Shown here one piece after another: positions 1-64,000 of a stretch of 64,000 nt of DNA. Each line of letters starts with the position of its first letter. Position 1 is the stretch's first letter. The stretch covers positions 62,001-126,000 of the forward strand of contig JABCZM010000001.1 of assembly GCA_013289705.1 (NCBI GenBank). Reading direction: 5' to 3'. This DNA comes from Candidatus Saccharimonadota bacterium. GTDB lineage: Bacteria; Patescibacteriota; Saccharimonadia; Saccharimonadales; UBA4665. The notes beneath the pieces were generated by a model. That model was not told the origin of the DNA, made no database searches, and saw only the letters and a program-made list of their open reading frames with translations. The translations under genes and the position numbers were made by a program.

Positions 1-296
1 ATGACAAATTAAAAAGCTGTTTTTATAATTCTTACAAAAGTCATAAATCAACAAGCATTACTGTGCATCTTATGGTTGTAGACACTGGTTCAACTGACAC
101 CTATGCGATTAAAGGTTCAACAATTGAACATACAGCAGTGTCCTACTCTGCTAATTTTGGTGGCAGCCAACATACAAGTACAGCAAGCTGTTCTAATATG
201 GTAGAACGCCTCGGCGGTATAGTTTTGAGTTGTAATGATGGTGATGTTTTATACTCACCCGATAACAGTCCTCAGGTTGATAACAGCCAGATTTAA
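1..296 (+). CDS. 3' end of an unidentified protein, truncated by the left edge
   Basis: The third forward frame is open from the left edge of the window to a TAA at 294-296, so this is probably the C-terminal ~97 residues of a gene that begins outside. A GTG at 63 could be an internal start but has no ribosome-binding site. The visible part is Ser/Thr/Gly-rich (…VDTGSTDTY…, …GGSQHTSTAS…) with two cysteines in its second half and no membrane segment. I do not recognise the family. It lies immediately upstream of an array of immunity-like genes and toxin-tip fragments, so it could be the end of a secreted toxin or surface protein, but nothing in the residues proves this. Confidence 0.4.
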   Translation, partial: DKLKSCFYNSYKSHKSTSITVHLMVVDTGSTDTYAIKGSTIEHTAVSYSANFGGSQHTSTASCSNMVERLGGIVLSCNDGDVLYSPDNSPQVDNSQI

Positions 297-820
297 CTGA
301 TTCCACCTTATGATTTCATTAGCAATTTTCTTATAAATCGAATGATCTAGGGTCACCATTTCGTTTATTATTTACGCAGAACTCCATGGCGAGTTATATT
401 TATTCGACTGCCGAGCTCGATGTGAATTTTTTATCGTTAATTTGGCCACATTTAGAATTCGACCCAAGATCTTTTTTATATGAGGGCACTATACGGAACA
501 ATATTCCGGCGATATATTGCCTGATTATTCCTGCCAGTGCCAAAAATCACAACATAATTATTGAAATCAAGCAGACCTCTTATGCCAGAAGTTGCAAACG
601 TATGAAATTAATGTTGTTTTAATGATAGTAAACATGCGTAAGAAAAAGTGTTTTGCGATTCTAGTTCCGTATATTATTATCAAGCCAGAACTAACTGAGA
701 GGTACGACATGAGAGTTGCTAGCGTGCTCTCGAGTTATAAGCAAGTGCTTTCGTGGATCAAAACTCGGAAGAAATTACACATTTCATGTTTACAACACGT
801 TAACAGGAGGCACCAAAATC
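297..820. other. AT-rich stretch without a convincing gene
   Basis: Several short overlapping frames (386-622, 592-840) are open, but none has a ribosome-binding site or a recognisable product. One short start-less frame ending at the TAA 801-803 (about 20 codons, ending …THFMFTTR) stops inside the Shine-Dalgarno of the next gene. This resembles the arrangement of the toxin-tip fragments further along and may be a very short relic of one. Otherwise I see nothing functional here. Confidence 0.35.
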
Positions 821-1264
821 ATGCGCTTTGTTTATATTAAAATACCCTATGAAAATTTACCTGGTTTACGTATTACTAAAGGCAGCGATGACAACCTGGC
901 TACATTGAACGAGGGGCCAGTAGCAGCCAATGCTTACTTCACCTGCGGCGATTTGGTGCTCAACTATAACAAAGAGAGTGGTGAGGTATTGAGCTTTGAC
1001 GGATACTTACCATATTTTGACAGCCTTCAAACCACTAACAAATTAAAGCTACCAGAAGATAGTATTGCGGCAAGACTTTTTGTAGGCGATATTTGCGGCA
1101 GCCCCATTTTTAATATTGATAAGTTACCTCTTGAGCTATCGGATGACAGAAGTATAATCCATGCGGGTACAGGGAAATACGATCAAATACTCGAACTTAG
1201 CGCTGATGTGTATGTAGGCTTAACAGAAGAGCACATTACGGATATCTATCTACACTTAACCTAG
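821..1264 (+). CDS. Unidentified protein, immunity-like by context (147 aa)
   Basis: The start is fixed by a strong AGGAGG at 805-810, 10 nt before ATG 821; a longer frame back to 716 has no such signal. The protein is soluble-looking, with no signal peptide and no TM, acidic, and contains …LNYNKESGEVLSFDGYL… near its middle. I do not recognise a named family. Evidence for an immunity role is contextual only: it heads a row of small genes that includes a SUKH protein and alternates with toxin-tip fragments. A decayed partial copy lies at 5946-6028, at the other end of the island, which suggests the island grew by duplication. Confidence 0.6.
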   Translation: MRFVYIKIPYENLPGLRITKGSDDNLATLNEGPVAANAYFTCGDLVLNYNKESGEVLSFDGYLPYFDSLQTTNKLKLPEDSIAARLFVGDICGSPIFNIDKLPLELSDDRSIIHAGTGKYDQILELSADVYVGLTEEHITDIYLHLT

Positions 1265-1268
1265 CTAG

Positions 1269-1406
1269 AGGAAATACGAAAAAATAATATACCTGAACGA
1301 CAATCCTCTACGCTACGATTTCCTGATAAAAAAGATCAAAAACAAAGAGTACCTGATACAAAAAAATGACCGACCAATCAATAAGAGGTCTAGAACCGGG
1401 ACGTGA
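1269..1406 (+). pseudogene. Start-less ORF fragment, candidate orphan toxin tip 1
   Basis: After the TAG at 1266-1268 the frame stays open for 45 codons to TGA 1404-1406, with no ATG/GTG start and no Shine-Dalgarno. The peptide is basic and ends …NDRPINKRSRTGT. The stop is 6 nt before the start of the next gene (1413). A start-less C-terminal fragment placed directly before an immunity-type gene is the known arrangement of orphan toxin-tip/immunity modules in polymorphic toxin loci. The toxin family is not recognised; the assignment is by position and repetition of the pattern at 2688, 3227 and 4008. Confidence 0.4.
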
Positions 1407-1412
1407 AGTTTT

Positions 1413-1838
1413 ATGATAGTCACACCAATAAATGCAGTTGAGAGGGGGAATGGCACACTTGAACAAAGACGTGCGGACAGAACCGACAATCTTGCTTACG
1501 CGTGCGAGCCAGGAAAGCCATACTTTGTGTATGAAATATCGGAAAGAAAGGGAGGTGAAGGCCTCATATACGGCATCAACATACAAGGCGGAATTACCTT
1601 TAACGATATACCGGCACGCTATTTTACGGTCTTAGATAGTACAATACCCTCAGACTGGGAAGAAGACACATACGATGTATATGGTAACGAAGTCCACGTG
1701 CAAAGTTTCCCCGAAATGGCACATGATAAGTTCTTTTATGATCGACTCATGAACGATGACCCTAAGACAGTGGAAGTGTTCTGGAGCTATGCCCAGAAGT
1801 ATGAAAAGGCTGCGCGAGATTTTGAGCGATTAGGATAA
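1413..1838 (+). CDS. Immunity-like protein, copy A of a paralogous pair (141 aa)
   Basis: A soluble, acidic protein whose paralog is at 4303-4719. The two share the layout [GTG/T-type N-terminus]–EPGKPYFVYEI–GG–YGIN–IPARYF–LD.(S/N)/T.IPSDWEE–QSFPEMAHDKFFYDRL. The last third is identical at DNA level (1711-1820 versus 4591-4700), while the N-terminal two thirds have diverged. The gene at 2856 shares the short signature [D/L]…SIPxDW and appears to be a more distant relative. Residues F-Y-D-R-L…VFWSYAQKYEKAARDFE form a predicted C-terminal helix. Its position 6 nt after a start-less toxin-like fragment supports an immunity role. Pfam family not known to me. Confidence 0.6.
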   Translation: MIVTPINAVERGNGTLEQRRADRTDNLAYACEPGKPYFVYEISERKGGEGLIYGINIQGGITFNDIPARYFTVLDSTIPSDWEEDTYDVYGNEVHVQSFPEMAHDKFFYDRLMNDDPKTVEVFWSYAQKYEKAARDFERLG

Positions 1839-1891
1839 CTGTATGTGTCAAGTCGATGGAGAACCAAATTAATTATCAGAGGTAATAATTT

Positions 1892-2689
1892 ATGGCAAAC
1901 GATGAGAAGTATGTAAGGAAAATTAACGAACAGCTAAAGAGCGATGATACGAATAAGCGGTCTTTTCTTAGAAAAATATGGGTTGTTTCGACAATACTTT
2001 TTATAGCAACTACATTTTTCCCGATTTATGTACCATTGCACACAACAAACTCCACGACAATATATGGTATTATTGCACACACTCCGCTAGCTCTGATTGT
2101 ACCGATTTTGTTTGCAGTAGCTCTGCCTCTTTCTCTGTCAAATAAGAGTTGGAGATTGTGGTTGTCTGTGTTTTTTGCGGTGGCTGGAATTGCTACTGCA
2201 TCTTTAGTAAATAGTGCCAATAATACAAGTGTGGCGACGCCTCAGCCATACACGGCACTTGCACTGATAGCTTACTTCGGTGCTATACCTGTTTTGTTCT
2301 GTGCTTATATTATCCGAAGAGGGGCACGCTACTATCTACGGCTGAACTCTCGAACAAAAACGAAGCCGGCTGTTGTAAAACATATAAGAAAATACAAGAT
2401 AGCCAAAAAAACGATGACAGCCAAATCACTTGGGATTTTATACCTCTGTTTAATAATGGCTGAATTGATAGGCTATATATTGCTGAAGCCTAAAGACTCC
2501 TCCGAAGCTTATTTGGTGGCAGGTGGCTCGGCTCTAGCGGGGATTGCTATAGCGAGATGCATAACTAGCCTTCTCGGCATAGATTACTATTCTAAGGATG
2601 GTCGGAAGGTAGATGATAAACAGAGGCTTATCCTGACGCTATTTTTTGTAATCGGTCTTGTGGCGAGTAGCATCTATATACGGCATTAA
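1892..2689 (+). CDS. Polytopic membrane protein of unknown function (265 aa)
   Basis: Start ATG 1892 follows GAGGTAATAATTT. The protein has about six to seven hydrophobic segments (roughly residues 29-50, 60-80, 87-106, 117-140, 178-196, 206-225, 245-262) and a charged cytoplasmic-looking N-terminus beginning MANDEKYV. No catalytic motif is visible. The leader and first seven codons are duplicated at 4803-4836, immediately in front of an unrelated gene (4837), showing that recombination used this leader as a breakpoint. A membrane immunity protein is possible in this context, but a transporter-like or uncharacterised role cannot be excluded. Confidence 0.6.
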   Translation: MANDEKYVRKINEQLKSDDTNKRSFLRKIWVVSTILFIATTFFPIYVPLHTTNSTTIYGIIAHTPLALIVPILFAVALPLSLSNKSWRLWLSVFFAVAGIATASLVNSANNTSVATPQPYTALALIAYFGAIPVLFCAYIIRRGARYYLRLNSRTKTKPAVVKHIRKYKIAKKTMTAKSLGILYLCLIMAELIGYILLKPKDSSEAYLVAGGSALAGIAIARCITSLLGIDYYSKDGRKVDDKQRLILTLFFVIGLVASSIYIRH

Positions 2690-2848
2690 CCGTTTTGTTA
2701 ATACATCCACGGATAAGCTCTACAAGCTAGTCGTAACAGTGCCAGAAGCCGATGGTGACAGGCCATGGAAGTTTTTCCTAGGGTGTTACACTTATATGCT
2801 GAACGCAAAACAGGTGAGTGGGATCAATTAAAGATCAAGGATTGGTAG
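2688..2848 (+). pseudogene. Candidate orphan toxin tip 2, frameshifted
   Basis: A start-less frame reads …DKLYKLVVTVPEADGDRPW… into …YTYMLNA and then needs one frameshift near 2808 to continue as …TGEWDQLKIKDW and TAG at 2846-2848. The YxYMLN–GEWDQLKI ending matches the ending of the fragment at 4008-4286 (VHYMLN–SGEWDQLKIT). Both therefore look like C-terminal ends of related toxins, this one decayed. It stops 7 nt before the next immunity-like gene at 2856. Confidence 0.45.
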
Positions 2849-2855
2849 TAGTACT

Positions 2856-3206
2856 ATGAAAGTCGAGATAACCAGTAGTTCTAAAATTCGAGGTTCACAT
2901 TTTGTTCCCGGAATTTATACAGTGCTCGCAATAGAAATGGACAACAAAGCAACGTGGTACTACTGTTTTAGTAACCCCGAAATCCCCGTACCGGATCCAT
3001 GCGACGCGACAACCGTGAGAATAGTTGACGGCTCAATCCCAAATGACTGGGTCTGTAAACAGGTTAAGTATGACTCTATGCACAAAATAATCCGTTTGTC
3101 ATTTAAGGAATGGACTGAAGACACGTATTTTTATGAAGATGCCATTGAAGATGCCATTGATAATGTCCGCCTTATTCAGAAAAAACTCAAGGCTTACGAA
3201 GCCTAG
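2856..3206 (+). CDS. Immunity-like protein, distant relative of the 1413/4303 pair (116 aa)
   Basis: A small soluble acidic protein. The central segment carries …IVDGSIPNDWVCK…, resembling LDSTIPSDWEE and LDNSIPSDWEE in the two paralogs, followed in all three by a C-terminal segment containing DxxFY(E/D). It is placed 7 nt after the decayed toxin-tip fragment ending at 2848. No Shine-Dalgarno is evident, so translational coupling to the fragment's stop is conceivable. Function is inferred from context and the weak family resemblance only. Confidence 0.5.
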   Translation: MKVEITSSSKIRGSHFVPGIYTVLAIEMDNKATWYYCFSNPEIPVPDPCDATTVRIVDGSIPNDWVCKQVKYDSMHKIIRLSFKEWTEDTYFYEDAIEDAIDNVRLIQKKLKAYEA

Positions 3207-3226
3207 CGGGTTCATATTTGATGTGA

Positions 3227-3379
3227 TTTAAGAGAATTAAGGAGTACGGTTTACTTTCGAAAACGGAACGTGAGTATATCAGTCGTGCCGCTCGTGGGGC
3301 TGAAAGGCTTATCACGGGAGACGATGGCTCGGCATGGTATACGCCAGACCATTACCAAACTTTCATTAATATGAGATAG
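3227..3379 (+). pseudogene. Start-less barnase-like RNase C-terminus, candidate orphan toxin tip 3
   Basis: From the stop at 3224 the frame runs 50 codons without a start to TAG 3377-3379. The last ~26 residues align without gaps to the end of barnase as I remember it: a small Arg-containing segment, an aromatic strand, then the signature D-H-Y-Q-T-F and a terminal Arg. The His in that motif corresponds to barnase catalytic His102. Upstream catalytic residues (barnase Glu73, Arg83/87 region) are absent or not alignable because the fragment is short, so it is at most a toxin tip without activity of its own. It ends 7 nt before a SUKH immunity gene. Confidence 0.6.
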
Positions 3380-3386
3380 TCATAAG

Positions 3387-3980
3387 ATGATAAAAAAGAT
3401 ATTTAATGCAGCTATGGCAAATTCGCTTCTTAATGAACTACGCAAAAAGGGAGTAGAAATTGCTTCTGGGCTTAGCTCAACAGACATTGAAGTCATTGAG
3501 ACGAGGCTAGGCACTACACTTCCTCCTGAGCTGAGAGTACTACTTAAGTGCGGTGTTCCGGTAGACCACAACGGCAATTCCGAAGCTTTCCCCCAGTGGC
3601 ATGAAGATCCAATCGCCGAGCTTAGGGATACAAAAGAGTTTATAAACAGAGCCTTTACTTTTGATATAGCTAATGACAATTATTGGCATCCACTTCTGGG
3701 GGAAAAGCCACAGAGCATTGAGGCGGCGCAAAAACAAGCCCTCAGTGCCATAAGCAAATGGCCGCCTTTAGTGAGGATTTATGGTCATAGATTCATGCCT
3801 ACTGAGCCGCATGGCCCAGATAACCCCGTGTTCTCTTTTGTTCAGGCTGGGGATTCTGTTTACTACGGTGCCAACCTTCAGGATTATCTGCTCAGAGAAT
3901 TCAAAATAAGTGATAAAAAAATACCGTACGACAAAATCAAACCAGTGCCGTATTGGTCCGACGCTTTCGGGCTTAGCTAA
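3387..3980 (+). CDS. SMI1/KNR4 (SUKH) family immunity protein (197 aa)
   Basis: The N-terminal half has the SUKH pattern: GLSSTDIEVIETRLGTTLPP, then L-L-K, then F-P-Q-W…D, and the C-terminal half has PVFSF…SVYYGANLQDYL. SUKH-domain proteins are established immunity proteins that neutralise nuclease toxins by direct binding in the cytoplasm. Position directly downstream of the barnase-like tip (gap 7 nt) fits a nuclease-immunity pair. A second ATG lies at 3414; neither has a Shine-Dalgarno, so the start is uncertain by nine codons. No signal peptide or TM. Confidence 0.8.
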   Translation: MIKKIFNAAMANSLLNELRKKGVEIASGLSSTDIEVIETRLGTTLPPELRVLLKCGVPVDHNGNSEAFPQWHEDPIAELRDTKEFINRAFTFDIANDNYWHPLLGEKPQSIEAAQKQALSAISKWPPLVRIYGHRFMPTEPHGPDNPVFSFVQAGDSVYYGANLQDYLLREFKISDKKIPYDKIKPVPYWSDAFGLS

Positions 3981-4007
3981 GAACGTCAAGATTTATACGA
4001 ACGATAG

Positions 4008-4286
4008 TCAACTATAACCGGAACGGGGAAGCAGTCCACGCCAGCTGGCCAGAATGCAATGAGCCAAGTTCAGTCTCGACTTGAGAATGGAGAGACGCCA
4101 GGAAAACAGATAATGGGACCGGGGATTAAAGGTAAGGCTTTGAGTGACCCCAACTTCCAACCTCCCTGGATGAAAATGTTTGTTAACGGTAGTGATGTTG
4201 GCATAGATGGATACGAAGTGCACTACATGCTCAATCCCTCTGGCGAGTGGGATCAGCTCAAGATTACGAAAGAATTTCGGTATTAA
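4008..4286 (+). pseudogene. Candidate orphan toxin tip 4 (C-terminal toxin fragment, 92 codons)
   Basis: The frame opens right after a TAG at 4005-4007 and runs to TAA at 4284-4286; an internal ATG exists at 4059 without a Shine-Dalgarno. Contents: a polar linker (…GTGKQSTPAGQNAM…), a Gly/Pro segment (GPGIKGKALSDPNFQPPWM), then …GYEVHYMLNPSGEWDQLKI…. The ending matches the decayed fragment at 2688-2848. The next gene (4303), an immunity-type protein, starts 17 nt later. I infer a displaced toxin C-terminus; the toxin fold is not recognised. Confidence 0.5.
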
Positions 4287-4302
4287 AGTTATACTATGAG
4301 CT

Positions 4303-4719
4303 ATGATAGTTAAATTAATCAAGCCAGTTAAAGAAGGAACCGGTACGTTTGCACAGCAACGTGAGCAGGGGACCGATAATTTTGCTTACTTATGCGAACC
4401 AGGAAAACCATACTTTGTCTACGAAATTACAGAAGGAAAGGGGGGCGAAGACCAAAGCTATGGTATTAACATTCGGGGCGGGATTAAATTTAAAAGTATC
4501 CCAGCACGTTACTTTAAGATACTCGACAATTCAATACCTTCAGACTGGGAAGAGGAAACCCGTAACGATTATGGCGAAGAATATGTCATACAAAGTTTCC
4601 CCGAAATGGCACATGATAAGTTCTTTTATGATCGACTCATGAACGATGACCCTAAGACAGTGGAAGTGTTCTGGAGCTATGCCCAGAAGTATGAAAAGGC
4701 CGCTCGAGATTTTGAGTAA
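4303..4719 (+). CDS. Immunity-like protein, copy B of a paralogous pair (138 aa)
   Basis: Paralog of the 1413 gene with the same layout (EPGKPYFVYEI, YGIN, IPARYF, LDNSIPSDWEE, FYDRLMNDD). The 3' ~110 nt are identical to copy A, whereas the 5' part differs at many positions. This is the pattern expected when specificity-determining N-terminal parts diversify while shared ends are kept or homogenised by recombination. It lies 16 nt after the stop of a toxin-tip fragment. No signal peptide, no TM. Confidence 0.6.
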   Translation: MIVKLIKPVKEGTGTFAQQREQGTDNFAYLCEPGKPYFVYEITEGKGGEDQSYGINIRGGIKFKSIPARYFKILDNSIPSDWEEETRNDYGEEYVIQSFPEMAHDKFFYDRLMNDDPKTVEVFWSYAQKYEKAARDFE

Positions 4720-4802
4720 GGTACAACTAATTAGGTCAACAGATCACTCGGAAGGTTAACGATATGAGTCAGGTCAATGAATTAATCAAGTAAGTTATCC
4801 GA

Positions 4803-4836
4803 GGTAATAGTTTATGGCAAACGATGAGAAGTATGT
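4803..4836 (+). repeat. Duplicated leader and first codons of the 1892 gene
   Basis: GAGGTAATAGTTT followed by ATGGCAAACGATGAGAAG and TATGTATGA reproduces the leader and first codons of the gene at 1892 (there GAGGTAATAATTT and the same codons). Here the frame hits TGA after MANDEKYV, and the ATG inside TATGTATGA becomes the start of the following unrelated gene at 4837. Together with the identical end of the 1413/4303 pair it delimits a duplicated block. Confidence 0.7.
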
Positions 4837-5544
4837 ATGAAAAATAACGAAGATATAAGTCCATTGACGCGTGCAAGATTACTTAAGTACATGCTGGAGG
4901 ATTTGGAGCCGTATGGTTTTGAGAGCCATGATAATAAGAAAATGTTTCTAAAGAATCACGATATAGTTCTGGAGCTCGGAGTAGATGTTATACACAGAGG
5001 CATGGACAGAACTTCCCCGGTACGACAAGCACACCTACAGGCTATCGTCCAGTATTCCAAATGTCCTTTAGACTTAGACCCAAAGGGTGTTTTTGGTCTA
5101 TGGACAGGTGTAGGATGGATTGATCGGCATAGTATACTCGATGAAACCGGCGTTCGTTCACCTTACTTATTCACGCCAGAAGATAACTACGACTATTTAA
5201 GCAGCGGCCTTAGAAAGGATTTGCTAGATATTGGCATACCTTTTTTGGTTTTTTTGAGTGATAAAGACAATTTTCTTGAATACTTATTGTGTAGGCCGTT
5301 TAAAATAGGAAAGTACTCAGTCAGCCCTGGGCTTTCAAATGGCAGGAACAAGCTCTCGATAGCTCTTTACATTTTTGACAAAATGCAAGACGTTACAAGG
5401 GCAAAAGAGGCAGTTGAGGGCTTGAAGCACTTTGATGCTTTATCTGCAGAAAGCCATTCGTCGATGCAAGCTTTAATGAGGAAGAAAGATATAGCTGATA
5501 TACTCCAACGATATGACAGCAAGTTTTATCAAACCTTACAGTAG
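4837..5544 (+). CDS. Unidentified cytoplasmic protein in the immunity island (235 aa)
   Basis: Start ATG 4837 lies inside the duplicated leader (previous entry) and borrows its GAGGTAA Shine-Dalgarno region about 30 nt upstream, so the true start is uncertain. The product is soluble, with no TM. Visible stretches are LKYMLEDLEPYGFESHDNKK (N-terminal helix), a W-T-G-V-G-W turn in the middle and a helical C-terminus. I do not recognise the family; no catalytic motif stands out. By position it may be another immunity protein, for a toxin whose tip has been lost. Confidence 0.5.
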   Translation: MKNNEDISPLTRARLLKYMLEDLEPYGFESHDNKKMFLKNHDIVLELGVDVIHRGMDRTSPVRQAHLQAIVQYSKCPLDLDPKGVFGLWTGVGWIDRHSILDETGVRSPYLFTPEDNYDYLSSGLRKDLLDIGIPFLVFLSDKDNFLEYLLCRPFKIGKYSVSPGLSNGRNKLSIALYIFDKMQDVTRAKEAVEGLKHFDALSAESHSSMQALMRKKDIADILQRYDSKFYQTLQ

Positions 5545-5583
5545 CACGGACGAGTAACGGCACAGATTGTTTGTGAAATATTA

Positions 5584-5943
5584 ATGCAGACTATAGATTT
5601 CCTACCTGATGAGTTAAAGGATTGCGCTTATAATCTTAGTGAGTTTGGGATAAAGAGCTATGCTTGGGCGCGGGAAGATGTTTTAAAAGTAATCGACTTC
5701 CTAGAGACTAACTATCCTGACAAAATAATACTAGGAGGGGATTTGTATGTGCTACAAGAAAATAAGAAGCTCAAACGTACGTATGATAACTGGTTCTATG
5801 AACCAGATCTGAAAAATCAGCAGAGGAACAGCTCCAGGGAAAGCCGAGTAAGAGCTCGTGAATATCTCGAAAAATCTAAGTCATTTCCTGAAGGAGATCA
5901 CATCTACGCAGGTTTAGTTATCGCAACTAGAGGCCAGTATTAG
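5584..5943 (+). CDS. Imm40-like immunity protein (119 aa)
   Basis: A small soluble protein with an N-terminal FLPDELKDCAYNLSEFGIKSYAW helix-like stretch, then …VLKVIDFLETNYPDKIILGGDLYVL… and …TYDNWFYEP…. The ILGGDxY followed by a DNW(Y/F) motif and a late A.EYL/I segment is what I recall of the Imm40 family of polymorphic-toxin immunity proteins; the assignment is from memory and needs a profile search. It closes the immunity island, 40 nt after the previous gene. Confidence 0.5.
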   Translation: MQTIDFLPDELKDCAYNLSEFGIKSYAWAREDVLKVIDFLETNYPDKIILGGDLYVLQENKKLKRTYDNWFYEPDLKNQQRNSSRESRVRAREYLEKSKSFPEGDHIYAGLVIATRGQY

Positions 5944-5945
5944 CT

Positions 5946-6028
5946 AACGCTTACCTCACGTATGGTGTTTATGCTCAACTATAACAAGAAGAGCGGTGAG
6001 GTATTGAGCTTTGACGGATACTTACTTG
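5946..6028 (+). pseudogene. Decayed partial copy of the 821 gene
   Basis: Bases 5946-6028 match about 930-1012 inside the gene at 821, including a nearly identical stretch around GAGGTATTGAGCTTTGACGG. Small indels break the reading frame (a TAA appears early in the aligned frame). This is a relic of duplication at the right border of the island. Confidence 0.7.
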
Positions 6029-6098
6029 CATTTAACCTGACGGCTTGCTCAGGATTGTCATTACCATCATAGCCAATAACATATGTATTTGCCACTGC

Positions 6099-6121
6099 TG
6101 GTCTATACTATTAACCAGAAA
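6099..6121 (+). promoter_or_regulatory. Probable promoter of the HD-domain gene within an inverted repeat
   Basis: TATACT follows CTGGTC and is flanked by CTGGT…ACCAG, so the -10 box sits in the loop of a 5-bp inverted repeat. About 30 nt downstream is GTGAGG, then the GTG start at 6136. No clear -35 box is visible. Confidence 0.35.
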
Positions 6122-6135
6122 GTGAGGACTGATTC

Positions 6136-6717
6136 GTGGAGAAACTAGAGAAGCTTGAGCAGCATGTAAGGCAGCTGTATAACGACCCCAAGCCCGGTCG
6201 GAGTGAGTGGGCAGATTGGCTTGCAGATAATCATGTATTTGTAGTGGCTGACTATGCGACTGAACTTGCAGATAAGCATGGTTCCAACAAGGAGCTTACA
6301 CGGGTAGCGGCACTGCTTCACGACATTGCCGATGTAAAAATGAAGCGTAGCGACCCAACACACGAAGAAGAGAGCCTACGGATGGCACGACAGCTCATGC
6401 AAAAAGCGGGCTACACTGCCGAAGAAGTTGCCTTGGTCGTTGATGACGCTATTCGCTATCATAGCTGCTATGGCGACAAACGACCTAAATCGCTAGAAGG
6501 TCGTATACTCGCTACCGCAGACTCAATGGCACACCTGAAGACAGACTTCTACGTATTTGCTGCATGGGCACTAGGACGAGGGAGCACATTGCAGGAGCTG
6601 AAGGAATGGGTACTTACAAAGATAGACCGTGATCTGAATAACAAGATTCAGTTCGACGACGTTCGTGCCGACGTTATGCCCGACTACGAGATGGTAAAAG
6701 AGCTGTTTTCGCGCTGA
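6136..6717 (+). CDS. HD-domain phosphohydrolase (193 aa)
   Basis: An HD-superfamily metal-dependent phosphohydrolase, predicted cytoplasmic. The key pattern is VAALLHDIAD at about residues 59-68 (HD dyad), a following helix, YHSCYG with a later His, and GRILATADSMAHL at about residues 121-133, supplying the last Asp of the H…HD…D signature. Members cleave phosphomonoesters or phosphodiesters of nucleotides; the substrate cannot be read from the sequence. The start is GTG 6136 with GTGAGG 8-13 nt upstream. It marks the transition from the AT-rich island to the conserved core. Confidence 0.75.
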   Translation: MEKLEKLEQHVRQLYNDPKPGRSEWADWLADNHVFVVADYATELADKHGSNKELTRVAALLHDIADVKMKRSDPTHEEESLRMARQLMQKAGYTAEEVALVVDDAIRYHSCYGDKRPKSLEGRILATADSMAHLKTDFYVFAAWALGRGSTLQELKEWVLTKIDRDLNNKIQFDDVRADVMPDYEMVKELFSR

Positions 6718-6723
6718 TTCTAA

Positions 6724-6840
6724 CTACTCACCTTGCAGGGCCTGAATGGGGTTGATCTTTTCGGCTCTACGCGCCGAGAAGTACACGACCGCCAAACCGA
6801 CAAGGCACATATAATAGCTCTCTGCACTCATTCCGCTACC
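6724..6840 (-). pseudogene. 3' remnant of a MacB/FtsX-type ABC permease
   Basis: On the minus strand a frame without a start ends with …CLVGLAVVYFSARRAEKINP followed by IQALQGE and TAG at 6724-6726. A last TM segment, then ARRA.K..P..AL..E, is the characteristic C-terminus of MacB/LolC/FtsX permeases. Upstream (6841 on) the frame is lost, so only about 38 codons remain. A relic of a deleted ABC exporter gene. Confidence 0.6.
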
Positions 6841-6872
6841 TGCTCGCAAGCGCCAAAACGTAAAGAAAATTA

Positions 6873-6901
6873 TTCCAGTTTCCAAACGAAAGGGGTATAC
6901 T
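6873..6901 (+). promoter_or_regulatory. Promoter of the glycolytic cluster
   Basis: TTCCAG (6873-6878), 17-nt spacer, TATACT (6896-6901). Transcription would start about 6908 and read pyk; a GGAGAG site is 15 nt upstream of the pyk ATG. Confidence 0.5.
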
Positions 6902-6939
6902 CTTAGTTAAGAAGTAATAAGTGGAGAGAGTAGCGCAGC

Positions 6940-8364
6940 ATGGAGGCCGTTTCGAATTTGTCATTGAAATCATTTAAACGAACAAAAATAGTAGCAACAA
7001 TCGGCCCCTCGACCGATAGCTATGAAGCTATTTTAGGGCTGATTCAAGCTGGGGCTAACGGTTTGCGGCTTAACTTTAGCCATGGTACGCACGAAGAACG
7101 CACGCGTCAGATTGGCTGGATTCGTCATGCGTCGGGCGTGGTGGGCAAGCCAGTAGCGATTATTCAGGACTTACAGGGGCCAAAGATCAGACTTGGTGAC
7201 TTTGAAGGCGTTGTAAACGTCCGAAAAGGCCAGGCGTTGAGCCTAAAATACCAAGCAGACTACGCACAGACTGGTCATTTGCCCACGCAGTATGATCTAA
7301 GCAGCAAAGTGAAGCGTGGTGAACGGATCTATCTGTACGACGGCAAAGTGCAGGCAACGGTTACGACCGTGCGCGAAGGTATTGTGTACGTAAAAATTGA
7401 AAATGACGGTATCTTGATCAAGCGAAAAGGCATTAACTTGCCCGATACCGACTTCGGTGGCGATATTATTACCAAAAAAGATAAAGCCGACATCGTCTAT
7501 GGCTCGACACAAGATATCGATTACGTGTCGCTAAGTTTTATCCAGACCGTCGACGATATCGTCAAATTGCGTAAAATGCTCACTAATCTTGGCAGTACGG
7601 CCAAAGTTATCGCCAAAATCGAAACCAGAGCCGCTGTGGAAAACATTGACAGTATTGTCCGTGAAGGTGATGCTGTCATGATTGCCCGTGGTGACTTAGC
7701 GGTCGAAACACCACCCGAAAGCGTACCAATTGTGCAGCGCCAAATCATTGCCTTGGGTATTCGCTACGCCAAGCCGACCATCGTGGCTACACAGATGTTA
7801 CTCAGTATGACCGAACTCCCTGAACCAACCAGGGCCGAAGTGTCTGACGTTGCCACGGCCGTATTAGTTGGCGCTGATTGTGTGATGCTCAGTGACGAAA
7901 CCGCCAATGGTAAATATCCTATCGAAGCCGTGGCTATGATGAAGCGCGTTATTTGTTACACCGAAGACCACGCACCCCTGGGAGTCGTGTTCCCTGAACA
8001 CACCGATCACAGCCGCCAAACGGCCATCAGCAAGGCAATTATTAGCCTGGCTGACACCATTCAGGCCAGAGCTATCGTAGCCGAAACAAAATCTGGCGCC
8101 ACCGCACTGCAGATTGCCTCGCAGCGTTCAAAAATTCCGCTCATTGCCGTGACGAACGATACGCGCACCGCGCAACAGCTGGCCATCGTCTACGATGTAA
8201 AAACCTACGTACGACCAATCGATCTGCACGCCGCTTCAAAACTGACCGACTGGTTGTTAAAGCAGCACGTGCTTGGAAAAGGCGACATGGTGGTGACTGC
8301 TTCTGGCCAACATCCAGGGGTCGTTGGCACAACGGACACGATTAAAGTTCGCGTGTTAGAATAG
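6940..8364 (+). CDS. pyk: Pyruvate kinase (474 aa)
   Basis: Converts phosphoenolpyruvate and ADP to pyruvate and ATP, the final ATP-forming step of glycolysis, in the cytoplasm. Visible family motifs: KIVATIGPST (N-terminus), LRLNFSHG, DLQGPKIRLG, the active-site strand VIAKIETRAAVEN with the catalytic Lys, MIARGDLAVE (usually GDLGVE; one Gly to Ala), and ATQMLLSM…PTRAEVSDVA…MLSDETANGKYP. The C-terminal regulatory domain is present (about residues 350-474) and the total length is typical. First gene of the pyk-pgk-tpiA cluster, with 38 nt before pgk. No GAPDH, enolase or phosphofructokinase gene is in this window. Confidence 0.97.
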   Translation: MEAVSNLSLKSFKRTKIVATIGPSTDSYEAILGLIQAGANGLRLNFSHGTHEERTRQIGWIRHASGVVGKPVAIIQDLQGPKIRLGDFEGVVNVRKGQALSLKYQADYAQTGHLPTQYDLSSKVKRGERIYLYDGKVQATVTTVREGIVYVKIENDGILIKRKGINLPDTDFGGDIITKKDKADIVYGSTQDIDYVSLSFIQTVDDIVKLRKMLTNLGSTAKVIAKIETRAAVENIDSIVREGDAVMIARGDLAVETPPESVPIVQRQIIALGIRYAKPTIVATQMLLSMTELPEPTRAEVSDVATAVLVGADCVMLSDETANGKYPIEAVAMMKRVICYTEDHAPLGVVFPEHTDHSRQTAISKAIISLADTIQARAIVAETKSGATALQIASQRSKIPLIAVTNDTRTAQQLAIVYDVKTYVRPIDLHAASKLTDWLLKQHVLGKGDMVVTASGQHPGVVGTTDTIKVRVLE

Positions 8365-8402
8365 AGCTTATACACTGAACGTAAACTTGGGGGTGGGAAA
8401 CA

Positions 8403-9698
8403 GTGTTCACAAAACAGACAATTCGTGACATCGATTTGGAAGGCAAAACAGTCCTGTTACGCGCGGATTACAATGTGCCGATCGTTCAGGGTAAGATCAC
8501 CGATGATTACCGCATTAAACAGTCGTTGCCAACGATCCAGTTTTTGTTAGCAAAAAACGTCAAACTGATCATCTGCTCGCATCTAGGCCGCCCAGATGGC
8601 AAGCCGAATCCTTCCATGAGTCTGTTCCCCGTTGCCAAGCGACTCCAGAAATTGCTCGAAAAAGAAGTCGAATTTGTGCCCGATTGCGTGGGCGAACGTG
8701 TTGCCAAGGCCGCCAAAAGTCTCAAACCCGGCCAAATTTTACTGCTCGAAAACGTTCGATTCCACCCAGAAGAAGAAGCCAATGACGAAGCGTTTGCCAA
8801 AGAGCTTGCAAGCCTAGCCGATGTATTCGTGCAGGATGGTTTTGGCGTAGTACATCACCCAGCAGTGTCAGTAACCGAATTGCCAAAATACCTGCCAGCC
8901 GTTGCCGGACTGCTGCTCGAAAAAGAAGTCGACACCATTACCAACGTCATGGAAAACCCCAAACGGCCGCTGATGGCAGTGATTGGTGGTGCCAAAATTG
9001 CCGATAAGCTGGAAATCCTCAATCGATTCATTGACATTGCCGATTTTGTGGCAGTTGGTGGCGCCATGGCCAACACCTTTTTGGCGGCCCAGGGCATTAA
9101 CGTTGGTGCCAGCATCTACGACAAAGAAGATTTGGCGCTGGCCAAAGAAATCATCGCCAAGGCCGAAGCAAAGGCAAAAGGCGGCCCATTTGTGTTTGCC
9201 TTGCCACGCGACGGCGTCGTAGCTAGCAAGATTGACAAGACCGCCCCAACCCGTATCGTCGATTGGAGTGCCCATGTGGTGGCCGACATCGAAAATTATC
9301 CAAAACGTCCACCGCTGGTCAGTAGCAAAGTTGAAGCCCACGAGATGATTTTGGATATTGGACCGTTTTCGGCATCGTTTATTGCCGGTGGCATGCAGCT
9401 TGCTGGTACGGTTGTCTGGAATGGCGCTGTTGGCGTAACGGAAACCCAAGGCTTGGACGATCCAATTGGCCCAACCGCGCACGGCACCGAAACAATTTTG
9501 GAAGCCATGATCGGCGAGTTTGGTAATCGCCCCTACAGTTTAGTAGGTGGTGGCGATACCGTGGGCTACGTCGAAAGCCGCAACATGGTGGGTAGTTTTG
9601 ATCATGTGTCTACCGGCGGTGGTGCCAGCATGGAGCTGATGTCTGGCCGCAAGCTACCAGGTGTCGAAGCGTTACTTAATAAGAATGATGTACAATAA
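8403..9698 (+). CDS. pgk: Phosphoglycerate kinase (431 aa)
   Basis: Catalyses 1,3-bisphosphoglycerate + ADP to 3-phosphoglycerate + ATP in the cytoplasm. Motifs: LLRADYNVP (usually R.DFNVP), ICSHLGRPDG, LLLENVRF, GGAKIADKLEIL, and the nucleotide-binding C-terminal GGGDTVG…FDHVSTGGGASMELM ending KLPGVEAL. Slightly longer than the usual 390-415 residues. The start is GTG 8403, preceded by a G-rich GGGGGTGGG at about -10. Lies 38 nt after pyk and 22 nt before tpiA, so probably co-transcribed. Confidence 0.97.
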   Translation: MFTKQTIRDIDLEGKTVLLRADYNVPIVQGKITDDYRIKQSLPTIQFLLAKNVKLIICSHLGRPDGKPNPSMSLFPVAKRLQKLLEKEVEFVPDCVGERVAKAAKSLKPGQILLLENVRFHPEEEANDEAFAKELASLADVFVQDGFGVVHHPAVSVTELPKYLPAVAGLLLEKEVDTITNVMENPKRPLMAVIGGAKIADKLEILNRFIDIADFVAVGGAMANTFLAAQGINVGASIYDKEDLALAKEIIAKAEAKAKGGPFVFALPRDGVVASKIDKTAPTRIVDWSAHVVADIENYPKRPPLVSSKVEAHEMILDIGPFSASFIAGGMQLAGTVVWNGAVGVTETQGLDDPIGPTAHGTETILEAMIGEFGNRPYSLVGGGDTVGYVESRNMVGSFDHVSTGGGASMELMSGRKLPGVEALLNKNDVQ

Positions 9699-9720
9699 CA
9701 AGTAATGATGATGGGCCATT

Positions 9721-10521
9721 ATGTCTAGAAAAACGTTAATTGTTGCAAACTGGAAAATGCACCTCAATGTGCACGAAGCAAGCTTACTGGTGCATCGCTT
9801 GAGTGAGCGAATCAAGGTACATCGCAGTATAGAGATTGTACTTGCGCCAAGCATGCTGAGCTTGCAGCCGTTAAGCCAAGAAATCGATCGTCGTAAATTC
9901 CGTTTGAGCGCCCAAGACGCCTACTTCCAAGACGAAGGCCCCTACACCGGAGAAGTATCCTTTACCATGTTGCGTGACCTCGTGCACTACAGCATTATTG
10001 GCCACTCTGCCCGCCGCGTCTACTTCAATGAAAGCCTTGAGCTGATTCGCGACAAGGTACAGGCTGCCGTCCGCAACGGCATTGTGCCCATCCTGTGCGT
10101 TGGCGAAACAAAAGAAGAGCGCTTAGCTGGCGAAACCAAGCAAATTATTCACGATCAGGTAACTACCGCACTGAGCAACCTGACAGCCGAAGACATCGAG
10201 CAAGTAGTCATTGCCTACGAGCCAATCTGGGCAATTTCAACCTTCGAAGGCGAAGTTGCCAAGCCGGATGACATGAAAAAGGCTATGAAATACATCCGTT
10301 TTCAGATTGCCGAACTCTATGGCCAGCACGTCGCCGACAAAGTTCGTTTGCTGTACGGTGGTAGCGTGAATGAGCACGACGCCCGGGCGTATCTTGAAAT
10401 TGAAGGGTGTGATGGCGTGCTCGTTGGTGCCGCAAGTCTTAATTATCACCAATTTTCGGCCATCGTTGCCAGTGCGGAACGCATGAACAGTGAACGCCGG
10501 AACCCAAGCCGTAATGACTGA
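9721..10521 (+). CDS. tpiA: Triosephosphate isomerase with a replaced active-site Glu97 (266 aa)
   Basis: Interconverts dihydroxyacetone phosphate and glyceraldehyde 3-phosphate. Catalytic Lys12 (ANWKMHLN), His95 (IGHSARR) and Glu167 (AYEPIWA) are present, and LLYGGSV near the C-terminus binds the phosphate. Two positions differ from nearly all family members. The motif GHSERR reads GHSARR, so the conserved Glu97 is Ala (codon GCC at 10009-10011). The loop-6 hinge WAIGTG reads WAISTF. Either the enzyme is slower, or another residue compensates. Its stop overlaps the start of the next gene. Length is slightly above the usual ~250. Confidence 0.93.
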   Translation: MSRKTLIVANWKMHLNVHEASLLVHRLSERIKVHRSIEIVLAPSMLSLQPLSQEIDRRKFRLSAQDAYFQDEGPYTGEVSFTMLRDLVHYSIIGHSARRVYFNESLELIRDKVQAAVRNGIVPILCVGETKEERLAGETKQIIHDQVTTALSNLTAEDIEQVVIAYEPIWAISTFEGEVAKPDDMKKAMKYIRFQIAELYGQHVADKVRLLYGGSVNEHDARAYLEIEGCDGVLVGAASLNYHQFSAIVASAERMNSERRNPSRND

Positions 10522-11149
10522 CCAGAAAAAAGCGAGTGGTTCTGGTGTTTTTGACGTCTCCAAGCCAGGCGAAACAGTGCCCTCAACCACTAGCAAACCA
10601 ATCATTATAAGCCATCGACCGGTTATGAAAGATCCAATGATGGTGGATGATACCGATACGGCCAACCGTTCGGAAACTGCTCTGTCGGTAAAGTTCCCAA
10701 GCGGCAAATTAAAAATCGAGCCAATACACCCGGACCTGGCCGATAAACCAGTAGAACCCGAAGCGCCGGCCGAAGCCGCACAATCAGCGGCAGCATCCGA
10801 AAACGATGCGTCTGCGGAGCCCGAAAAACCAACCACTTCCCAACCAGAACCCGTAAACACCGATGATACGGGTGCCACAAGTGTTGATAAGCTCAAAGAA
10901 ACTAGCAAAGACTCAGATGCTGCCGCTCTCGAACAAGAAGCCAAACGCGCCGCTGAACTCCAGAAGCTCGCAGAAAGTCGCAAGTATTATTTGCCTATCA
11001 ACCAGATCGAAAAGCGCCGCAACAAACGCAATACCGTACTAGGTGTGCTCTTAATTATTATCCTGGCAATCGCCTGGGCAGATGTTTCGCTCGACGCTGG
11101 CATCATTAGTATTCCAGGCATTAAAGCCCCGACGCACTTCTTTAAGTAA
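10514..11149 (+). CDS. Hypothetical single-pass membrane protein with acidic Pro/Ala-rich N-terminus (211 aa)
   Basis: ATG 10514 overlaps the tpiA stop (10519-10521), indicating translational coupling. Residues ~1-140 are low-complexity and rich in Ala, Glu, Pro, Ser and Thr (…PVEPEAPAEAAQSAAASEN…). An amphipathic charged stretch (EQEAKRAAELQKLAESRKYYL) and a basic NQIEKRRNKRN patch follow, then one TM helix (…TVLGVLLIIILAIAWADVSL) close to the C-terminus. This suggests a cytoplasmic disordered tail anchored by a C-terminal TM. No known domain; function unknown. Confidence 0.75.
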   Translation: MTDQKKASGSGVFDVSKPGETVPSTTSKPIIISHRPVMKDPMMVDDTDTANRSETALSVKFPSGKLKIEPIHPDLADKPVEPEAPAEAAQSAAASENDASAEPEKPTTSQPEPVNTDDTGATSVDKLKETSKDSDAAALEQEAKRAAELQKLAESRKYYLPINQIEKRRNKRNTVLGVLLIIILAIAWADVSLDAGIISIPGIKAPTHFFK

Positions 11150-11177
11150 ACTTTACGACAGTTTCGATGGCGTACAT

Positions 11178-11193
11178 TTGCTAGAATAACAGA
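11178..11193 (+). promoter_or_regulatory. Extended -10 promoter for a leaderless uvrD transcript
   Basis: TGCTAGAAT (-10 box 11182-11187) stands 6 nt before the GTG start at 11194 with no Shine-Dalgarno, so the mRNA probably begins at or next to the start codon. Confidence 0.55.
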
Positions 11194-14100
11194 GTGCAAG
11201 ATGACTTACTCACGGGGTTGAATCCTGAACAGCGGCGAGCGGTAGAAACAACCGATGGACCACTGTTAATTCAAGCTGGCGCGGGAAGTGGCAAGACCAA
11301 AACTCTCACACATCGGATTGCCTATTTGATTGCCAATCACAAAGCCACACCGTTCAATATTTTGGCGGTTACATTCACGAACAAGGCCGCCAAAGAAATG
11401 CGTGGCCGCGTGGCTATGTTACTGGGTGAAAGTGCCGACAACCGTGGTTTCATGCCATACATGGGCACGTTCCACGGCATTTGTGTGCGGCTGTTGCGCC
11501 AAGACGGTGAGTCTATCGGCATTCCGCGCAGCTTTGTCATCTTTGACGAGTCGGACCGTCAAACAGCCATCAAACAGGTCAGCAAACAACTGATGATCGA
11601 TGAAAAAGCTTTTCCGGCACGCATGCTCGGCAGCTTAATAAGCAGTGCCAAGAACGACATGATTTCGCCCGAAGAATACAGTAGTAGTGCCAACACGCCA
11701 GCTCAAAAGGCGGCTGCCCAGGTATTTCCAGGCTATCAGCGAGCCTTGCGCGAAGCATCGGCGCTCGATTTTGATGACCTAATAAACCGCACGGTTAGCA
11801 TGATGGAAGCGCAGCCAGAGGTTCGTAAAAAGTGGCAAGCCCAGTTCAAGTACATCATGATCGATGAGTACCAGGACACCAACGCTGCCCAGTATAAATT
11901 AGTTAACTTGTTAACTAATGCCGACAAAAACATAGCGGTCGTGGGCGATGACTGGCAATGTCTTGTTCCGGGAAGTCTTGTCGAAACGGTCAATGGCCTC
12001 AAAAAGATTGAAGACGTTGCCAAAGGAGATTTGGTACGGTCGGCAAGTGGTTACGGCAAAACAGGCTTTTTTAAGGTCTTGAATCGAAAAAAATTTCAAT
12101 CCAAAGGCGAAGTAATTGAAATTGAGCTAGCTTCAGGTAAAAAGCTTACGTCAACAGCCAACCATATTCTTTTTGCGCGCTGGGGTAAAACAGATGCATA
12201 TTTTGTGTACTTGATGCATTCGCAGGCCAAGGGATATCGAATCGGTACGGTAAAGGGTACGAGGTTTGATGGTAAAAAAGACGACATTGGCCTAAGGGTA
12301 CGCGCAAACCAAGAGAGAGCAGACAGGATGTGGATAATAAAGGTTTGCCAGAACCGTCAAGAAGCTATGTATAACGAAGCGCTTTTTGCGTATAAATACG
12401 GTATCCCTATGCTGGTTTTTCATGCTTTCGCCAGTCGTTTTATGCAGTTTAAGCAAGAATACATAGATGCTATCTACGAAGAAATTGATACTGCTGCAAG
12501 AGCAAAAACCTTAATGGCCGATCTAGGCCTGGCCTTTGATTACCCCCATTTCTCGCCACAGGGAACAACTCGGAATGGTATCAAAAGGGTTAACGTGAAT
12601 ATCGTACTGTTTGGAGACAAACGAACTTCAGACCAAAGCTCCTGGTCGGCAAGTAGAATTTCCGCAAATACTACGCACCTTGAAGATTTGCATGTTTTTG
12701 AGAAACTGGGATACACGGTACGGACTGGCCGCGCCAGTACGTATAGAAGTGAGATTCATAATCTTGATTATGGTCATATTGAAGAAGTTATGGAGAAAAT
12801 AAAAGAAGAAAATAACGGTGAAATGCGTATTAACAAATACGCATTTATGACCGATAAAAAGTTTTCTTTTATGCCGGCAGGACATATTCATCCGGGTATG
12901 TTGCTTCCCTGTGTTGATGGCGACCGTATTATTGAGGACCAGGTAGTTGGTGTTACGAAAAGAGACTACGCCGGTCCAGTGTATGATCTAGATGTTGAAA
13001 AGGTGCACAATTACATTGCATCGGGCATAGCGGTACATAACTCAATCTATAGTTGGCGTGGTGCCGATTTTCGGAACATTCTAAACTTCGAAAAAGATTA
13101 CAAAGATGCCACCATCATCAAGCTCGAACAAAATTATCGCAGCACCAAAAACATCCTTGATGCAGCCCACGCCATTATTACCAAAAACCAGCAGCGATCG
13201 GACAAGCAGCTGTGGACCGATGCTGGCGACGGCATGCCTGTGCAAATGATTCAGGTCATGAGCGAACGCAGCGAGGGCGAAGCAATCGTCCGCCGAATTC
13301 AGAATGCTGTCGACAGCGGCAGCCGTAACTTCCGTGATTACGCCGTGCTATATCGCACCAACGCCCAAAGCCGATCCATCGAAGAAGCCTTTGTGCATTA
13401 TGGCATTCCATACAGAGTGGTTGGTGGCGTACGCTTTTATGATCGTAAGGAAATTAAAGACATTATTGCGTACCTGCGCGTAATTTTCCAGCCAGAAGAT
13501 CGCATTAGTTTTGAGCGGATTGTGAATGTGCCAACCCGCGGCATTGGTGCCAAATCGGTCCAAAATTTCTTTGGTTGGCAACGTGCCGAAGGCTTGTCGA
13601 TGCTTGATGCCATAACAGAGGTGGAACGCTGCGACAGCCTGACCCCCAAAGCTCGCAAAAGTTTGGGAGAATTGGGCGATATTCTGGCCAGTGTGCGCCG
13701 ACTGATTGATGAAACTTCGGTATCGGGTTTGATCGACTCACTGCTACGCCGAATCGACTACCTGCACTTCCTGGATGACGGTAGCCTGCAAGGCGAAACA
13801 CGGGTCGAAAACGCCAAGGAACTCCTAAGCGTAGCCCAAGAATATGAAAACTTGGGGCTAGAGGGCTTCCTGGAAGAAGTAAGCCTGGTGAGCGATTTGG
13901 ACAGTGCCGACTTTGATGGCAATGCGGTGACACTCATGACCTTGCACGCTGCAAAGGGCCTGGAATTTCCAGCGGTGTTCATGGCTGGATTGGAAGAAAC
14001 GATCTTCCCGCATAGTCGTGCGTTGTACGACCAATCGGAAATGGAAGAAGAACGCCGCCTGTGTTACGTGGGTATGACGCGTGCCCGTGAAGAACTGTAT

Positions 14101-14442
14101 CTGATTTATGCCACCAGCCGTATGTTGTACGGCGGCATGCAACACAATCCACCGTCGCGCTTTTTGAGCGAAATTGATGCCGAATTCCAGACTGCCGAAT
14201 CGTTTGCACCCACCGGTTTTGGGTTTGGCAATCAGCAGACCTCGTCCGACGAATTTGCACAGGATGATTTTAATCAAGAGCCACGGTATATACCCGAACT
14301 GGGCGAGGGCGACAGTGTGCGCCACCAAACCTTTGGCACGGGTACGGTAGTAGATGTTGATGGTGACACTGTAACCGTTTACTTCCGTGGCAAGGGTGCT
14401 CGCAAGTTAAATGTTGCCTTTGCACCCTTAGAAAAGTTGTAG
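11194..14442 (+). CDS. uvrD: UvrD/PcrA/Rep-type helicase interrupted by an intein (1082 aa precursor)
   Basis: A superfamily 1A 3'-5' DNA helicase for nucleotide-excision and mismatch repair or replication restart. Extein motifs: Q-motif and Walker A (LNPEQRRAV…QAGAGSGKTKTLT), Walker B MIDEYQDTN, motif III split by the intein (VVGDDWQ | SIYSWRGAD), QNYRSTKNIL, TLHAAKGLEFPAVF, and YVGMTRAREEL. The C-terminus has the SH3/tudor-like GDSVRHQTFGTGTV…LNVAFAPLEKL of PcrA. Without the 361-residue intein the mature helicase would be 721 residues, a normal UvrD length. Start GTG 11194, leaderless by promoter position. The next gene follows after 8 nt. Confidence 0.95.
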   Translation: MQDDLLTGLNPEQRRAVETTDGPLLIQAGAGSGKTKTLTHRIAYLIANHKATPFNILAVTFTNKAAKEMRGRVAMLLGESADNRGFMPYMGTFHGICVRLLRQDGESIGIPRSFVIFDESDRQTAIKQVSKQLMIDEKAFPARMLGSLISSAKNDMISPEEYSSSANTPAQKAAAQVFPGYQRALREASALDFDDLINRTVSMMEAQPEVRKKWQAQFKYIMIDEYQDTNAAQYKLVNLLTNADKNIAVVGDDWQCLVPGSLVETVNGLKKIEDVAKGDLVRSASGYGKTGFFKVLNRKKFQSKGEVIEIELASGKKLTSTANHILFARWGKTDAYFVYLMHSQAKGYRIGTVKGTRFDGKKDDIGLRVRANQERADRMWIIKVCQNRQEAMYNEALFAYKYGIPMLVFHAFASRFMQFKQEYIDAIYEEIDTAARAKTLMADLGLAFDYPHFSPQGTTRNGIKRVNVNIVLFGDKRTSDQSSWSASRISANTTHLEDLHVFEKLGYTVRTGRASTYRSEIHNLDYGHIEEVMEKIKEENNGEMRINKYAFMTDKKFSFMPAGHIHPGMLLPCVDGDRIIEDQVVGVTKRDYAGPVYDLDVEKVHNYIASGIAVHNSIYSWRGADFRNILNFEKDYKDATIIKLEQNYRSTKNILDAAHAIITKNQQRSDKQLWTDAGDGMPVQMIQVMSERSEGEAIVRRIQNAVDSGSRNFRDYAVLYRTNAQSRSIEEAFVHYGIPYRVVGGVRFYDRKEIKDIIAYLRVIFQPEDRISFERIVNVPTRGIGAKSVQNFFGWQRAEGLSMLDAITEVERCDSLTPKARKSLGELGDILASVRRLIDETSVSGLIDSLLRRIDYLHFLDDGSLQGETRVENAKELLSVAQEYENLGLEGFLEEVSLVSDLDSADFDGNAVTLMTLHAAKGLEFPAVFMAGLEETIFPHSRALYDQSEMEEERRLCYVGMTRAREELYLIYATSRMLYGGMQHNPPSRFLSEIDAEFQTAESFAPTGFGFGNQQTSSDEFAQDDFNQEPRYIPELGEGDSVRHQTFGTGTVVDVDGDTVTVYFRGKGARKLNVAFAPLEKL
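11959..13041 (+). mobile_element. Intein in the helicase, with a GIY-YIG-like central region (361 aa)
   Basis: Begins at Cys256 directly after GDDWQ and ends with His-Asn (615-616) before extein Ser617, giving the standard Cys…HN|Ser chemistry. Block A is CLVPGSLVETVNG. Block B contains T321-A-N-H324. Block F/G reads GPVYDLDVEKVHNYIASG then IAVHN. Between them there is no LAGLIDADG or HNH motif. The segment 335-405 (YFVYLM…GYRIG…RVRANQ…EAMYNE…KYGIP) resembles a GIY-YIG nuclease: two aromatic-Gly boxes, a following Arg and a Glu. The region is visibly more AT-rich than the extein. It is inserted in the conserved motif III, a common intein site. Confidence 0.9.
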
Positions 14443-14450
14443 GCAAAATT

Positions 14451-14927
14451 ATGAACAACATCAGTCACATCCTAAAAAGAACACGCTTCTGGCTGGAGTG
14501 GCCAGCGCTATTTGTGTACTTTGGAATTGGCAGCCGTTCTAGAGTACTAATACGAGATGGCGACAACATTTTGCTGGTAAAGGGTAGCTGGAAACGATGG
14601 TATGACGATGATGGGCTTGGGTTGTCTGGTGGTGGCATTGGTCGTCGTGAGTCATCAGTAGAGGGCGCGGTGCGCGAGTTGGCAGAGGAGCTTGGTATCG
14701 AAGTGCCCGTTTCGGCATTGCAGTCACTTGGTACGGCCACGGTTTGGAACTACGGTCTGGGTTATCGAGGTCATTTTTTCTCGTTGCAATTACCGCAAGC
14801 AACTGCGTTACGGCTACAAAAAAATGAAATCGCCGATGCCCAATGGGTGTCGTTGGCCACACTGCCTGCGTCGCTGGTGCTCAAACCAGAGGTGCATCGT
14901 GCGCTCCAGCTTTATAGCGATCGCTAA
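14451..14927 (+). CDS. Nudix hydrolase (158 aa)
   Basis: The Nudix box GGGIGRRESSVEGAVRELAEELGIEV (GX5EX7REUXEEXGU, about residues 62-87) identifies a Mg2+-dependent hydrolase of nucleoside diphosphate derivatives. An N-terminal hydrophobic segment (FWLEWPALFVYFGIG) precedes the domain. The substrate cannot be deduced; house-cleaning of oxidised nucleotides is one possibility. It follows uvrD after 8 nt and is probably in the same transcript. Confidence 0.88.
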   Translation: MNNISHILKRTRFWLEWPALFVYFGIGSRSRVLIRDGDNILLVKGSWKRWYDDDGLGLSGGGIGRRESSVEGAVRELAEELGIEVPVSALQSLGTATVWNYGLGYRGHFFSLQLPQATALRLQKNEIADAQWVSLATLPASLVLKPEVHRALQLYSDR

Positions 14928-14929
14928 TT

Positions 14930-14937
14930 TTGCTATA
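14930..14937 (+). promoter_or_regulatory. Extended -10 promoter before the Rpf-like gene
   Basis: TGCTATAAT right after the Nudix stop, about 50 nt upstream of the next gene's ATG (14988). It provides an independent promoter for the cell-wall enzyme. Confidence 0.5.
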
Positions 14938-14987
14938 ATTCATCGGCCAGGGGAATTGGTGGTAGTCTCTATCCCTTCGCTTTATCT

Positions 14988-16256
14988 ATGCATGCACGAC
15001 TTATAAAACTTCATCGCCGCGTTCGTCGGCAGCAACAAGCGCACGCTATGCGTTTTCGGCGGTTTCGAGCACATCCGGTTATGGTGCCGATCGTTACCTT
15101 TGCAGTATTGTTGCTAGTTAGTCTTGGTGGTTGGTGGTTGCTTGCTCGCGATGACACGCCAGTGACTGATGCCTACGTGGTTATCATCACCCACGATCAT
15201 GCCGAACAAACCGTACCGAGCCGCGAACCGACCGTCGGTGCACTGCTCAAGAAACTCAACCTTACCCTCAACGAAGGTGATGTGGTGGAGCCAAGTGCTC
15301 AAACGAAAATCAAACAGGATGATTTTCGCATTAACATCTATCGGGCAGTACCAATAGAAATTATTGACGGTACACAGCATACCTTCACCTTTAGTGCTGC
15401 TACTACCTCGCGTAGCATTGCGCGTCAGGCAGGTATAGCAACCTATGCTGAGGATAATTTGACGATCAAGCCGGTCGACAATTTTGTGAGTCAGGAGGCC
15501 ATTGGTGAACAGGTAGTGATTGATCGCGCTACCCCTATAAATATCAATTTATATGGCACGCCAACGGTAGTGCGTACTCATGCCAAAACAGTAGCCGATC
15601 TAATGAAAGAAAAAGGTATCAAGCTCGCAAAAGACGATCAGGTTACCCCAGCGTTATCGACTCCGCTGGTTGATAATCAGCAACTATTTGTGACGCGTAA
15701 CGGCACTAAAATCGAAAGTGTTACCGAATCAATTCCCGCCCCAACCCAGGCAATCGACGACCCAACGCTAGCTTTTGGTACCAGTGCCATTCGTCAGCAG
15801 GGTTCAGACGGGCAGCAGATTACAACGTATCAAGATGCGCTACAAAACGGCGTCGTGGTTTCCCGAACACTTATCCAAACCGTTGTAACGCAACAACCAG
15901 TGACACAAATTGCCGTACGTGGCACCAGTCTGAGCGGCATCCGGGGTGATATGGCGTTAGCTGGCGTTAGCCCTGATGATTACGAGGCCGCCGACTACAT
16001 CATTAGTCACGAATCTGGCTGGTGTACCACGAAAGCCCAGGGCGAACATGACTGCCCGGTGGTGCCGGATAACCAATTTACTTCTGGTGGCTATGGGCTT
16101 TGCCAGGCAACGCCCGGCAACAAGATGTCGAGTGCCGGGGCCGATTGGGCTACAAATCCTATTACGCAGATTCGGTGGTGTAGCGGCTATGCAGCGGGAC
16201 GATACGGTGGCTGGAGCGGGGCTTACAATCATTGGCTCAACTACCACAATTGGTAA
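14988..16256 (+). CDS. Rpf/YabE-like cell-wall protein: DUF348 repeats, G5 domain, lysozyme-like C-terminus (422 aa)
   Basis: A membrane-anchored or secreted peptidoglycan-acting protein. A basic N-terminus is followed by one TM (about 32-52, VTFAVLLLVSLGGWWLL). Two to three DUF348 ubiquitin-like repeats follow (VVIITHDHAEQTVPSREPTVGALL…, INIYRAVPIEI, ININLYGTPTVVRTHAKTVADLM), then a G5 domain (~245-312, PAPTQAIDDPTLAFG…VVVSRTLIQTVV). The transglycosylase-like domain (~330-422) has an early Glu in SHESGWC and GYGLCQATPG, the fold shared by Rpf and SLT enzymes; its four cysteines may form disulfides. DUF348-G5-Rpf architecture is known from actinobacterial RpfB. Confidence 0.88.
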   Translation: MHARLIKLHRRVRRQQQAHAMRFRRFRAHPVMVPIVTFAVLLLVSLGGWWLLARDDTPVTDAYVVIITHDHAEQTVPSREPTVGALLKKLNLTLNEGDVVEPSAQTKIKQDDFRINIYRAVPIEIIDGTQHTFTFSAATTSRSIARQAGIATYAEDNLTIKPVDNFVSQEAIGEQVVIDRATPININLYGTPTVVRTHAKTVADLMKEKGIKLAKDDQVTPALSTPLVDNQQLFVTRNGTKIESVTESIPAPTQAIDDPTLAFGTSAIRQQGSDGQQITTYQDALQNGVVVSRTLIQTVVTQQPVTQIAVRGTSLSGIRGDMALAGVSPDDYEAADYIISHESGWCTTKAQGEHDCPVVPDNQFTSGGYGLCQATPGNKMSSAGADWATNPITQIRWCSGYAAGRYGGWSGAYNHWLNYHNW

Positions 16257-16312
16257 TCAGGCGGTAATTGTCTCTGCGCTATTCTATAAAAGTCCTGTAA
16301 ACTGGGTGTGAT

Positions 16313-17092
16313 ATGAGCGATCCAATTCCCAATAAAGCACTGGGCCAACACTGGCTCACCGATGCTGCATCGCTCGAGGCTATGTGCGATGCGGCCGAAG
16401 TTACAACAGAAGATACCATCCTCGAAATTGGCCCGGGTATGGGCACCTTGACTAGGTTGCTCGTGAAACGTGCCAAACACGTTATTGCCGTAGAGTTTGA
16501 CGATAAGCTCGCCCGTGAATTACGCGGCAGAGTAACGGCAAATAATATGGAAATTGTGTCACAGGACATCTTGAGCTTTGATTTTACGAGCTTGCCGCCG
16601 GACTACAAAGTGGTCGCCAACATCCCGTACTATCTAACAAGCAACCTGATTCGAGTACTATCCGAAACAACCAATCAGCCTGCCGCAGCGGTGCTGTTGG
16701 TTCAAAAAGAAGTTGCCCAGCGCGTGGTTGCCCAGTCTGGTGACATGTCGATCCTGAGCGTGACAGCTCAATACTATTGGCAGGTTGGTGTCGGTTACGA
16801 AGTGCCAGCCGAGCTGTTTACGCCACCGCCAAAGGTTGATTCGCAGATTTTAATTTTGCAACGACGGCCAGAATTGCTGTTTCCCGATGCCGACCCAAAG
16901 CTATTTTTCCGCCTAGTGAAGGCCGGTTTTAGCGAACGCCGTAAGATGCTACGCAGCAGTTTGAGCGGCGGACTGCACATTGCCAAAACAGAGGTAGAGG
17001 AACTGCTCGCGCAGGCAAAGATCGAGCCAACACTGCGCGCACAAGCGCTGTCGTTAGATGATTGGTATCGTCTGTATCGAGCTGTTTACTAG
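16313..17092 (+). CDS. rsmA: 16S rRNA (adenine1518/1519-N6)-dimethyltransferase (259 aa)
   Basis: Dimethylates two adjacent adenines in the 3' hairpin of 16S rRNA using S-adenosylmethionine, late in 30S assembly. Motifs: KALGQHWLTD (usually LGQNFL.D), SAM-binding LEIGPGMGTLT, acidic VEFDDKLA, catalytic NIPYYLTS (N-I-P-Y), and the C-terminal small domain FRLVKAGFSERRKMLRSSL. Length normal. A TAAACT box lies 9 nt before the ATG (16298-16303), consistent with a nearly leaderless message. It is convergent with the following minus-strand gene, with only 3 nt between stops. Confidence 0.96.
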   Translation: MSDPIPNKALGQHWLTDAASLEAMCDAAEVTTEDTILEIGPGMGTLTRLLVKRAKHVIAVEFDDKLARELRGRVTANNMEIVSQDILSFDFTSLPPDYKVVANIPYYLTSNLIRVLSETTNQPAAAVLLVQKEVAQRVVAQSGDMSILSVTAQYYWQVGVGYEVPAELFTPPPKVDSQILILQRRPELLFPDADPKLFFRLVKAGFSERRKMLRSSLSGGLHIAKTEVEELLAQAKIEPTLRAQALSLDDWYRLYRAVY

Positions 17093-17095
17093 CCT

Positions 17096-17947
17096 CTAAA
17101 CCGCTTCAACTAGCAGCAGACTCATTGCGAGTAAGCATAGCTGTGGCAACCGCAAAAAATATTTGGAAACTTTGCCCTGTCTATAGTGCAGCCAGCACGT
17201 GCAGAAAACGTATACGCAAAGTAGCGGTAGTATAAAGATCCCAATTACTAGGCTGTGCCCCCGAAAAACTATTGCCAGACAAACCGATGCTGCCAGGCTA
17301 CTCAAAACGTATGCCGTTAGCTGCACGGGCCTGACGCCGTATCGTACCAGCGGTGTTCGTTTATGCTCCGCCCGATCGCCAATGACATCTTTGTAATCTT
17401 TTGCCAGTAATAGCGGCAGTAATAAGGGTATTTGTAACAAAGCGACCCACCACAAAGTTGCTGCGGAACCTGCTAGTAATACGGGTATGCAGCCATAACA
17501 AACGGCCAATAATATCATGCCGGTAAAACCCCTACTTTGCAGATTAATACGCCGGTTTGAATAACAAAAAGAAAGCACGACATATGTGCTAGACAGCAAT
17601 ATGGTCGTCGGCTGGTGAAGTAAAGGCTGGATGGTGGCAACAGCGACCGTGTTCAGGCCAATCCACGCGTAGCCAGTTTTGATTGACAGTTTTGCACGAA
17701 CGAGGGGGTTGTCGTAGCGATTATTACGCCTATCGACTTGCACGTCACGAATGTTGTTATAGGTTACGGCAATTGCATACAGGCAAAGCAGCAGCAGGTA
17801 ACAGAGTACGCCATATAAAATACTGCCTTTTAGCCAAGCAATTTCAAGAGCCAAAAGACCCGAATACACAACATTTTGCGGTCGGCTCAAACGCGCCAAC
17901 TGCTGTGCGATTTTTGGTGCGTTATTCGCTATTTGGGTCATGGACAC
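17096..17947 (-). CDS. UbiA-superfamily prenyltransferase (283 aa)
   Basis: An integral membrane enzyme with about eight or nine TM helices. The two Asp-rich motifs of UbiA transferases are visible: NNIRDVQVDRRNNR (N/DxxxDxxxD, ~65-78) after the second TM, and DYKDVIGDRAEHKRTP (~183-198). The family transfers a prenyl chain to an aromatic or other acceptor (menaquinone, ubiquinone, haem O, archaeal-type ether lipids). The acceptor here is unknown, and no quinone-pathway genes are seen in the window. Its start overlaps the end of the upstream membrane-protein gene (17922-18524) by up to 26 nt, so the two form an operon. Confidence 0.8.
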   Translation of the reverse strand: MSMTQIANNAPKIAQQLARLSRPQNVVYSGLLALEIAWLKGSILYGVLCYLLLLCLYAIAVTYNNIRDVQVDRRNNRYDNPLVRAKLSIKTGYAWIGLNTVAVATIQPLLHQPTTILLSSTYVVLSFCYSNRRINLQSRGFTGMILLAVCYGCIPVLLAGSAATLWWVALLQIPLLLPLLLAKDYKDVIGDRAEHKRTPLVRYGVRPVQLTAYVLSSLAASVCLAIVFRGHSLVIGIFILPLLCVYVFCTCWLHYRQGKVSKYFLRLPQLCLLAMSLLLVEAV

Positions 17948-18524
17948 TATAGGTCAGTGTATAGACAACGTAGGTTACGCCAGCCAGAATTAGCCAAGTT
18001 ACACAGTACGCGATGGCTCCAAAGATTCTAACAAATTTGCTCTCACGGCATACAATTAACAGTGCATTCCCGGTATTTATAAGGGCGCTGGCGATTACAC
18101 ACGAAAAGACCAGTACGACCAGAATTCCAGCTATGCTTAGTTCCGCAGCATTATTAAATGCCGACGCACCAGACAAGTCTCCTATGACCAATGCTGCAGC
18201 AGGCACAATGCTTATAGCGACAGCAAGCCAAAGTTCCATGCGTACGATTTTGGGATGGCGAAGTTTCAGGTAGCGATACTGTGCAACAAGGCTGCAAATG
18301 ATTAATATGGCTAAGATAAGTTGGGTGCCGTGTATGACGAAGGATTTGGAGTAAACAGAGCTATTGATAATTCTCCCCAATGATAATTTGCTAGACAGTA
18401 TGGCTAATATCCCAAAACCTAGCACGAACAAGCCGGGAAGATACAACCAGGCATTTATTTCTTGAGTTTTTTGCACTACTTTTGGGGGCCGTGGTGCCTG
18501 GGCTGAGTTTTTTGCACGATCCAT
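17922..18524 (-). CDS. Five-TM membrane protein of unknown function (200 aa)
   Basis: About five hydrophobic helices (roughly 30-46, 64-83, 97-115, 128-148, 169-190) follow a basic, Pro-rich N-terminus (RAKNSAQAPRPPKVVQKTQE). No conserved motif recognised. It is upstream of and overlapping the UbiA-type gene, so a partner in the same membrane process is likely. The promoter is leaderless type: on the minus strand TGC-TACAGT (18532-18537) stands 7 nt before the ATG. Divergent from the MarR regulator at 18633. Confidence 0.65.
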   Translation of the reverse strand: MDRAKNSAQAPRPPKVVQKTQEINAWLYLPGLFVLGFGILAILSSKLSLGRIINSSVYSKSFVIHGTQLILAILIICSLVAQYRYLKLRHPKIVRMELWLAVAISIVPAAALVIGDLSGASAFNNAAELSIAGILVVLVFSCVIASALINTGNALLIVCRESKFVRIFGAIAYCVTWLILAGVTYVVYTLTYSVHDPNSE

Positions 18525-18574
18525 CTATGTAACTGTAGCAAATAGCTTAACTTTCACAAGTCATTAACCCTAAC

Positions 18575-18606
18575 ACTTGACCTGTTAAGTATTAGTGGCG
18601 TACAGT
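18575..18606 (+). promoter_or_regulatory. marR promoter with candidate operator between divergent genes
   Basis: TTGACC (18577-18582), 18-nt spacer, TACAGT (18601-18606). Overlapping the -35 box is ACTTGACCTGTTAAGT (18575-18590), an imperfect 16-bp palindrome with 12 matching positions, a size typical of MarR operators. Its position between the divergent promoters suggests control of both the regulator and the UbiA operon. Confidence 0.5.
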
Positions 18607-18632
18607 AGAAGTAGCTAAGCATTAGCATCACC

Positions 18633-19046
18633 ATGGAACCAAGCAACCTTATTCACACTCTGTTACATCACTTATCTGCTGTCTTTGGACGCGAATCGGA
18701 TCAGATTTTACAGGAACAATTAGGCATCGGTTTTTCGCAGTTTAAAATTCTAGCCGTATTGCAAGAAAACCCGTCCAGTCAACAGAAACACATTGCTTTT
18801 GCACTTGGTCAAACAGAGGCCAGCATCAGCCGCCAAATCAAGCTCTTGCAGGCTAAGGGCATGCTAGAGAGTGCCATCAACCCGCAGAACCGACGAGAGC
18901 ATATCACCAGCCTTACGCTGAAGGGCATCCGTATTATCGAAGCCGCCCAAAACGTCTTGGCTAACTACCAAACAAGCTCGCTGGCGCATATGTCACCCAA
19001 ACACCAAGCGCAACTGCTCGAACTACTATCCCGCGTGCACCAGTAA
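18633..19046 (+). CDS. MarR-family transcriptional regulator (137 aa)
   Basis: A winged-helix dimeric DNA-binding protein. Visible: an N-terminal dimerisation helix, GIGFSQFKILAVLQENPSSQQKHIAFALGQTEASISRQIKLLQAKG (helix-turn-helix, ~40-85), the wing SAINPQNRREHITSLTLKG (~88-107), and a C-terminal dimerisation helix. Such repressors commonly autoregulate and control the divergent operon. Here that operon is the membrane protein and UbiA transferase pair, and a candidate operator lies between them. The ligand is unknown. Confidence 0.87.
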   Translation: MEPSNLIHTLLHHLSAVFGRESDQILQEQLGIGFSQFKILAVLQENPSSQQKHIAFALGQTEASISRQIKLLQAKGMLESAINPQNRREHITSLTLKGIRIIEAAQNVLANYQTSSLAHMSPKHQAQLLELLSRVHQ

Positions 19047-19072
19047 AAACCTGGCCAAAGTGCTTATAATTA

Positions 19073-19081
19073 TGATATAAT
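19073..19081 (+). promoter_or_regulatory. Extended -10 promoter of tmRNA
   Basis: TGATATAAT (-10 TATAAT 19076-19081) preceded by a second TATAAT at 19065-19070. It is about 28 nt before the mature 5' end of tmRNA, so a short 5' precursor would be trimmed by RNase P. Confidence 0.5.
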
Positions 19082-19109
19082 GTCTTTTACGCCAAAAGGT
19101 GTACAATAC

Positions 19110-19514
19110 GGGGCTGAAATTTAAGCTCGACGTTGGACTTTATCGGTTAGATCAGCAGGTCGCTTGTCAGCGTATAGACTATCTGTATAGATGCAGAAAA
19201 ACTATCTAGCGTTCGTGAAAAGCTTGTAGCTGAAGTCGCAAACTTGTTTGCACCACGCCAAGTTGCTTACGAACTCGCTGCCTAATTATTTAGACAGCAA
19301 CACTTAGTAAGACATCAGATATTGCGACAGTGTTTCATATCTTCTGGTTGCTCAAGTAAAGCTATCCGCCTTATTTGCTAAGATCAGGATTGCTCGCATG
19401 GAATGTTTGTCCGTTTCTATCCCCATGCGCTAAGACCCTAAAACGAACTATGCCTGTAGACGACTAACCAAGATAAACCGATGGACGCGGGGGCGGTACC
19501 CGCCAGCTCCTCCA
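19110..19514 (+). ncRNA. ssrA: Transfer-messenger RNA
   Basis: Ribosome rescue RNA. The 5' end GGGGCUG pairs with CAGCUCC at the 3' end, followed by UCCA; the discriminator base is U where A is usual. The TΨC-like arm GGACGCGGGGGCGGTACCCG precedes the acceptor. The tag frame follows AGUC: resume codon GCA at 19238-19240, tag ANLFAPRQVAYELAA, stop TAA 19283-19285, giving a 15-residue tag with the protease-recognised hydrophobic LAA end. The 405-nt length is typical. An intrinsic terminator follows directly. Confidence 0.95.
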
Positions 19515-19519
19515 AAAAC

Positions 19520-19546
19520 GCATCAGCAATCGCTGGTGCTTTTTTG
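19520..19546 (+). terminator. Intrinsic terminator of tmRNA
   Basis: GCATCAGC-AATC-GCTGGTGC forms an 8-bp stem with one G-U pair, followed by six T. Confidence 0.85.
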
Positions 19547-19633
19547 TTCCCCAAAATCATTAAAATCTATATAACACGAATCGTAAGGATATTTGTCATT
19601 CAGCCTAGATCTGTAGTATATGAAACTGCACCT

Positions 19634-19653
19634 AAAAGGACTTAGGCAAGTCC
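19634..19653 (-). terminator. Intrinsic terminator of the asparaginase-family gene
   Basis: On the minus strand GGACTT-GCCT-AAGTCC is a perfect 6-bp hairpin followed by TTTT, 30 nt downstream of the stop at 19684. The rest of 19547-19683 shows nothing else. Confidence 0.6.
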
Positions 19654-19683
19654 GAGACCAAATTTGTTACCCCGTTGGCCGGA

Positions 19684-20808
19684 CTATTTGTAGAGTGACT
19701 TTAGTGTTTGGATGTCGTCTTTGATGATTCTGGTTTCGTCGATTTCGCCAACCTTGTTGGTGAGCATGGCATCGATGCGTTGTACGGGTGTTAGATCTGC
19801 GTCAAGTAGTTTGAGCTTTGCGAATGCCACATCTTTGGGCATGTCGTATAGTGGCACGACACCGGCTGCCTTTAGTTTTATGGCTGATTCATCGGACTGC
19901 AGATTGGCGTATTCACCGTTATCAGTGACCCCAAAAAAGACGATGCCTTTTTCGGCTCGCAGCTTAGTAACTAATGCGGTTACCGACTGTTCGGGCTTTT
20001 CGGTGTTGGCGGTGGCGGAGTGGTAGAGGTTAAGTAGAATAGCCCGAACCTCTTTGTGGGTTTGCAGCAGGTCGAATAACTCCTGGTGATCCTGGCGGAC
20101 GATGTTGACGTTATAGATAATTGCCGATGCTTCATTCGGCTGTTTGTCATAGGTTTTGGTGAGCTTGGTGATAAGATCACTAGATCGTGCTTGCTGTTGT
20201 TCCAGGGAGCTTTTGTACAGCGGGTCGTGCACCGATACAAAGGTTGTTCTACCGCCTGGAACGAAGGGCAAACGCGTAACTTCGTCGCCACGTATAAGCT
20301 TGCCGTCGAACGCAACGTAGACGTCGGGCGTAGCACTACCACCAGCGCTTTCCAGGCCGAACATCAGGTTATTCCAGCCGTCTGTCTCTGGTTCTTCGAT
20401 GCCTTTGTTTGCGCCAGTTAGTACTAGCCTTTGGCCAGTGGTCTGCAATGTATCAAGAAACTTTGTACGAAGATGCTGTGCCAGTTGCTTCATGCCGTCG
20501 GTACCATAGGTTACCAAGACGCCGCGTACCATACGCTCCAGCGCACTGGCCACTTTCGTATCGATGATTGCCCAGTCAGAGGCGTCCATATTCTCGCTCA
20601 AGCCTGTCAGGGCAACTTGCTTGCGGCCAAACTTAAAATGCGGCTTAAAGTCGGGAAAGTGCTCTTCGAGTAGCCCGACCAAGTTAAGAGCGTGCCCGCC
20701 GACTCGGTAGCCCTCGGGTGTTGCGCTGCTCGTGGTGGTGCCACCAGCGTAGATGGTTTCGACTGCTTGCCGAAGCGCATTGGCCATTTGACGTTGTACC
20801 ATTGTCAT
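19684..20808 (-). CDS. L-asparaginase-family protein (about 374 aa)
   Basis: The N-terminal signature TIYAGGTTTSS (first catalytic Thr), then VTYGTDGM (Thr-Asp of the second catalytic triad) and RLVLTGANK identify the asparaginase/glutaminase fold. The C-terminal domain is divergent (…VVPLYDMPKDVAF…). A homolog would hydrolyse Asn to Asp + NH3 or act on a related amide. The frame extends to 20886, but TACACT lies a few nt before the ATGs at 20808 and 20802 on the minus strand, so the start was placed there as a leaderless message. Predicted cytoplasmic; no signal peptide from this start. Confidence 0.8.
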   Translation of the reverse strand: MTMVQRQMANALRQAVETIYAGGTTTSSATPEGYRVGGHALNLVGLLEEHFPDFKPHFKFGRKQVALTGLSENMDASDWAIIDTKVASALERMVRGVLVTYGTDGMKQLAQHLRTKFLDTLQTTGQRLVLTGANKGIEEPETDGWNNLMFGLESAGGSATPDVYVAFDGKLIRGDEVTRLPFVPGGRTTFVSVHDPLYKSSLEQQQARSSDLITKLTKTYDKQPNEASAIIYNVNIVRQDHQELFDLLQTHKEVRAILLNLYHSATANTEKPEQSVTALVTKLRAEKGIVFFGVTDNGEYANLQSDESAIKLKAAGVVPLYDMPKDVAFAKLKLLDADLTPVQRIDAMLTNKVGEIDETRIIKDDIQTLKSLYK

Positions 20809-20922
20809 ACTAGTGTAGCGCATTTTGCAAAATAATTTAATGTTTAGCTTACAACGAACAAGCGTATACTTATGCTTACACGCCATTCAAGCGTAACTAT
20901 CTAATTTTGAAGGAGCCACTCG

Positions 20923-20985
20923 ATGTCGAAAGATAAAGGACGTAAAGAAGTTAAAAAGCCAAAACAGCCCAAGACTGCCGTTTAG
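20923..20985 (+). CDS. 20-residue Lys-rich small protein
   Basis: AAGGAG (20909-20914) lies 8 nt before ATG 20923, and the frame ends at TAG 20983-20985. The peptide is MSKDKGRKEVKKPKQPKTAV, strongly basic. Short MSKDKG.K..KKPK peptides occur in other bacteria as I recall, but their role is unknown. A TATACT box about 55 nt upstream (20863-20868) could drive it. The good Shine-Dalgarno argues for a real gene. Confidence 0.6.
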   Translation: MSKDKGRKEVKKPKQPKTAV

Positions 20986-21103
20986 TTTCTAGCACGCTGT
21001 AATATTTTGTCCCGATGATCGTCTCTGCGGTTGTTGCTTTCGGTCTGTGCAGCACCTATGCTGGTAGCAGCCAACAAATCGAAATATAGGAGATCGGGGT
21101 TAT

Positions 21104-22429
21104 ATGAATATCACAGTGGTAGGTACGGGGTACGTTGGTTTGGTCACGGGTACATGTTTGGCACACGCCGGCCACGATGTCACCTGTGTAGACATTGATG
21201 TTGCCAAAGTTGCACGTATGCAAGCTGGTGAAGTGCCAATTTACGAACCAGGCCTCGAAGAAGTTTTTCAGGACGTACTGACTGCAAAACGGCTGACGGT
21301 TACCACCTCACTCGCTGATGCGATGAAAACAGCAGAAGTTGTCTTTTTGGCGCTGCCAACACCTGAGGGTGCTGATGGTTCGGCGGATCTTTCGGCCGTG
21401 CTTGCCGTGTCGTCGCAGCTGGGTCCGTTACTGCATCGTTACACCGTTATTGTCGATAAAAGCACCGTGCCCGTGGGTACTAGTGAACAAGTAAAGGCCC
21501 AAATTGCAACTAATGCCGCCGCCGAATTTGACGTTGTTTCGAACCCAGAATTTTTACGCGAAGGCTATGCCGTGCAAGACTTCATGCATCCTGACCGTAT
21601 CGTCATTGGTGCCGACACCGACCGCGCAAAGGCCGTAATGCACCAAGTATACGAATCGTTTACCGAAACACCAGAACAGATGGTTATGATGGATATTCGC
21701 TCAGCCGAAATGACCAAATATGCTGCAAACTCATTCTTGGCCATGAAAGTATCGTTCATGAACGAAATTGCCAACTTGTGTGAACTACTCGGTGCCAATG
21801 TTGATGCCGTTCGCTTGGGCATAGGCCCAGACACCCGTATTGGTAAACGTTTCCTGTTTGCCGGTATTGGCTACGGCGGTAGTTGCTTCCCTAAAGACGT
21901 CCAGGCACTGCACTATACTGCAGAACAATCCGGCTATGATTTCAAGCTTTTAAAGGGAATTATCGAAGTTAACGTTGCACAAAAAAAGCGCCTGGTGCAA
22001 AAGATATCGGCATATTACGATGATAATCTTACAGGCAAGCATTTTGCCATCTGGGGTTTGGCCTTCAAGCCAGATACCGATGATATCCGCGAAGCCCCAG
22101 CCCTTGGTCTAATAGAAGCCTTGCTTGAAGCTGGTGCAACCGTAACTGCGTATGACCCAGAGGCCATGAAAAATGTCCAAAAATACTTCGGTGAACGCAC
22201 AGGCCTAAGCTATGCAGAAAACGCGCACGATGCGCTCAAGGATGCCGATGCATTAGTGGTGATTACCGAATGGGCCGAATTCCGCGCACCAGACTTTGCC
22301 AAACTAAAGGCTGCACTCAAAGCTCCCGTTATATTCGATGGTCGCAATGTCTACAAACTCGACGATCTCAAACAAGCAGGCTTCCACTACAGCAGCATCG
22401 GCCGTCCGGTGATAGAAGGCAATGGATAG
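21104..22429 (+). CDS. ugd: UDP-glucose 6-dehydrogenase (441 aa)
   Basis: Oxidises UDP-glucose to UDP-glucuronate with two NAD+, supplying surface polysaccharide precursors. Visible: N-terminal Rossmann motif VVGTGYVGLVTGTCLAHAGHDVTCVDID, E-P-G-L (PIYEPGLEEV), STVPVGTS, the hinge E-(M)-TKYAANSFLAMKVSFMNEI, catalytic Cys in GIGYGGSCFPKDVQAL, and C-terminal WGLAFKPDTDDIREAPAL. Full length. Start ATG 21104 has TAGGAGATCGG upstream. It converges with the minus-strand gene ending at 22387 and overlaps it by 43 nt. No glycosyltransferase genes are adjacent. Confidence 0.95.
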   Translation: MNITVVGTGYVGLVTGTCLAHAGHDVTCVDIDVAKVARMQAGEVPIYEPGLEEVFQDVLTAKRLTVTTSLADAMKTAEVVFLALPTPEGADGSADLSAVLAVSSQLGPLLHRYTVIVDKSTVPVGTSEQVKAQIATNAAAEFDVVSNPEFLREGYAVQDFMHPDRIVIGADTDRAKAVMHQVYESFTETPEQMVMMDIRSAEMTKYAANSFLAMKVSFMNEIANLCELLGANVDAVRLGIGPDTRIGKRFLFAGIGYGGSCFPKDVQALHYTAEQSGYDFKLLKGIIEVNVAQKKRLVQKISAYYDDNLTGKHFAIWGLAFKPDTDDIREAPALGLIEALLEAGATVTAYDPEAMKNVQKYFGERTGLSYAENAHDALKDADALVVITEWAEFRAPDFAKLKAALKAPVIFDGRNVYKLDDLKQAGFHYSSIGRPVIEGNG

Positions 22430-24062
22430 AAACCAAGTGCGTAACGGCCAAGTTTTATCGCCCAATGCAACGACCCAGCATGGCCAACAAGTCCCTGAAA
22501 GTCATGGCGAATAGTATCTTTTTTTGTTTCGTGTGTTCCTGCATCAATGAGTGCAAAAATAGATGATGTACGAAGATTAGTAACCATTTCCCCTGGTTCT
22601 AAGACCGCTGGGGGCAAAACAATACGCATCATACGCTCGATTGTTTGATCATCGTAAGCGATGCCAAGCTCAGTAAGCAGGTTGCCACACAAAACCTGAA
22701 TTTCTTCGAGCTGCTCTATATTTAACTTGGGCTTTTGGCGCTCTCCGGCGATGACCATAGCAGCCATGGTCATAAGTTCAGGCTGCGCTTCGGCCTCTAG
22801 CCGAGCTTCGAGTTGATCTGTTATTTCGGCAATTTTGTCGGCTAGTTCAAGCATAATTGCTTCAACGGCAATGGTCTGTTCGGGCTCTAGCTGCTCAGTT
22901 TTGCTGATGACTAGTTCGCTTAATTCGTGCTGTGCGAGTGCTTCTGTTAGTTCGAGTATTGGATGTTCGGCTTGCTCAACATCTGCCATGTGAAACAACT
23001 GTTCGGCTGTGTCTGTCATGGCACTTTCAAATACCGGTTCGGGTAATTCTAGCCATTGCGCTGCAGGGTTTTCTGCATCGGAAGGTTCGAGTGCTTCGCT
23101 CAAGGATGAACGCAATGTTTCGGTAATTGGCAGCGGTTCGAACCCTGTATTCATACTGGGCGACTCCACAGATGCTTCAAGTACAGGCTTGAATACGCGG
23201 GGCACCGTTTTTTTGGTGACTACGGGCGTAGGCTGCGCTTCGAGTAGGTGAATTTCCGTAGGCTCTTTTATTGTTGCCAAGGCAGAGATGTGGCGTGGGG
23301 CTTCTGGCCTAGCAATCTTTTTTTGCTCTACAATCTTGACTGTTTTTGCTGGGGTATAGTCTATTTTTTTCTCGATCACTTTGGTCCGCATGGCTAGTTT
23401 GGGCGGTATGATTTTTTTCTCAGCAGAGGTTACTTCGGGTTTTTTAGATTTCTGCATCGTTTGTATTTTTTGTGCTTGGCGAACATGTTCTAGTTCCGCC
23501 AGACGTAGTAAAAGAGCTTCTTTTTGGTGAAGCTTTGCAACGTTGGGATGTACTGTCTTCGCTTCTTTAGGTGTGTCTGGGGTGGTTACCTTTGATGGCG
23601 TTATAATCTCGGTGGCTACATCAATTTTTTTTTTGGAGATTCGGCGTTGATCCTTGCGACATGTGCAGCTCGGTGTTGTTCCGGTGGTTTAGGGGCTACT
23701 TTAATATTTGTGCCCATGAATTCATTAAAAGCGGCAGCTTTTGCTTCTACCGCATCACTTCTACCGTCACCGCGTGCTTTATCCTGTGCGTGTGCTTCAC
23801 GAAACTTATCACCTAAGGGGCAGGCTGAATCGAGCAGTGCTTTTGCAAGTGTGTCGGTGTGACCTTTATAGGTGACGAGTTGCCTACCTTCTTCGCTACT
23901 TATGCCAAGGTCTGGAAGTAATACATGATCTGGCACTGAACCGTATTCATCAAACTGTATTTCTACCAGGGCTTGTACCTCTGTTTGCTGCACGGAAGCT
24001 GCAAAGTCTACAGGTGGCGGACCCTGAAAAGGAAATGTAGCTGCTCCCCCGAATTCTGTCAT
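22387..24062 (-). CDS. Hypothetical acidic protein, one gene in two frames joined at an A10 tract (558 aa if joined)
   Basis: Reading leftward, the frame from ATG 24062 runs to …NAESPKKKLM and a stop at 23616. At the A10 tract (T10 at 23625-23634 on the plus strand) a -1 shift continues in an open frame …KIDVATEIITPSKVTT… straight into the frame that otherwise begins at 23457, ending at 22387. The joined protein has a folded-looking N-terminal ~140 residues and a long Glu/Pro/Thr-rich middle. A helical C-terminal domain (~residues 400-520, …LELADKIAEITDQLEARLEAE…, …LCGNLLTELGIAYDDQTIERMM…) follows. Function unknown; no TM. Confidence 0.65.
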
Positions 24063-24098
24063 CAGTCTAATTATACCGTAAGCACTATGAAACGCAAA

Positions 24099-24122
24099 AG
24101 CCGCTCCTATTACAGAGCGGCT
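24099..24122 (-). terminator. Intrinsic terminator of the small minus-strand gene
   Basis: AGCCGCTC-8 nt-GAGCGGCT is a perfect 8-bp stem; on the minus strand TTTTGCGTTT follows. A second palindrome CCTACGTAGG lies at 24134-24143, between the small ORF and this hairpin. Confidence 0.75.
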
Positions 24123-24157
24123 AAGGTATTTGGCCTACGTAGGCAGGCAAAAGAAGG

Positions 24158-24223
24158 TTACGGCGCAAGTACCTCACTCACGCCGCTAGTAGTCGTCTGC
24201 CCGTTAGATCTAGGACTTTTCAA
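24158..24223 (-). CDS. 21-residue small protein with an unusually long Shine-Dalgarno
   Basis: On the minus strand GGAGGTAATCC (24227-24237) precedes TTG 24223, and the frame gives a Ser/Thr-rich peptide (start, then KSPRSNGQTTTSGVSEVLAP) ending at 24158. The site can pair with the 16S 3' end over about eleven nt with one mismatch. A terminator follows 35 nt later, so this looks like an autonomous small transcription unit. It could also be a leader peptide or an RNA regulator. Family not recognised. Confidence 0.5.
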   Translation of the reverse strand: MKSPRSNGQTTTSGVSEVLAP

Positions 24224-24410
24224 CTTGGATTACCTCCTCTCTGTTTTTACACTTCTATCTAAATTGTAATACTTATGGTTTCGTTGTAAAGAGGTAACTG
24301 TGGTAGTTTTCGCATCTATTTTAAAGAAGAAAAGTCATAGTATTAGACGACAAAATGGCTACTGCAGATAGCTTGTGATGTGCTTCATGGGGGCGTACAG
24401 TAATGTGTCT

Positions 24411-24659
24411 ATGGTGCAGGATATGAGAGATGACGAACGACAACAGGTACTTAGTGAAATCCTTATGGATGAGCTTAAGGCCATCCGAGAGGGTATTGCC
24501 AATCTGCCAACTCGCCAAGAGTTTGCCGACTTAAAAGATGAAGTCGGTGACATAAAATCAGATGTAAAGGTTATAAAGGCCGTGGTGACTGAGTACAGTG
24601 AAGACGTTGCTGATCTCAAAAAACGAGTTACTCGCATAGAAAATAAAGTCTTTGCCTAG
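24411..24659 (+). CDS. Small coiled-coil protein (82 aa)
   Basis: Starts at the ATG after TACAGT (24396-24401, 9 nt upstream), a leaderless arrangement; an upstream in-frame ATG at 24375 precedes that promoter. The product is nearly entirely helical: DDERQQVLSEILMDELKAI, then a heptad-like F.DLKDEVGDIKSDVKVIK… and DVADLKKRVTRIENKV. A similarly built small protein is at 34420 (…DDEQKGIL…INERLMVIEHVV…ITSLQQKV). No catalytic residues; probably an oligomerising or adaptor peptide. Confidence 0.6.
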   Translation: MVQDMRDDERQQVLSEILMDELKAIREGIANLPTRQEFADLKDEVGDIKSDVKVIKAVVTEYSEDVADLKKRVTRIENKVFA

Positions 24660-24682
24660 GACTTCCGAGCCTGTTTTACGCT

Positions 24683-24838
24683 ATGAATGAAGTACCACTA
24701 CCTTGTAGCGAGAAGCTGGCCTTTGATACTAGAAAGCAGGCTGCTGCCACTGCGAACGTCGTGGAGTATCAACATGGCACTATCGTTCGTCCCTATAAAT
24801 GCCGGCATTGCGAACTTTGGCATCTTGCGAGCAGCTAA
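24683..24838 (+). CDS. Small zinc-ribbon-like protein (51 aa)
   Basis: ATG 24683 opens a 51-codon frame whose N-terminal half (KLAFDTRKQAAATANVV) is helical and whose end is YKCRHCELWHLASS. A single CxxC followed by WH is typical of very small metal-binding ribbons found in phage and actinobacterial genomes (YxCxxCxxWHLT). It lies just upstream of the ABC exporter genes. A TACGCT box is directly upstream of the ATG. A longer frame at 24687-24893 overlaps it and is not coding. Confidence 0.6.
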   Translation: MNEVPLPCSEKLAFDTRKQAAATANVVEYQHGTIVRPYKCRHCELWHLASS

Positions 24839-24880
24839 GTGCTACTATAAAAAGCATAAGCTTTCAAAAAAGGAACTAGT

Positions 24881-25780
24881 ATGGAAAATGTAATCCTACA
24901 GACTCGCGGCCTAACAAAGCGTTATGGCTCATTTGCGGCACTGGATTCGCTTGATTTGACGGTGCAAAAAGGGGAAGTGCTGGGGTATTTGGGGCCGAAT
25001 GGTGCGGGTAAGACGACAACGATCCGGCTGCTACTTGGATTGATTAAGCCAACATCTGGCGGCGCAGAAATCTTTGGATTGGATGCCCAGAAACAAAAGA
25101 TAGCAGTGCATAAACGTTTGGCCTATGTGCCCGGCGAGGCAACGCTTTGGCCACAATTAACAGGGGCAGAAACATTGCACTTGCTGGCAGAAATTCATGG
25201 GCAGGTTGACGCAGAGTATCGCAACGAATTGATTAAGCGTTTTCAGTTTGAGCCAGACAAGAAAGTTCGAGCTTATTCCAAAGGCAATCGCCAGAAGATT
25301 AATCTGATTGCCGCCTTTGCCTCTCGCGCCGATTTGCTGGTATTGGACGAACCAACCAGTGGGCTTGATCCACTAATGGAGCAGGTTTTTCGTGAATGCG
25401 TATTGGAAGCAAAAAAGAATGGTCAAACAGTGTTCCTTAGTTCGCATATTTTGGATGAAGTTGAGGCTTTGTGCGACCGTGTGGCAATTTTGCGGACCGG
25501 AAAATTGGTAGAAATTGGTACGCTCGAACAGATGCGACATTTGTCTGCGGTCACAGTAAGCGCTACCTTCGTACACGAGCCACCGAGCATCAAACACCTG
25601 AAAGGTGTGAGCAATGTGCACATAACTGGCCAACATATAACGTGTCAGGTTGTGGGGCCAATCGACGAGCTTTTAGCGGTACTATCGGCCGCAAAACCAA
25701 AAACATTTTTGAGCCGTGAACCATCGCTAGAAGAATTATTCCTCTCACTCTACGGAGCCGAAGATGAGCATAAAAGCTAG
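24881..25780 (+). CDS. ABC transporter ATP-binding protein (299 aa)
   Basis: The ATPase subunit of an ABC-2-type exporter. Walker A GPNGAGKTTTIR, Q-loop region, signature YSKGNRQK (SGG.xQ replaced by SKGNRQ, as is common in the drug/antibiotic DrrA-like group), Walker B LLVLDEPTSGLDP, and H-loop SSHILDEVEALC are present. The C-terminal ~80 residues form the extra regulatory domain. AAAGGA lies 8 nt before the start. It overlaps the permease gene by 17 nt, so the two form a two-gene operon. Confidence 0.94.
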   Translation: MENVILQTRGLTKRYGSFAALDSLDLTVQKGEVLGYLGPNGAGKTTTIRLLLGLIKPTSGGAEIFGLDAQKQKIAVHKRLAYVPGEATLWPQLTGAETLHLLAEIHGQVDAEYRNELIKRFQFEPDKKVRAYSKGNRQKINLIAAFASRADLLVLDEPTSGLDPLMEQVFRECVLEAKKNGQTVFLSSHILDEVEALCDRVAILRTGKLVEIGTLEQMRHLSAVTVSATFVHEPPSIKHLKGVSNVHITGQHITCQVVGPIDELLAVLSAAKPKTFLSREPSLEELFLSLYGAEDEHKS

Positions 25781-27377
25781 TACTGTTTTTGGCCGTTTCG
25801 TGGCTCGTCGGTCGCTAAAGTTGGCAATTATATGGGGTGGCGTGTTCGGGCTACTGGTTGCGTCGTCTGCCTTGGCGTATGCCACAGCCTATACCACTGA
25901 CGCCTCACGCGCTAAAATAGCGTCCACATTTGGCAATAATATTGGGCTCAAAGTGTTGCTAGGTGCGCCGCATAATCTGGCCACGACTGCTGGCTTTACA
26001 GGCTGGCGGTCACTGGGAACCATTATCATTTTTGGGTCGATTTGGGGAATTTTAACAGCTAGCAAAGCATTTCGCGGTGAAGAAGCGGCTGGTCGTTGGG
26101 AGTCGTTTTTGAGCGGCCAAACCACCATGCGAAGGGCCACAGCACAGGTGTTAGGTGGCTTGTTTAGCAGCGTGGCCGTGATGTATGTCATTGTGGCCCT
26201 GGCAACCATTGGCCTCGGTACTCTACATAATATTCAGTTTACCATCAGTGCCAGCCTATTTTTTGCCGTTGCCGCTATTTGTAGCGCAGCTGAATTCCTG
26301 GCCGTTGGTGCACTGGCTAGTCAGCTAATGCCAACCCGCGCCAAAGCTGCCACCATGACGGCTATGACGTTTGGTCTGGCGTTTGTGCTACGAGCCATTG
26401 GCAATGTGTCGGCTGAATTTCATTGGCTGGTCAACGTTTCGCCACTCGGTTGGGTAGAGAATCTGCGACCACTAGCGGGAAGTCGACCGTTGTGGTTGGT
26501 CCCAATCATTGTATTCATTATCGCCATTAGTTCATTGGCAATATTCGTAGCTGGCAAGCGTGACCACGGCGAAAGCATTGTGGCTGACAAAGACACCGCA
26601 ACGCCCAAAACTGGTTCACTAAACCATTTATTACCATTCGCTTGGCGACTTATCCGTCCAACCACACTGGCTTGGTGTGCCGGACTGCTCATCCTGAGCA
26701 CTGCTTTTAGCTCGCTTGCCAAAACGGCTGGCCAGGCCTTTGATGCTTCGCCTGGCATCGATCAAGCTTTGAGCCGCATTAGTCAACAAGCGTCTACTAC
26801 CGGTGCCAAGACCTTTCTAAGCATTGTCTTCCTGATGCTGATGACCATTATTATGCTAGTGGTGGCCAATGGTGTATCTGCTATGCGTGAGGAAGAGGCC
26901 GATAGTTACCTCGACAACCTGCTCGTAGCTCCTGTGGGCCGTTTGCGGTGGCTGAGCGGCCGTATTGTGCTTATGGCTGTCACCATCACTGCTATGGGGT
27001 TGATTGTCGCCGTGGGGTCGTATATTGGTACTAGAAACGTCCACATTGCGGCGCACGATCTGTTACTGGCTGGTATTAACGTCATGGCTCCTGCAGCGTT
27101 CATCCTAGGCATTGGCATTCTGATCATGGGTTTCAAACCGCGCCTAACCTCACCACTGCTGCATGCCCTGGTCGCCTGGTCGTTCATTATCCAAATTATT
27201 GGTTCCGCCGGTAACATCAATCACTACATACTCGATACCTCAATCTTGCATCACATTGCGCTGGCCCCAGTTGTTTCGCCAAACTGGCGCGTGGTGCTAA
27301 CGCTCGTTGGCTTGGGCGTGGTTGGTTGCATCGTTGGCATGCTCCGTTTCAAGGCCCGCGACCTCGAAAGTGAATAG
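25764..27377 (+). CDS. ABC-2-type exporter permease (537 aa)
   Basis: A polytopic membrane protein with about twelve TM helices in two similar halves, joined by a charged cytoplasmic linker near residue 270-290 (GKRDHGESIVADKDTATPK). This is the arrangement of permeases partnered by DrrA-like ATPases that export lipids, peptides or drugs. The EEADSYLDNLLVAPVGRLRW stretch is the cytoplasmic coupling segment. Substrate unknown. Translationally coupled to the ATPase upstream. Confidence 0.87.
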   Translation: MSIKASTVFGRFVARRSLKLAIIWGGVFGLLVASSALAYATAYTTDASRAKIASTFGNNIGLKVLLGAPHNLATTAGFTGWRSLGTIIIFGSIWGILTASKAFRGEEAAGRWESFLSGQTTMRRATAQVLGGLFSSVAVMYVIVALATIGLGTLHNIQFTISASLFFAVAAICSAAEFLAVGALASQLMPTRAKAATMTAMTFGLAFVLRAIGNVSAEFHWLVNVSPLGWVENLRPLAGSRPLWLVPIIVFIIAISSLAIFVAGKRDHGESIVADKDTATPKTGSLNHLLPFAWRLIRPTTLAWCAGLLILSTAFSSLAKTAGQAFDASPGIDQALSRISQQASTTGAKTFLSIVFLMLMTIIMLVVANGVSAMREEEADSYLDNLLVAPVGRLRWLSGRIVLMAVTITAMGLIVAVGSYIGTRNVHIAAHDLLLAGINVMAPAAFILGIGILIMGFKPRLTSPLLHALVAWSFIIQIIGSAGNINHYILDTSILHHIALAPVVSPNWRVVLTLVGLGVVGCIVGMLRFKARDLESE

Positions 27378-27390
27378 CGTAAAGTGGTGC

Positions 27391-27403
27391 TATTCTAAAT
27401 AGT
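27391..27403 (+). promoter_or_regulatory. Extended -10 for a leaderless phosphatase message
   Basis: TGC-TATTCT (-10 at 27391-27396) lies 7 nt before ATG 27404, with no Shine-Dalgarno. Confidence 0.45.
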
Positions 27404-27943
27404 ATGCAGTTTATTGTTGTTCGCCATGCGGCCACCGAATATAACGAAAAAGAACTGATTAATGGCAGTCTAGATGACGATGGACTATCGGCCAAAGGTC
27501 TGGCGCAGATCGACAGCATTATTACAAATCTGGCGGACTATTCGTTCGAGGCCATGTATACGTCGCCGATGCACCGATCTATCCAGACGGCAATGCCCAT
27601 AGCGGTACATTACGACGTGGAGCTTCGTCAGGATCCGCGCATAAGTGAAGTAAATCTTGGCAGCTTCAATGGGCAAGGTTGGGATTCGACTATCCCTGAC
27701 TTTGGCATGAATTCATCCCAACTACTCAGTACGTGCGAATACGATTTTACACCGTACGGCGGCGAAAGCTGTGATGACACAAGAGCCAGAGTCCAAGCCT
27801 TTCTTGATGACCTACGGAAGCGTCCAAACGAGACACCGCTCATTGTGAGTCACGGGGGCATTATGCGTTGGTTTTATTACCTATGCACTGGTGAAAAGGT
27901 TGGCAGAATACCAAACGCTAGCGTGCACACGTTTACGCTCTAA
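27404..27943 (+). CDS. Histidine phosphatase family protein (179 aa)
   Basis: The phosphoglycerate-mutase-like fold: VVRHAATEYN (RHG motif with Ala for Gly; the catalytic His is retained), the second Arg in TSPMHRSIQTA, Glu in ISEVNLGSFNGQ, and the second catalytic His in IVSHGGIMRW. Such enzymes dephosphorylate sugars, nucleotides or phosphoproteins through a phosphohistidine; the substrate is not predictable. It converges with the DUF475 gene, overlapping its 3' end by 11 nt. Confidence 0.87.
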   Translation: MQFIVVRHAATEYNEKELINGSLDDDGLSAKGLAQIDSIITNLADYSFEAMYTSPMHRSIQTAMPIAVHYDVELRQDPRISEVNLGSFNGQGWDSTIPDFGMNSSQLLSTCEYDFTPYGGESCDDTRARVQAFLDDLRKRPNETPLIVSHGGIMRWFYYLCTGEKVGRIPNASVHTFTL

Positions 27944-28997
27944 AACCTGGGTTCGCTATTTTCTTTCGTTGGGCGAGGGCTTGGCGTGACGCAACAATTG
28001 ATGAGCCGATGAATCCGACGCCGACTAAGCCCGCCAAGACGTCAGGAATTTCTAGGAAAATGCTCAACAGTAGCACAAATGCCAGGACTATCACGGTGTA
28101 GTGCGCGCCATGTTCGAGGTAAATGTAATCTTTGAGCGTGCCTTTGCGGACCATAAACACGGTGAGTGAGCGCACCCATAATGCGCCAACGCCCAGGCCG
28201 GCGGCAATCAAAATAACCTTGCTGGTAACGGCAAATGCACCAATTACACCATCGAACGAAAAGCTGGCATCGAGTACCTCTAAGTAGACAAATGTCGTGA
28301 ACGCCGCAACGCCAGTGAGGCCACCTTTGCCAATTTTTTTATTGTGTTGCGAAGCACCAAACAGATTGGTGCATAGCTCAATAGCAATGTGTGTCACTAT
28401 GCCGAGCAGGCCTGCAACTAATGTTGTGCGAGCATGGTGGTTGGCGGGGATTAGCGAAATTAATAGCACCGTTACCACACTCAAAACAGCCGGTACCCAG
28501 ATTTTAGCAATCCGCTGCAACGGCCGTTCGATGTAACGGAGCCAAACCACTGTACGGGTGTCGTCAACAAAAAACTCTAGCGCTAACATCAACAAAAATG
28601 CACCACCAAAGGCCGCAATCGTTGGGTGTGCCAGATCTAGTTTTTCGGCGTAGCTGTGTGGATGATGCAGCGCCAAATTCACGACCTGACTCCACGACAA
28701 ATGTGCCGATAGCGACACGATTAAGATGGGAAATACCACGCGCATGCCAACCACCGCAATCACCATGCCGACGGTCAAAAAGACCTTTTGCCAAGTTTGC
28801 GACAACTTACCAAGCGTTTTTGCATTGATAATGGCGTTGTCAAAACTAAAAGCAATTTCGATGGCAATCAAGATGAGAGTAATGATCGCAGCATCAATCC
28901 CTAGTGCAAACAAAACGCTGCCTACAACAAAGAGGCTCAAAATTCCAGAGAAACCGAATATACGGAGCGGCGAATGAGAAGCAAAAAAACGGTTCAC
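27933..28997 (-). CDS. DUF475 (TerC-related) integral membrane protein (354 aa)
   Basis: About nine to ten TM helices. The helix containing IEIAFSFDNAIINAKTLG (~46-63) and the later VLDASFSFDGVIGAFAVT both carry Asp in an SFDN/SFDG setting, matching the TerC/DUF475 family, whose members are linked to metal-ion homeostasis and tellurite resistance. Full length for the family. No other tellurite-cluster gene is nearby. Confidence 0.82.
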   Translation of the reverse strand: MNRFFASHSPLRIFGFSGILSLFVVGSVLFALGIDAAIITLILIAIEIAFSFDNAIINAKTLGKLSQTWQKVFLTVGMVIAVVGMRVVFPILIVSLSAHLSWSQVVNLALHHPHSYAEKLDLAHPTIAAFGGAFLLMLALEFFVDDTRTVVWLRYIERPLQRIAKIWVPAVLSVVTVLLISLIPANHHARTTLVAGLLGIVTHIAIELCTNLFGASQHNKKIGKGGLTGVAAFTTFVYLEVLDASFSFDGVIGAFAVTSKVILIAAGLGVGALWVRSLTVFMVRKGTLKDYIYLEHGAHYTVIVLAFVLLLSIFLEIPDVLAGLVGVGFIGSSIVASRQALAQRKKIANPGFRA

Positions 28998-29022
28998 GTA
29001 CCGAACAGTATACTATGAACTG

Positions 29023-29793
29023 CTAGAAATTCTTGATGCCGGCGACGATGCTTTTTGCGTCGTTGTAGGCTGTGGTGTTGTCGCTGTGGGCGGTTTTCAA
29101 CTGTGCCGCATCACCACTGAGGAGGCTATGGTCGCTATCATAATCGGTAGGCTGGAGCGTCAAAACTTTTGACTCGATAGCACTTGAAATGGCTTGGGCA
29201 TTACTGGTTTGAGTGTTCATGTCATCGAGCTTTGCCTGCAAGGCGGTAATATCTTTGCCGTTGGCTTTTGCAGCGGTAAGGCGTGATTGGAGTTTGATGA
29301 CTAGAGCGCTCAGCTTACTTTCGCTCACTTGCTGGTCGTCGGCGGTCTTTATGAGTTGGATTTTTGGTACGATGAGCGCATAGACGCGGTAATCGGTAAC
29401 AATACTTTGAGCATCGGTCCTGGCACCGGCCAGCGTTGTTTCGGCGTCAAGCTTTGTTTTGAGTGCGGTTAGGCCGCTGGTCTCGGTACTTACTTCTTCC
29501 GACAGATAGCTCTTGTCGCTGGCACTTAGTTTTGTAGCGGCACTAATTTTGCTGGTGACCGTTGCGAGTGTGGTTAGGCGGCGGCTAATTTCTTGATCGC
29601 CTTTGCTAATGATGGTGCTTAATTTCTGCTGATCGGCAGCGGTATTCTGGGTGCTGGCAGTGGTGTGCGTTGTAGTTGTTGCGTTTGTATTAGTAGCGGC
29701 GGCATTGGCTACGCCACTCACGGCAAGTGTCCCAAAGCTTAGTATGCTGGCCGAGACAACTACGAGGCTTTTTGGTGATACGAAGTATTTCAT
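29023..29793 (-). CDS. Secreted helical protein (256 aa)
   Basis: Signal peptide (KSLVVVSASILSFGTLAVSG…VANA, cleavage near residue 32), a Thr/Asn-rich linker (~33-55), then a mostly helical body with many Lys, Thr and Ser. AAGGACA lies 6 nt before the ATG, and a TATAGT box is about 25 nt further upstream. No recognised domain. Adjacent to and on the same strand as a pilin-like protein, so both may act at the cell surface. Confidence 0.75.
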   Translation of the reverse strand: MKYFVSPKSLVVVSASILSFGTLAVSGVANAAATNTNATTTTHTTASTQNTAADQQKLSTIISKGDQEISRRLTTLATVTSKISAATKLSASDKSYLSEEVSTETSGLTALKTKLDAETTLAGARTDAQSIVTDYRVYALIVPKIQLIKTADDQQVSESKLSALVIKLQSRLTAAKANGKDITALQAKLDDMNTQTSNAQAISSAIESKVLTLQPTDYDSDHSLLSGDAAQLKTAHSDNTTAYNDAKSIVAGIKNF

Positions 29794-29863
29794 TGATTGT
29801 CCTTATGTGAGAAGTTTGTTTACTATAACGATGCTTACTTAAAAGCTACTGAACCAGGGCTTG

Positions 29864-30235
29864 CTAGTTTGTTGGAACGGTGATTTTACTTTGTTGATCA
29901 TTCAAGCCGGTATTCGTGCTGCTCATGTCCTGTGATTCCTGAGTTTGGCTGCCATTGATGCTATTTAGGTCGGTGTCTAGGCTGCCATTGTCGGTGTTTG
30001 CTGCTGGTGTCGTAGCGACAGGTGTTACCGTCTTGGCTGCCGTGGTATTCGCTAGTTTGCTGCTGGCAGTAGTCGTTTGGGCTGATGCAGCAGCATTATT
30101 CAGTGCTGTTGTTGCGTTGTGTTTGGCATGCACAACAAACCAACCGGCAAACCCGATGATGCCGATAATTACGACGATCAGCACACCTTCGATAGCTGCA
30201 AAGCCGCTTTCGTCTCTTTTCGTATGAACTGTCAC
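29864..30235 (-). CDS. Pilin-like protein with a type IV-type N-terminal helix (123 aa)
   Basis: Starts GTG 30235, with AAGGAG 9 nt upstream. The N-terminus DESGFAAIEGVLIVVIIGII has a short basic leader, then G-F-A-A-I-E, with Glu five residues after a Gly-Phe junction. This is the prepilin cleavage and Glu5 pattern of type IV pilins, followed by a hydrophobic helix. The rest is Ala/Thr/Asn-rich low complexity (…KTVTPVATTPAANTDN…). It may be a pseudopilin or simply a membrane-anchored surface protein; no pilus assembly gene is in the window. Confidence 0.6.
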   Translation of the reverse strand: MTVHTKRDESGFAAIEGVLIVVIIGIIGFAGWFVVHAKHNATTALNNAAASAQTTTASSKLANTTAAKTVTPVATTPAANTDNGSLDTDLNSINGSQTQESQDMSSTNTGLNDQQSKITVPTN

Positions 30236-30320
30236 TAAATGCTCCTTGTGTGTATGTCAAAATTGCTTATGCTTCCACTGTAGCGCTCAGTTTTACAAAA
30301 TACAACCTTCCACCTGCTTG

Positions 30321-30353
30321 ACCGCGGCGCATAAGAAAGGCTAGGCTAACAGC
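30321..30353 (+). promoter_or_regulatory. Promoter of the trehalase-like gene, leaderless
   Basis: TTGACC (about 30318-30323), 18-nt spacer, TAGGCT (30342-30347), then 6 nt to ATG 30354. Confidence 0.5.
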
Positions 30354-31616
30354 ATGAGTTTGAAAAGCCTTGTGACGAAACTGTCCTTCCGGATGGACAA
30401 AGATCTAAAGCCCGAGGACGTCCAGCCTGCACGCGACTACATCAAGGCGTACTGGAAAAATCTAGAGCGCTTTCACCCCAAAGACGACGAAAGTCTGCTT
30501 GGTTTACCAAAACCGTATCTGGTGCCGTCGTACGCCGAAGTCACTGGTTTTGACTATAACGAGATGTATTATTGGGACAGCTATTTTATGGCTCAGGGCT
30601 TGTTGGACGATGAGCACAAGGAGCTCATAGAGGGCATTCTGGAAGACTTAATAAGTCTGTTTAAACGCTTCAACGTGATTCCCAATGCTTCACGGACCTA
30701 TCTGACAGGCAGGTCACAGCCGCCGTTTCTCACTACCTTTATCTTTGACGTCTACCAGGCTTATGACCCGGGCGAAAAGTGGTTGCAAGAAGCCATAGAA
30801 GTTGCCAAAAAAGAATACGCCACCGTCTGGATGGGCCACAAAAAACCTAACGAACGTCTGGTGTACAAAGGTCTGAGTCGTTACTATGACATCAATTATC
30901 TGCACGATTTGGCTGAAGCCGAAAGTGGGTGGGATATGACGTCACGCTTTGGCCGTCGGGCTCTAAACTTCCTGCCGGTAGACTTAAACGCGCTGTTGTA
31001 CAAGTACGAAACCGACTTTGCCCGTGCGGCTCGCATTGCCAACGATGTCCGCGAAGCTGCCAAATGGGATCAGGCTGCCCAGGCTCGAAAAAAATCCATG
31101 GACGGCTTGATGTGGGACCGTTTGCGCGGTCTCTACTACGATTACAATTACGAAAAAGGTAAGCGTGGCATCATCAGTTCGCTCGCAACCTTTTACCCAA
31201 TGTGGGCTGGCATGGTCGACAAAGACCAAGCCGAATCAATCGTCCGTGGCTTGCGCCGGTTCGAAAACAAGGGTGGCTTGGCAACAACAGACGCACCGCT
31301 ACCGGTTGGTAAGTTTGTGCCTGGATCGGTTCCAACGCAGTGGGCCTACCCCAACGGCTGGGCGCCACTGCATTTCATTGTCATCAAGGCACTGGAACGC
31401 TATGGCTACCACCAAGACGCCCGCCGCATTGCCATGAAGTGGCTCAAGACCAACCTCCATTGGTTTAATGAACACAACGTCTTTCTGGAAAAATATAATG
31501 TCGCTTCGCCCGAAAAACCACCAGTCAAAGGTGTGTACCCATCACAAACTGGCTTCGGCTGGACCAATGCCATCTTTGAACGTCTCTGCCAAGACTATAT
31601 TGATAGGCCATTGTAG
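30354..31616 (+). CDS. Trehalase-like glycoside hydrolase (420 aa)
   Basis: An (α/α)6-barrel enzyme resembling GH37 trehalases. Family-type motifs: EVTGFDYNEMYYWDSYFMAQGL (the trehalase signature has YYWDSY), SRTYLTGRSQPPFL, E-S-G-W-D-MTSRF (catalytic Asp region), and QWAYPNGWAPLHF (QWD.PNGWAP in trehalases), with Glu residues in NVFLEKYN near the end. It would split trehalose into two glucose in the cytoplasm (no signal peptide), feeding glycolysis. Shorter than typical ~550-residue bacterial trehalases, so another disaccharide substrate is possible. Confidence 0.83.
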   Translation: MSLKSLVTKLSFRMDKDLKPEDVQPARDYIKAYWKNLERFHPKDDESLLGLPKPYLVPSYAEVTGFDYNEMYYWDSYFMAQGLLDDEHKELIEGILEDLISLFKRFNVIPNASRTYLTGRSQPPFLTTFIFDVYQAYDPGEKWLQEAIEVAKKEYATVWMGHKKPNERLVYKGLSRYYDINYLHDLAEAESGWDMTSRFGRRALNFLPVDLNALLYKYETDFARAARIANDVREAAKWDQAAQARKKSMDGLMWDRLRGLYYDYNYEKGKRGIISSLATFYPMWAGMVDKDQAESIVRGLRRFENKGGLATTDAPLPVGKFVPGSVPTQWAYPNGWAPLHFIVIKALERYGYHQDARRIAMKWLKTNLHWFNEHNVFLEKYNVASPEKPPVKGVYPSQTGFGWTNAIFERLCQDYIDRPL

Positions 31617-31642
31617 TTATAAACTCAGTCTCCGAGCTGACC

Positions 31643-31671
31643 TTTGTATATGACAGTAATATACTAGAAGT
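31643..31671 (+). promoter_or_regulatory. Promoter of the BrnT/BrnA-like pair, leaderless
   Basis: CTGACC (31637-31642) and TATACT (31660-31665) are separated by 17 nt, and the ATG of brnT follows 6 nt after the -10 box. Confidence 0.55.
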
Positions 31672-31980
31672 ATGCGGATAGTGCCTGAACCAATCGCTTT
31701 TCAATGGGATCCTGGTAACATCGATAAGAATTTTAAGAAGCGTAACGTTACTATCCAGGAGGCGGAGGAGCTGTTCGCTAATGAACCCTTTACCACCATT
31801 GAGGATGGCAAACATTCCACAGATACAGAGAAACGTTTTCAGGGTTTAGGGCAAACAAAAACGAGAAGAAAATTATTTGTAGCATTTACGGTCAGAGATC
31901 AGAAAATAAGGATCATATCAATTAGGGATATGAAAAGAAAGGAGCGACAAGCATATGAACAACTTGAAAAAAATTCCTAG
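31672..31980 (+). CDS. brnT: BrnT-like toxin (102 aa)
   Basis: BrnT toxins are RelE-fold ribonucleases that block translation. The signature starts FQWDPGNIDKNFKKRNVTIQEAEELF (F.WD..K...N..KHG...EEA..VF) and continues R…LG.T…R.L.V.FT.R….IRIISIRDMKRKERQAYE, matching the family. The toxin gene precedes and overlaps the antitoxin gene by 26 nt, the normal order for brnTA. Transcription likely starts at the ATG itself (see promoter). Confidence 0.85.
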   Translation: MRIVPEPIAFQWDPGNIDKNFKKRNVTIQEAEELFANEPFTTIEDGKHSTDTEKRFQGLGQTKTRRKLFVAFTVRDQKIRIISIRDMKRKERQAYEQLEKNS

Positions 31981-32233
31981 CTTTAAAAACGTCGATGAAG
32001 AGGCCGAGTTTTGGAGTACTCATGATTCTGCGGAATACGTCGATTGGTCGAAGGCCAAAAAGACCGTATTTCCAAACTTAAAGTCTTCCACTGAGTCTAT
32101 CTCGCTACGACTACCATCGTCATTGCTGGCACGCATTAAAGAACTGGCGAACGAAAAAGATGTACCCTATCAGTCACTCATGAAGGTCTATCTGAGCGAT
32201 CAGGTGAAACATGAACTTCTAAGTCATAAGTAA
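31955..32233 (+). CDS. brnA: BrnA/CopG-like antitoxin (92 aa)
   Basis: An N-terminal toxin-contact region (F.NVDEEAEFWSTHDSAEYVDW) is followed by a ribbon-helix-helix domain (SISLRLPSSLLARIKELANEKDVPYQSLMKVYLSDQV). It neutralises the toxin and usually represses its own promoter as a dimer of RHH domains. Overlap with brnT ensures co-translation. AAAGGAG lies 9 nt upstream of the ATG. Confidence 0.85.
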   Translation: MNNLKKIPSFKNVDEEAEFWSTHDSAEYVDWSKAKKTVFPNLKSSTESISLRLPSSLLARIKELANEKDVPYQSLMKVYLSDQVKHELLSHK

Positions 32234-32288
32234 GGTTACCCTCCTGCTTAGGTGTCTCTAGAAAAGTTCCATTTTCCGCGGCGAACTC

Positions 32289-32690
32289 CTACCAGCGAAT
32301 AGCAAGAGCAACCGCCAGCCAAACTATCGCAACCGCTAAGAGTAATGCACCAACCGAGGTTATGTAAATGCCGACGCGCTTCTTCTCGCCATCGAGAAAA
32401 GCGTGCCAAAAGAAGCCACCTGATTGCAAGATGATGCCGCCAGCCAGCACACCACAAGCGGCGAGCTTGGCCGTCCGAGATAGCGTGGTCATCGCCAAAT
32501 AGTTATAGTAGACCAGTGATAGAACGAGCAGCACCCCAGCGTGGGCATGACCGAGCCGAAAAAACTTAAGCTGAGTCTCCGTTAACCGGCCATAGAGCCA
32601 TGTCAACGCCGAATAGCCACCGAACATTACCGCCGGCAGCGATATCCAGGAGATAAGAACGAATAGTTTAAGATCGTGCATAAAATACAT
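32289..32690 (-). CDS. Small membrane protein with about four TM helices (about 133 aa)
   Basis: A frame extends to 32759, but TTGACA-17-TACGCT sits inside that extension on the minus strand, and the ATGs at 32690 and 32681 lie directly after it, so the start is set there. About four hydrophobic helices; the second begins after FRLGHAHAGVLL, whose two His could bind a metal or haem, and FFWHAFLDGEKKR has another. No family recognised. Confidence 0.65.
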   Translation of the reverse strand: MYFMHDLKLFVLISWISLPAVMFGGYSALTWLYGRLTETQLKFFRLGHAHAGVLLVLSLVYYNYLAMTTLSRTAKLAACGVLAGGIILQSGGFFWHAFLDGEKKRVGIYITSVGALLLAVAIVWLAVALAIRW

Positions 32691-32848
32691 AACCAGCGTA
32701 CGAAATGGAACATGGCCTGTCAATATTTGGGGCGTCGCCCGCGCGGAGCCAGCGACCAATCGTTGGGTGGCCTATTGAGGTATTGCGACGATCTGCTAAA
32801 ATAACATTCAAATGAGAAGCTTTAGAATGCCAGTTGTTTCACGCACGA

Positions 32849-32862
32849 TGCCCCAGCGGGCA
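32849..32862 (+). terminator. Weak hairpin upstream of metG
   Basis: TGCCC-CAGC-GGGCA, followed after 6 nt by T-rich TTCTTTTTCTTTTT. It could terminate transcription reading into metG; the gene has its own promoter at 32908. Confidence 0.4.
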
Positions 32863-32907
32863 TAAATTCTTTTTCTTTTTGTATTTTCTCTTATCACCCT
32901 AAACAGG

Positions 32908-32919
32908 TACACTAAACAG
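32908..32919 (+). promoter_or_regulatory. -10 box for a leaderless metG message
   Basis: TACACT (32908-32913), then 6 nt to ATG 32920; no Shine-Dalgarno. Confidence 0.5.
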
Positions 32920-34371
32920 ATGAGCGACAACTATTATGTGACAACCTCTATTCCGTATGTAAATGGCGAACCGCATTTGGGGCACGCCATGGAATTTGTG
33001 CTGGCCGACGTGCTGGCTCGCTATGCTCGTCAACAGGGTAAGACCGTCATTTACTCTACGGGCACCGATGAACACGGCGGCAAAATTGCCGAAAAAGCAG
33101 CCGAGCTAGGCATTGAGCCAAAAGCACTGGCCGATCAGATGAGCGAACGCTTTAGCAAACTGACACACGACCTAGAAATTAGCAACGACCGATTCATCCG
33201 CACTACCGATAAAGCCCACGAAGATCGCGCCCAACTCATCTGGAAGGCGCTCGAAAAAGACATCTACAAAAACAGCTACGTTGGCTGGTATTGCACCGGT
33301 GACGAAGAATTTTTTACTGAAACCGTCGTCAAAGAAAACAATGGTATTTGCCCAGACCACAACCGACCATACGAGAAAATCGAAGAAGAAAACTACTTCT
33401 TTAAACTCAGCAAATACAACGACCAAATCAAGGCAGCCATCGAATCGAACGAATTTTTGATTGTGCCGGCTACCAAGCGCAACGAAATCTTGTCGCTGCT
33501 GCACGAAGGTCTAGAAGATATCAGTATCTCCCGACCGAAAGATAAAATTGGCTGGGGTATTCCGGTGCCTGGCGATAAAACTCAGGTGATGTATGTCTGG
33601 TTCGAAGCGGTCATGAACTATATTACGGTCTTGGGCTACCCAGAACACGAAGATTTTAAGAACTTTTGGCCAGCTAACATGCAAGTGGTGGGCAAGGGGA
33701 TTATTCGCTTCCACGCTGCGATTTGGCCCGGTATTTTGCTTGGCCTGGGCATTTCAATTGAAAAAGCCTTGTATGTCCACGGCTACGTGACCGTTGATAA
33801 CAAAAAGATGAGTAAATCGCTTGGCAACTCCGTGTCACCCAACGAAATTATCGAAAAATACGGTCCCGATGCCTTTCGTTACTATTTTTTGCGTCATATC
33901 CCAAGCTACGGCGACGGTGACTTCAGCTGGGAAGCCTTTGAAGCAGCCTATAACAACGAACTTGCCAACGAGCTGGGCAACGCCGTGCAGCGCACCGTAG
34001 TTATGATCCAGAAGTATCAAAACGGCTTAATTGGCGATGTCCCGGCCGCCGAACACGACACGGCGCAGTACCATGCGGCACTCGAAAAGTGTCAGTTTGA
34101 CCGCGCGCTAGACGAAGTTTGGGAGCAAGTCCGAGGCATAAACCAATATATCGAAACCGAAAAACCTTGGGCTGTTGCCAAAACTGGCGATAAAGATCAC
34201 TTGCGCGAAGTCTTGGCTTACCAAGTGAGTTGCTTGACCGAAATTGCCGATATGCTCGAACCGTTTCTGCCCAGCACGGCCAGTAAAATCAAGGCAATCT
34301 TCAGCGAAGGCATTGTTCGCCCTGGTGAAGGCACACTGTTTCCCAAGTCTGAAACCCCCGCAGTGGAGTAA
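32920..34371 (+). CDS. metG: Methionyl-tRNA synthetase (483 aa)
   Basis: A class I aminoacyl-tRNA synthetase charging tRNA-Met. N-terminal YYVTTSIPYVNGEPHLGHAMEFVLADVLARY contains the HIGH equivalent (HLGH). The insert has C-T-G-D-E-E-F and C-P-D-H, a reduced zinc knuckle region; V-W-F-E-A and the KMSKS loop (KKMSKSLGN) follow. The anticodon-binding helical domain is present. There is no C-terminal tRNA-binding (EMAP-like) extension, so it is the short form. The leaderless promoter is listed separately. Confidence 0.96.
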   Translation: MSDNYYVTTSIPYVNGEPHLGHAMEFVLADVLARYARQQGKTVIYSTGTDEHGGKIAEKAAELGIEPKALADQMSERFSKLTHDLEISNDRFIRTTDKAHEDRAQLIWKALEKDIYKNSYVGWYCTGDEEFFTETVVKENNGICPDHNRPYEKIEEENYFFKLSKYNDQIKAAIESNEFLIVPATKRNEILSLLHEGLEDISISRPKDKIGWGIPVPGDKTQVMYVWFEAVMNYITVLGYPEHEDFKNFWPANMQVVGKGIIRFHAAIWPGILLGLGISIEKALYVHGYVTVDNKKMSKSLGNSVSPNEIIEKYGPDAFRYYFLRHIPSYGDGDFSWEAFEAAYNNELANELGNAVQRTVVMIQKYQNGLIGDVPAAEHDTAQYHAALEKCQFDRALDEVWEQVRGINQYIETEKPWAVAKTGDKDHLREVLAYQVSCLTEIADMLEPFLPSTASKIKAIFSEGIVRPGEGTLFPKSETPAVE

Positions 34372-34419
34372 GTTTCACACTTGCAGATCAAAAATATGAC
34401 GATTACAATAGGCTGCACT

Positions 34420-34644
34420 ATGCAATCTTTGAGTGATGACGAGCAAAAGGGAATTCTGGGCGAGGTACCGAGCGCTCAGCTTGAGGCTACTACCGAATAT
34501 GTAAAGGATGTTCCTGGGATCAAACGGGAGCTGCATCAAGTCAATGCCACCGTCAACGATATCAATGAGCGGCTGATGGTTATTGAACACGTGGTCCATG
34601 GCCATGAAGCCGATATAACCAGCCTTCAGCAAAAAGTCGCTTAA
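34420..34644 (+). CDS. Small helical protein, resembles the 24411 gene (74 aa)
   Basis: A frame begins at 34381, but TACAAT (34402-34407) lies inside it, so a start at ATG 34420 is likelier. The product is acidic and helical (LSDDEQKGILGE…, VNATVNDINERLMVIEHVV…, ITSLQQKVA) with a heptad pattern in the last two thirds. The architecture (DDE.Q-type N-terminus, coiled-coil C-terminus) is like the small protein at 24411. Function unknown. It ends 3 nt before the tatD start. Confidence 0.5.
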   Translation: MQSLSDDEQKGILGEVPSAQLEATTEYVKDVPGIKRELHQVNATVNDINERLMVIEHVVHGHEADITSLQQKVA

Positions 34645-34647
34645 GTA

Positions 34648-35472
34648 ATGGATAATTCAGGCGCTTTGGTGGAGCTTTTCGACACACATTGCCATATTCA
34701 TGAGGCTGTTCGTAAAACGACGCAGGTTTATGATAAGTGGCACGAAAAGGGTGATGTTGCTGTTGAGGCAATCCTGGCAGATGCCAAACAGGCTGGTGTT
34801 GCACGGATTTTGTGCGTTGGTACGACGCTTGCTGATAGTGAATTGGCGATAGAATTCGTGGAAAAACGAGAAAACCTGTGGGCGGCCATCGGCATTCATC
34901 CACATGAGGCTAGCGACCATCTGGAGCGAGCAGCACAAGAGCAGTTCGCGGCTCTTGTAACAGAGAAGAAGGTGGTGGCTGTTGGCGAATGTGGGCTTGA
35001 CTATTTTTATACTCATTCGCCTAAAGAAGCGCAGATAAAGATACTAAAATTCCAGATAGAACTGGCTCTGGAGCACGATTTACCGCTGATTTTCCATGTT
35101 CGTGAGGCATTTGATGATTTTTGGCCAATTTTTGAAAGTTACTCAGGTATTCGTGGCGTACTACATAGTTTTACTGATACGCTTGAAAACATGCGGCGAG
35201 CTATTAATCACGGTCTGTTTATAGGGGTGAATGGTATTGCGACTTTTGCTAAAGATCCTGGGCAACTTGATGCCTACAAAGCCATTCCGTTGCAAAATCT
35301 ACTGCTAGAAACTGACTCGCCCTTCTTGACTCCAGCGCCGTATCGTGGTACAGTGTGTGAGCCAAAACATGTTCTCGTGACAGCAGGGTTTCTCAGTGAA
35401 TTAAGAGAAGAATCTCTTGATACTGTTGCCATTGCTACCACTGGGAACGCACAACAACTCTTTGGCGTTTAA
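34648..35472 (+). CDS. tatD: TatD-family metal-dependent DNase (274 aa)
   Basis: A TIM-barrel amidohydrolase-fold nuclease with two metal ions. Ligands: FDTHCHIHE, IGIHPHEA, VGECGLDYFY (Glu), IFHVREAF, HSFTDT and the final LETDSPFLTP (Asp). Family members act as 3'-5' exonucleases in DNA repair and quality control. Full length. It forms a small gene run with the two hypothetical genes downstream. Confidence 0.92.
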   Translation: MDNSGALVELFDTHCHIHEAVRKTTQVYDKWHEKGDVAVEAILADAKQAGVARILCVGTTLADSELAIEFVEKRENLWAAIGIHPHEASDHLERAAQEQFAALVTEKKVVAVGECGLDYFYTHSPKEAQIKILKFQIELALEHDLPLIFHVREAFDDFWPIFESYSGIRGVLHSFTDTLENMRRAINHGLFIGVNGIATFAKDPGQLDAYKAIPLQNLLLETDSPFLTPAPYRGTVCEPKHVLVTAGFLSELREESLDTVAIATTGNAQQLFGV

Positions 35473-35489
35473 TCTATCTATATCAGCTT

Positions 35490-35879
35490 ATGGGCACACT
35501 TATTCCATTTCCATTCCGCAACAAGCCAGAAACCTCATCATTGCCTGAGATTAGTTCGGAGAAATCAAACGTTATTGACTTTACCTACCGGTCAGTACTG
35601 CGGATTGCAAAAGCTGAAGCTGAGGCGCTCCAAAATCCAACTCCAACTGCAGTAAGTACCGATGCAACCGCAACAGTGGTCGCTGCTACACCGGAAAACA
35701 TTGTCACGTTCGAAGATATTGCTGAAGCACGGGCACGCAAGCAAGCTGCTTTGAGTCCAACTCTTACTGGTGTTGCCGAAGATGCCATCACTGCTGTTGC
35801 AGTCGATGATGCTGAACGGGCCGGTCGAGAGCTTGCTGCCAATGAGTTAATTAATGAGGCGTATAGTGAAGCTTCTTGA
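35490..35879 (+). CDS. Hypothetical soluble Ala/Thr-rich protein (129 aa)
   Basis: Follows tatD after 17 nt. Composition is Ala, Thr, Val and Glu-rich with helical stretches (FEDIAEARARKQAAL, DDAERAGRELAANELINEA) and no TM or signal. No domain recognised. It overlaps the next gene's frame by 26 nt if that gene starts at 35854. Confidence 0.55.
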   Translation: MGTLIPFPFRNKPETSSLPEISSEKSNVIDFTYRSVLRIAKAEAEALQNPTPTAVSTDATATVVAATPENIVTFEDIAEARARKQAALSPTLTGVAEDAITAVAVDDAERAGRELAANELINEAYSEAS

Positions 35880-36228
35880 TAACATCATGGGCCAGAATGC
35901 TGACCAGCGACGCGTAAATGCTCGCCGTTCAATCTTGCACTATGGTGCCCGCATGGGGGGTGAATTATTCGGCCCAATCCCCAAAGGCCATCGACGTGAG
36001 TTCTTTTGCCTGGATGAACACACTTGGATCTGGCATGAAGAATGGATCGACAAAGATGGCAACCGCCAGATGCTCACTACGCGTTATGATATTCGCCCAA
36101 CCGGTGTGTTGAAGTCGCAGGGTGATAATTCCTATCGTCGACTTTCGCGTCAGGAAGCTCGTAACTTTTATCAGGCAGCCAAGCTTTACTACGAGCGTCT
36201 CAACACCGACCTGCAACGTATCGCCTAA
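35854..36228 (+). CDS. Hypothetical basic protein (124 aa)
   Basis: Three candidate starts: ATG 35854, GTG 35866 (with GAGG 6 nt upstream, the best Shine-Dalgarno) and ATG 35887. The conserved-looking core HYGARMGGELFGPIPKGHRR, EFFCLDEHTWIWHEEW and YDIRPTGVLK suggests a small β-domain with several Trp/His, followed by a helical tail (LSRQEARNFYQAAKLYYERL). I believe similar proteins occur widely in Saccharibacteria but know no function. Confidence 0.65.
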   Translation: MRRIVKLLDNIMGQNADQRRVNARRSILHYGARMGGELFGPIPKGHRREFFCLDEHTWIWHEEWIDKDGNRQMLTTRYDIRPTGVLKSQGDNSYRRLSRQEARNFYQAAKLYYERLNTDLQRIA

Positions 36229-36242
36229 TCAGGCTGGGCCTG

Positions 36243-36254
36243 TATACTATTTTG
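36243..36254 (+). promoter_or_regulatory. -10 box for a leaderless cysteine-desulfurase message
   Basis: TG-TATACT (36243-36248), 6 nt before ATG 36255; no Shine-Dalgarno between them. Confidence 0.55.
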
Positions 36255-37403
36255 ATGGCAACACTACCGTTTATTTATCTTGACCACGCTGCGGCAACAC
36301 CGCTTGATGAGCGGGTGCTTGCGGCCATGCAGCCATATTTTAGCGAACAGTTTTTTAATCCGTCGGCAACGTATCTGGCAGCCAAAAACGTTGCCAGGAA
36401 GCTTGGTGAAGCTCGTGGTGACGTGGCGCATTGGCTTGGCGCGCGCAGCAGTGAAATTATTTTTACAGCTGGTGGTACCGAAGCCAATAATCTGGCAATT
36501 GATGGCATTATGCGCCAGTTTCCGGACGGCAACATTGTGGTGAGCGCCATCGAGCACGAATCGGTGCTGGCCCCAGCCCGTCAGTACAATTGCCGAGAGG
36601 TTGGCGTGCTTCCTGATGGCACCATTGATTTGGCTGCACTGGAGCAGGCGATTGACAACAACACGGTGCTAGTAAGCGTCATGTATGCCAACAACGAAAT
36701 CGGCACGGTCCAGCCGCTCAAGGACGTTGCTCGTATTATCCATGAAAAGCGTGTTGCTCGACTTAATCGATCTGGGGGGCAACCATTGTATTTTCATACC
36801 GATGCCTGCCAGGCAGCGAATTATCTGGATTTGCATGTGACAAGGCTCGGCGTTGATCTTATGACTCTAAACGGTGGAAAAATCTACGGTCCTAAGCAAA
36901 GTGGCGCGTTGTTTGTGTCGGCACAGGTGCATTTGCAGCCGAGTATTCTTGGTGGTGGACAGGAGCGAAATTTGCGCAGTGGTACCGAAAATGTCGCAGC
37001 GTGCATTGGTTTTGCAACAGCACTGACATTGGTCCAGGAAGCTCGCCACAACGAAGTAAAACGTCTGCAATTATTACAGCACGATTTCTTTACGGCGCTC
37101 TTGGCTGCAGTGCCGAATTTGGCCATCAATGGATCACAGAAACGGCGACTGCCAAATAATGTGCATGTTACCATCCCTGGCCACGACAATGAACGACTCC
37201 TAATGCAGCTTGATGAAGCGGGTATTTTGGCGGCGGCAGGTTCGGCCTGTAGCGCCAGCGACGAAGAGCCGTCACATGTGCTCCGTGCTATTGGTTTGGA
37301 CGATGCGGCAGCTCAGGCAAGCTTGCGATTTACAATGGGCCACGGCACGGTCGCCCAAGACATTGACAAAACCATTGCAGCCTTACGAAGTTTTGTCGTC
37401 TAA
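36255..37403 (+). CDS. iscS: Cysteine desulfurase (382 aa)
   Basis: A PLP enzyme that removes sulfur from cysteine to form an enzyme persulfide for tRNA thiolation and Fe-S work. Visible: YLDHAAATPLDERV, FNPSA, IIFTAGGTEANNLAIDG, MYANNEIGTVQP, the PLP site HTDACQAA and L-N-G-G-K-IYGPK (Lys; most homologs have S.HK), GGGQERNLRSGTENV, and the catalytic Cys loop GSACSASDEEPSHVLRAIG. The start is ATG 36255, set by the -10 spacing. No IscU or Suf scaffold is adjacent; mnmA at 50584 is a plausible sulfur client. Confidence 0.94.
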   Translation: MATLPFIYLDHAAATPLDERVLAAMQPYFSEQFFNPSATYLAAKNVARKLGEARGDVAHWLGARSSEIIFTAGGTEANNLAIDGIMRQFPDGNIVVSAIEHESVLAPARQYNCREVGVLPDGTIDLAALEQAIDNNTVLVSVMYANNEIGTVQPLKDVARIIHEKRVARLNRSGGQPLYFHTDACQAANYLDLHVTRLGVDLMTLNGGKIYGPKQSGALFVSAQVHLQPSILGGGQERNLRSGTENVAACIGFATALTLVQEARHNEVKRLQLLQHDFFTALLAAVPNLAINGSQKRRLPNNVHVTIPGHDNERLLMQLDEAGILAAAGSACSASDEEPSHVLRAIGLDDAAAQASLRFTMGHGTVAQDIDKTIAALRSFVV

Positions 37404-37411
37404 TTTTTTGC

Positions 37412-37427
37412 TATACTTGAGGCTATA
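37412..37427 (+). promoter_or_regulatory. Extended -10 promoter of the F1-like ATPase cluster
   Basis: TGC-TATACT (-10 at 37412-37417), 10 nt before ATG 37428; probably the main promoter for 37428-43784. Confidence 0.55.
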
Positions 37428-38297
37428 ATGCTTACGTTCAAGCGAATTCTAGTCGTAGTTTGCTGCTTAGGCATGCTTTTGTTGCCTAGCACGACCAGTG
37501 CCGCTAGTACTGCTAGTAGCACGTCATCTTCTAGTAATTCCGCTACGCAAGCTGTTACCCAGGGTTATGCCACTGATACTCCGCTGCAAAAAGGCATGAT
37601 TGTCAAATTAAAAGACAATGACTCGACCAAAGTTGAGCCGTTAACCGTCAACACAGTGAGCCAAATGCAGGGCGTTGTGGTAGCTGCCAACGATGCAACC
37701 GTGACACTTTCTAGTGATGCCAACACTGGCCAGGTGTTTGTGGCAACCTTTGGCCATTACGATGTATTGGTTAGTAACCAGAACGGCCCGATTAAAAAAG
37801 GCGACTTCATTACAATATCTTCATTGGCGGGGGTTGGGATGAAAGTTGACACTACACAGTCAGTAGTCCTTGGCCGTGCCACGGCCGCTTTTAACGGTAC
37901 GGGGAATGTAGAAAGTACTGCCAAATTAAAACAAGCTGGCGGTGGTGAGTTAACGGTTTCAATTGCGCGGATTCCCGTTGACATTAGTGTGTCGCATAAC
38001 CCATTTCAACAGAATGCCGACAGAGGCTTGCAAGGGGTTCTAAATAGGGTAAGCACGCAGATTGCTGGCAAAGAAGTTGGTACGAGCCGGGCATATATCG
38101 CCCTAGTTGCATTAGCGCTAGCGGCAATGCTGTCTGGCGGCATGTTATATTCCGGCATTCGCGGAGGGTTGATTGCCATCGGTCGCAATCCGTTAGCCAA
38201 GCAATCAGTCCTTAACGGCATTTTTCGCGTCGTTGTAGCGGGGTTAATTGTTTTTATGATAGGCCTGTTTGGCGTATACTTGATCTTGAAGCTTTAG
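37428..38297 (+). CDS. c-subunit-like membrane protein with a large extracytoplasmic domain (289 aa)
   Basis: Signal peptide (~1-25, ILVVVCCLGMLLLPSTTSAAS), then a ~195-residue β-rich domain (LQKGMIVKLKDND…VQGVVV-type strands, ATFGHYDVLVSNQNGPIKKGDFITISSLAGVGM) predicted outside the membrane. A C-terminal hairpin of two TM helices (~222-252 and 260-289) follows, linked by the polar loop GRNPLAKQ. Small-residue-rich helix 1 and the RNP/RQP-type loop resemble F0 subunit c, and the topology (N-out, loop-in) agrees. The position equivalent to the ion-binding Asp61/Glu is Leu. It is upstream of the b-like gene by about 100 nt. Confidence 0.65.
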   Translation: MLTFKRILVVVCCLGMLLLPSTTSAASTASSTSSSSNSATQAVTQGYATDTPLQKGMIVKLKDNDSTKVEPLTVNTVSQMQGVVVAANDATVTLSSDANTGQVFVATFGHYDVLVSNQNGPIKKGDFITISSLAGVGMKVDTTQSVVLGRATAAFNGTGNVESTAKLKQAGGGELTVSIARIPVDISVSHNPFQQNADRGLQGVLNRVSTQIAGKEVGTSRAYIALVALALAAMLSGGMLYSGIRGGLIAIGRNPLAKQSVLNGIFRVVVAGLIVFMIGLFGVYLILKL

Positions 38298-38394
38298 CGT
38301 GTTCAGCAAAGACAGCTATTGTGCCAAAATCTTCTTCCAAGAACTGGGGAAGCCAATAGGTTGAATCTATGAAACGGTGGAAAGATACACAAAA

Positions 38395-39018
38395 ATGACA
38401 ATCTGGTGGTTGGTAGTTGTTCTGGGTTTCTTGGGTGCCGCTGGCATTGCATTTATTTGGTTGGCGGTGCGTATCGGTAGTGCCGGTGTTGGTTCGGGCA
38501 AAAATCGGACTGATTCGCTACTGGAAGATAGTGAACGAGACGTTGAGCATATTTTTAACGATGAATTTCGTGAAGAATTGCGCAATCGTGGTCGGCTGCA
38601 CTTCGAAAAAATCATCGGTGAAAACGCCATGTTTTTACAACAAGATTTGCGGTTAACGACCTCGCAACTCAACGAGTATATGAAGACCGAGATTACTCAT
38701 AAGTTAGAGGCTGAGTTCGAAAAGTACGAACAGTCGATCATGGACGCCAAGCAATTGGCCGTCGAATCGATCCAAAAAACCAACACTGCCATTGACGAAC
38801 AGCGTCAGGTCATGGGCCGTGAGCTGCAACAGGAAATTATTGCCGAAAAGCAGCAAATTGTGCAGCGTTTCGAGCAAAACATGACCGACATTATTAACCA
38901 CTACGTGTTGGCTGCAATTGGCAATCAGATTGATTTGAACGATCAGCTGGAGTTTATCCTGGCCGACCTAGAAATGAACCGACAAGCGATCATAGAGGAC
39001 ATTACTCATGGCGCCTGA
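38395..39018 (+). CDS. atpF: b-subunit-like stalk protein of the F1-like ATPase (207 aa)
   Basis: One N-terminal TM (TIWWLVVVLGFLGAAGIAFIWLAV) followed by a long, highly charged helical region, characteristic of the peripheral stalk b subunit. Sequence conservation is low, and the length is above the usual ~160. Start taken at ATG 38395 (a GTG at 38377 is possible). The next gene starts 11 nt before this stop, so translation is coupled. Identity is supported mainly by position between the c-like and delta-like genes. Confidence 0.75.
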   Translation: MTIWWLVVVLGFLGAAGIAFIWLAVRIGSAGVGSGKNRTDSLLEDSERDVEHIFNDEFREELRNRGRLHFEKIIGENAMFLQQDLRLTTSQLNEYMKTEITHKLEAEFEKYEQSIMDAKQLAVESIQKTNTAIDEQRQVMGRELQQEIIAEKQQIVQRFEQNMTDIINHYVLAAIGNQIDLNDQLEFILADLEMNRQAIIEDITHGA

Positions 39019-39553
39019 AGTGGAGCGATTTGTGGGGTTGCCACTTATTGTGGTGACGCCGGTTGATGTTGGCCGGCTTGTGCGCGAGCTAGAGACGATT
39101 GATAACGCGCTGTTGCAGCAAGAATTGCAAAAGCAAGAAGCCAAGTTGCCTAAAACCACCAGGTTCATGGATGAGCTTATTGACCTCAACAAGCTTAACT
39201 TGCTTGATAAGGCTGAACGCTTGCGACTAAAGCAGTTTCTGGCGGTTGTAAAACAACGTGCACCACTGTTGCACGTGAGTTTTGGTGCCGATCCGTCATC
39301 AATTTTTGTTGAAAAAGTAGTGGACTGGCTACGGGAAAATATTCATCCACTAACATTGATGACCATTGGTCTGCAACCCACTATTGGTGCCGGCTGCTTA
39401 ATACGAACAACCAACAAATATTTTGACTTCTCGCTCAGTAAACACCTTGGCGAAAATCGTGAATTACTCATGAAAGCACTACGTGAGAGCATAGCGACTA
39501 CCGCGACAACACCTCCTCAGCCTGCCACGCAAACGGCAGAGGTAGCTGCATGA
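39008..39553 (+). CDS. atpH: delta-like subunit of the F1-like ATPase (181 aa)
   Basis: The C-terminal part [33 protein letters not shown] corresponds to the delta/OSCP strand (…P.LIGG..I…D…D.S…L). The N-terminal half is helical. In F-ATPases this subunit links the stalk to the top of the alpha3beta3 head. It overlaps the b-like gene by 11 nt and the alpha gene by 4 nt (ATGA). N-terminal homology is weak. Confidence 0.75.
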
Positions 39554-41175
39554 GTTCCGGCAATCACCACTTCGATACATTAGTCGCTGCCGGTAATCCG
39601 GTTGGCGAAGTTATTGCTGTCGATAGATTTCTGGTTAAGGTTAATGGCCTGCAACCCTGTGCCATCCACGCTTTGATTCTATTCGAAGACGGTAGTAAGG
39701 GTTTTGTGCATCAGGTATACGAAGATCACGTGGTAATTTTACACTTGGGCGCTGATATTCTGAGGACCGGTACGATTGCAGTGGTGCAACACCAGGAACT
39801 TGTCTGTAAAGTTGGCAAAGATTTTATTGGTCGCGTTGTGACGGTTACCGGTGAGCCACTTGACGGTAAGGGTCCGATTGCTGCCGCAGCCGCTTGGCCG
39901 GTGTTTAATGTCGCACCACCACTGTACGAGCGCAAACTGGTTGAAGACCAGGTAGAAAGTGGTGTCACGGTCATCGATGCATTGTTCCCAATCGTTCGTG
40001 GACAGCGTATGGCGTTGCTTGGCGACAGCAAATCAGGTAAGAGTACCGTGGTAACTCAGCTGGCTATCAACCAGAAAAATACCGATCAGATCGTGGTCTA
40101 TTGCTTGATAGCCAAGCGCCGTAGTGATGTCGACACGTTGCTGACGCGCCTCGAAGAAAATGGTGGTATGGAAAAAGCCATCGTGGTGGTAAGCACTATG
40201 TTTGAGTCATTAATTATGAGTTACTTGGCACCTTATATTGCCTGTTCGATGGCTGAATATTTGTGGCAAAAGTGTAACCAAGACACGATTATTATCTACG
40301 ATGATCTTACAAGCCACGCCCACGCCTACCGTGAAGTCGCCTTGCTCTCTGGTGTTAGCCCAGGGCGCGATAGTTATCCGGGCGACATGTTTTATGCGCA
40401 CTCCAGCTTGCTTGAACGAGCTGGTCGCCTCAATAGCACCGGTTGCTGTCTTACCAGTGTGCCGGTGGTGCATGCCACCAACGGCGACATCACGGCCTAT
40501 CTGCCAACCAACATCATGTCGATTACGGATGGTCAGTGGATTTTGGACATGAGCATCTTCCGGAACGGTATTCGTCCAGCCCTAAACATTGGGCTTAGTG
40601 TGACTCGTGCGGGTGGTGTTGGCCACAATAAGCGCCAGAAAGCACTCGCCGCCGAAACATTGAAGATTTTGGCCGACTATCGGCAGGCCGAGGAATTTTC
40701 GCACTTTGGGTCGGAACTTGGCCCAGAAGCGAAGCAGGCGCTGTCGGTTGGTAAAAACCTGTTTCAGATTCTTACACAAAGCCCATCGGACACGTATTCG
40801 CTGATGGCGCAGCAGCTGATGATGGACATTGTGCTGCACCTAGAGGACGGCGCCGAAATCGATACAAACGCTTTGAAGCTGTCTGTGCATGAAGCCGCCA
40901 AAAAAGTCACCAAAGACGAGGAGTTTGATGCTGCCCGTGATGAACTCAAAGCAAGAGTCATGACCAAGCAAGCCTCATTACCTGCACCGGCCGAAGGCGA
41001 GGACGCACCAAAAGAAGCTCCCGCCGACAGCCCCAAAGATGATAAGGGTAGAAAAGACAAAAAATCAGACCCCATAAAGATCCCCGAACCAGACCCCAAT
41101 CATCCCAAAAAATCCACCGAGGAAATCGTTGAAGAATCCAAGAAACAATTCGCTGAAGTGGGTATAAAGACATGA
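39550..41175 (+). CDS. atpA: F1-type ATPase alpha subunit with unusual Walker A and C-terminal extension (541 aa)
   Basis: Regulatory nucleotide-binding subunit of the hexameric head. Core motifs: [17 protein letters not shown], Walker [10 protein letters not shown] (158-166; canonical GDRQTGKT), [67 protein letters not shown] and [10 protein letters not shown] (the Arg finger position is kept). Residues ~478-541 form a highly charged tail ([19 protein letters not shown]…[11 protein letters not shown]) not found in usual alpha subunits. It overlaps delta and gamma genes by 4 nt each. Confidence 0.92.
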
Positions 41176-42038
41176 GACAGCCAAAAGATATTGCCCGCGA
41201 TGAACTCGCGCTGGGTACACTTGTAGAACTAACGGGTGTGTTTGAGGGTATTGCCAGCATGAAGATCGCTCAGACCAAAAACCAAGTGCTGGAATCCACA
41301 AAATTCTTTAACGCGCTGTGGAAGATTTATTCTCAGTTGCGAGTTGACTCGTTGTTTGGTTTTGGCCGCGAAAATACACATGAAAAAGAACTCATCGACA
41401 AAGAACTGTACGTTGTAATCACCGCCGAAGGAGGCTTTAGTGGCGATATCGATCAGAAAGTGATGAACCTGTTGCTCGATAGTTACGACAAAGAAAAAAA
41501 CGACATTATTGTTATTGGGCACCACGGCGCCATCCAGCTAGCGCAGCGGGGCATTGGTTTTAAGAAGTATTTTAAACTGCCAACCAAAGACAGAAACATC
41601 AATGTTATACCAATTATCAACGAAGTCCAGCAATATAAAAGCGCCAGTGTGTTCTATCAGGAATATGTGTCGTTGATGGACCAGGCGGTGAATCGTATTA
41701 GCCTGTCGAGCGCCGTGAAGGAGCGTGGTGATGCGAGCGACCATCCCGACGAAATTATTAGCGAAGAAACCTACATTTTTGAACCGAATAGTTATGCGGT
41801 GGCCGCACACTTGGAGCGATCGATGATGGAAATTGCCATCAGTCAGCTGATTTTGGATTCCAAACTTGCACAGTATGCCAGCCGTTTTCGGGCGATGAGC
41901 GCATCGCATCAGCGTGCCGATGAGTCAAAGGGCGAGTTGCACCTAGAATTTAACCGTTCACGCCGAGCAATCAAAGACGCGCGTTTGAAAGAAATTATAA
42001 ATGGCATCAAAAAAAGCCAAGCGGCGGTGAAGTCGTAA
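41172..42038 (+). CDS. atpG: F1-type ATPase gamma subunit (288 aa)
   Basis: The central rotor shaft. The N-terminal coiled-coil segment ([27 protein letters not shown]) and the C-terminal segment [41 protein letters not shown] match the two long helices of gamma (the latter resembles SRM.AM..AT.NA…L.L.YN..RQA.IT.E). The central Rossmann-like domain contains [12 protein letters not shown]. Overlaps alpha by 4 nt and beta by 1 nt. Confidence 0.88.
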
Positions 42039-43342
42039 TGGCGGGTATTATTGTATCGCTCAAAGATCTTATTGTGCGCGTCCAGTTTGACGAAGATCTG
42101 CCGAGCGTCAACGAGCTGGTGGCAGTAGATAACCCACAAAAAACCGAGCTGTTAGTTGATCATCTAGAAGTTGGTGGTGTGGCGTTTTGCTTGAATGTTC
42201 GAACCGATCGTAGCCTGCAAAAAGGCATGACGGCCCAGCGTACACACCGTGGTATTCAAATCCCGTTGGGCGAAGTGACTATTGGGCACATTATGAACGC
42301 ACTGGGTGACTCTTTGGACGGTCAGCCACGTATTGATGGCCCTGATGTCAGGCGCAAAGAAATCATGCAACTGCCGCCAAAAAGCTCTAACTTCTCTGCC
42401 AGTAAACCGGAAATTTTGGAAACTGGCATTAAAGTTATCGACTTCTTTACTCCGTTTGTAAAAGGCCGCAAGATTGGTGTCATTGGTGGTGCCGGTGTTG
42501 GTAAAACCGTGGTAACCATGGAACTGATTAATAACACTGCTCGGAGTGGATCAAGCCTGTCATTCTTTGCTGGTATTGGTGAGCGTATTCGTGAAGGTCA
42601 CGAACTGTGGGATACACTACGCGAAAATGATCTGCTCAAAAACACAGTAATGTTCTTTGCACAGATGAATGAAAACCCCGTGCAGCGTTCACTCATTGGT
42701 ATCAGTGCCACTGCCGCTGCCGAACATTTCCGCGACGACCAGCACAAAGACATCTTGTTCTTTGCGGACAACATGTTTCGACACGTTCAGGCGCGTAACG
42801 AGCTATCGACTATTCTTGACCAAGTGCCAAACGAGGGTGGCTATGAGCCAACAATCTTTAGCGATGTAAAAACGCTGCAAGATCGCTTGAGTTCCAACGA
42901 AAACGGTTCGATTACTTCGGTGCAGACCATCTATGTGCCGGCTGACGATATTTCCGACCCCGCCGTGCAGTTTATCCAGCACGAAATGGACTCGATTTTG
43001 GTGCTTAGCCGTAAGGTTGCAGAGCAGGGAATCCGTCCGGCTGTAGATATTAACTCGTCGTCGTCGTCACTGCTGACGCCCGAAATTGTTGGTGATCGCC
43101 ACTATTTGCTCAGCGTTCAGGTAATGGCGTTGCTGCAAAAATATGAATCCCTCAAGGGCATTATCGCCATTATTGGTGAAAGCGAACTGAGTCCGGTTGA
43201 TCGTTCGGACTTCGCCAAAGCCAAAAATCTTATCAAAAACTTCACCCAAAATATGAACGTAATGACCAAACATACTGGTGTCCCAGGCGACTACTTCAGC
43301 CGCGAAGAAACGCTTAAAAGTATCGAAGAAATCATCGTCTAA
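42038..43342 (+). CDS. atpD: F1-type ATPase beta subunit, divergent (434 aa)
   Basis: The catalytic subunit. Walker A IGGAGVGKTV (149-158), catalytic Glu and Arg in GIGERIREGHEL (E182, R183), FFADNMFRHVQARNE, GSITSVQTIYVPADDISDPA, and the C-terminal torque loop ESELSPVDR where DELSEED is usual. So catalytic residues are retained but the coupling loop and several surface segments are changed. Shorter than the typical 460-480 residues. ATP hydrolysis seems chemically possible. Confidence 0.9.
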   Translation: MAGIIVSLKDLIVRVQFDEDLPSVNELVAVDNPQKTELLVDHLEVGGVAFCLNVRTDRSLQKGMTAQRTHRGIQIPLGEVTIGHIMNALGDSLDGQPRIDGPDVRRKEIMQLPPKSSNFSASKPEILETGIKVIDFFTPFVKGRKIGVIGGAGVGKTVVTMELINNTARSGSSLSFFAGIGERIREGHELWDTLRENDLLKNTVMFFAQMNENPVQRSLIGISATAAAEHFRDDQHKDILFFADNMFRHVQARNELSTILDQVPNEGGYEPTIFSDVKTLQDRLSSNENGSITSVQTIYVPADDISDPAVQFIQHEMDSILVLSRKVAEQGIRPAVDINSSSSSLLTPEIVGDRHYLLSVQVMALLQKYESLKGIIAIIGESELSPVDRSDFAKAKNLIKNFTQNMNVMTKHTGVPGDYFSREETLKSIEEIIV

Positions 43343-43448
43343 TGAGTGGATTGATAAAGACAACCCTACGGTTTTTCTCATCGCGCTGGCTTCGGCAGAG
43401 CCAGAGTTTCCGGCCGCTCTTTTCCCTTAGCTCTCTAGGGCTTACCAG
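43343..43448. other. Gap between beta and epsilon genes with a hairpin
   Basis: CTGGCT-TCGGCAG-AGCCAG (about 43388-43406) forms a 6-bp stem without a U-tract. It may be an mRNA processing or stability element that sets the epsilon level; no gene is seen. Confidence 0.4.
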
Positions 43449-43784
43449 ATGAGTGACGAGGCGAAGCCGGCAGAGGGTGTGGCAGGCACTGGCGCAATCG
43501 GACAGGCTAATGCCAAGTCTGACAAGAGCGAGTCAGACGCTACGACAATGCAGGTTAAGGTCCATTCGCCGTTCAAGGTGTATTACGAAGGCGTGGCTAG
43601 CAGTATTAGTGCCGAAAGTGCCACTGGACCATTCGATATTTTGCCTGAGCATCACAACTTTATTACGTTGTTAGTGCCCTGTGATTTGGTTATTCGGAAT
43701 GGTAAGAATGAGGAGGTGGTTGCTATATCAGGCGGGATCATGCACGTAAAAGCCGACGATGTAATCGTCTTTCTGGACGTCTAG
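43449..43784 (+). CDS. atpC: F1-type ATPase epsilon subunit, short form (111 aa)
   Basis: A ~30-residue polar N-terminal extension, then the epsilon β-sandwich: MQVKVHSPFKVYYEGVASSI, GPFDILPEHHNFITLL, and VAISGGIMHVKADDVIVFL. The usual C-terminal two-helix inhibitory domain is absent, so the regulation by epsilon seen in E. coli cannot operate. Last gene of the ATPase cluster, 106 nt after beta. Confidence 0.85.
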   Translation: MSDEAKPAEGVAGTGAIGQANAKSDKSESDATTMQVKVHSPFKVYYEGVASSISAESATGPFDILPEHHNFITLLVPCDLVIRNGKNEEVVAISGGIMHVKADDVIVFLDV

Positions 43785-43786
43785 GG

Positions 43787-43908
43787 GGACTTCCGTAGAA
43801 CGGCACATTGCGGCCCGAAATCTTCCGCTCTGATGCTCACGTACCTGTATGTACGCTCCGCTTCGGTGCTCAGCTTTCAGACCACACTGCACCATTCTAC
43901 AAAAGTCC
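43787..43908. repeat. Structured intergenic element A
   Basis: An outer 17-bp imperfect stem (GGACTTCCGTAGAACGG with CCATTCTACAAAAGTCC, 14 pairs) closes a region that contains CGTAC-CTGTAT-GTACG (43840-43855). The internal 5' part reads GCACATT-CCCGA-AATCT-CGCTC-ATGCTCA in order, the same order and near-identical spacing as element B (63499-63585). It lies between the convergent ends of the epsilon gene and the 43955 gene, so it may act as a bidirectional terminator or a repeated mobile-type element. Confidence 0.55.
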
Positions 43909-43954
43909 TACTCATCTTCAGATTTCCTCGGATTGTAGCTGAGGGAAACTTATT

Positions 43955-44950
43955 CTAGTCGAGCACTATGTAGTCGTAGCCAAAGGCTTGGCCGGCGGGG
44001 GGTGAGGTGGCCGTGCAGACGGTAAAGCCGGTAGTGGTGCGGGTGACGTAGTAGGCGATGCCAGCGGCGGCGGCTTCGACTGGGGTGACCACGACGTGTG
44101 GGGTAGTGTTGAATTTAGTAGTAAAGGTTACGGTTACAAAACAGCCTGCAACGGGGCTTCCACCAGTGTTAATGGTGATTGAGCCGGCGGTATCGGAACC
44201 ACTAACTGATGTGGTGCCACCACCGCCAAGCGCGCTGCCGTTAGTGCGGGCTGGTGTTGCGCCGCCGGCACTGATGTGGTGTGTTAGGAGTAGGTCACCG
44301 TTGAGTTGCAGGGTATTCACGCTCAATTGTGGTGCCGAGAGCACGCCACTGAACGTGCCGCTGCCATTAACAGTAATGCCTTTTTGAATCGACAGTTGGC
44401 CCTGCAGTGCAGTATCACCGGCAACGGTTAAGTTTTTGTTAATCTGCGCCGTGTCAAAGATGCTACTGCCCGATACGGTAACGCCGGTTAATGACAGATC
44501 ACCTCCAACTTGTAGCTTGCCAGCAACTTCAAGATCTTTGCGGATTAATACTTGGCCGGCAAACACGGCGTTACTTTGGACGTTCAAGGTTTGTTTGACG
44601 TCACCAACCGTGACGTCACTACTGGCCAGTTGGCTGACGCTGCTTTGGGGCAGGGTTTGGCTAGAAATCTGGCCTGTTGGCTTGGTGTGGCCGCGCAGAT
44701 ACGAAATAGCAACCACTATAACGGCGATAACCACCACAAAGACAAACAGCAATAAGTAGATGCTAAAGTGTCGAAACAAGGCCTTGACGCCACCTTTTTT
44801 TGGCTTTTTTGTTTCGGGGCTAGTAATGGCAACCTCGGCTTTTACCGCCTGCTCGTCGCTACCTTCAAGTGATGCACCCTCTTGTGCATCTGTATCTGCC
44901 TGGCTAAGAGCCTCTGTTGGCTTGTCGCCGCTAGGATTTTCGTCTGCCAT
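43955..44950 (-). CDS. Membrane protein with bactofilin-like β-helix repeats (331 aa)
   Basis: A cytoplasmic acidic N-terminus (~1-55), one TM (~67-90, FSIYLLLFVFVVVIAVIVVAI), then an outside region. It starts with a Ser/Gln linker and continues with six-residue-periodic repeats (VFAGQVLIRKDLEVAGKLQV, GDLSLTGVTVSG, NLTVAGDTALQGQLSI…) typical of right-handed β-helices such as bactofilins. The C-terminal domain (~255-331, GCFVTVTFTTKFNTTPHVVVTPVEAAA) contains two Cys. Start set at the second ATG (44950); surface location is inferred. Confidence 0.75.
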   Translation of the reverse strand: MADENPSGDKPTEALSQADTDAQEGASLEGSDEQAVKAEVAITSPETKKPKKGGVKALFRHFSIYLLLFVFVVVIAVIVVAISYLRGHTKPTGQISSQTLPQSSVSQLASSDVTVGDVKQTLNVQSNAVFAGQVLIRKDLEVAGKLQVGGDLSLTGVTVSGSSIFDTAQINKNLTVAGDTALQGQLSIQKGITVNGSGTFSGVLSAPQLSVNTLQLNGDLLLTHHISAGGATPARTNGSALGGGGTTSVSGSDTAGSITINTGGSPVAGCFVTVTFTTKFNTTPHVVVTPVEAAAAGIAYYVTRTTTGFTVCTATSPPAGQAFGYDYIVLD

Positions 44951-45058
44951 CTCTATCCCCACTACGTAACTATCACTACTCTTATGCTAATAATACCATG
45001 GCCGCTACCGTAAGCGCATTGCCTTTCGGCGTAAAATTTAGGACAATAGGTAGTAGCT

Positions 45059-45817
45059 ATGAGTTTTTGGAAGAAGATCGCGAGCTCGCTGGCGCTCTGC
45101 CTGCTGGTCATATGTAACGGCTCAACCGTGGCGACCGCCTTGCAATCGTCATCGGCCACCTATGGTATAGATCAAGCCCAGTTTGGAAATGGCGGCGAGC
45201 TTGATGCTTGTTCGACGACTTACTGTAGTAAACAAACTGCGGGTGAAACGGCGGTTGGCAATTCGGCCAGTAGTAGTTATCAGACTCAGGCTGGTGGCTT
45301 GGTAACCGATCGTCAAGAGTCGCTGCAGCTTATTGTGAATGGAACCAACACCGATATCGGCACGCTAACTACTACGAGCACAGCTACTACAACCGCGACA
45401 TTTTCAGTCAAATCCTACCTTGCGAGCGGCTATGCCGTGTATACGTCGTCGCCTGGCCCACAGAACAACGGCTACACAATGCATGGCATGACCACAGCCG
45501 CAGCTTCAAGCCAAGGGACCGAGCAGTTTGGCATAAATCTAGTCAACAACACGCTTGGTGGAACTTGTAATGCTCCAGCAAACTTTGGTCACGCCGCCAC
45601 ACAAATTCCCGACGGCAGCTTTAGTTATGGTCAGGCTGCACCCGGTTATGACACCTGCGGGCTGTTTAAATACAAGGATGGTGATGCCATTGCGCAGTCC
45701 GCCACTAGTTCTGGCGAAACCGACTATACCATCTCCTACATGTTCAACATCTCCGCACTTACGCCAGGTGGTGACTACAAGCTGCAGCAATCAATTGTTG
45801 CCACTTCCACGTTTTAG
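45059..45817 (+). CDS. Secreted surface protein 1 with ATSTF C-terminus (252 aa)
   Basis: Signal peptide (FWKKIASSLALCLLVICNGSTVATA). The body is Ser/Thr/Gly-rich and β-predicted with two Cys pairs (CSTTYC; C…C near 170-200). It ends …YMFNISALTPGGDYKL followed by an IVATSTF terminus. The N-I-S…Y……(V/I)A(T/S)xxF ending recurs in the two genes that follow, so these form a family. No catalytic motif; probably assembled on the cell surface. Confidence 0.8.
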   Translation: MSFWKKIASSLALCLLVICNGSTVATALQSSSATYGIDQAQFGNGGELDACSTTYCSKQTAGETAVGNSASSSYQTQAGGLVTDRQESLQLIVNGTNTDIGTLTTTSTATTTATFSVKSYLASGYAVYTSSPGPQNNGYTMHGMTTAAASSQGTEQFGINLVNNTLGGTCNAPANFGHAATQIPDGSFSYGQAAPGYDTCGLFKYKDGDAIAQSATSSGETDYTISYMFNISALTPGGDYKLQQSIVATSTF

Positions 45818-46039
45818 TAATTATTCATTTTTTACTGGATGCGTGGGACTCGTTACAGTGGCTAAGTTGTGTAAAAATCAACAATTTGTTACGTCATTAA
45901 CTTTCTATGACAAGAGTATTGCAGGGTAAGCTCTAGCATGTTACCATGCTACTGTATAACTCTTTAAAGTCGCAAAATAAAGAGGAAAGAGACGGACTAA
46001 TGAGGCGGGGTGAGGCGAAAAATAAGAGGTGAGACGGAC
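45818..46039. other. Intergenic region with a perfect palindrome before surface protein 2
   Basis: TAGCATG-TTAC-CATGCTA (45934-45951) is a perfect 7-bp inverted repeat immediately before a TATAAC -10-like box (45955-45960). The following ~80 nt leader is purine-rich. A repressor site or an mRNA hairpin are both possible. Confidence 0.4.
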
Positions 46040-47392
46040 GTGAGTAATGAAATAAAAAGTCTAACTAAGCGAGCTACCGCGGCTTTTGGCGCGTTAGGCT
46101 TGGGAGCGGCCTTGACGGTCGCTGCACTGCTCGCACCTCATGCGCCAATGGCCGTGGCACTGACTGCAAGTGGTGGTCAAGTTCAAACACGTGCTATTTA
46201 CATGAGCACTTCCAGACCAGGAGCCACTGCTCAAAGCTATCTAGTCAGTTTTAAGCCCGCCACTACGGGTACACTCGAAGGTATTGTTGTTGATTTTTGT
46301 AGTAACGACCCAATCGCCGGTGATACCTGTACTGCCCCTAATGGCTTTAGTGTCGGTACGCCAACTGTTAACTTTGGTGCGACTAGCGCAGGCAATCCAA
46401 CCACCACGGGTACCACTGCTTTGCCTGGTACATGGACTCCATCCGCAGCACATACAAACCGTACGTTGAAGCTCGACAATGCAACTGGTTCATCTCTAAC
46501 GGCTGGCACACTTTACGGCTTTACTATTACAACCGTTACAAACCCGGACGCTACGAACACGAGCCCTTCATTTTACGCACGCGTCCTAACCTATGCTACC
46601 GACGGAACTGATTTCACGAATTATGACGGTGGTACCGAAGGGACGGTGGTAGATTACGGCGGCTTTGCCCTCTCTACCGCGGCCACTATTAACATTAACG
46701 TAAAGGTCCAAGAAACACTTTTATTCTGTGTTGTAACCGATACGACCGACCCTGGCACTGCTGGACACACCTGCTCTGATTCTGTCTATGTGACTGGTCA
46801 CACTCCTGATCTGACAATTGGACATGGTACGAACGTGAAAATTATTGATAACTCACAAATTGATACGGCTACCGCGTTCATGCAAGTATCAACCAATGCT
46901 ACAAGTGGCGCGGTTATTCGTATGCACGCTGCTAACGCCTGCGCTAATGGCGGCTTAAGTAGTGACAGTGGCACGACCTGTGCAATCTCTGGCCTTGATA
47001 ACACAACTGCTGGAAGACTAGTTACGGCTACGCCCAATACGGGCAATGCAGAGTTTGGCCTCTACGTTGGTAATGGGTATGCCACAACAGGGGTCGCAAC
47101 GAGTACCACGAACATTACCGCTGACCCTAATTACCACAACGCGAGCAATGTGACTGAGCCGTCAACTATAGGCGGACCATTGACCAACGTGAATGACTTG
47201 TGGTTTGGTCTCGATAACACAACAAACTCTGGTGGTGTTACGGGTACGTATGGTGACACGATTGCTACCACTGGTGGTGCGCCATGTAACACAACAAATG
47301 CTCACTTGGTCTTTGGTGCCATCGCTAGTCTAACTACACCAGCGGGTATCTATCAGGGTGTCGAGTCACTGATTGCAACCGGTACATTCTAA
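46040..47392 (+). CDS. Secreted surface protein 2 with ATGTF C-terminus (450 aa)
   Basis: Start set at GTG 46040 (AGAGGTGAGA 9 nt upstream) rather than a longer frame at 46010. Signal peptide AFGALGLGAALTVAALLAPHAPMAVA; several Cys pairs (FCSND…DTC, LLFCVVTD…TCSDSV). An N-terminal half rich in T/S/G, β-predicted. It ends LTTPAGIYQGVESLIATGTF. Same overall layout as the next gene (SY/STSR…VDFCSNDP… versus IELQLCSDSPL…), so they are paralogs. Confidence 0.85.
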   Translation: MSNEIKSLTKRATAAFGALGLGAALTVAALLAPHAPMAVALTASGGQVQTRAIYMSTSRPGATAQSYLVSFKPATTGTLEGIVVDFCSNDPIAGDTCTAPNGFSVGTPTVNFGATSAGNPTTTGTTALPGTWTPSAAHTNRTLKLDNATGSSLTAGTLYGFTITTVTNPDATNTSPSFYARVLTYATDGTDFTNYDGGTEGTVVDYGGFALSTAATININVKVQETLLFCVVTDTTDPGTAGHTCSDSVYVTGHTPDLTIGHGTNVKIIDNSQIDTATAFMQVSTNATSGAVIRMHAANACANGGLSSDSGTTCAISGLDNTTAGRLVTATPNTGNAEFGLYVGNGYATTGVATSTTNITADPNYHNASNVTEPSTIGGPLTNVNDLWFGLDNTTNSGGVTGTYGDTIATTGGAPCNTTNAHLVFGAIASLTTPAGIYQGVESLIATGTF

Positions 47393-47407
47393 GAAGGATA
47401 CCCATGA

Positions 47408-48472
47408 ATGTCCTACTCAGTAGCTACAGCTCGTAAACTCATTTCGCCACAAACAATTTGTCTTGTGCTTGTGGCCGCACTCATGGTGGTAGGGTTGTTG
47501 CGTAGTACACAAGCTTACGGTGCCCAGTTGCCGGTACGAAGCATTTCGCTTTCTAGGGCCTTACCGGGTGTTAATGACACCTATGCCATTGCCTTTACTT
47601 TGCCACATGCCGAAACATTAGGCTCAATCGAGCTGCAGCTCTGTTCTGACAGCCCGTTGGTGGGTAATCCATGCACGGCTCCGGTGGGCTCTAATCTATC
47701 CACGGCAACGCTTGGCAGCCAAGTGGGTGCCACTGGCTTCACTGTTCTAAGTGCGACGGCCAATACGCTGGTGCTAGGCCGATCGGCGAGTACTGCATCG
47801 GCCGGAGTAGTTAGTTACACGTTGAACGGCGTGGCTAATCCGTCATCTGCAGGTGCTTATTTTGGCCGCTTGCAAACGTTCCCAACAGCTAACGCAACCG
47901 GAACGGCAAGTGACTACGGCGGTCTGGCGTTTGCCATTAATGCGTCGTTGCACGTCAGTGTAGTGGTGCCGCCATACTTATACTTCTGCGTCGGCATTAC
48001 GGTTACTGGTACCGACTGCACAACGGCAACCGGAAATTATATTAACCTTGGCGATTTTAGCACGGCGATTACGAGCGTGGCACAGACACAAATGGTTGCT
48101 GGCACGAACGCAGATACGGGCTATGACATTGTAGCTAGCGGCACCACGCTGACTTCGGGTAATGATATTATTCCGGCTCTTGCCACGCCGGATGTGTCGC
48201 GTCCGGGTACAAGCCAATTCGGTATGAATCTGGTTGCCAATCAAGATCCACAAGTCGGTCAAAGTCCAGCTGGCCAAGGAGCGGGTGTTCCCGCGGCTGG
48301 CTACAATTTGCCAAATTCCTACAAATTTGTACCTGGTGACACTGTTGTCTCGGTGCCTGTTCCGGATTATCCACGTAATTACACGACTAGCTACATCGCC
48401 AATATCTCCAAGAGCCAAGCCTCCGGTGTCTATGTGAGCACGCTGACATACGTTGCGTCCGGAGCTTTCTAG
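47408..48472 (+). CDS. Secreted surface protein 3 with ASGAF C-terminus (354 aa)
   Basis: Paralog of protein 2: signal segment ICLVLVAALMVVGLLRSTQAYGA, then ISLSRALPG…AYAIAFTLP-type strand, LQLCSDSPLVGNPCTAPVG (parallel to VDFCSNDPIAGDTCTAPNG), YFGRLQTFP…ASDYGGLAFAINASLHVSVVV, YLYFCVG, and the ending TSYIANISKSQASGVYVSTL, then TYVASGAF. 15 nt after protein 2. AGAAGGAT is the Shine-Dalgarno. Probably co-transcribed with proteins 2 and the following DUF916-like gene. Confidence 0.85.
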   Translation: MSYSVATARKLISPQTICLVLVAALMVVGLLRSTQAYGAQLPVRSISLSRALPGVNDTYAIAFTLPHAETLGSIELQLCSDSPLVGNPCTAPVGSNLSTATLGSQVGATGFTVLSATANTLVLGRSASTASAGVVSYTLNGVANPSSAGAYFGRLQTFPTANATGTASDYGGLAFAINASLHVSVVVPPYLYFCVGITVTGTDCTTATGNYINLGDFSTAITSVAQTQMVAGTNADTGYDIVASGTTLTSGNDIIPALATPDVSRPGTSQFGMNLVANQDPQVGQSPAGQGAGVPAAGYNLPNSYKFVPGDTVVSVPVPDYPRNYTTSYIANISKSQASGVYVSTLTYVASGAF

Positions 48473-48559
48473 GGTCTCGATTGTTGTCTAATCTTCCTGT
48501 GGTTTGGAAAACATTTAGCGGTTTGCTACTATAAGTAATAATAAGAGGGAAAACAAAAC

Positions 48560-49558
48560 ATGATTCGACGTCTGAGCGTCTTTAAGCCTATAGGTGTGTT
48601 GGTTGCGGCCATTGCCTTGCTCAGTACGTCACTAATAAGTCCCGCATTTGCTGCTACCTCATCCAGCACGGGGGCCGGCAATGGGATGAAAGTCTCGCCA
48701 GTCCACACCGAGCTGAGCCTGAAGCCAGGGCAAAGCACGACTGTCGATGTATACATAACGAACGTAACAAGTCAGGCCGCAACTTTTCAGGCAATCATCA
48801 ATGATTTTGTGGCTAGCGGTGACGAAACAGGTAACCCGGCTATTATTTTGAATCCAGATCAGTCAGCACCCAGTCATGGCCTTAAAAAATACATTAAACC
48901 AATTAGTAATGTGACATTGCAGCCGGGCGAGCAAGCCGATGTCAAAGCAATTATTACCTTGCCAGCCGATGTTGCGCCAGGTGGTTACTATGGTGCAATT
49001 CGTTTTGCTCCAGCTTCTGGCGGTGCGGCTACCAACATTTCGTTATCGGCAAGTGTCGCGTCGCTGATATTGGTGCGTGTTGCCGGTGAGGTAAAAGAGC
49101 AGGTGTCAATTGCCAGCTTTGATGCCCGGAGTGATGATAAGTCGCGCAGTATTTTTACGAGCAACAAAAATATTGATGGTACGATTCGCTTCCAAAACAA
49201 TGGGAATGTCCAAGAGCAGCCTTTTGGTAAAATCATACTCAAAAAGGGCAGCAAGATTATTAGCAGCAGTGAAGTCAATAACACCGATCCACGTGGTAAC
49301 GTGTTGCCAGATAGTATTCGCAAGTTTTCGGTACCGTTAAGTGGTATCGGATCGTTTGGAAAGTACAGGCTAGAAGGTAACTTTGGCTACGGATCTGACG
49401 GGCAATTGCTCACGGCAACAGCTACATTTTATGTGATTCCTATTCCGGTTATTGTCACGGTGCTGGTATCGGTGGCGCTCATTATCGCCTTAGTCTTTGA
49501 AGTGCCACGCATGATTAAGCGCTACAACCGTCGCATTCTCCGCCAAGCTGGCCGCTAA
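48560..49558 (+). CDS. DUF916/WxL-like membrane-anchored surface protein (332 aa)
   Basis: Signal peptide (VLVAAIALLSTSLISPAFAA), then an Ig-like N-terminal domain with GMKVSPVHTELSLKPGQSTTVDVYITN and …TLQPGEQADVKAIITLPADVAPGGYYGAIRF. This is the pattern of DUF916/WxL-interacting proteins in Gram-positive surface operons. A second β domain follows, and a C-terminal TM (~297-318, VIPIPVIVTVLVSVALIIALVF) with a basic cytoplasmic tail. GAGGG upstream of the ATG. It probably anchors or binds the three secreted proteins encoded before it. Confidence 0.82.
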   Translation: MIRRLSVFKPIGVLVAAIALLSTSLISPAFAATSSSTGAGNGMKVSPVHTELSLKPGQSTTVDVYITNVTSQAATFQAIINDFVASGDETGNPAIILNPDQSAPSHGLKKYIKPISNVTLQPGEQADVKAIITLPADVAPGGYYGAIRFAPASGGAATNISLSASVASLILVRVAGEVKEQVSIASFDARSDDKSRSIFTSNKNIDGTIRFQNNGNVQEQPFGKIILKKGSKIISSSEVNNTDPRGNVLPDSIRKFSVPLSGIGSFGKYRLEGNFGYGSDGQLLTATATFYVIPIPVIVTVLVSVALIIALVFEVPRMIKRYNRRILRQAGR

Positions 49559-49610
49559 GATCTAGGGGCCCTACATTGTTGGAGGCTGGAAAGTCCTGTA
49601 AAGTGTAAGC

Positions 49611-50561
49611 ATGAGCATAATGCGTATCATCGGGCCCACTATTGGCCGACGGCTAGCGTACACGGGATTGTTGCTCGCAACGTTGGTTGCTCTTGGCACG
49701 TTTGTGTCCGGTACGGTATCGGCTGTCGGTTCAGCGCAGAATCCGCAAGATGGCTCGATTGGACTCGAAGGCACCATTAAAGCGCCACCACCTACGCAGG
49801 GCGGTACCATTGGCACGCCCGGCAACGGCCAAACTGTTACCAACGGCGTTATTACGGTTAGCGGTTTGTGTAAGACTGGCTTGCTGGTAAAGATTTTTGA
49901 TAACAATATTTTTGTTGGTTCGGTAATGTGTGTCAACAGCAGTTACTCGTTGCAGGTAAGTTTATTTAGTGGCCGAAACGATCTGGTTGCGCGGGTCTAT
50001 GATGCGCTCGACCAAGCAGGGCCGGATTCTAACCTCATTACCGTCACGTTCAACGATGCCCAGTTTGCTCAATTTGGCACGCGCGTCGCCTTAACCAGCA
50101 CCTTTGCCAAACTTGGTGCCGACCCTGGCAAAGAACTCGACTGGCCAATTACGCTCACCGGCGGTGTGGGCCCGTATGCCATCAGCATCGACTGGGGTGA
50201 CGGCACACCACCAGTACTGCTGAGCGAGGCGTATCCGGGCGATATCACTATCAAGCATGTCTATAACAGTGCCGGTGTCTACAATATCGTGGTCAAGGCG
50301 ACCGATGCTAACGGCACCATCGCCTTTCTTCAGTTGGTGGGTGTTGCCAACGGCAAGGTAAGTCAGGGAGCCAACGGCACCAGTACGGCTAATTCATCGA
50401 GCGGTAGCACAAACACCGGCACCAGCACTCCCAAAACCAGTGTGTTATGGTGGCCAGCACTGATACTTTTGCCGCTCATTATAATTTCGTTCTGGCTTGG
50501 TCGCCGTCATGAATTAACTACACTTCGTCGCCGCCTAGAACAAAATCGCGACTTCTCCTAA
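49611..50561 (+). CDS. Surface protein with PKD-like domain and C-terminal TM (316 aa)
   Basis: Signal segment (~17-38), a Gly/Pro/Gln-rich linker, a β domain (VTVSGLCKTGLLVKIFDNNIFVGSVMC), then a PKD-like domain (~170-250: GGVGPYAISIDWGDGTP…VKHVY…GVYNIVVKATDANG, with the W-G-D-G-T motif). A Ser/Thr linker and C-terminal TM (LWWPALILLPLIIISFWLG) before a basic tail follow. The -10 box TAAAGT lies 6 nt before the ATG, leaderless. Final gene of the surface cluster. Confidence 0.82.
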   Translation: MSIMRIIGPTIGRRLAYTGLLLATLVALGTFVSGTVSAVGSAQNPQDGSIGLEGTIKAPPPTQGGTIGTPGNGQTVTNGVITVSGLCKTGLLVKIFDNNIFVGSVMCVNSSYSLQVSLFSGRNDLVARVYDALDQAGPDSNLITVTFNDAQFAQFGTRVALTSTFAKLGADPGKELDWPITLTGGVGPYAISIDWGDGTPPVLLSEAYPGDITIKHVYNSAGVYNIVVKATDANGTIAFLQLVGVANGKVSQGANGTSTANSSSGSTNTGTSTPKTSVLWWPALILLPLIIISFWLGRRHELTTLRRRLEQNRDFS

Positions 50562-50583
50562 AATTTGATAAAATGGTATAGAT

Positions 50584-51627
50584 ATGTCTAAAAAAGTTTA
50601 CGTTGGTATGTCCGGCGGGGTTGATTCATCGGTAACCGCAGCTCTGTTAAAAGAGCAGGGCTATGATGTCACGGGTGTTTACATGAAAAACTGGAGCAAA
50701 GACTTGCCTGGTATGGTTTGCCCATGGAAAGAGGATTATCAGGACGCCAAGCGGGTGGCGGTGCAGTTGGGTATACCGTTTAAAATGTATGACTTTGAAG
50801 CCGAATATCGCCAAAAGGTCGTTGAGTATATGGTGGCCGAATACGTCGCTGGCCGCACGCCAAACCCTGACGTCATGTGTAACCAGGAAGTAAAATTCAA
50901 GCTATTCCTCGAAACCTGCCTAGAAGATGGTGCTGATATGATTGCTACCGGCCACTATTCGAGAGTGAAAGACGGACAATTATTAACAGGGGTAGATACC
51001 AATAAAGACCAGTCATACTTCCTATACCGCGTGACAGAAGACGCCTTGCGGCACTCCCTGATGCCCATCGGCGAATACGAAAAGCCAGCAGTACGGGAAC
51101 TAGCCCGCAAGTTTGGCTTGGCCACCGCAGAAAAGAAAGATAGCCAGGGTATCTGCTTTGTGGGCAAAGTTGGCATCAAAGACTTCTTGCTTGTGGAATT
51201 GGGCGAGCAGCCGCACGGAGTAATTATCGATCAAATAGGCAAAACCATTGGCGAACACGACGGCGCGATCTTTTACACCATCGGCCAGCGCCACGGCTTA
51301 GATGTTGGCGGTGGTTTGCCATACTATGTTGTAGGTAAAGACATGGCCAAAAACGAAGTCTACGTTACCACCCAGCTCGATGACAACCGTCTTTGGAAAA
51401 AAGATCTCCAACTCACCGATCTGCACTGGATCAACCAAGCTCCAAAAGCCGGTAAAACTTACCAAGTTCGCACCCGCTATCGGGCCGCCCCCATTGACTG
51501 CACTATTGACGTTAGTGGTACTAGCGCGGTCGTCAAGCTATCCGAAGAAGCCCGCGCTATCACCCCTGGGCAATCGGCTGTTCTCTACGACGGCAAGCAC
51601 TGCCTGGGCGGTGGCATCGTTATTTAG
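50584..51627 (+). CDS. mnmA: tRNA-specific 2-thiouridylase (347 aa)
   Basis: Thiolates U34 of Glu/Gln/Lys tRNAs using ATP and a persulfide sulfur. N-type ATP pyrophosphatase P-loop GMSGGVDSSVTAALL, then NPDVMCNQEVKF (first catalytic Cys), ATGHYSRV, KDQSYFLYR, DSQGICFVGK (second catalytic Cys) and the C-terminal β domain. Length normal. TAAAAT (50570-50575) is 8-9 nt upstream of ATG. The cysteine desulfurase at 36255 is the likely sulfur source. Confidence 0.95.
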   Translation: MSKKVYVGMSGGVDSSVTAALLKEQGYDVTGVYMKNWSKDLPGMVCPWKEDYQDAKRVAVQLGIPFKMYDFEAEYRQKVVEYMVAEYVAGRTPNPDVMCNQEVKFKLFLETCLEDGADMIATGHYSRVKDGQLLTGVDTNKDQSYFLYRVTEDALRHSLMPIGEYEKPAVRELARKFGLATAEKKDSQGICFVGKVGIKDFLLVELGEQPHGVIIDQIGKTIGEHDGAIFYTIGQRHGLDVGGGLPYYVVGKDMAKNEVYVTTQLDDNRLWKKDLQLTDLHWINQAPKAGKTYQVRTRYRAAPIDCTIDVSGTSAVVKLSEEARAITPGQSAVLYDGKHCLGGGIVI

Positions 51628-51631
51628 TGGA

Positions 51632-52687
51632 TTACTTACTTAATTGTTGATTGTGAGGATTGGTTTTACGGAACCAAGCGCCGCTCGCCAATATGCTTGA
51701 GCCTACTTGGGCGTGGCCCGGCTCAGAAACTCCCTGATGTGCCACTTTGATCCCGAAGAGTGAGAAAAATTTTGTCCAATCGCGCAAAGCTTCGGTATTA
51801 TTTACTGTTTTGTCGGAGCTTAAATCATTAGGTGAGCAGAACAGTACTTCGGTAAATCCTGGAATGATGACATGCTTATAACTTTTCCAATCATCAATAA
51901 AATTAAAACCGTTCAAATTGTGCAATTGCTTACCAAGAAGCCGTGGCGAGGCACCCGACATTGTCTGGGCATACGCTTTTTTAAAAACGTCGATAATGCC
52001 CTTTGGTGTGTCGTCTTGTAAACCATTGTAGCGTATATCGTCGACAACATTCGCAACATACTTTTCGCCCAGAGTGTGCCCAAGCCCTAATTCAGCGACC
52101 AGTCTAGCATATATGCCGTCTCTCGCATTGCCGATATTTTCTGGTGCTGTAATCAGGTTAATACGTCGTAGTGGCACCGATAGATCACGTGCTCCCCGTA
52201 GCAACTGCGGTCCTCCCATACTCAGCCCGATAAGGCTCAATGACTGTAGCTCGTTGACCTGGACATATTCTTCCATGAGTTCCGCTACCTCAGAGTTTTC
52301 GTAACCCTGGTTTGGGTATATAACCGAGGCAATAGGTGTAACACTACTAAGATCCGCATGCTGCTGCAAGAATCGTGCTATGACGAGGCCATTATTGCCG
52401 CCAAAACCAGGTCCAGCCAAGCAACCCTCGGTGCGTGATCCCGGAACTTTATCATATCTCAGGGTCTCGATCTGAAGCCCTCGCGGATCATCTGGCCATC
52501 TGTCCTGCTCTACAACCTTATCGACTATGGCATTCGTTTTTCCAAGGCCATATAACGTACCGGCCAGAGCGAGACTGCCCTTCCACAGAAACTCAGGGCG
52601 AGTGATACCGGAAGGTTGAGGTGGCATCTCTTCAAACGGTGCTGGTGGCATCGGCGGAAAGTTATAGCTGTTCTCGTACTCGCGCAT
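51632..52687 (-). CDS. α/β-hydrolase-like protein (351 aa)
   Basis: The nucleophile elbow SLIGLSMGGPQLL (G-L-S-M-G-G, ~160-172) and a late His in GHAQVGSSIL fit an α/β hydrolase; the acid residue is likely in the LFCSPNDLSSDKTVNN loop. The N-terminal ~60 residues are Pro-rich and may include a hydrophobic segment (FLWKGSLALAGTLYGLG). Substrate unknown. It converges with mnmA, with 4 nt between stops. Confidence 0.75.
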   Translation of the reverse strand: MREYENSYNFPPMPPAPFEEMPPQPSGITRPEFLWKGSLALAGTLYGLGKTNAIVDKVVEQDRWPDDPRGLQIETLRYDKVPGSRTEGCLAGPGFGGNNGLVIARFLQQHADLSSVTPIASVIYPNQGYENSEVAELMEEYVQVNELQSLSLIGLSMGGPQLLRGARDLSVPLRRINLITAPENIGNARDGIYARLVAELGLGHTLGEKYVANVVDDIRYNGLQDDTPKGIIDVFKKAYAQTMSGASPRLLGKQLHNLNGFNFIDDWKSYKHVIIPGFTEVLFCSPNDLSSDKTVNNTEALRDWTKFFSLFGIKVAHQGVSEPGHAQVGSSILASGAWFRKTNPHNQQLSK

Positions 52688-52801
52688 GGCTTTACTTCAA
52701 AAAAGGTGACCTAAGTATGCGCTTTGGTTTGTATAAATGAAATGTAAAATGCACAATGCTTTGCGGCGTCACAAACAAGCAATAAACTAAAACACCTCTG
52801 A

Positions 52802-52815
52802 TATAATAGTCACCA
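52802..52815 (+). promoter_or_regulatory. -10 box for a leaderless alaS message
   Basis: TGA-TATAAT (52802-52807), 8 nt before ATG 52816; no Shine-Dalgarno in between. Confidence 0.55.
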
Positions 52816-54729
52816 ATGAACGCACAGGATATCCGCAACAAATACCTAGAATTCTTTGCAGCGCATGGCCACAGGGTGATTCCGCGGGCGCCGTTGGTGC
52901 TGCAGAATGATCCAACTACGTTGTTTACGGGCAGTGGTATGCAGCAGCTGATGCCATATTTGCTTGGCGAAACACATCCCCAAGGCGTTCGCTTAGTTGA
53001 CAGCCAGCCTAGTTTCCGTGCCCAAGATATCGAAGAAGTCGGTGATAACCGCCACACTACATTTTTTGAAATGCTAGGGAACTGGAGTCTGGGTGATTAT
53101 TTTAAGGCAGAGCAACTGCCCTGGATGTTCGAATTTATGATCGACGTTGTGGGGTTAGACATCAATAAATTCTACGTGACATGTTTTATTGGTGATGAGG
53201 CCAACGGCATCCCCAAGGATACCGATAGCGGTGAAATTTGGAAAAAATTGTACGCCAGCAAGAGTGTTGAAGCTGGCGAAGTCGAAGTTGGTTCCGAGGC
53301 TGATGGATACCAGGTTGGCACGCCAGCAGGCAAGCGAATTTTCTATTATGATGCCAGCAAAAACTGGTGGTGCCGCGGTGGCAAAATTGCCGACATGCCC
53401 GTGGGTGAGCCAGGTGGCCCAGACAGTGAAATGTTCTACCGTTTCGACGATCGACCGCACACCGAAGCCGAAAAAAAGCAGTACGGTGAGCTCTGCCATC
53501 CCAACTGCGACTGCGGCCAGTTCATGGAAATCGGCAACAACGTCTTTATGGAATACGTTCGCCGCGAAGCTGGCTTCGAGAAATTACCAGCCCAAAATGT
53601 CGACCAAGGCGCAGGCCTGGAACGCATTGCTGCCGCCGCCCTGGATGATCCCGATGTCTTCAAAATCAGTCTGCTTTGGCCAATCGTTGAAAAGTTGCAG
53701 CAAATTAGCGGTAAAAGTTACGAAAGCCACACTAATAGCATGCGTGTGATTGGCGACCACCTCCGTGGCGCAACTTTCCTAGCTGTCGACGGCGTGGTGC
53801 CAAGCAACAAAGAACAAGGCTACGTGATGCGTCGCTTACTCCGCCGTGCCATCCGTTTTGCCTTTGACCTTGGCGTTGAGCAGAACTTCCTGGAGCAAGT
53901 AGTGCCCGTCATTGCTGATCTGTATCAAGCCGATTATCCGGAAATTGCCGAAAACCGCGACACTATCATCCAAACCCTAGTGAAGGAGGAAAAAGCCTTC
54001 CGCCAGACACTCCGAAAAGGAGTTAAGGAAGAAGAAAAACTGAAGCTTCTAGACGGTGCCGAACTTTTCAAGCTGTACGATACCTATGGCTTCCCCGTTG
54101 AGCTGAGTGTTGAAGAAGGTTTTAAGTTGGGTATTCCTGTTGCCGAAAATTGGCGAGAAGAATTTGATGCAAAAATGAAAGAGCAACGTGAGCGCTCCCA
54201 AACCGCCGCAAAAGGTGTATTCAAGGGTGGCCTGGGTGGTCAAACCGAGCAGCACAAGAAATATCATACTGCAACGCATCTGATGTACCAGAGCCTTCGC
54301 ACGGTACTGGGCGACCACGTTATCCAGCACGGTAGCAATATTACCGAAGAACGCCTGCGGTTTGACTTTGATCATCCCGAAAAAATGACGCCAGAACAGA
54401 TCAAACAAGTCGAAGATATGGTCAATGAGCAGATTGATGCAGACCTCAAAGTTAGCTTTGCCGAATATCCCACCAAAGTCGCCCGCGAAGAAATGGGCGC
54501 ACTCGGTGCCTTTGGCGACCGCTACGGCGACACGGTCAAAGTCTATAAAATGATTGCCGACGGTGCCGACAAACCTTTTAGTTTCGAAATTTGTGGTGGC
54601 CCGCACGTTGACCACACCGGCCAATTAGCGCAACCCGCCGCCGGAACGGACAAGCTCAAGCGCTTCAAAATTCTCAAGGAAGAATCTTCGTCGGCTGGCA
54701 TCCGCCGCATCAAAGCCGTCTTGCAGTAG
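52816..54729 (+). CDS. alaS: Alanyl-tRNA synthetase lacking the C-terminal C-Ala domain (637 aa)
   Basis: A class II synthetase for tRNA-Ala. Motif 1-2 region (HRVIPRAPLVLQNDPTTLFTGSGMQQL, NRHTTFFEMLGNWSLGDYFK), motif 3 GAGLERIAA, and the recognition helices are present. The editing domain metal ligands H-(T)-A-T-H-L (HTATHLMYQ) and CGGPHVDHTG are kept, so misacylated Ser/Gly-tRNA can be cleared. The protein stops right after GIRRIKAVLQ, where canonical AlaRS (~870 aa) continues into the C-Ala domain that helps dimerisation and tRNA binding. Confidence 0.93.
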   Translation: MNAQDIRNKYLEFFAAHGHRVIPRAPLVLQNDPTTLFTGSGMQQLMPYLLGETHPQGVRLVDSQPSFRAQDIEEVGDNRHTTFFEMLGNWSLGDYFKAEQLPWMFEFMIDVVGLDINKFYVTCFIGDEANGIPKDTDSGEIWKKLYASKSVEAGEVEVGSEADGYQVGTPAGKRIFYYDASKNWWCRGGKIADMPVGEPGGPDSEMFYRFDDRPHTEAEKKQYGELCHPNCDCGQFMEIGNNVFMEYVRREAGFEKLPAQNVDQGAGLERIAAAALDDPDVFKISLLWPIVEKLQQISGKSYESHTNSMRVIGDHLRGATFLAVDGVVPSNKEQGYVMRRLLRRAIRFAFDLGVEQNFLEQVVPVIADLYQADYPEIAENRDTIIQTLVKEEKAFRQTLRKGVKEEEKLKLLDGAELFKLYDTYGFPVELSVEEGFKLGIPVAENWREEFDAKMKEQRERSQTAAKGVFKGGLGGQTEQHKKYHTATHLMYQSLRTVLGDHVIQHGSNITEERLRFDFDHPEKMTPEQIKQVEDMVNEQIDADLKVSFAEYPTKVAREEMGALGAFGDRYGDTVKVYKMIADGADKPFSFEICGGPHVDHTGQLAQPAAGTDKLKRFKILKEESSSAGIRRIKAVLQ

Positions 54730-54734
54730 ACATA

Positions 54735-54834
54735 GCCAGCCAGTATTCCCTATATCGCAGAATTACTAACACTCGCGGGTTCTGGCCAAGGGCCACTTTT
54801 AGAGTGTTCGGAGAGATGGGGAATACTGGCTGGC
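54735..54834. ncRNA. Strongly structured intergenic RNA candidate between alaS and ftsA-like
   Basis: GCCAGCCAGTATTCCC (54735-54750) pairs perfectly over 16 bp with GGGAATACTGGCTGGC (54819-54834). Inside, AACACTC (54768-54774) pairs with GAGTGTT (54802-54808), and TGGCC-AAG-GGCCA (54783-54795) forms a small apical hairpin. The result is a three-helix nested rod with unpaired TATATCGCAGAATTA-type and CGGAGAGAT loops. No U-tract follows on either strand, so it is not a simple terminator. A small RNA, or a cis element regulating the next gene, are both possible. It does not match SRP or 6S RNA motifs. Confidence 0.5.
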
Positions 54835-54867
54835 CCAACAAGTGTCGCTCCCACGTCTCGCTCGTGC

Positions 54868-54882
54868 TAAAATAGAAACCAT
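54868..54882 (+). promoter_or_regulatory. Extended -10 before the ftsA-like gene
   Basis: TGC-TAAAAT (54868-54873), 9 nt before ATG 54883. Confidence 0.45.
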
Positions 54883-56238
54883 ATGCTTGATCTCAAGAAA
54901 GTTACGTCAATCGGCAAAAATGTAGGCCGAAATGTTAAAGGTAAGGCCGGCGAAGCCGTTAACAAGGCTAGCCAAGCCGCCAAAAAAGCTAAAAAAGGCA
55001 GCCAGGCCGAATATGTCGTGGCTTTGGACATTGGTACCGAAAACGTCAAAGCGTTAATTGGTCAATTAAATCAGGAAACCGGTGGTATCGAAATCATCGG
55101 TGTTGGTCGAGCCCACCAGAGCCTCAGTGACATGCAGGCCGGCGCCATTGCCGATATTGATGGCGTGGTCGAAAACTGCGACAAAGCCCTAAATGCCGCC
55201 GAACAACAAGCTGGCGTCAGCGTCCGAACCGCAGTTATCGGCATCGCTGGTGAACTGGTAAAGGGTACAACCACCACTGTTCGCGTGGCCCGCAAAGCTC
55301 CCACCAAGCCGCTCGATGTTTTTGAAATGGAAAAGATCATCAAGCTCGTGCAGCAACGTGCCGAAGTAAAGGCAAAGAAACAGTTGGCTATAGAACTTGG
55401 TGGCAAAGACGTCGAAGTGCGACTGGTTAACAGTGCGCTCGTAAGTATTGATATCGACGGTTATCCCGTAACGAATCCAATTGGTTTTCAGGGCAAAGAA
55501 GTTGTGGTGCAGCTCTACACTGCCTTCGCACCAATGATTCACATTGGTGCCTTGGAGCAAACTGCAGCTAAGCTCGATCTTGATCTGTTGGCCGTGGCTG
55601 CAGAACCCTTTGCCGTTGCTCGTTCCGTAATTGGCAATAATCCTAATCAAAGTCTGAGCGTGATCCTGATGGATGTTGGCGGCGGCACGACTGATATTGC
55701 CGTGGTGAACGAAGGCGGCGTCCAGGGAACCAAAATGTTCGGGATTGGCGGCCGAGCCTATACTCGTTCTGTTGAACGCGAACTAGGCGTTGATTTTGAC
55801 GAAGCAGAACGGTTTAAACTTGGCCTCAAAACCAATCTCGTACCACGTGCCAAAGCGCCGGCTATCGAAGGCGCACTAGAAAAAACCCTCGATGTTTGGG
55901 TAAGTGGCGTAGAACTTGCATTGGGCGAATTTACAAAATTGGACCACTTGCCGTACCAGATTTTCCTCTGTGGCGGTGGTTCTAGCCTGGACATGCTCAA
56001 AGAAGAGCTCCAAGACTCAGTGTGGTATAAAAGCCTACCATTTACACGCAAGCCAATCGTCAACTACGTTGATCCGCAACAAGTGGTCGGCATTGAAGAT
56101 AAAACCGGCGACGTCAACGACCACACTTACATCACCGCTATGGGTCTACTGCGTGTTGGCCTCGATACCATGCAGTTCGCAGGTAGTGGCGTAGCTGGCT
56201 CAATTCGCGAAAAACTTGATAAAATGCTCAGAGTATAA
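54883..56238 (+). CDS. FtsA/PilM-type actin-fold ATPase (451 aa)
   Basis: An actin-like ATPase. Phosphate-1 motif YVVALDIGTENVKALIG, SHS2/1C-type region (~90-230), phosphate-2 VILMDVGGGTTDIAVVNEGG, and adenosine motif FLCGGGSSLDMLKE. An extra Lys/Ala-rich amphipathic N-terminus of ~45 residues (VGRNVKGKAGEAVNKASQAA, then KKAKKG) may bind membrane or nucleic acid. FtsA tethers FtsZ, PilM scaffolds pili. The C-terminal membrane-targeting helix of FtsA is present only weakly (IREKLDKMLRV). The next gene encodes a membrane protein, which fits either assignment. Confidence 0.78.
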   Translation: MLDLKKVTSIGKNVGRNVKGKAGEAVNKASQAAKKAKKGSQAEYVVALDIGTENVKALIGQLNQETGGIEIIGVGRAHQSLSDMQAGAIADIDGVVENCDKALNAAEQQAGVSVRTAVIGIAGELVKGTTTTVRVARKAPTKPLDVFEMEKIIKLVQQRAEVKAKKQLAIELGGKDVEVRLVNSALVSIDIDGYPVTNPIGFQGKEVVVQLYTAFAPMIHIGALEQTAAKLDLDLLAVAAEPFAVARSVIGNNPNQSLSVILMDVGGGTTDIAVVNEGGVQGTKMFGIGGRAYTRSVERELGVDFDEAERFKLGLKTNLVPRAKAPAIEGALEKTLDVWVSGVELALGEFTKLDHLPYQIFLCGGGSSLDMLKEELQDSVWYKSLPFTRKPIVNYVDPQQVVGIEDKTGDVNDHTYITAMGLLRVGLDTMQFAGSGVAGSIREKLDKMLRV

Positions 56239-56252
56239 TCTAACCAACAATT

Positions 56253-57977
56253 ATGGCAACAAACGGCAAAGACACAATTTACATCGACATCGACGACGAG
56301 ATTACGACGATCATCGATAAAGTTCATAGTGCCGAAGAAAAAATCGTCGCACTAGTCTTGCCCAAGCGTGCGACGGTACTGCAAAGCATTGTAAATATGA
56401 AGCTGCTCAAGCGTGCAGCCGATAACGACAAGAAAAACCTCGTGCTCATTACCGGTGAAGCAGGTCTGTTGCCGCTCGCTGGCAATGTTGGTCTATACGT
56501 CGCCAAAAATCTGCAAACCAAACCAGAGATCCCTGGTGTAATAGGCCAGGATGATGACGATGAAGTAACCGATGAATTCCTGGATGATGATGCCGAAGAA
56601 ATTACCGCCGCCACTGCCGGTAGTCGCCCCGTTGGCGAATTAGCAAGTGCTGCCAGCAAGGGCAAAGCAACGGCCACACCGGCGCTAGAAGAAGCAATCG
56701 AAACGCTCGAACTCGATGACGAACTCGACGATGAAATTGCTCCTGGCGTCGACATTGCCGATGATGCCGCAGCGGCGGCTGCCACCAAAAAATCAAAAAA
56801 GAAGAAAAAGAACAAAAAACTGGCCATTCCGAACTTCGAACGCTTCCGTTTGCTACTGATTTTAGGCGTCATCCTGCTCATTGGTTTGGCTGTATTTGGC
56901 TACTTTGCAGCTGTCGTGTTGCCAAAGGCCAGCGTTGCTATTACTACTGATACCAGCAATATAAACAGCAATCTTAGCCTAACAGCCGACACGGGTGCTA
57001 AAGTTGTCGACGCAACAAATTTGATTGTCCCAGCTCAGGTACAGTCAGTTCAGAAAAATGGCTCACAACAGGTCCCAAGTACAGGTAAAATAAATAATGG
57101 CCAGAAAGCAACGGGGACCGTAACCGTTTCCGGACAATGCACTAAGAAACCTGATCCGGTGAGTCAGGGTATAGGCGTGAGTTCTGGTGGCCTAACCTTT
57201 ATAACCACTGATACGCTCACATTTAAACCTACGTTTGATCAAAATAATAATGTTGTCTGTAGTGGTACGGTGCCGGTGGTAGCCCAACAGGGTGGCGCTC
57301 AGTACAATCTTGCCGCCGGCTCAACATTTACTGTTGCAGGCTACCCTAGTTATTCCGGCTCTAACGATGCTGTCTTTACGGGGGGTACCGATAATATCGT
57401 CCAGACGGTCGTGCAAGTCGATATCGACAACGCAACCCAGAAGATTGCTGCCCAAAATACCGATGCCATCAAACAGCAGCTCGAACAACAGCTGACTCAG
57501 GCGGGTGAATATCCATTGGCGGCTACTTTTAATACTGGAACGCCCACAACAACGAATAGTGCGGCCGTCGGTGATCAGGTAAGTACCGTTACTGTCACTC
57601 AAGCCACGACGTACACTATGTTTGGCGTGAAGCAATCCGATCTGAAGACGCTGGTTGATGCCGATATCAAAGACAAAATTGATCCGAGCAAGCAAATTAT
57701 CCTGAGCGAAGGCATCGACAAAGCAGTCTTCCATATCAATAGTGCTTCGGCCACCAGCTTGCAACTTACTATGGCAACCACCGCCACGGCTGGACCAGAT
57801 CTAAAAGTTGATGATGTCAAAAAAGCCATCGCTGGCAAGAAATCAGGCCAAGTTATAACCTTGCTCAAGGCTGACCCAGGCGTCACCGATGTGAATGTGC
57901 ACATGAGTCCATTCTGGGTAACCAGTATCCCCAATAAACCTGCGAAAGTCACGGTAACCTTCCAGAAGGCGCAATGA
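56253..57977 (+). CDS. Large single-TM membrane protein, baseplate-J-like (574 aa)
   Basis: A cytoplasmic N-terminal domain (~1-95, TIYIDIDDEITTIIDKVHSAEEKIVALVLP…LVLITGEAGLLPLA). Then an acidic low-complexity linker (DDDDEVTDEFLDDD; LELDDELDDEIAP), a Lys-rich patch (KKSKKKKKNKK) and a TM (~208-230). The extracytoplasmic part (NGQKATGTVTV…, TFTVAGYPSYSG) has the pattern that annotators call baseplate J/gp47-like in CPR bacteria. Encoded 14 nt after the ftsA-like gene, so a partner in division or surface assembly is plausible. Overlaps ruvX by 4 nt. Confidence 0.72.
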   Translation: MATNGKDTIYIDIDDEITTIIDKVHSAEEKIVALVLPKRATVLQSIVNMKLLKRAADNDKKNLVLITGEAGLLPLAGNVGLYVAKNLQTKPEIPGVIGQDDDDEVTDEFLDDDAEEITAATAGSRPVGELASAASKGKATATPALEEAIETLELDDELDDEIAPGVDIADDAAAAAATKKSKKKKKNKKLAIPNFERFRLLLILGVILLIGLAVFGYFAAVVLPKASVAITTDTSNINSNLSLTADTGAKVVDATNLIVPAQVQSVQKNGSQQVPSTGKINNGQKATGTVTVSGQCTKKPDPVSQGIGVSSGGLTFITTDTLTFKPTFDQNNNVVCSGTVPVVAQQGGAQYNLAAGSTFTVAGYPSYSGSNDAVFTGGTDNIVQTVVQVDIDNATQKIAAQNTDAIKQQLEQQLTQAGEYPLAATFNTGTPTTTNSAAVGDQVSTVTVTQATTYTMFGVKQSDLKTLVDADIKDKIDPSKQIILSEGIDKAVFHINSASATSLQLTMATTATAGPDLKVDDVKKAIAGKKSGQVITLLKADPGVTDVNVHMSPFWVTSIPNKPAKVTVTFQKAQ

Positions 57978-58390
57978 CCCAGCCGCCAACAATACTAGCG
58001 CTGGATGTGGGCGAAAAACGTATTGGGGTGGCAATTGCGACCGTTGGGCTTAGTTTTGCTCATCCGCTCACGACGTTGTTGCATGATGAAACTATCTGGG
58101 AGCAGCTTACTCATCTGGTAGATGACAACAATAGTGGTATGTTTGTGGTTGGTTTGCCGCGCGGCATGAGCGGTCAGGAAACGGCTCAAACTCGCAGCAG
58201 CGAAGTGTTTATGGAGCAATTACGGGCCAATATTGGCTTGCCCGTGCACCCGCAGGATGAATCAGTAACTTCCATCAAAGCCGAAGCAGAACTGCAATCT
58301 CGCGGTAAACCTTACGAAAAAGGTGACATTGACGCGCTGGCTGCCACCTATATACTAGAAGATTATCTTACTGAACGGAGAAATAGCTAG
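57974..58390 (+). CDS. ruvX: Putative Holliday junction resolvase / pre-16S rRNA nuclease RuvX (138 aa)
   Basis: The YqgF-family RNase H fold: ILALDVGEKRIGVAIA (first Asp), VVGLPRGMSGQETAQT, DESVTS (second acidic site) and KGDIDALAATYILEDYL (third Asp). In E. coli YqgF processes the 5' end of 16S rRNA. Translationally coupled to both neighbours: ATGA overlap upstream, TAGTG overlap with mltG downstream. Confidence 0.9.
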   Translation: MTQPPTILALDVGEKRIGVAIATVGLSFAHPLTTLLHDETIWEQLTHLVDDNNSGMFVVGLPRGMSGQETAQTRSSEVFMEQLRANIGLPVHPQDESVTSIKAEAELQSRGKPYEKGDIDALAATYILEDYLTERRNS

Positions 58391-59451
58391 TGACAGCCTA
58401 TGCTTTGCACCAGAAAACACGAATTCGCCGTCGTTTACCACGCCGTTTGCTGGTCATAGCGTTGGTGCTGCTATTGTTGGGACTTGGTTCTGTGTTTGTG
58501 GTTCGACATATCTACGATCAAGATCTTAAACCGGCGAGTGGCAATCAGTCCACGGTGGTGGTGACCATTGCCAGCGGTAGTTCTAGCAAGCAAATCGCCG
58601 AACAATTGGCCGCAAAACATCTTATTCGGAGCGCCTGGGCGTTTGAATTGTATGTGCACAGCAAAGAATTGGGCGATCAACTACAAGCTGGAACATATGC
58701 GATTTCTGCCAGTCAAGATACGGCGTCGATTATTGCAACACTCACAAAAGGCGTGGTGACGACCAAGCTGGTTACGATCTTGCCAGGACGTCGGATTGAT
58801 CAAGTTCGTGCCGATCTTATTAACGATGGTTTCTCGCCAGCTGCGGTCGATAGGGCATTAGTTCCCGATCAATATAGTGATATTTCTACGCTTGCTTACA
58901 AACCAGCAACGGCCACCACGCTCGAAGGTTTGTTGTATCCAGACTCTTTCCAGCGCATTGCTGACACCGATCCGTCGGTTATTATCCGTGAATCACTCGA
59001 AGAAATGGGTACACGCCTGACTCCAGATTTGCAAGCGGCGTTCGCTCGAGAGGGCCTAACTGCCTACCAAGGCATTACCTTGGCCTCAATCGTAGAAAAA
59101 GAAGTTTCTAAACCTGCCGATCGAGCGCAGGCGGCCCAAGTGTTCCTAAAGCGGATGCAGACTGGCATGATGCTTGGTTCCGATGTGACGGCATTTTATG
59201 GGGCAATAATGGCTGGGCATGACCAAAGTACTACGTACGATTCACCGTACAACACACTTTTGCATCAAGGTTTGCCCCCAACTCCAATTAGTACCATTAG
59301 TGATGCTTCTTTGCAGGCCGTGGCACATCCAGCTACCACTGATTGGCTGTATTTTGTGTCCGGTGATGACGGTAATACTTACTTTTCTCAAACGCTGGAC
59401 CAGCACAATCAACAAACTCAACAATACTGCCACAAACTTTGCGGTCAATAA
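58390..59451 (+). CDS. mltG: Endolytic transglycosylase MltG (353 aa)
   Basis: A membrane-anchored enzyme that cuts nascent peptidoglycan and sets glycan length. A basic N-terminus, TM (~21-41, LLVIALVLLLLGLGSVFVV), a LysM-like subdomain (VVVTIASGSSSKQIAEQLAAKHLI), and the YceG catalytic core: LEGLLYPDSFQ, ITLASIVEKEV with catalytic Glu, and SPYNTLLHQGLPPTPIS (equivalent of the SPYNTY…GLPPGPI signature). Start GTG 58390 overlaps the ruvX stop by one base. No separate promoter. Confidence 0.93.
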   Translation: MTAYALHQKTRIRRRLPRRLLVIALVLLLLGLGSVFVVRHIYDQDLKPASGNQSTVVVTIASGSSSKQIAEQLAAKHLIRSAWAFELYVHSKELGDQLQAGTYAISASQDTASIIATLTKGVVTTKLVTILPGRRIDQVRADLINDGFSPAAVDRALVPDQYSDISTLAYKPATATTLEGLLYPDSFQRIADTDPSVIIRESLEEMGTRLTPDLQAAFAREGLTAYQGITLASIVEKEVSKPADRAQAAQVFLKRMQTGMMLGSDVTAFYGAIMAGHDQSTTYDSPYNTLLHQGLPPTPISTISDASLQAVAHPATTDWLYFVSGDDGNTYFSQTLDQHNQQTQQYCHKLCGQ

Positions 59452-59514
59452 AACGGAGGGCTATTCAAGGCTACTAAAGGCTCTCAACCTTCACGGCCAG
59501 CCCGCTGCTGTAGT

Positions 59515-60660
59515 CTAAGTTATATCAAGAAACTGTAAGGCATTGTTCTGATGGATGATTCGCCACTCAGCTTCTTCGCCATATGTTTCAAGCCACTCCT
59601 TGGGCGCTGAAATCGCCTTATCTTTCCACTTTATCTCATATCCAAATAACTTACCATCTCGCTCTTCAATAAGATCAATTTCATTTTGTTTCCACGTGCG
59701 CCAGAAATATTGATTAGCATATAGCTTGGAGTATGTCCGCATTTTTAAGCGCTCAACAATCATGAAGTTTTCCCAGAGCTTTCCTATGTCATCACGAATA
59801 TCAAGCGGGTTGAAGTTATTAATAACAGCGTTGCGCACCCCGACATCGTAAAAGTAATATTTTGCAGTTTTAGTTACTTCGCTTCGTAGATTACGACTAA
59901 AACCTCCTAATCGAAAGATGATATACGATTTCTCTAAGAGATCGAGGTATCGGGCAACAGTGTTTTTGTCGATATTTAGAGAAGATCCAAGCTCTTGATG
60001 GGATACCTCGCTGCCAATTTGGTGAGCCAATAGTACGAGAAGCTGCAGCAAAACACGAGAGCCCTTGACTTCTTGGTATGCCAAGATGTCGCGTAGTAGA
60101 TATGAATCCACCAGTTCGCGTAAAAATTCAATGCTCTTCTGGCTTGTGTCTGCGATAACTGCGTTTGGATACATCCCGTAGATGAGATACGAAGGAAGTT
60201 TTTGCTGAAACACACGACTTGGTGCTGGCTCACCCAACAATAGCTCACCAAGAGATATGGGAAAAAGATAGCGTGTTGTCTTGCGTCCTGTAAGTGGTTC
60301 ACCCACTTGCCCCGCAAGCTCAAAGGATGAAGAGCCTGTAACAATAACTGAAACATGAGGCATCGTATCATTAATAATTTTTAATGTTTGCCCAATTCCA
60401 GGAATAGCCTGAGCTTCATCGATAGCTAAGATAGAAGCCGAGCCAATGTATGGTTGTAGAAGATTGCTGTCTGCAACTTCAAAGGCGTGTTGCGTACTGA
60501 TTTCATCACCGCGGTAGAGTATAACCTTTTCTTTGGTTTTATTTATAAAATCATTAAGAAGCGTTGTTTTCCCAACTCGGCGTGGGCCAAAGAGAACCAA
60601 GGTTTTACCCGGCTCTAGCTCCTTTGAAATCTGTAGGTATCGCTGTATATGCACAACCAT
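59515..60660 (-). CDS. AAA ATPase with DUF4143 (381 aa)
   Basis: Walker A LFGPRRVGKTTLL (~24-36), Walker B ILAIDEAQAIPG, sensor TGSSSFELAG, then a winged-helix (LGSSLNIDKNTVARYLDLLEKSYIIFRL) and a C-terminal DUF4143 nuclease-like region (WENFMIVERLK…FWRTWKQNEIDLIEERDGKLFGYEIKW; E-I-D-L…E-x-K PD-(D/E)XK-type pattern). Such proteins are abundant, possibly mobile or toxin-antitoxin-related, with unknown role. AT-rich compared with neighbours. Confidence 0.85.
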   Translation of the reverse strand: MVVHIQRYLQISKELEPGKTLVLFGPRRVGKTTLLNDFINKTKEKVILYRGDEISTQHAFEVADSNLLQPYIGSASILAIDEAQAIPGIGQTLKIINDTMPHVSVIVTGSSSFELAGQVGEPLTGRKTTRYLFPISLGELLLGEPAPSRVFQQKLPSYLIYGMYPNAVIADTSQKSIEFLRELVDSYLLRDILAYQEVKGSRVLLQLLVLLAHQIGSEVSHQELGSSLNIDKNTVARYLDLLEKSYIIFRLGGFSRNLRSEVTKTAKYYFYDVGVRNAVINNFNPLDIRDDIGKLWENFMIVERLKMRTYSKLYANQYFWRTWKQNEIDLIEERDGKLFGYEIKWKDKAISAPKEWLETYGEEAEWRIIHQNNALQFLDIT

Positions 60661-60772
60661 AAGTGTACAGTATACTCACTATAATATCAATATTACGGTG
60701 AACCTATCTCACTGTAGTTCTCTCGTATCTGTTATCTTTCAAGCAGCCGACCCATTACTTTGATATTGCCAG

Positions 60773-60919
60773 TTATTTCTTGGCCCAAAGTTGTTCTAGC
60801 TCAGAAACATCAACATAAAACGACTGTATTCCATGATTTTTAACGGTATCTGTTAAGAAACTGTCTTTACAGAGGTAGAAAACACACAAAAACTTGACTG
60901 GGGCATGATTTTTGCTAGA
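60773..60919 (-). pseudogene. C-terminal remnant of an unidentified minus-strand gene
   Basis: A start-less minus-strand frame ends …FLTDTVKNHGIQSFYVDVSE, then LEQLWAKK at 60773. A plausible protein end (K/F/L/C-rich hydrophobic stretch followed by a helical end), but no start remains and the frame overlaps the promoter of the next gene. I do not recognise the parent family. Confidence 0.35.
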
Positions 60920-60921
60920 CT
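60894..60921 (+). promoter_or_regulatory. Promoter of the LysM-CHAP gene
   Basis: TTGACT (60894-60899), 16-nt spacer, TGC-TAGACT (extended -10 at 60916-60921). It gives a long leader (about 95 nt to 61023), unusual here, containing a short ATG frame at 60932. Confidence 0.5.
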
Positions 60922-61022
60922 ATATAGGTAATGTTTTCGGGTTACTTGCGGATAAGGCTGGCTCGGCATTATTTTTTCGTTTAGTGTTTTTCCATTGTTT
61001 TTGATACTTCACGGAGATTTGT

Positions 61023-62165
61023 ATTAATACAACACAAAACCCAACTGCAGCACGTGTAGTTTCTGGCCGTACGGCACAGAAGCCTGCGGTGTATCGTCGG
61101 CTCAAGGCGAAGCTTGGTCGTAAGACGATGAAGCGACGTATTACGCGTGCCAGCTTTGTCACGTTCAATATTGCACTACTCGTCGGGGTAGTGTTTTTTG
61201 TATTGCACGCCCGAACTAGTAGTGCCACAAGTTCGGCGGTTGTGGCATCGGCTTCTCCGGAACAAGCGGCTTTGAATCCACTGGATCAAGTTTCTTCGGC
61301 CGACATCGCCCTTACCGTTTCGCGTATGGGCGGCCTAAACGAGGCTACAGCTATCAAAAACCAGTCCGAATCAGATGACGCGCAACTTTCTTCGGCGCCC
61401 ACAACCAACAATGTGGTGTCTAAGCCGCAAGTTGTAGCAACTGCCTTTAAGTCAAAAAACGACATTCAATCATATACGGCAGTGGCTGGCGACACCGCCA
61501 CCAGTATTGCCGCAAAATTTAACGTTACCTCCGACAGCGTTCGTTGGTCAAACGGCCTTACGGGCGATACGGTTATTCCTGGTACCAAGCTTTCGATTCC
61601 GCCGGTCGGTTACAGCGGCATTGTCTACACCGTAAAAGCCGGTGACACTGTCGATAGCTTGGCCCAGAAGTACCAGGCCGATAAAAGTCAGCTGATCGCC
61701 GCCAATGACGCCGAGATTACTGGCTTGCAAGTGAACGAACAGATTATTATTCCAAACGGCCAGCAGCCTGCACCTGTTGTCACTTATGCGGCCAGCTACC
61801 AGAGTACTGGTTTTGCCTGGGGCGGCAGCGCAATCTATGGCTACAACGGCTATGACTACGGGTACTGTACCTGGTGGGTTGCTACCAGGCGCGAACAGGT
61901 TGGCATGCCATTGCCATCAAATCTGGGGAATGCGTCGAGCTGGCCACGTATTGGCAGCCTAGCTGGCATTGCCGAAGGTAACACGCCAAAGCAATATGCC
62001 GCTGCCGTGACAAGCCAAAGCGGCGAAGGCCACGTGGTATTCGTCGAGGCAGTTAACGACGATGGCAGTATTGTCATCTCCGAAATGAATCATGTCGGTT
62101 GGGCCGTAAAAGATACGGAAACTATCTCTGCCGACGCTGCATCCCGTTATATCTATCTTTACTAA
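61023..62165 (+). CDS. Secreted LysM–CHAP peptidoglycan hydrolase, possible ATT start (380 aa)
   Basis: The frame is open upstream of GTG 61089 to a TGA before 61011. In it, GGAG (61013-61016) stands 6 nt before ATT 61023, while no Shine-Dalgarno precedes GTG 61089, so an ATT start is proposed (adds 22 residues). A basic N-terminus, a TM/signal (~58-75), and two LysM motifs (IQSYTAVAGDTATSIAAKFN… and GIVYTVKAGDTVDSLAQKYQ…) are visible. The C-terminal CHAP domain has YGYCTWWVATRR (catalytic Cys) and GHVVFVEAV (catalytic His). It cleaves peptidoglycan peptides or glycans outside the membrane. Confidence 0.88.
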   Translation: MNTTQNPTAARVVSGRTAQKPAVYRRLKAKLGRKTMKRRITRASFVTFNIALLVGVVFFVLHARTSSATSSAVVASASPEQAALNPLDQVSSADIALTVSRMGGLNEATAIKNQSESDDAQLSSAPTTNNVVSKPQVVATAFKSKNDIQSYTAVAGDTATSIAAKFNVTSDSVRWSNGLTGDTVIPGTKLSIPPVGYSGIVYTVKAGDTVDSLAQKYQADKSQLIAANDAEITGLQVNEQIIIPNGQQPAPVVTYAASYQSTGFAWGGSAIYGYNGYDYGYCTWWVATRREQVGMPLPSNLGNASSWPRIGSLAGIAEGNTPKQYAAAVTSQSGEGHVVFVEAVNDDGSIVISEMNHVGWAVKDTETISADAASRYIYLY

Positions 62166-62194
62166 CAGAGGTTCTCTACGGTTGGGACTCGCTT

Positions 62195-62224
62195 TTGACA
62201 AATTTTTGTTTTATACTATAACTA
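62195..62224 (+). promoter_or_regulatory. Promoter of obgE, leaderless
   Basis: TTGACA (62195-62200); TATACT (62212-62217) is 7 nt before ATG 62225. The two boxes are too close to pair (11 nt), so either TATACT acts alone or TATAAC (62217-62222, 16-nt spacer) pairs with TTGACA. Confidence 0.45.
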
Positions 62225-63499
62225 ATGCATTTTATTGATAAAGTAACGGTAGACGTCTTCGCTGGCAATGGCGGTGACGGCAAAATGAACTTCCGACGTG
62301 AAAAGTTCGTTGATAAAGGCGGCCCAGACGGTGGTGATGGCGGCCATGGTGGTGATGTTATTTTGCTGGCAACACGTAACGAAAACACGCTAGCAACCTT
62401 TCGCTATCAAAAAGAAATCAAAGCCGAGGATGGCCAGGGTGGCGGCAAAACCAAGATGCACGGCCGGAGCGCCCCCAATCTGTTGGTGCCCGTACCCGTC
62501 GGCACCATTGCCACTAACGAAGACGGTATTGTTGTGGCAGATTTAACGTTCGATCAGCAAAAGGTGGTCATCGCTAAAGGTGGCAGAGGTGGTTTTGGCA
62601 ATGCTCACTTCCTAAGCTCTACACGCCAAGTTCCAGCTTTTGCCGAAAAAGGTGATAAAGGCGATGCCGGCAAGTTTATACTTGAGATAAAGATGATCGC
62701 CGATGTTGGCTTGGTTGGACTGCCCAATGCCGGTAAATCAACATTGCTGAGTCGCATCAGCAATGCACGGCCAGAAATTGCCGATTATCCGTTTACAACC
62801 CTCACGCCAAACCTCGGTGTGGTTGATATCGACAAGGAAACGAGCGTTCTAGTCGCGGATATTCCCGGTTTAATCGAAGGTGCGGCCGATGGCAAAGGCT
62901 TGGGCCATGATTTTTTGCGACATGTGGAACGAACGGCGGTCATTATACACCTTATTGATGCCTATCAGTCAGATGTTGCAGCTGCCTACACCACAATCAA
63001 AGAAGAATTAAAAGCTTATCAGACAGCACTTGCGAAACGTCCAGAAATCATTGTTTTGAACAAAATTGACGGGCTTGATACCGAAATTGTTGATGATTTA
63101 CTCACACAGCTCAAAACAGTGGTACCAGCCAAGGCCCAATTGTTTGCCATCTCGGCTCAGTCTGGGCTCAATCTACAAGCTATGCTGTTTGCTATCAAGG
63201 CGGCAGTTAAAAAAGCCCGTGAAAAGGTTGTTAAAGAGCAGGCCAAAGAAGGTGTTCCGGTGTTGCGCCTACCAGAAACTGCCGCGCAATGGCGCGTTAC
63301 GAAACAAGAAGATGTGTTTATTGTGAGCGGTAACCGCATCGAAAAATTTGCTGGCCGTACCGATTTCGAAAACGAGCAAGGTCTCCGTCGCCTACGTGAC
63401 ATTATGAAAAAAATGGGCATTATGCACGAAATTACTCGCCAAGGTATTGAACCAGGTCAAACCATTCGCATTGGCTCCGCTGGCACTTTCGAGTATTAG
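62225..63499 (+). CDS. obgE: GTPase ObgE/CgtA (424 aa)
   Basis: A ribosome-assembly GTPase. The N-terminal Obg fold is rich in Gly (MHFIDKVTVDVFAGNGGDG…GGPDGGDGGHGGDV). The G domain carries P-loop GLPNAGKSTLLS, switch II DIPGLIEGAADGKGLG, NKID and SAQSG. A C-terminal OCT domain (~345-424, RLPETAAQWRVTKQEDVFIVSG…GIEPGQTIRIG) is present, as in Gram-positive Obg. The start is ATG 62225. Element B begins at its stop codon. Confidence 0.96.
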   Translation: MHFIDKVTVDVFAGNGGDGKMNFRREKFVDKGGPDGGDGGHGGDVILLATRNENTLATFRYQKEIKAEDGQGGGKTKMHGRSAPNLLVPVPVGTIATNEDGIVVADLTFDQQKVVIAKGGRGGFGNAHFLSSTRQVPAFAEKGDKGDAGKFILEIKMIADVGLVGLPNAGKSTLLSRISNARPEIADYPFTTLTPNLGVVDIDKETSVLVADIPGLIEGAADGKGLGHDFLRHVERTAVIIHLIDAYQSDVAAAYTTIKEELKAYQTALAKRPEIIVLNKIDGLDTEIVDDLLTQLKTVVPAKAQLFAISAQSGLNLQAMLFAIKAAVKKAREKVVKEQAKEGVPVLRLPETAAQWRVTKQEDVFIVSGNRIEKFAGRTDFENEQGLRRLRDIMKKMGIMHEITRQGIEPGQTIRIGSAGTFEY

Positions 63500-63585
63500 A
63501 ACCTACACAACACAGCACATTTTACCCGATAATCTGCGCTCCAATGCTCAATTCTCGAACAAACTACACCAGGCTGCGTAGGTTC
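63499..63585. repeat. Structured intergenic element B
   Basis: GAACCTAC (63499-63506) pairs with GTAGGTTC (63578-63585). Inside, GCACATT (63515-63521), CCCGA (63525-63529), AATCT (63531-63535), CGCTC (63537-63541) and ATGCTCA (63544-63550) occur in the same order and almost the same spacing as in element A (43803-43839). The first base belongs to the obgE stop codon, so it may act as its terminator or as a processed 3' end. Confidence 0.55.
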
Positions 63586-63623
63586 TTGGCCTGATTCAGT
63601 TTGGTGGTACACTGGTAGCTACT

Positions 63624-64000
63624 ATGGCTGCTAGTTTTTTCTTCTATGATCTTGAGACGAGTGGGATTAATCCGCGGGAGGCGCGGATTATGCAGTTTGC
63701 GGGCCAACGAACGGATATGGATTTGAACCCGGTGGGTGAGCCGGTTGATATTATTGTGAAGCTGACACCAGATGTGTTACCGGAGCCAGATGCTATATTG
63801 CTCACCGGTATTACGCCCCAGCAAACGATTAGTGACGGTATAACCGAAGCTGAGTTTTTGAAGGTTTTTGAGAAAGAAATTGCCACACCAGATACGATTT
63901 TTGTGGGTTTTAATTCCATCCGGTTCGACGATGAATTTATGCGCTATACACGCTACCGGAATTTCTATGATGCATATGACTGGCAGTGGAAAGATGGCCG
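63624..64000 (+). CDS. sbcB: Exonuclease I (SbcB-like), 5' part, truncated by the right edge
   Basis: A DEDDh 3'-5' exonuclease acting on single-stranded DNA. Visible: FFYDLETSGINPREARIMQFAGQRT (first Asp-Glu), DLNPVGEPVDIIVKLTPDVLPEPDAILLTGITPQ, and FVGFNSIRFDDEFMRYTRYRNFYDAY (second Asp, and the N-SIRFD pattern typical of ExoI). The frame is open from ATG 63624 to the end of the window. TACACT (63608-63613) is 10 nt upstream. Confidence 0.9.
   Translation, partial: MAASFFFYDLETSGINPREARIMQFAGQRTDMDLNPVGEPVDIIVKLTPDVLPEPDAILLTGITPQQTISDGITEAEFLKVFEKEIATPDTIFVGFNSIRFDDEFMRYTRYRNFYDAYDWQWKDG

Follow-up and report, generated by a model that had tools for sequence, protein, structure and literature searches.

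A second F1-type ATPase operon of Saccharibacteria and other Patescibacteria begins with an F0 subunit c relative that carries a secreted domain and no longer has the ion-binding carboxylate

The locus lies in a 64,000-nucleotide stretch of DNA, here called the window, from contig JABCZM010000001.1 (positions 62,001 to 126,000) of the 1.24 Mb genome of a Candidatus Saccharimonadota bacterium (GCA_013289705.1). A gene on the forward strand (37428..38297) encodes a 289 aa protein, designated Cx, composed of a signal peptide, a beta domain and a transmembrane (TM) hairpin of the subunit c type. The reading frame is open throughout and homologues were found in 74/99 related genomes, one of which (G095) has only a weak match to the domain; these homologues rule out a chance or spurious reading frame. 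Hydropathy placed a signal segment at residues 1–19 and TM segments at residues 222–240 and 268–286. The predicted signal peptide covers about residues 1–25 (37428..37502), and the beta domain, predicted to lie outside the cell, covers about residues 44–190 (37557..37997). In the AlphaFold2 model, built with 58 homologues and having a mean pLDDT of 91.8, the beta domain is accompanied by two long helices, residues 219–253 and 255–288, which form the hairpin (38082..38291) and are joined at Gly252-Arg253-Asn254-Pro255. This GRNP loop (38181..38192) is near-invariant in the family. An earlier note on this DNA had proposed a signal peptide followed by an outside domain of ~195 residues; both elements are present, the beta domain, predicted to be outside, being smaller at ~150 residues.

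Foldseek was used to compare the beta domain with known structures. The matches were decoration proteins of Pam3, BB1, Sf11 and XM1, and matches in BFVD were appendage and fibre proteins. The fold is that of trimeric phage capsid-decoration and preneck appendage proteins, lambda gpD included. In contrast to these phage proteins Cx is bacterial and its domain sits between a signal peptide and a membrane hairpin, with sequence identity of only 8–24%. Proteins of 1000–4400 aa also contain the domain. Because its relatives are trimers, a trimer of Cx hairpins is possible.

The earlier note had staked its reading of residues 222–289 on a resemblance to F0 subunit c. Pfam detected no ATP-synt_C match in the Cx sequence of the window, so profiles were needed, and a phmmer search of the PDB with the single sequence found nothing. 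A phylum-wide profile, built from 73 hairpins, was searched against 177,635 PDB sequences at E values up to 10. 12/12 matches were subunit c, the best of them (E = 1.1e-4) spanning nearly the whole hairpin. In a Foldseek search of the PDB the modelled hairpin superposed on the c subunits of Chloroflexus (9itt_I, TMt 0.88, rmsd 1.1 Å) and Bacillus PS3 (6n2d_c0, TMt 0.85). PF00137 matches members of the Cx family weakly and independently (10.6–19 bits, below the Pfam cut-off of 24). Hairpins from Saccharibacteria only were aligned with subunit c by hhalign at E = 3.8e-5; this comparison was dropped as proof of homology, and the phylum-wide PDB profile used instead, because a control in which the TM columns were shuffled and the loop was left intact gave the same score. 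Within the Saccharibacteria set alone the sequence signal stems from the GRNP loop. The resemblance is thus present in both the PDB profile and the Foldseek search, and sequence profile and predicted fold together establish that the Cx hairpin is homologous to F0 subunit c. Cx shares with subunit c the two-helix hairpin and the (A/G)R(N/Q)P polar loop, the part of subunit c that contacts gamma and epsilon.

Subunit c has an ion-binding Asp or Glu in helix 2, and in our canonical comparison set an acidic residue falls inside the Pro+14 to +21 window in 30/30 sequences. The position of this carboxylate in Cx is occupied by Leu273 (Pro+18, codon 38244..38246). The final acidic residue of Cx is Glu216, ahead of helix 1, so helix 2 has none, and on both points the earlier note was correct. 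It had also singled out the Leu position as the one to examine in homologues. Pro+18 is non-acidic in 155/155 distinct members of the Cx family, being L, I, V, F, A, G, T or M. Two Cx proteins (L253:2066-2890 and L258:4709-5533) have Asp at Pro+17, one position before the carboxylate site, and Asn occurs in helix 2 of some distant members. The ion-binding carboxylate of subunit c is missing from the family, and neither check proposed in the earlier note, on c similarity or on a carboxylate at the site in homologues, refuted it.

Six genes follow Cx on the forward strand and make up the remainder of a second F1-type operon, designated F1x, which the earlier note did not mention. Bx (38377..39018) has one N-terminal TM followed by a long helix. 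Its operon position and layout suggest a b-like peripheral stalk; the N-terminal TM was found in 74/79 members of its family and an ATP-synt_B match in only 1/31. Dx (39008..39553) is a delta/OSCP-type subunit: PF00213 matched 29/34 members of its family (best 3.2e-9) and did not match the Dx sequence of the window by itself. Pfam and motifs identified an alpha-like subunit (39550..41175) with Walker A GDSKSGKS and the Arg-finger motif SVTRAG. It is followed by a gamma-like subunit (41172..42038; PF00231, 1.5e-30) with matches to F1 gamma in the PDB. The beta-like catalytic subunit (42038..43342) carries GGAGVGKT and GIGER and was assigned by Pfam, motifs and tree. Last is an epsilon-like subunit (43449..43784; PF02823, 3e-16) consisting of the beta-sandwich domain only. 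Catalytic motifs are retained across the family: the beta Walker A in 155/155, the catalytic GE[RL] in 150/155 and the alpha Arg finger in 154/165 sequences. With alpha, beta, gamma, delta and epsilon accompanied by these motifs and by a b-like stalk, the F1 of the operon appears from its sequence to be complete and catalytically competent. The syntenic block also includes, in most relatives, a gene for a conserved 124-aa protein with no assigned function (35854-36228(+) here).

Pfam detected no subunit a among the genes of the operon. The source genome has a single subunit a and a single canonical c; their genes belong to a normal operon of eight genes that lies apart, on a different contig, and a search elsewhere in this genome for a second subunit a found none. 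Like F1Fo ATP synthase, F1x has a c-type hairpin fold with an RNP loop, and its b, delta, alpha, gamma, beta and epsilon genes follow in the same order. It differs in having no subunit a, no carboxylate, an added secreted domain, an epsilon reduced to the beta-sandwich and a beta subunit of a separate clade: F1x and canonical beta sequences form two clades in a FastTree phylogeny, with split support of 1.0. The separate clade, the retained catalytic motifs and conservation across the phylum rule out a degenerate duplicate of the normal operon. At least eight genomes of 92–99% completeness have F1x and Cx while PF00119 (subunit a) is absent altogether. G082, G083 and G090 have neither subunit a nor a canonical c above the cut-off, and G161, G201, G318, G323 and G366 have neither subunit a nor a canonical beta; G201 and G366 are single-contig genomes. 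F1x and Cx are independent of any subunit a.

The operon Cx-Bx-Dx-alpha-gamma-beta-epsilon is conserved across the order and the phylum. The order MetG-TatD-IscS-Cx-Bx-Dx-alpha-gamma-beta-epsilon, followed by a convergent fibre gene, recurs at dozens of loci, and Bx adjoins Cx in 78/78 Cx loci of named genomes. The complete TM7i chromosome (CP075337.1) contains the whole Cx operon and the fibre gene. Proteins with the Cx architecture are also encoded beside an F1 set in many other Patescibacteria families. Among the 99 genomes, 71 have both F1x and Cx, 11 have F1x only, 2 have Cx only and 15 have neither (odds ratio 48, p = 4e-9, a value that ignores shared ancestry). The hairpin profile detected no Cx-type hairpin in nine genomes with F1x (G006, G016, G020, G021, G023, G027, G034, G050 and G057); in the other two, G058 and G095, a contig end may cut the locus. 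A hidden replacement for Cx was sought in the Cx-less genomes and rejected, as the profile found canonical c only and a weak candidate in G021 (C44) proved not to encode a Cx-type protein when the DNA was read. Since about nine genomes keep an intact F1x operon without Cx, Cx is not indispensable to F1x. These genomes may represent either a second mode of F1x, perhaps with a normal c ring, or an F1x on its way out.

Convergent to the operon, on the reverse strand (43955..44962), lies a gene for a predicted surface fibre with a cytoplasmic N-terminus, a TM segment at residues 68–86, a bactofilin-like stalk and a lectin-like head. The protein has weak matches to tailspikes and to Helix pomatia agglutinin. 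Among Saccharimonadia F1x loci with enough flanking sequence, the fibre gene was found downstream of the operon in 36/45 loci with Cx and 0/14 loci without it (p = 6e-8, ancestry ignored). In distant Patescibacteria a giant fibre of a different kind occupies this place, and in 14/18 genomes its gene is no more than ~2 kb from Cx/F1x, as measured from coordinates. These proteins have a MerR-type N-terminal domain, a single TM detected in most, and a fibre that can reach several thousand residues; one carries a Peptidase_S74 chaperone domain. Pairs of Cx, or a paralogue, with a fibre gene of the type found in the window also occur away from F1 at three loci (L079, L085 and L091). Cx is genetically linked to membrane-anchored fibre genes.

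Individual loci show further arrangements. Cx and the fibre gene have been lost together from L270, L271, L273, L275, L280 and L282, where an intact F1x operon occupies its usual place. MerR-type giant fibre genes adjoin the operon at L190:2-7606(-), L160:166-8619(+) and L163:14127-17000(+), with open frames of up to 8,840 aa; a domain of DNA-binding type is thereby part of a predicted surface protein. A Cx paralogue (G000:C1:60336-61154(-), a short way upstream of the window, and L032:10334-11155), about 30% identical to Cx, shares the GRNPLAK loop and has no carboxylate. It adjoins a 677-aa membrane-anchored fibre gene, F1 genes being absent nearby, and such pairs recur in other genomes. At L041 (G093) Cx stands last in the operon instead of first, with epsilon on one side and the convergent fibre gene on the other. 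In family f114 (L154, L155, L156 and L157) two Cx genes of differing type flank one F1x operon, and in 3/4 of these loci a block of secreted and membrane proteins separates one Cx from the operon. A record labelled "Chloroflexi bacterium" (L248, SEAL01000032.1) contains a Saccharibacteria-type operon and is probably a mislabelled or mixed bin.

The known systems closest in organization are the F1-like X0 ATPase (Type 3, MMCAP2_0575-0581) of mycoplasmas and the G1-ATPase (Type 2) of Mycoplasma mobile gliding (PMC12994834). As that paper describes, these are also second F1-type alpha, beta, gamma and epsilon sets beside a normal ATP synthase, have no recognisable a or c and direct their work to the cell surface. 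One of their proteins, MMCAP2_0577/MMOB1650, matches Cx in gross layout, with a signal peptide, an outside part and a pair of TMs at the C-terminus; the available text of the paper reports no homology of this protein to subunit c. A 12-TM protein belongs to the mycoplasma sets, which have neither b nor delta; the F1x operon has no 12-TM protein and does include delta and b-like subunits. The phylum and the partners differ as well. Because F0-less mycoplasma ATPases already include a protein laid out like Cx, the "new kind of rotor" of the earlier note somewhat overstates the novelty. The literature searched, whose scope excluded subscription journals and preprints, yielded no paper on a Patescibacteria counterpart or on the F1x-Cx system.

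On balance we favour, with moderate confidence, a model in which F1x moves a non-conducting rotor or adaptor of the c type whose outside domains act on surface fibres. Cx would descend from F0 subunit c by loss of the carboxylate and addition of a secreted beta domain, and would serve as the membrane output part of an ATPase built from alpha, beta, gamma, epsilon-N, delta and b-like subunits with no subunit a. Cytoplasmic ATP hydrolysis by F1x would most likely turn gamma and epsilon, these would hold on to a Cx assembly by its conserved GRNP loops, with the b-like/delta stalk resisting. As such an assembly could not bind ions in the usual way and subunit a is absent, the work of F1x would go to the outside beta domains and then to the fibres. 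Rotation or step-wise torque would pass through the two helices to the beta domains, and these may act on the membrane-anchored fibres encoded next door. The fibres may function in adhesion or in gripping or moving on the host cell, or the work may go into fibre assembly. F1x is probably a second motor head of Saccharibacteria and many other Patescibacteria that spends ATP on the cell surface and not on ATP synthesis. A bolder version, in which a phylum-wide rotary ATPase turns a ring of ion-dead, c-derived subunits whose outside arms spin or ratchet and drive giant trimeric host-cell fibres, is possible and is put forward tentatively. The interpretation in the earlier note is supported in part, by the c homology, the carboxylate loss, the predicted outside position of the beta domain and the F1 operon without subunit a; its simple version is weakened by the genomes with F1x and no Cx, which are the main fact left unexplained by the motor model. 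Cx paralogues beside fibre genes with no F1 nearby also count against the model, as do the loop-derived sequence signal within Saccharibacteria and the lack of an evident holder for the b-like stator when subunit a is absent.

Alternatively, Cx might be an adaptor that stays static in the membrane, perhaps as a trimer, and F1x a conformational ATPase or one for fibre assembly or release, with no continuous rotation, a mode also proposed, by analogy, for the mycoplasma MIB-MIP ATPase. The trimeric state of the phage proteins closest in fold to the beta domain is consistent with such an adaptor, as are the probably trimeric fibres and the absence of subunit a and of an obvious extra stator anchor. 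The mycoplasma X0 ATPase, which has the Cx layout in one subunit, is likewise one for which PMC12994834 demonstrates no rotation. A static adaptor nevertheless seems unlikely, if worth keeping in mind, because delta, the b-like stalk, gamma, epsilon-N and the c-type hairpin with its loop, all needs of a rotary machine, have been kept. It is still less probable that F1x is an alternative head on an ordinary a/c ring and Cx an accessory fibre protein reusing an old c hairpin as its anchor. F1x without Cx does occur, 4/4 such genomes tested keep a canonical subunit a, and Cx-fibre pairs exist away from F1x. However, this reading is difficult to reconcile with the at least eight nearly complete genomes that lack subunit a and yet have F1x and Cx, five of which on checking also have no canonical beta, with the b and delta that F1x has of its own, and with the usual position of Cx as first gene of the F1x operon across the phylum.

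Two further explanations are very improbable. Cx could be an unrelated surface protein that converged on a short hairpin with an RNP loop, as the loop-derived score within Saccharibacteria and the failure of single Cx sequences to match Pfam might suggest. That explanation is largely refuted by the wider profile, which matches subunit c exclusively and across the full hairpin, by the 1.1 Å fold match and operon context, and by the weak PF00137 matches to independent family members. We give scarcely any credence to an unusual ion pump in which Cx moves ions through another residue. The Asp one position before the site in L253 and L258 and the Asn in helix 2 of some distant members might be taken to suggest one, but helix 2 is acid-free in nearly all members and subunit a is absent from the operon and, in several genomes, altogether.

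The results point to some F-type operons in this phylum that cannot be ATP synthases, because they have no subunit a and their c-like subunit has no ion-binding residue. Cx also gives a concrete lead on a puzzle in mycoplasmas, the two-TM subunit of the ATPases for gliding and antibody release. TM7i, which carries the operon, is in culture, so the system can be tested now. The machinery with which these parasites grip their hosts is poorly known. If the motor reading holds, they would possess a rotary engine that delivers its output outside the cell, by doing mechanical work on the surface fibres.

Follow-up and report, generated by a model that had tools for sequence, protein, structure and literature searches.

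The closest described counterpart of the locus considered here is the Pam system of NCBIfam, whose model names denote a CPR-type pilus; in the literature that we searched, which covered few subscription papers or preprints, no paper naming a Pam pilus was found. In the WxL/WxLIP clusters of Gram-positive bacteria (DUF916-DUF3324), WxLIP and WxL are thought to form a complex on the surface, and WxLIP has a hairpin strand, disordered in the protein alone, by which the WxL sandwich is predicted to be completed, according to the available part of the source (PMC10599100). The TasA/TapA fibres of Bacillus are formed by helper-assisted strand complementation without an outer membrane; in the accessible portion of that paper, the donated part is the N-terminus in the case of TapA and the N-terminal strand in that of TasA (PMC10151520). 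Host attachment of episymbionts is, in the available excerpts, put down to type IV pili, together with a type IV secretion system and various adhesins (PMC10633639, PMC12206443, PMC11665869), and one of them mentions an unassigned 'thick pilus' of TM7x (PMC12206443).

The window, i.e., the whole stretch of 64,000 nucleotides that was analysed, contains five same-strand ORFs at positions 45059-50561, encoding proteins of 252, 460, 354, 332 and 316 aa. By NCBIfam names, the members of the locus are PamT, two more pilin-domain proteins, a DUF916/WxLIP-type membrane protein and PamR, and the family is already named there as a pilus system. On balance, we favour the reading that this is the Pam pilus locus of a Saccharimonadia episymbiont, building a non-covalent filament with a chaperone and without an usher, probably for host attachment. 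The features of the locus are as follows:

43955-44962, minus strand: U0, a divergent membrane protein with weak bactofilin similarity and with homologues upstream of the PamR operon of relatives
45059-45817, plus strand: protein 1, PamT, a pilin-type subunit with a C-terminal Pam pilin domain (NF058579, NF058581, tail)
46010-47392, plus strand: protein 2 (P2), a divergent pilin-domain protein with the complete tail signature and a sub-cut-off NF058581 match
47408-48472, plus strand: protein 3 (P3), a two-domain pilin-type subunit, C-domain at about residues 182-354 (NF058581, AlphaFold2)
48560-49558, plus strand: protein 4, of WxLIP/DUF916 type, with two Ig domains and a C-terminal membrane helix, the proposed surface chaperone or anchor (PF06030, fold match)
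49031-49057, plus strand: proposed donor strand, residues 158-166 of protein 4, in a hairpin closing domain 1 (hydrophobic pattern, pLDDT)
49611-50561, plus strand: protein 5, PamR, an RbmA-like/PKD membrane protein (NF058578)

The surroundings of the locus were compared among relatives, for which 80 Saccharibacteria loci were kept of 128, TM7x not being among the 80. ATP synthase genes adjoin the locus in 42 of the 50 Saccharimonadia loci that reach far enough, and thus the position beside an ATPase cluster, pointed out in the initial annotation, is a matter of conserved synteny. A DUF916-type gene was found directly upstream in 74 of 76 PamR loci, a pilin gene not more than three ORFs away in 73 of 73, and at least one copy of a P2-type gene occupies the same place in the loci of relatives. 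A homologue of U0 was present upstream of the PamR operon in every locus reaching more than 7 kb in that direction (50/50). Judged by eye, U0 consists of a cytoplasmic N-terminus and a transmembrane segment followed by a weakly bactofilin-like region (Bactofilin 20.2 bits, below the cut-off of 27.9), and it is a probable extra component. Five sortases are encoded in this genome, so covalent anchoring exists in this cell; no sortase was found among the ORFs of the Pam locus. A role in anti-phage defence was also considered and set aside, PADLOC giving no match for six proteins.

Proteins 1-3 have N-termini that look, by eye, like signal peptides, and end in ...YKLQQSIVATSTF, ...YQGVESLIATGTF and ...YVSTLTYVASGAF, respectively. 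That three secreted proteins share a C-terminal module had been claimed from the start, and the common tail is real; it is, however, better stated by position than as the tract originally described, namely as Gly at -14, Tyr at -12 and Phe or Tyr as the final residue (0), the spacing being free of indels. This signature, G-x-Y-x(11)-[F/Y]-COOH, is complete in all three window proteins. It was kept in 214 of the 220 related secreted proteins with complete ORFs from the 80 loci (PamT-like 50/53, P2-like 36/37, P3-like 128/130), against 0 of 852 other complete ORFs of the same loci (P4, PamR, U0, mnmA, alaS, atpD and unlabelled), partial ORFs having been dropped and 42 atpC ORFs left out of this test. 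With its last 15 columns removed, the profile picked up 18 proteins in more distant loci, of which 16 still had the tail, or 14 of 16 without the two tail-positive proteins of a Saccharimonadia genome. Moreover, 15 of the 137 ORFs missed by this motif-less profile bear the signature as well and look like further members, the same gene being included twice in at least two cases.

A Gly/aromatic signature at the subunit C-terminus is a likeness to chaperone-usher pili (Fim, Caf1, Csu, CFA/I). The Fim subunits of E. coli K-12 have a comparable tail in 5/5 cases, although in another register (Gly at -13 and a penultimate Tyr, at -1), and the typical chaperone-usher pattern of Gly as the 14th residue from the end plus a penultimate aromatic is absent from the Pam tails, which are similar but shifted. 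The terminal Pam signature is also shared by proteins of 1599 and 2681 aa, in either case with a DUF916-like gene of its own behind it. Such proteins would suit display over a place in a shaft and, together with the surface complex thought to be formed by WxLIP and WxL (PMC10599100, in its available part), they speak for a static surface complex instead of a fibre. Here, the C-domain would be a sorting or attachment module, by which protein 4 holds proteins 1-3 and the giant relatives as separate adhesins. We take this to be the most serious rival and still an unlikely one, as each operon has several small proteins with a pilin domain and pilus names were chosen by the curators of NCBIfam. Strand donation is common to both readings, so sequence separates them poorly.

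The pilus reading draws on the curated models. PamT scored 276.7 bits against NF058579 (cut-off 240) and 134.2 bits against NF058581, the Pam pilin C domain (cut-off 55), to which P3 was matched with 153.4 bits. P2 remained under this cut-off (20.8 bits, and 24.5 bits in the genome search), and the WxLIP-type protein and U0 were matched by no Pam model; in these points the locus differs from the NCBIfam system, with which it shares PamT, P3 and PamR over the curated cut-offs. Pfam at E<=1 returned no family for proteins 1-3. The AlphaFold2 model of P3 had a pLDDT of 93.2 and a pTM of 0.54, the latter leaving room for other domain arrangements; four Cys are invariant across 67 P3 homologues. 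The C-domain of this model (187-354) was aligned with the CfaE pilin domain (200-357, up to the C-terminal part of CfaE, Z about 7), another likeness to chaperone-usher pili, and with a cryo-EM entry titled TLP-1a (Z 8.0). Z values of about 7-8 to pilins are at the level reached by common beta-sandwich arrangements. Searching the P3 sequence against solved structures gave nothing useful (antibody light chains, E 0.09-0.67).

Protein 4 was correctly recognised at the outset as DUF916-like: it scored 34.4 bits against PF06030 (cut-off 27.3), 65 of its 67 homologues match this family at E<=1, and it has a C-terminal membrane helix. Neither of the two outcomes named at the outset as refuting, a tail lost in orthologues or a DUF916-like domain that scores as another family, was observed. 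Its model (pLDDT 90.3, pTM 0.79) found as the top PDB match WxLIP bound to a long WxL (9i25_C, Z 16.0, rmsd 6.7, 232 residues); a second WxLIP match (Z 15.6) came next, and then the chaperones CfaA, CsuC, YadV, Caf1M and FimC with Z 10-12. The WxLIP alignment covers both domains (model residues 40-294), with PF11797 (DUF3324) not among the Pfam matches of protein 4. Against solved structures, the sequence alone gave a weak WxLIP line (E 0.54), and the WxLIP motif NQIDKxxxYFDLK, situated near the start of DUF916 in the available part of PMC10599100, is missing from the protein 4 translation. The locus resembles WxL/WxLIP clusters in having a DUF916 protein with two Ig-like domains and a C-terminal helix, encoded by a gene adjoining those of secreted partners. 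The PF06030 score and the closest fold would also fit a true WxL cluster, in which divergent WxL domains would bind proteins 1-3 to peptidoglycan, with protein 4 as their WxLIP. We hold this to be very improbable: the WxL model PF13731 matched none of 147 class genomes, this one included (a Lactococcus control was positive), the WxL domain is not among the 15 families to which one or another of the 67 P3 homologues was matched, and proteins 1-3 contain no WxL tripeptide. Family membership was rejected on these grounds; the likeness to the non-covalent assembly logic of WxL operons, pointed out in the initial annotation, is retained.

PamR passed its own model, NF058578, with 400.2 bits against a cut-off of 300. 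It had been announced as a PKD-domain membrane protein; a second membrane protein it is, while the PKD match (22.1 bits) falls just under the Pfam cut-off of 23.5. NF058580, tried as a further Pam model, proved to be a lipase model and irrelevant. PamR was detected in 107 of 244 class genomes at E<=0.001 and exceeded the cut-off in 73, i.e., in less than half of the class, which would be odd for a universal coat; an S-layer or envelope lattice made of proteins 1-3 is hardly credible, given also that the curated models name a pilus and that its only support, namely that the proteins are secreted beta-sandwiches accompanied by a membrane anchor, is nothing specific. With more than half of the class devoid of PamR and TM7x outside the 80 loci, the idea that the thick pilus of TM7x is of the Pam type is not claimed here.

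Across the phylum, the pilin domain and a DUF916-like protein occur together: of 73 genomes encoding the former, 69 also encode the latter, as compared with 60 of 213 that lack the pilin domain, a count that treats genomes as independent when related genomes are not. The 60 pilin-less genomes point to other partners of the DUF916-like protein or to a pilin model that misses some members. Taking one best pilin match per genome in 68 of the 73 genomes, a DUF916-like gene was located within 1 kb in 41, within 4 kb in 54 and within 7 kb in 57, and none was on the pilin contig in 9, in each case among the matches listed.

Residues 160, 162, 164 and 166 of protein 4 are hydrophobic in 100, 100, 87 and 75% of the 67 homologues, respectively, and the mean entropy of strand 158-166 is 1.36 bits vs 1.98 for residues 40-295. 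The hairpin is poorly ordered in the model (mean pLDDT 65 for 151-160 and 76 for 161-170), and its conserved strand occupies the place of the donor strand in pilus chaperones. From two monomer models we infer that strand 158-166 may be donated to pilin subunits in an usher-less strand complementation. Sec would secrete the subunits with a C-domain whose beta-sandwich is still incomplete; protein 4, facing outward and anchored by its C-terminal helix, would recognise the free subunit C-terminus (G-x-Y...F) and complete the C-domain with strand 158-166. The strand might then be swapped for one of the next subunit, leading to non-covalent polymerisation, or, alternatively, the subunits might stay on protein 4 as a base. 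PamR and U0 could aid fibre fixation or host-cell binding, attachment to a host bacterium being the likely role.

The evidence suggests a filament assembled from the outside, in which a chaperone anchored in the membrane supplies each subunit with a strand, in a manner close to that of two-membrane bacteria but minus their outer-membrane pore. Saccharibacteria are not known to have an outer membrane, and an usher would be unneeded for this reason. The usher PF00577 gave no match in the one genome searched, which is this one and is 97.4% complete, while an E. coli control was positive, and PapD-type chaperone and fimbrial Pfam families were matched neither by the locus proteins nor by the 67 P3 homologues. 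The chaperone-like fold and donor-like strand position recall chaperone-usher pili, while the Pam chaperone differs in being membrane-anchored, with no outer membrane expected. TasA/TapA fibres share the helper-assisted complementation without an outer membrane, whereas their donors are N-terminal and the accessible portion of PMC10151520 does not mention a DUF916 protein. TasA did not occur among the fold matches listed for P3, which speaks neither for nor against a relationship.

If true, this mechanism links WxLIP to pilus chaperones through one strand. It is tempting to go further and suppose, quite tentatively, that usher-less strand complementation is widespread in Patescibacteria, with a membrane-anchored WxLIP-type protein as chaperone and base for G-x-Y-x(11)-[F/Y] subunits; that WxL complexes, chaperone-usher pili and Pam pili are variations of one device; and that host attachment now credited to type IV pili partly rests on it. 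The Pam system would add a second type of filament, one that has a surface chaperone of its own, and would be a concrete candidate for episymbiont host attachment. The question of how ultrasmall episymbionts grip their hosts can be approached through this locus, which is also carried by the cultured strain TM7i (CP075337).

In the source genome of the window (1.24 Mb, 97% complete), the span between the ATP synthase genes and mnmA holds six ORFs, five on one strand and one divergent, arranged as follows:

ending at 43784: ATP synthase genes, bordering the Pam locus on one side
43955-44962 (-): U0, a membrane-protein ORF with weak bactofilin similarity
45059-50561: the five same-strand ORFs, encoding proteins 1-5
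50584: mnmA, a tRNA-modifying enzyme gene, bordering the locus on the other side

This locus is a member of the pilus kind that NCBIfam describes as Pam. Protein 1 exceeded the curated cut-off of a 2026 NCBIfam model for PamT, and protein 5 that for PamR. The Pam pilin C-terminal domain was recognized over the curated NCBIfam cut-offs in proteins 1 and 3 (P3), while the match of protein 2 (P2) to it was weak; at E<=0.01, proteins 1-3 were the only pilin-domain products found in the genome. Protein 4 is of the DUF916/WxLIP type. U0 matched none of the NCBIfam Pam models; it is possible that it represents a tip, base or receptor component of the system.

The shared C-terminal motif proposed in the initial annotation proved real and can be given a more exact form: with the last residue numbered 0, subunits end in F or Y (0), with Y at -12, G at -14 and no indels (G-x-Y-x(11)-[F/Y]-COOH). 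Of the complete ORFs in 80 loci, the full signature was present in 214 of the 220 of PamT/P2/P3 type and in none of the 852 others tested. Since these 220 ORFs had been collected by full-length profiles, a profile trimmed of its last 15 columns was also run on more distant loci; the signature was present in 16 of 18 proteins. The more distant loci L049-L053 also encode proteins of 1599 and 2681 aa that end in this signature, and a separate DUF916-like gene follows each of them (e.g., L051:10172-18217 and L050:1-4800). These are probably giant adhesins that rely on this attachment or assembly module too.

For relatives with the same operon, 80 records were retained; most bear Saccharibacteria or Saccharimonadia in their titles, the others being mostly plain "bacterium" and one Chlamydiae. 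Around PamR, a pilin-type gene lay within three ORFs in 73/73 loci, and a DUF916-type gene was directly upstream in 74 of the 76 loci (80 in total) reaching so far. Among the 50 loci extending >7 kb upstream, U0 was found in all and ATP synthase genes in 42, in agreement with the earlier placement of the cluster beside the ATPase genes. Some genomes have a second pair of P2/P3-type and DUF916 genes downstream of PamR, and in the cultured strain TM7i (CP075337) all four pilin-domain matches fall inside the stretch carrying its PamR gene. PamR was detected in 107 of 244 genomes of the class Saccharimonadia at E<=0.001 (73 over the cut-off), an upper figure, because three unrelated control genomes also match the model below its cut-off. 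Across 286 genomes of the phylum Patescibacteriota, the pilin domain occurred in 73 (16 over the cut-off), a DUF916-like protein in 129, and both together in 69.

The P3 model (pLDDT 93.2) comprises two beta domains whose mutual arrangement is left loose, as pTM is 0.54; P3 has four invariant cysteines. Its C-domain was matched to the CfaE pilin domain (Z about 7; residues 187-354 on 200-357) and to TLP-1a, the title of a cryo-EM entry (Z 8.0). The N-domain was matched to YcnI (Z 10.3), BslA and pilin domains of Gram-positive bacteria. At such Z values, these model-based matches are suggestive only. The fold comparison is much clearer for protein 4 (pLDDT 90.3, pTM 0.79), whose model best matches Enterococcus WxLIP, free and WxL-bound (Z 15.6-16.0), followed by many chaperones of chaperone-usher systems (Z 10-12).

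In pilus chaperones, the strand lent to the subunit sits in the hairpin closing domain 1. PMC10599100 describes a WxLIP hairpin strand, disordered when free, which by prediction occupies a gap in WxL. Residues 158-166 of protein 4 lie in a lower-confidence hairpin (mean pLDDT 65 for 151-160 and 76 for 161-170), are better conserved than the protein average (1.36 vs 1.98 bits) and alternate between hydrophobic and polar at 160, 162, 164 and 166. Conserved yet poorly ordered alone in the model, this segment looks as a donor strand should. Because the subunits have a fixed C-terminal tail, a chaperone-like gene is paired with them and no usher was found in this genome, we infer usher-less strand complementation on the outside of the cell's only membrane. 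The subunits would then polymerise, perhaps in a set order, and the products of the locus may bind a host. Helper-assisted strand complementation without an outer membrane does work for TasA/TapA of Bacillus (PMC10151520).

The WxL-like cluster suggested initially survives in part: protein 4 is closest in fold to WxLIP, but the Pam locus is not a WxL cluster, because the WxL domain occurred in 0/147 class genomes searched. Both may well rely on a common strand device. A chaperone-usher pilus, which the secondary matches of protein 4 recall, is rejected, as no usher was found in the genome and the subunit tail is set in another register.

Regarding filaments of Saccharibacteria, the type IV pilus study of TM7x (PMC12206443) gives three as predicted from its genome, one being a type IV secretion system and the other two type IV pili. 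The S. epibionticum Tn-seq paper (PMC10633639) lists assorted adhesins besides type IV pili and a type IV secretion system; in the consulted passages of both papers, the Pam pilus does not appear. A literature search, with subscription papers and preprints outside its scope, found no publication naming the Pam pilus.

The genome also has five sortase genes (L135-L139, on contigs C1, C4, C5, C6 and C9 of G000, the window's own genome), none of them within the Pam locus. Elsewhere in the window, an intein splits a UvrD/PcrA helicase (11194-14442; Intein_splicing, 47.4 bits, and Hint between the helicase halves). A trehalase-family protein is encoded at 30354-31616, its best stretch covering the C-terminal part of the model only (residues 184-411 vs model 282-507). 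At 14988-16256, there is a protein with G5 and DUF348 domains, an architecture that we take to resemble that of resuscitation-promoting factors.
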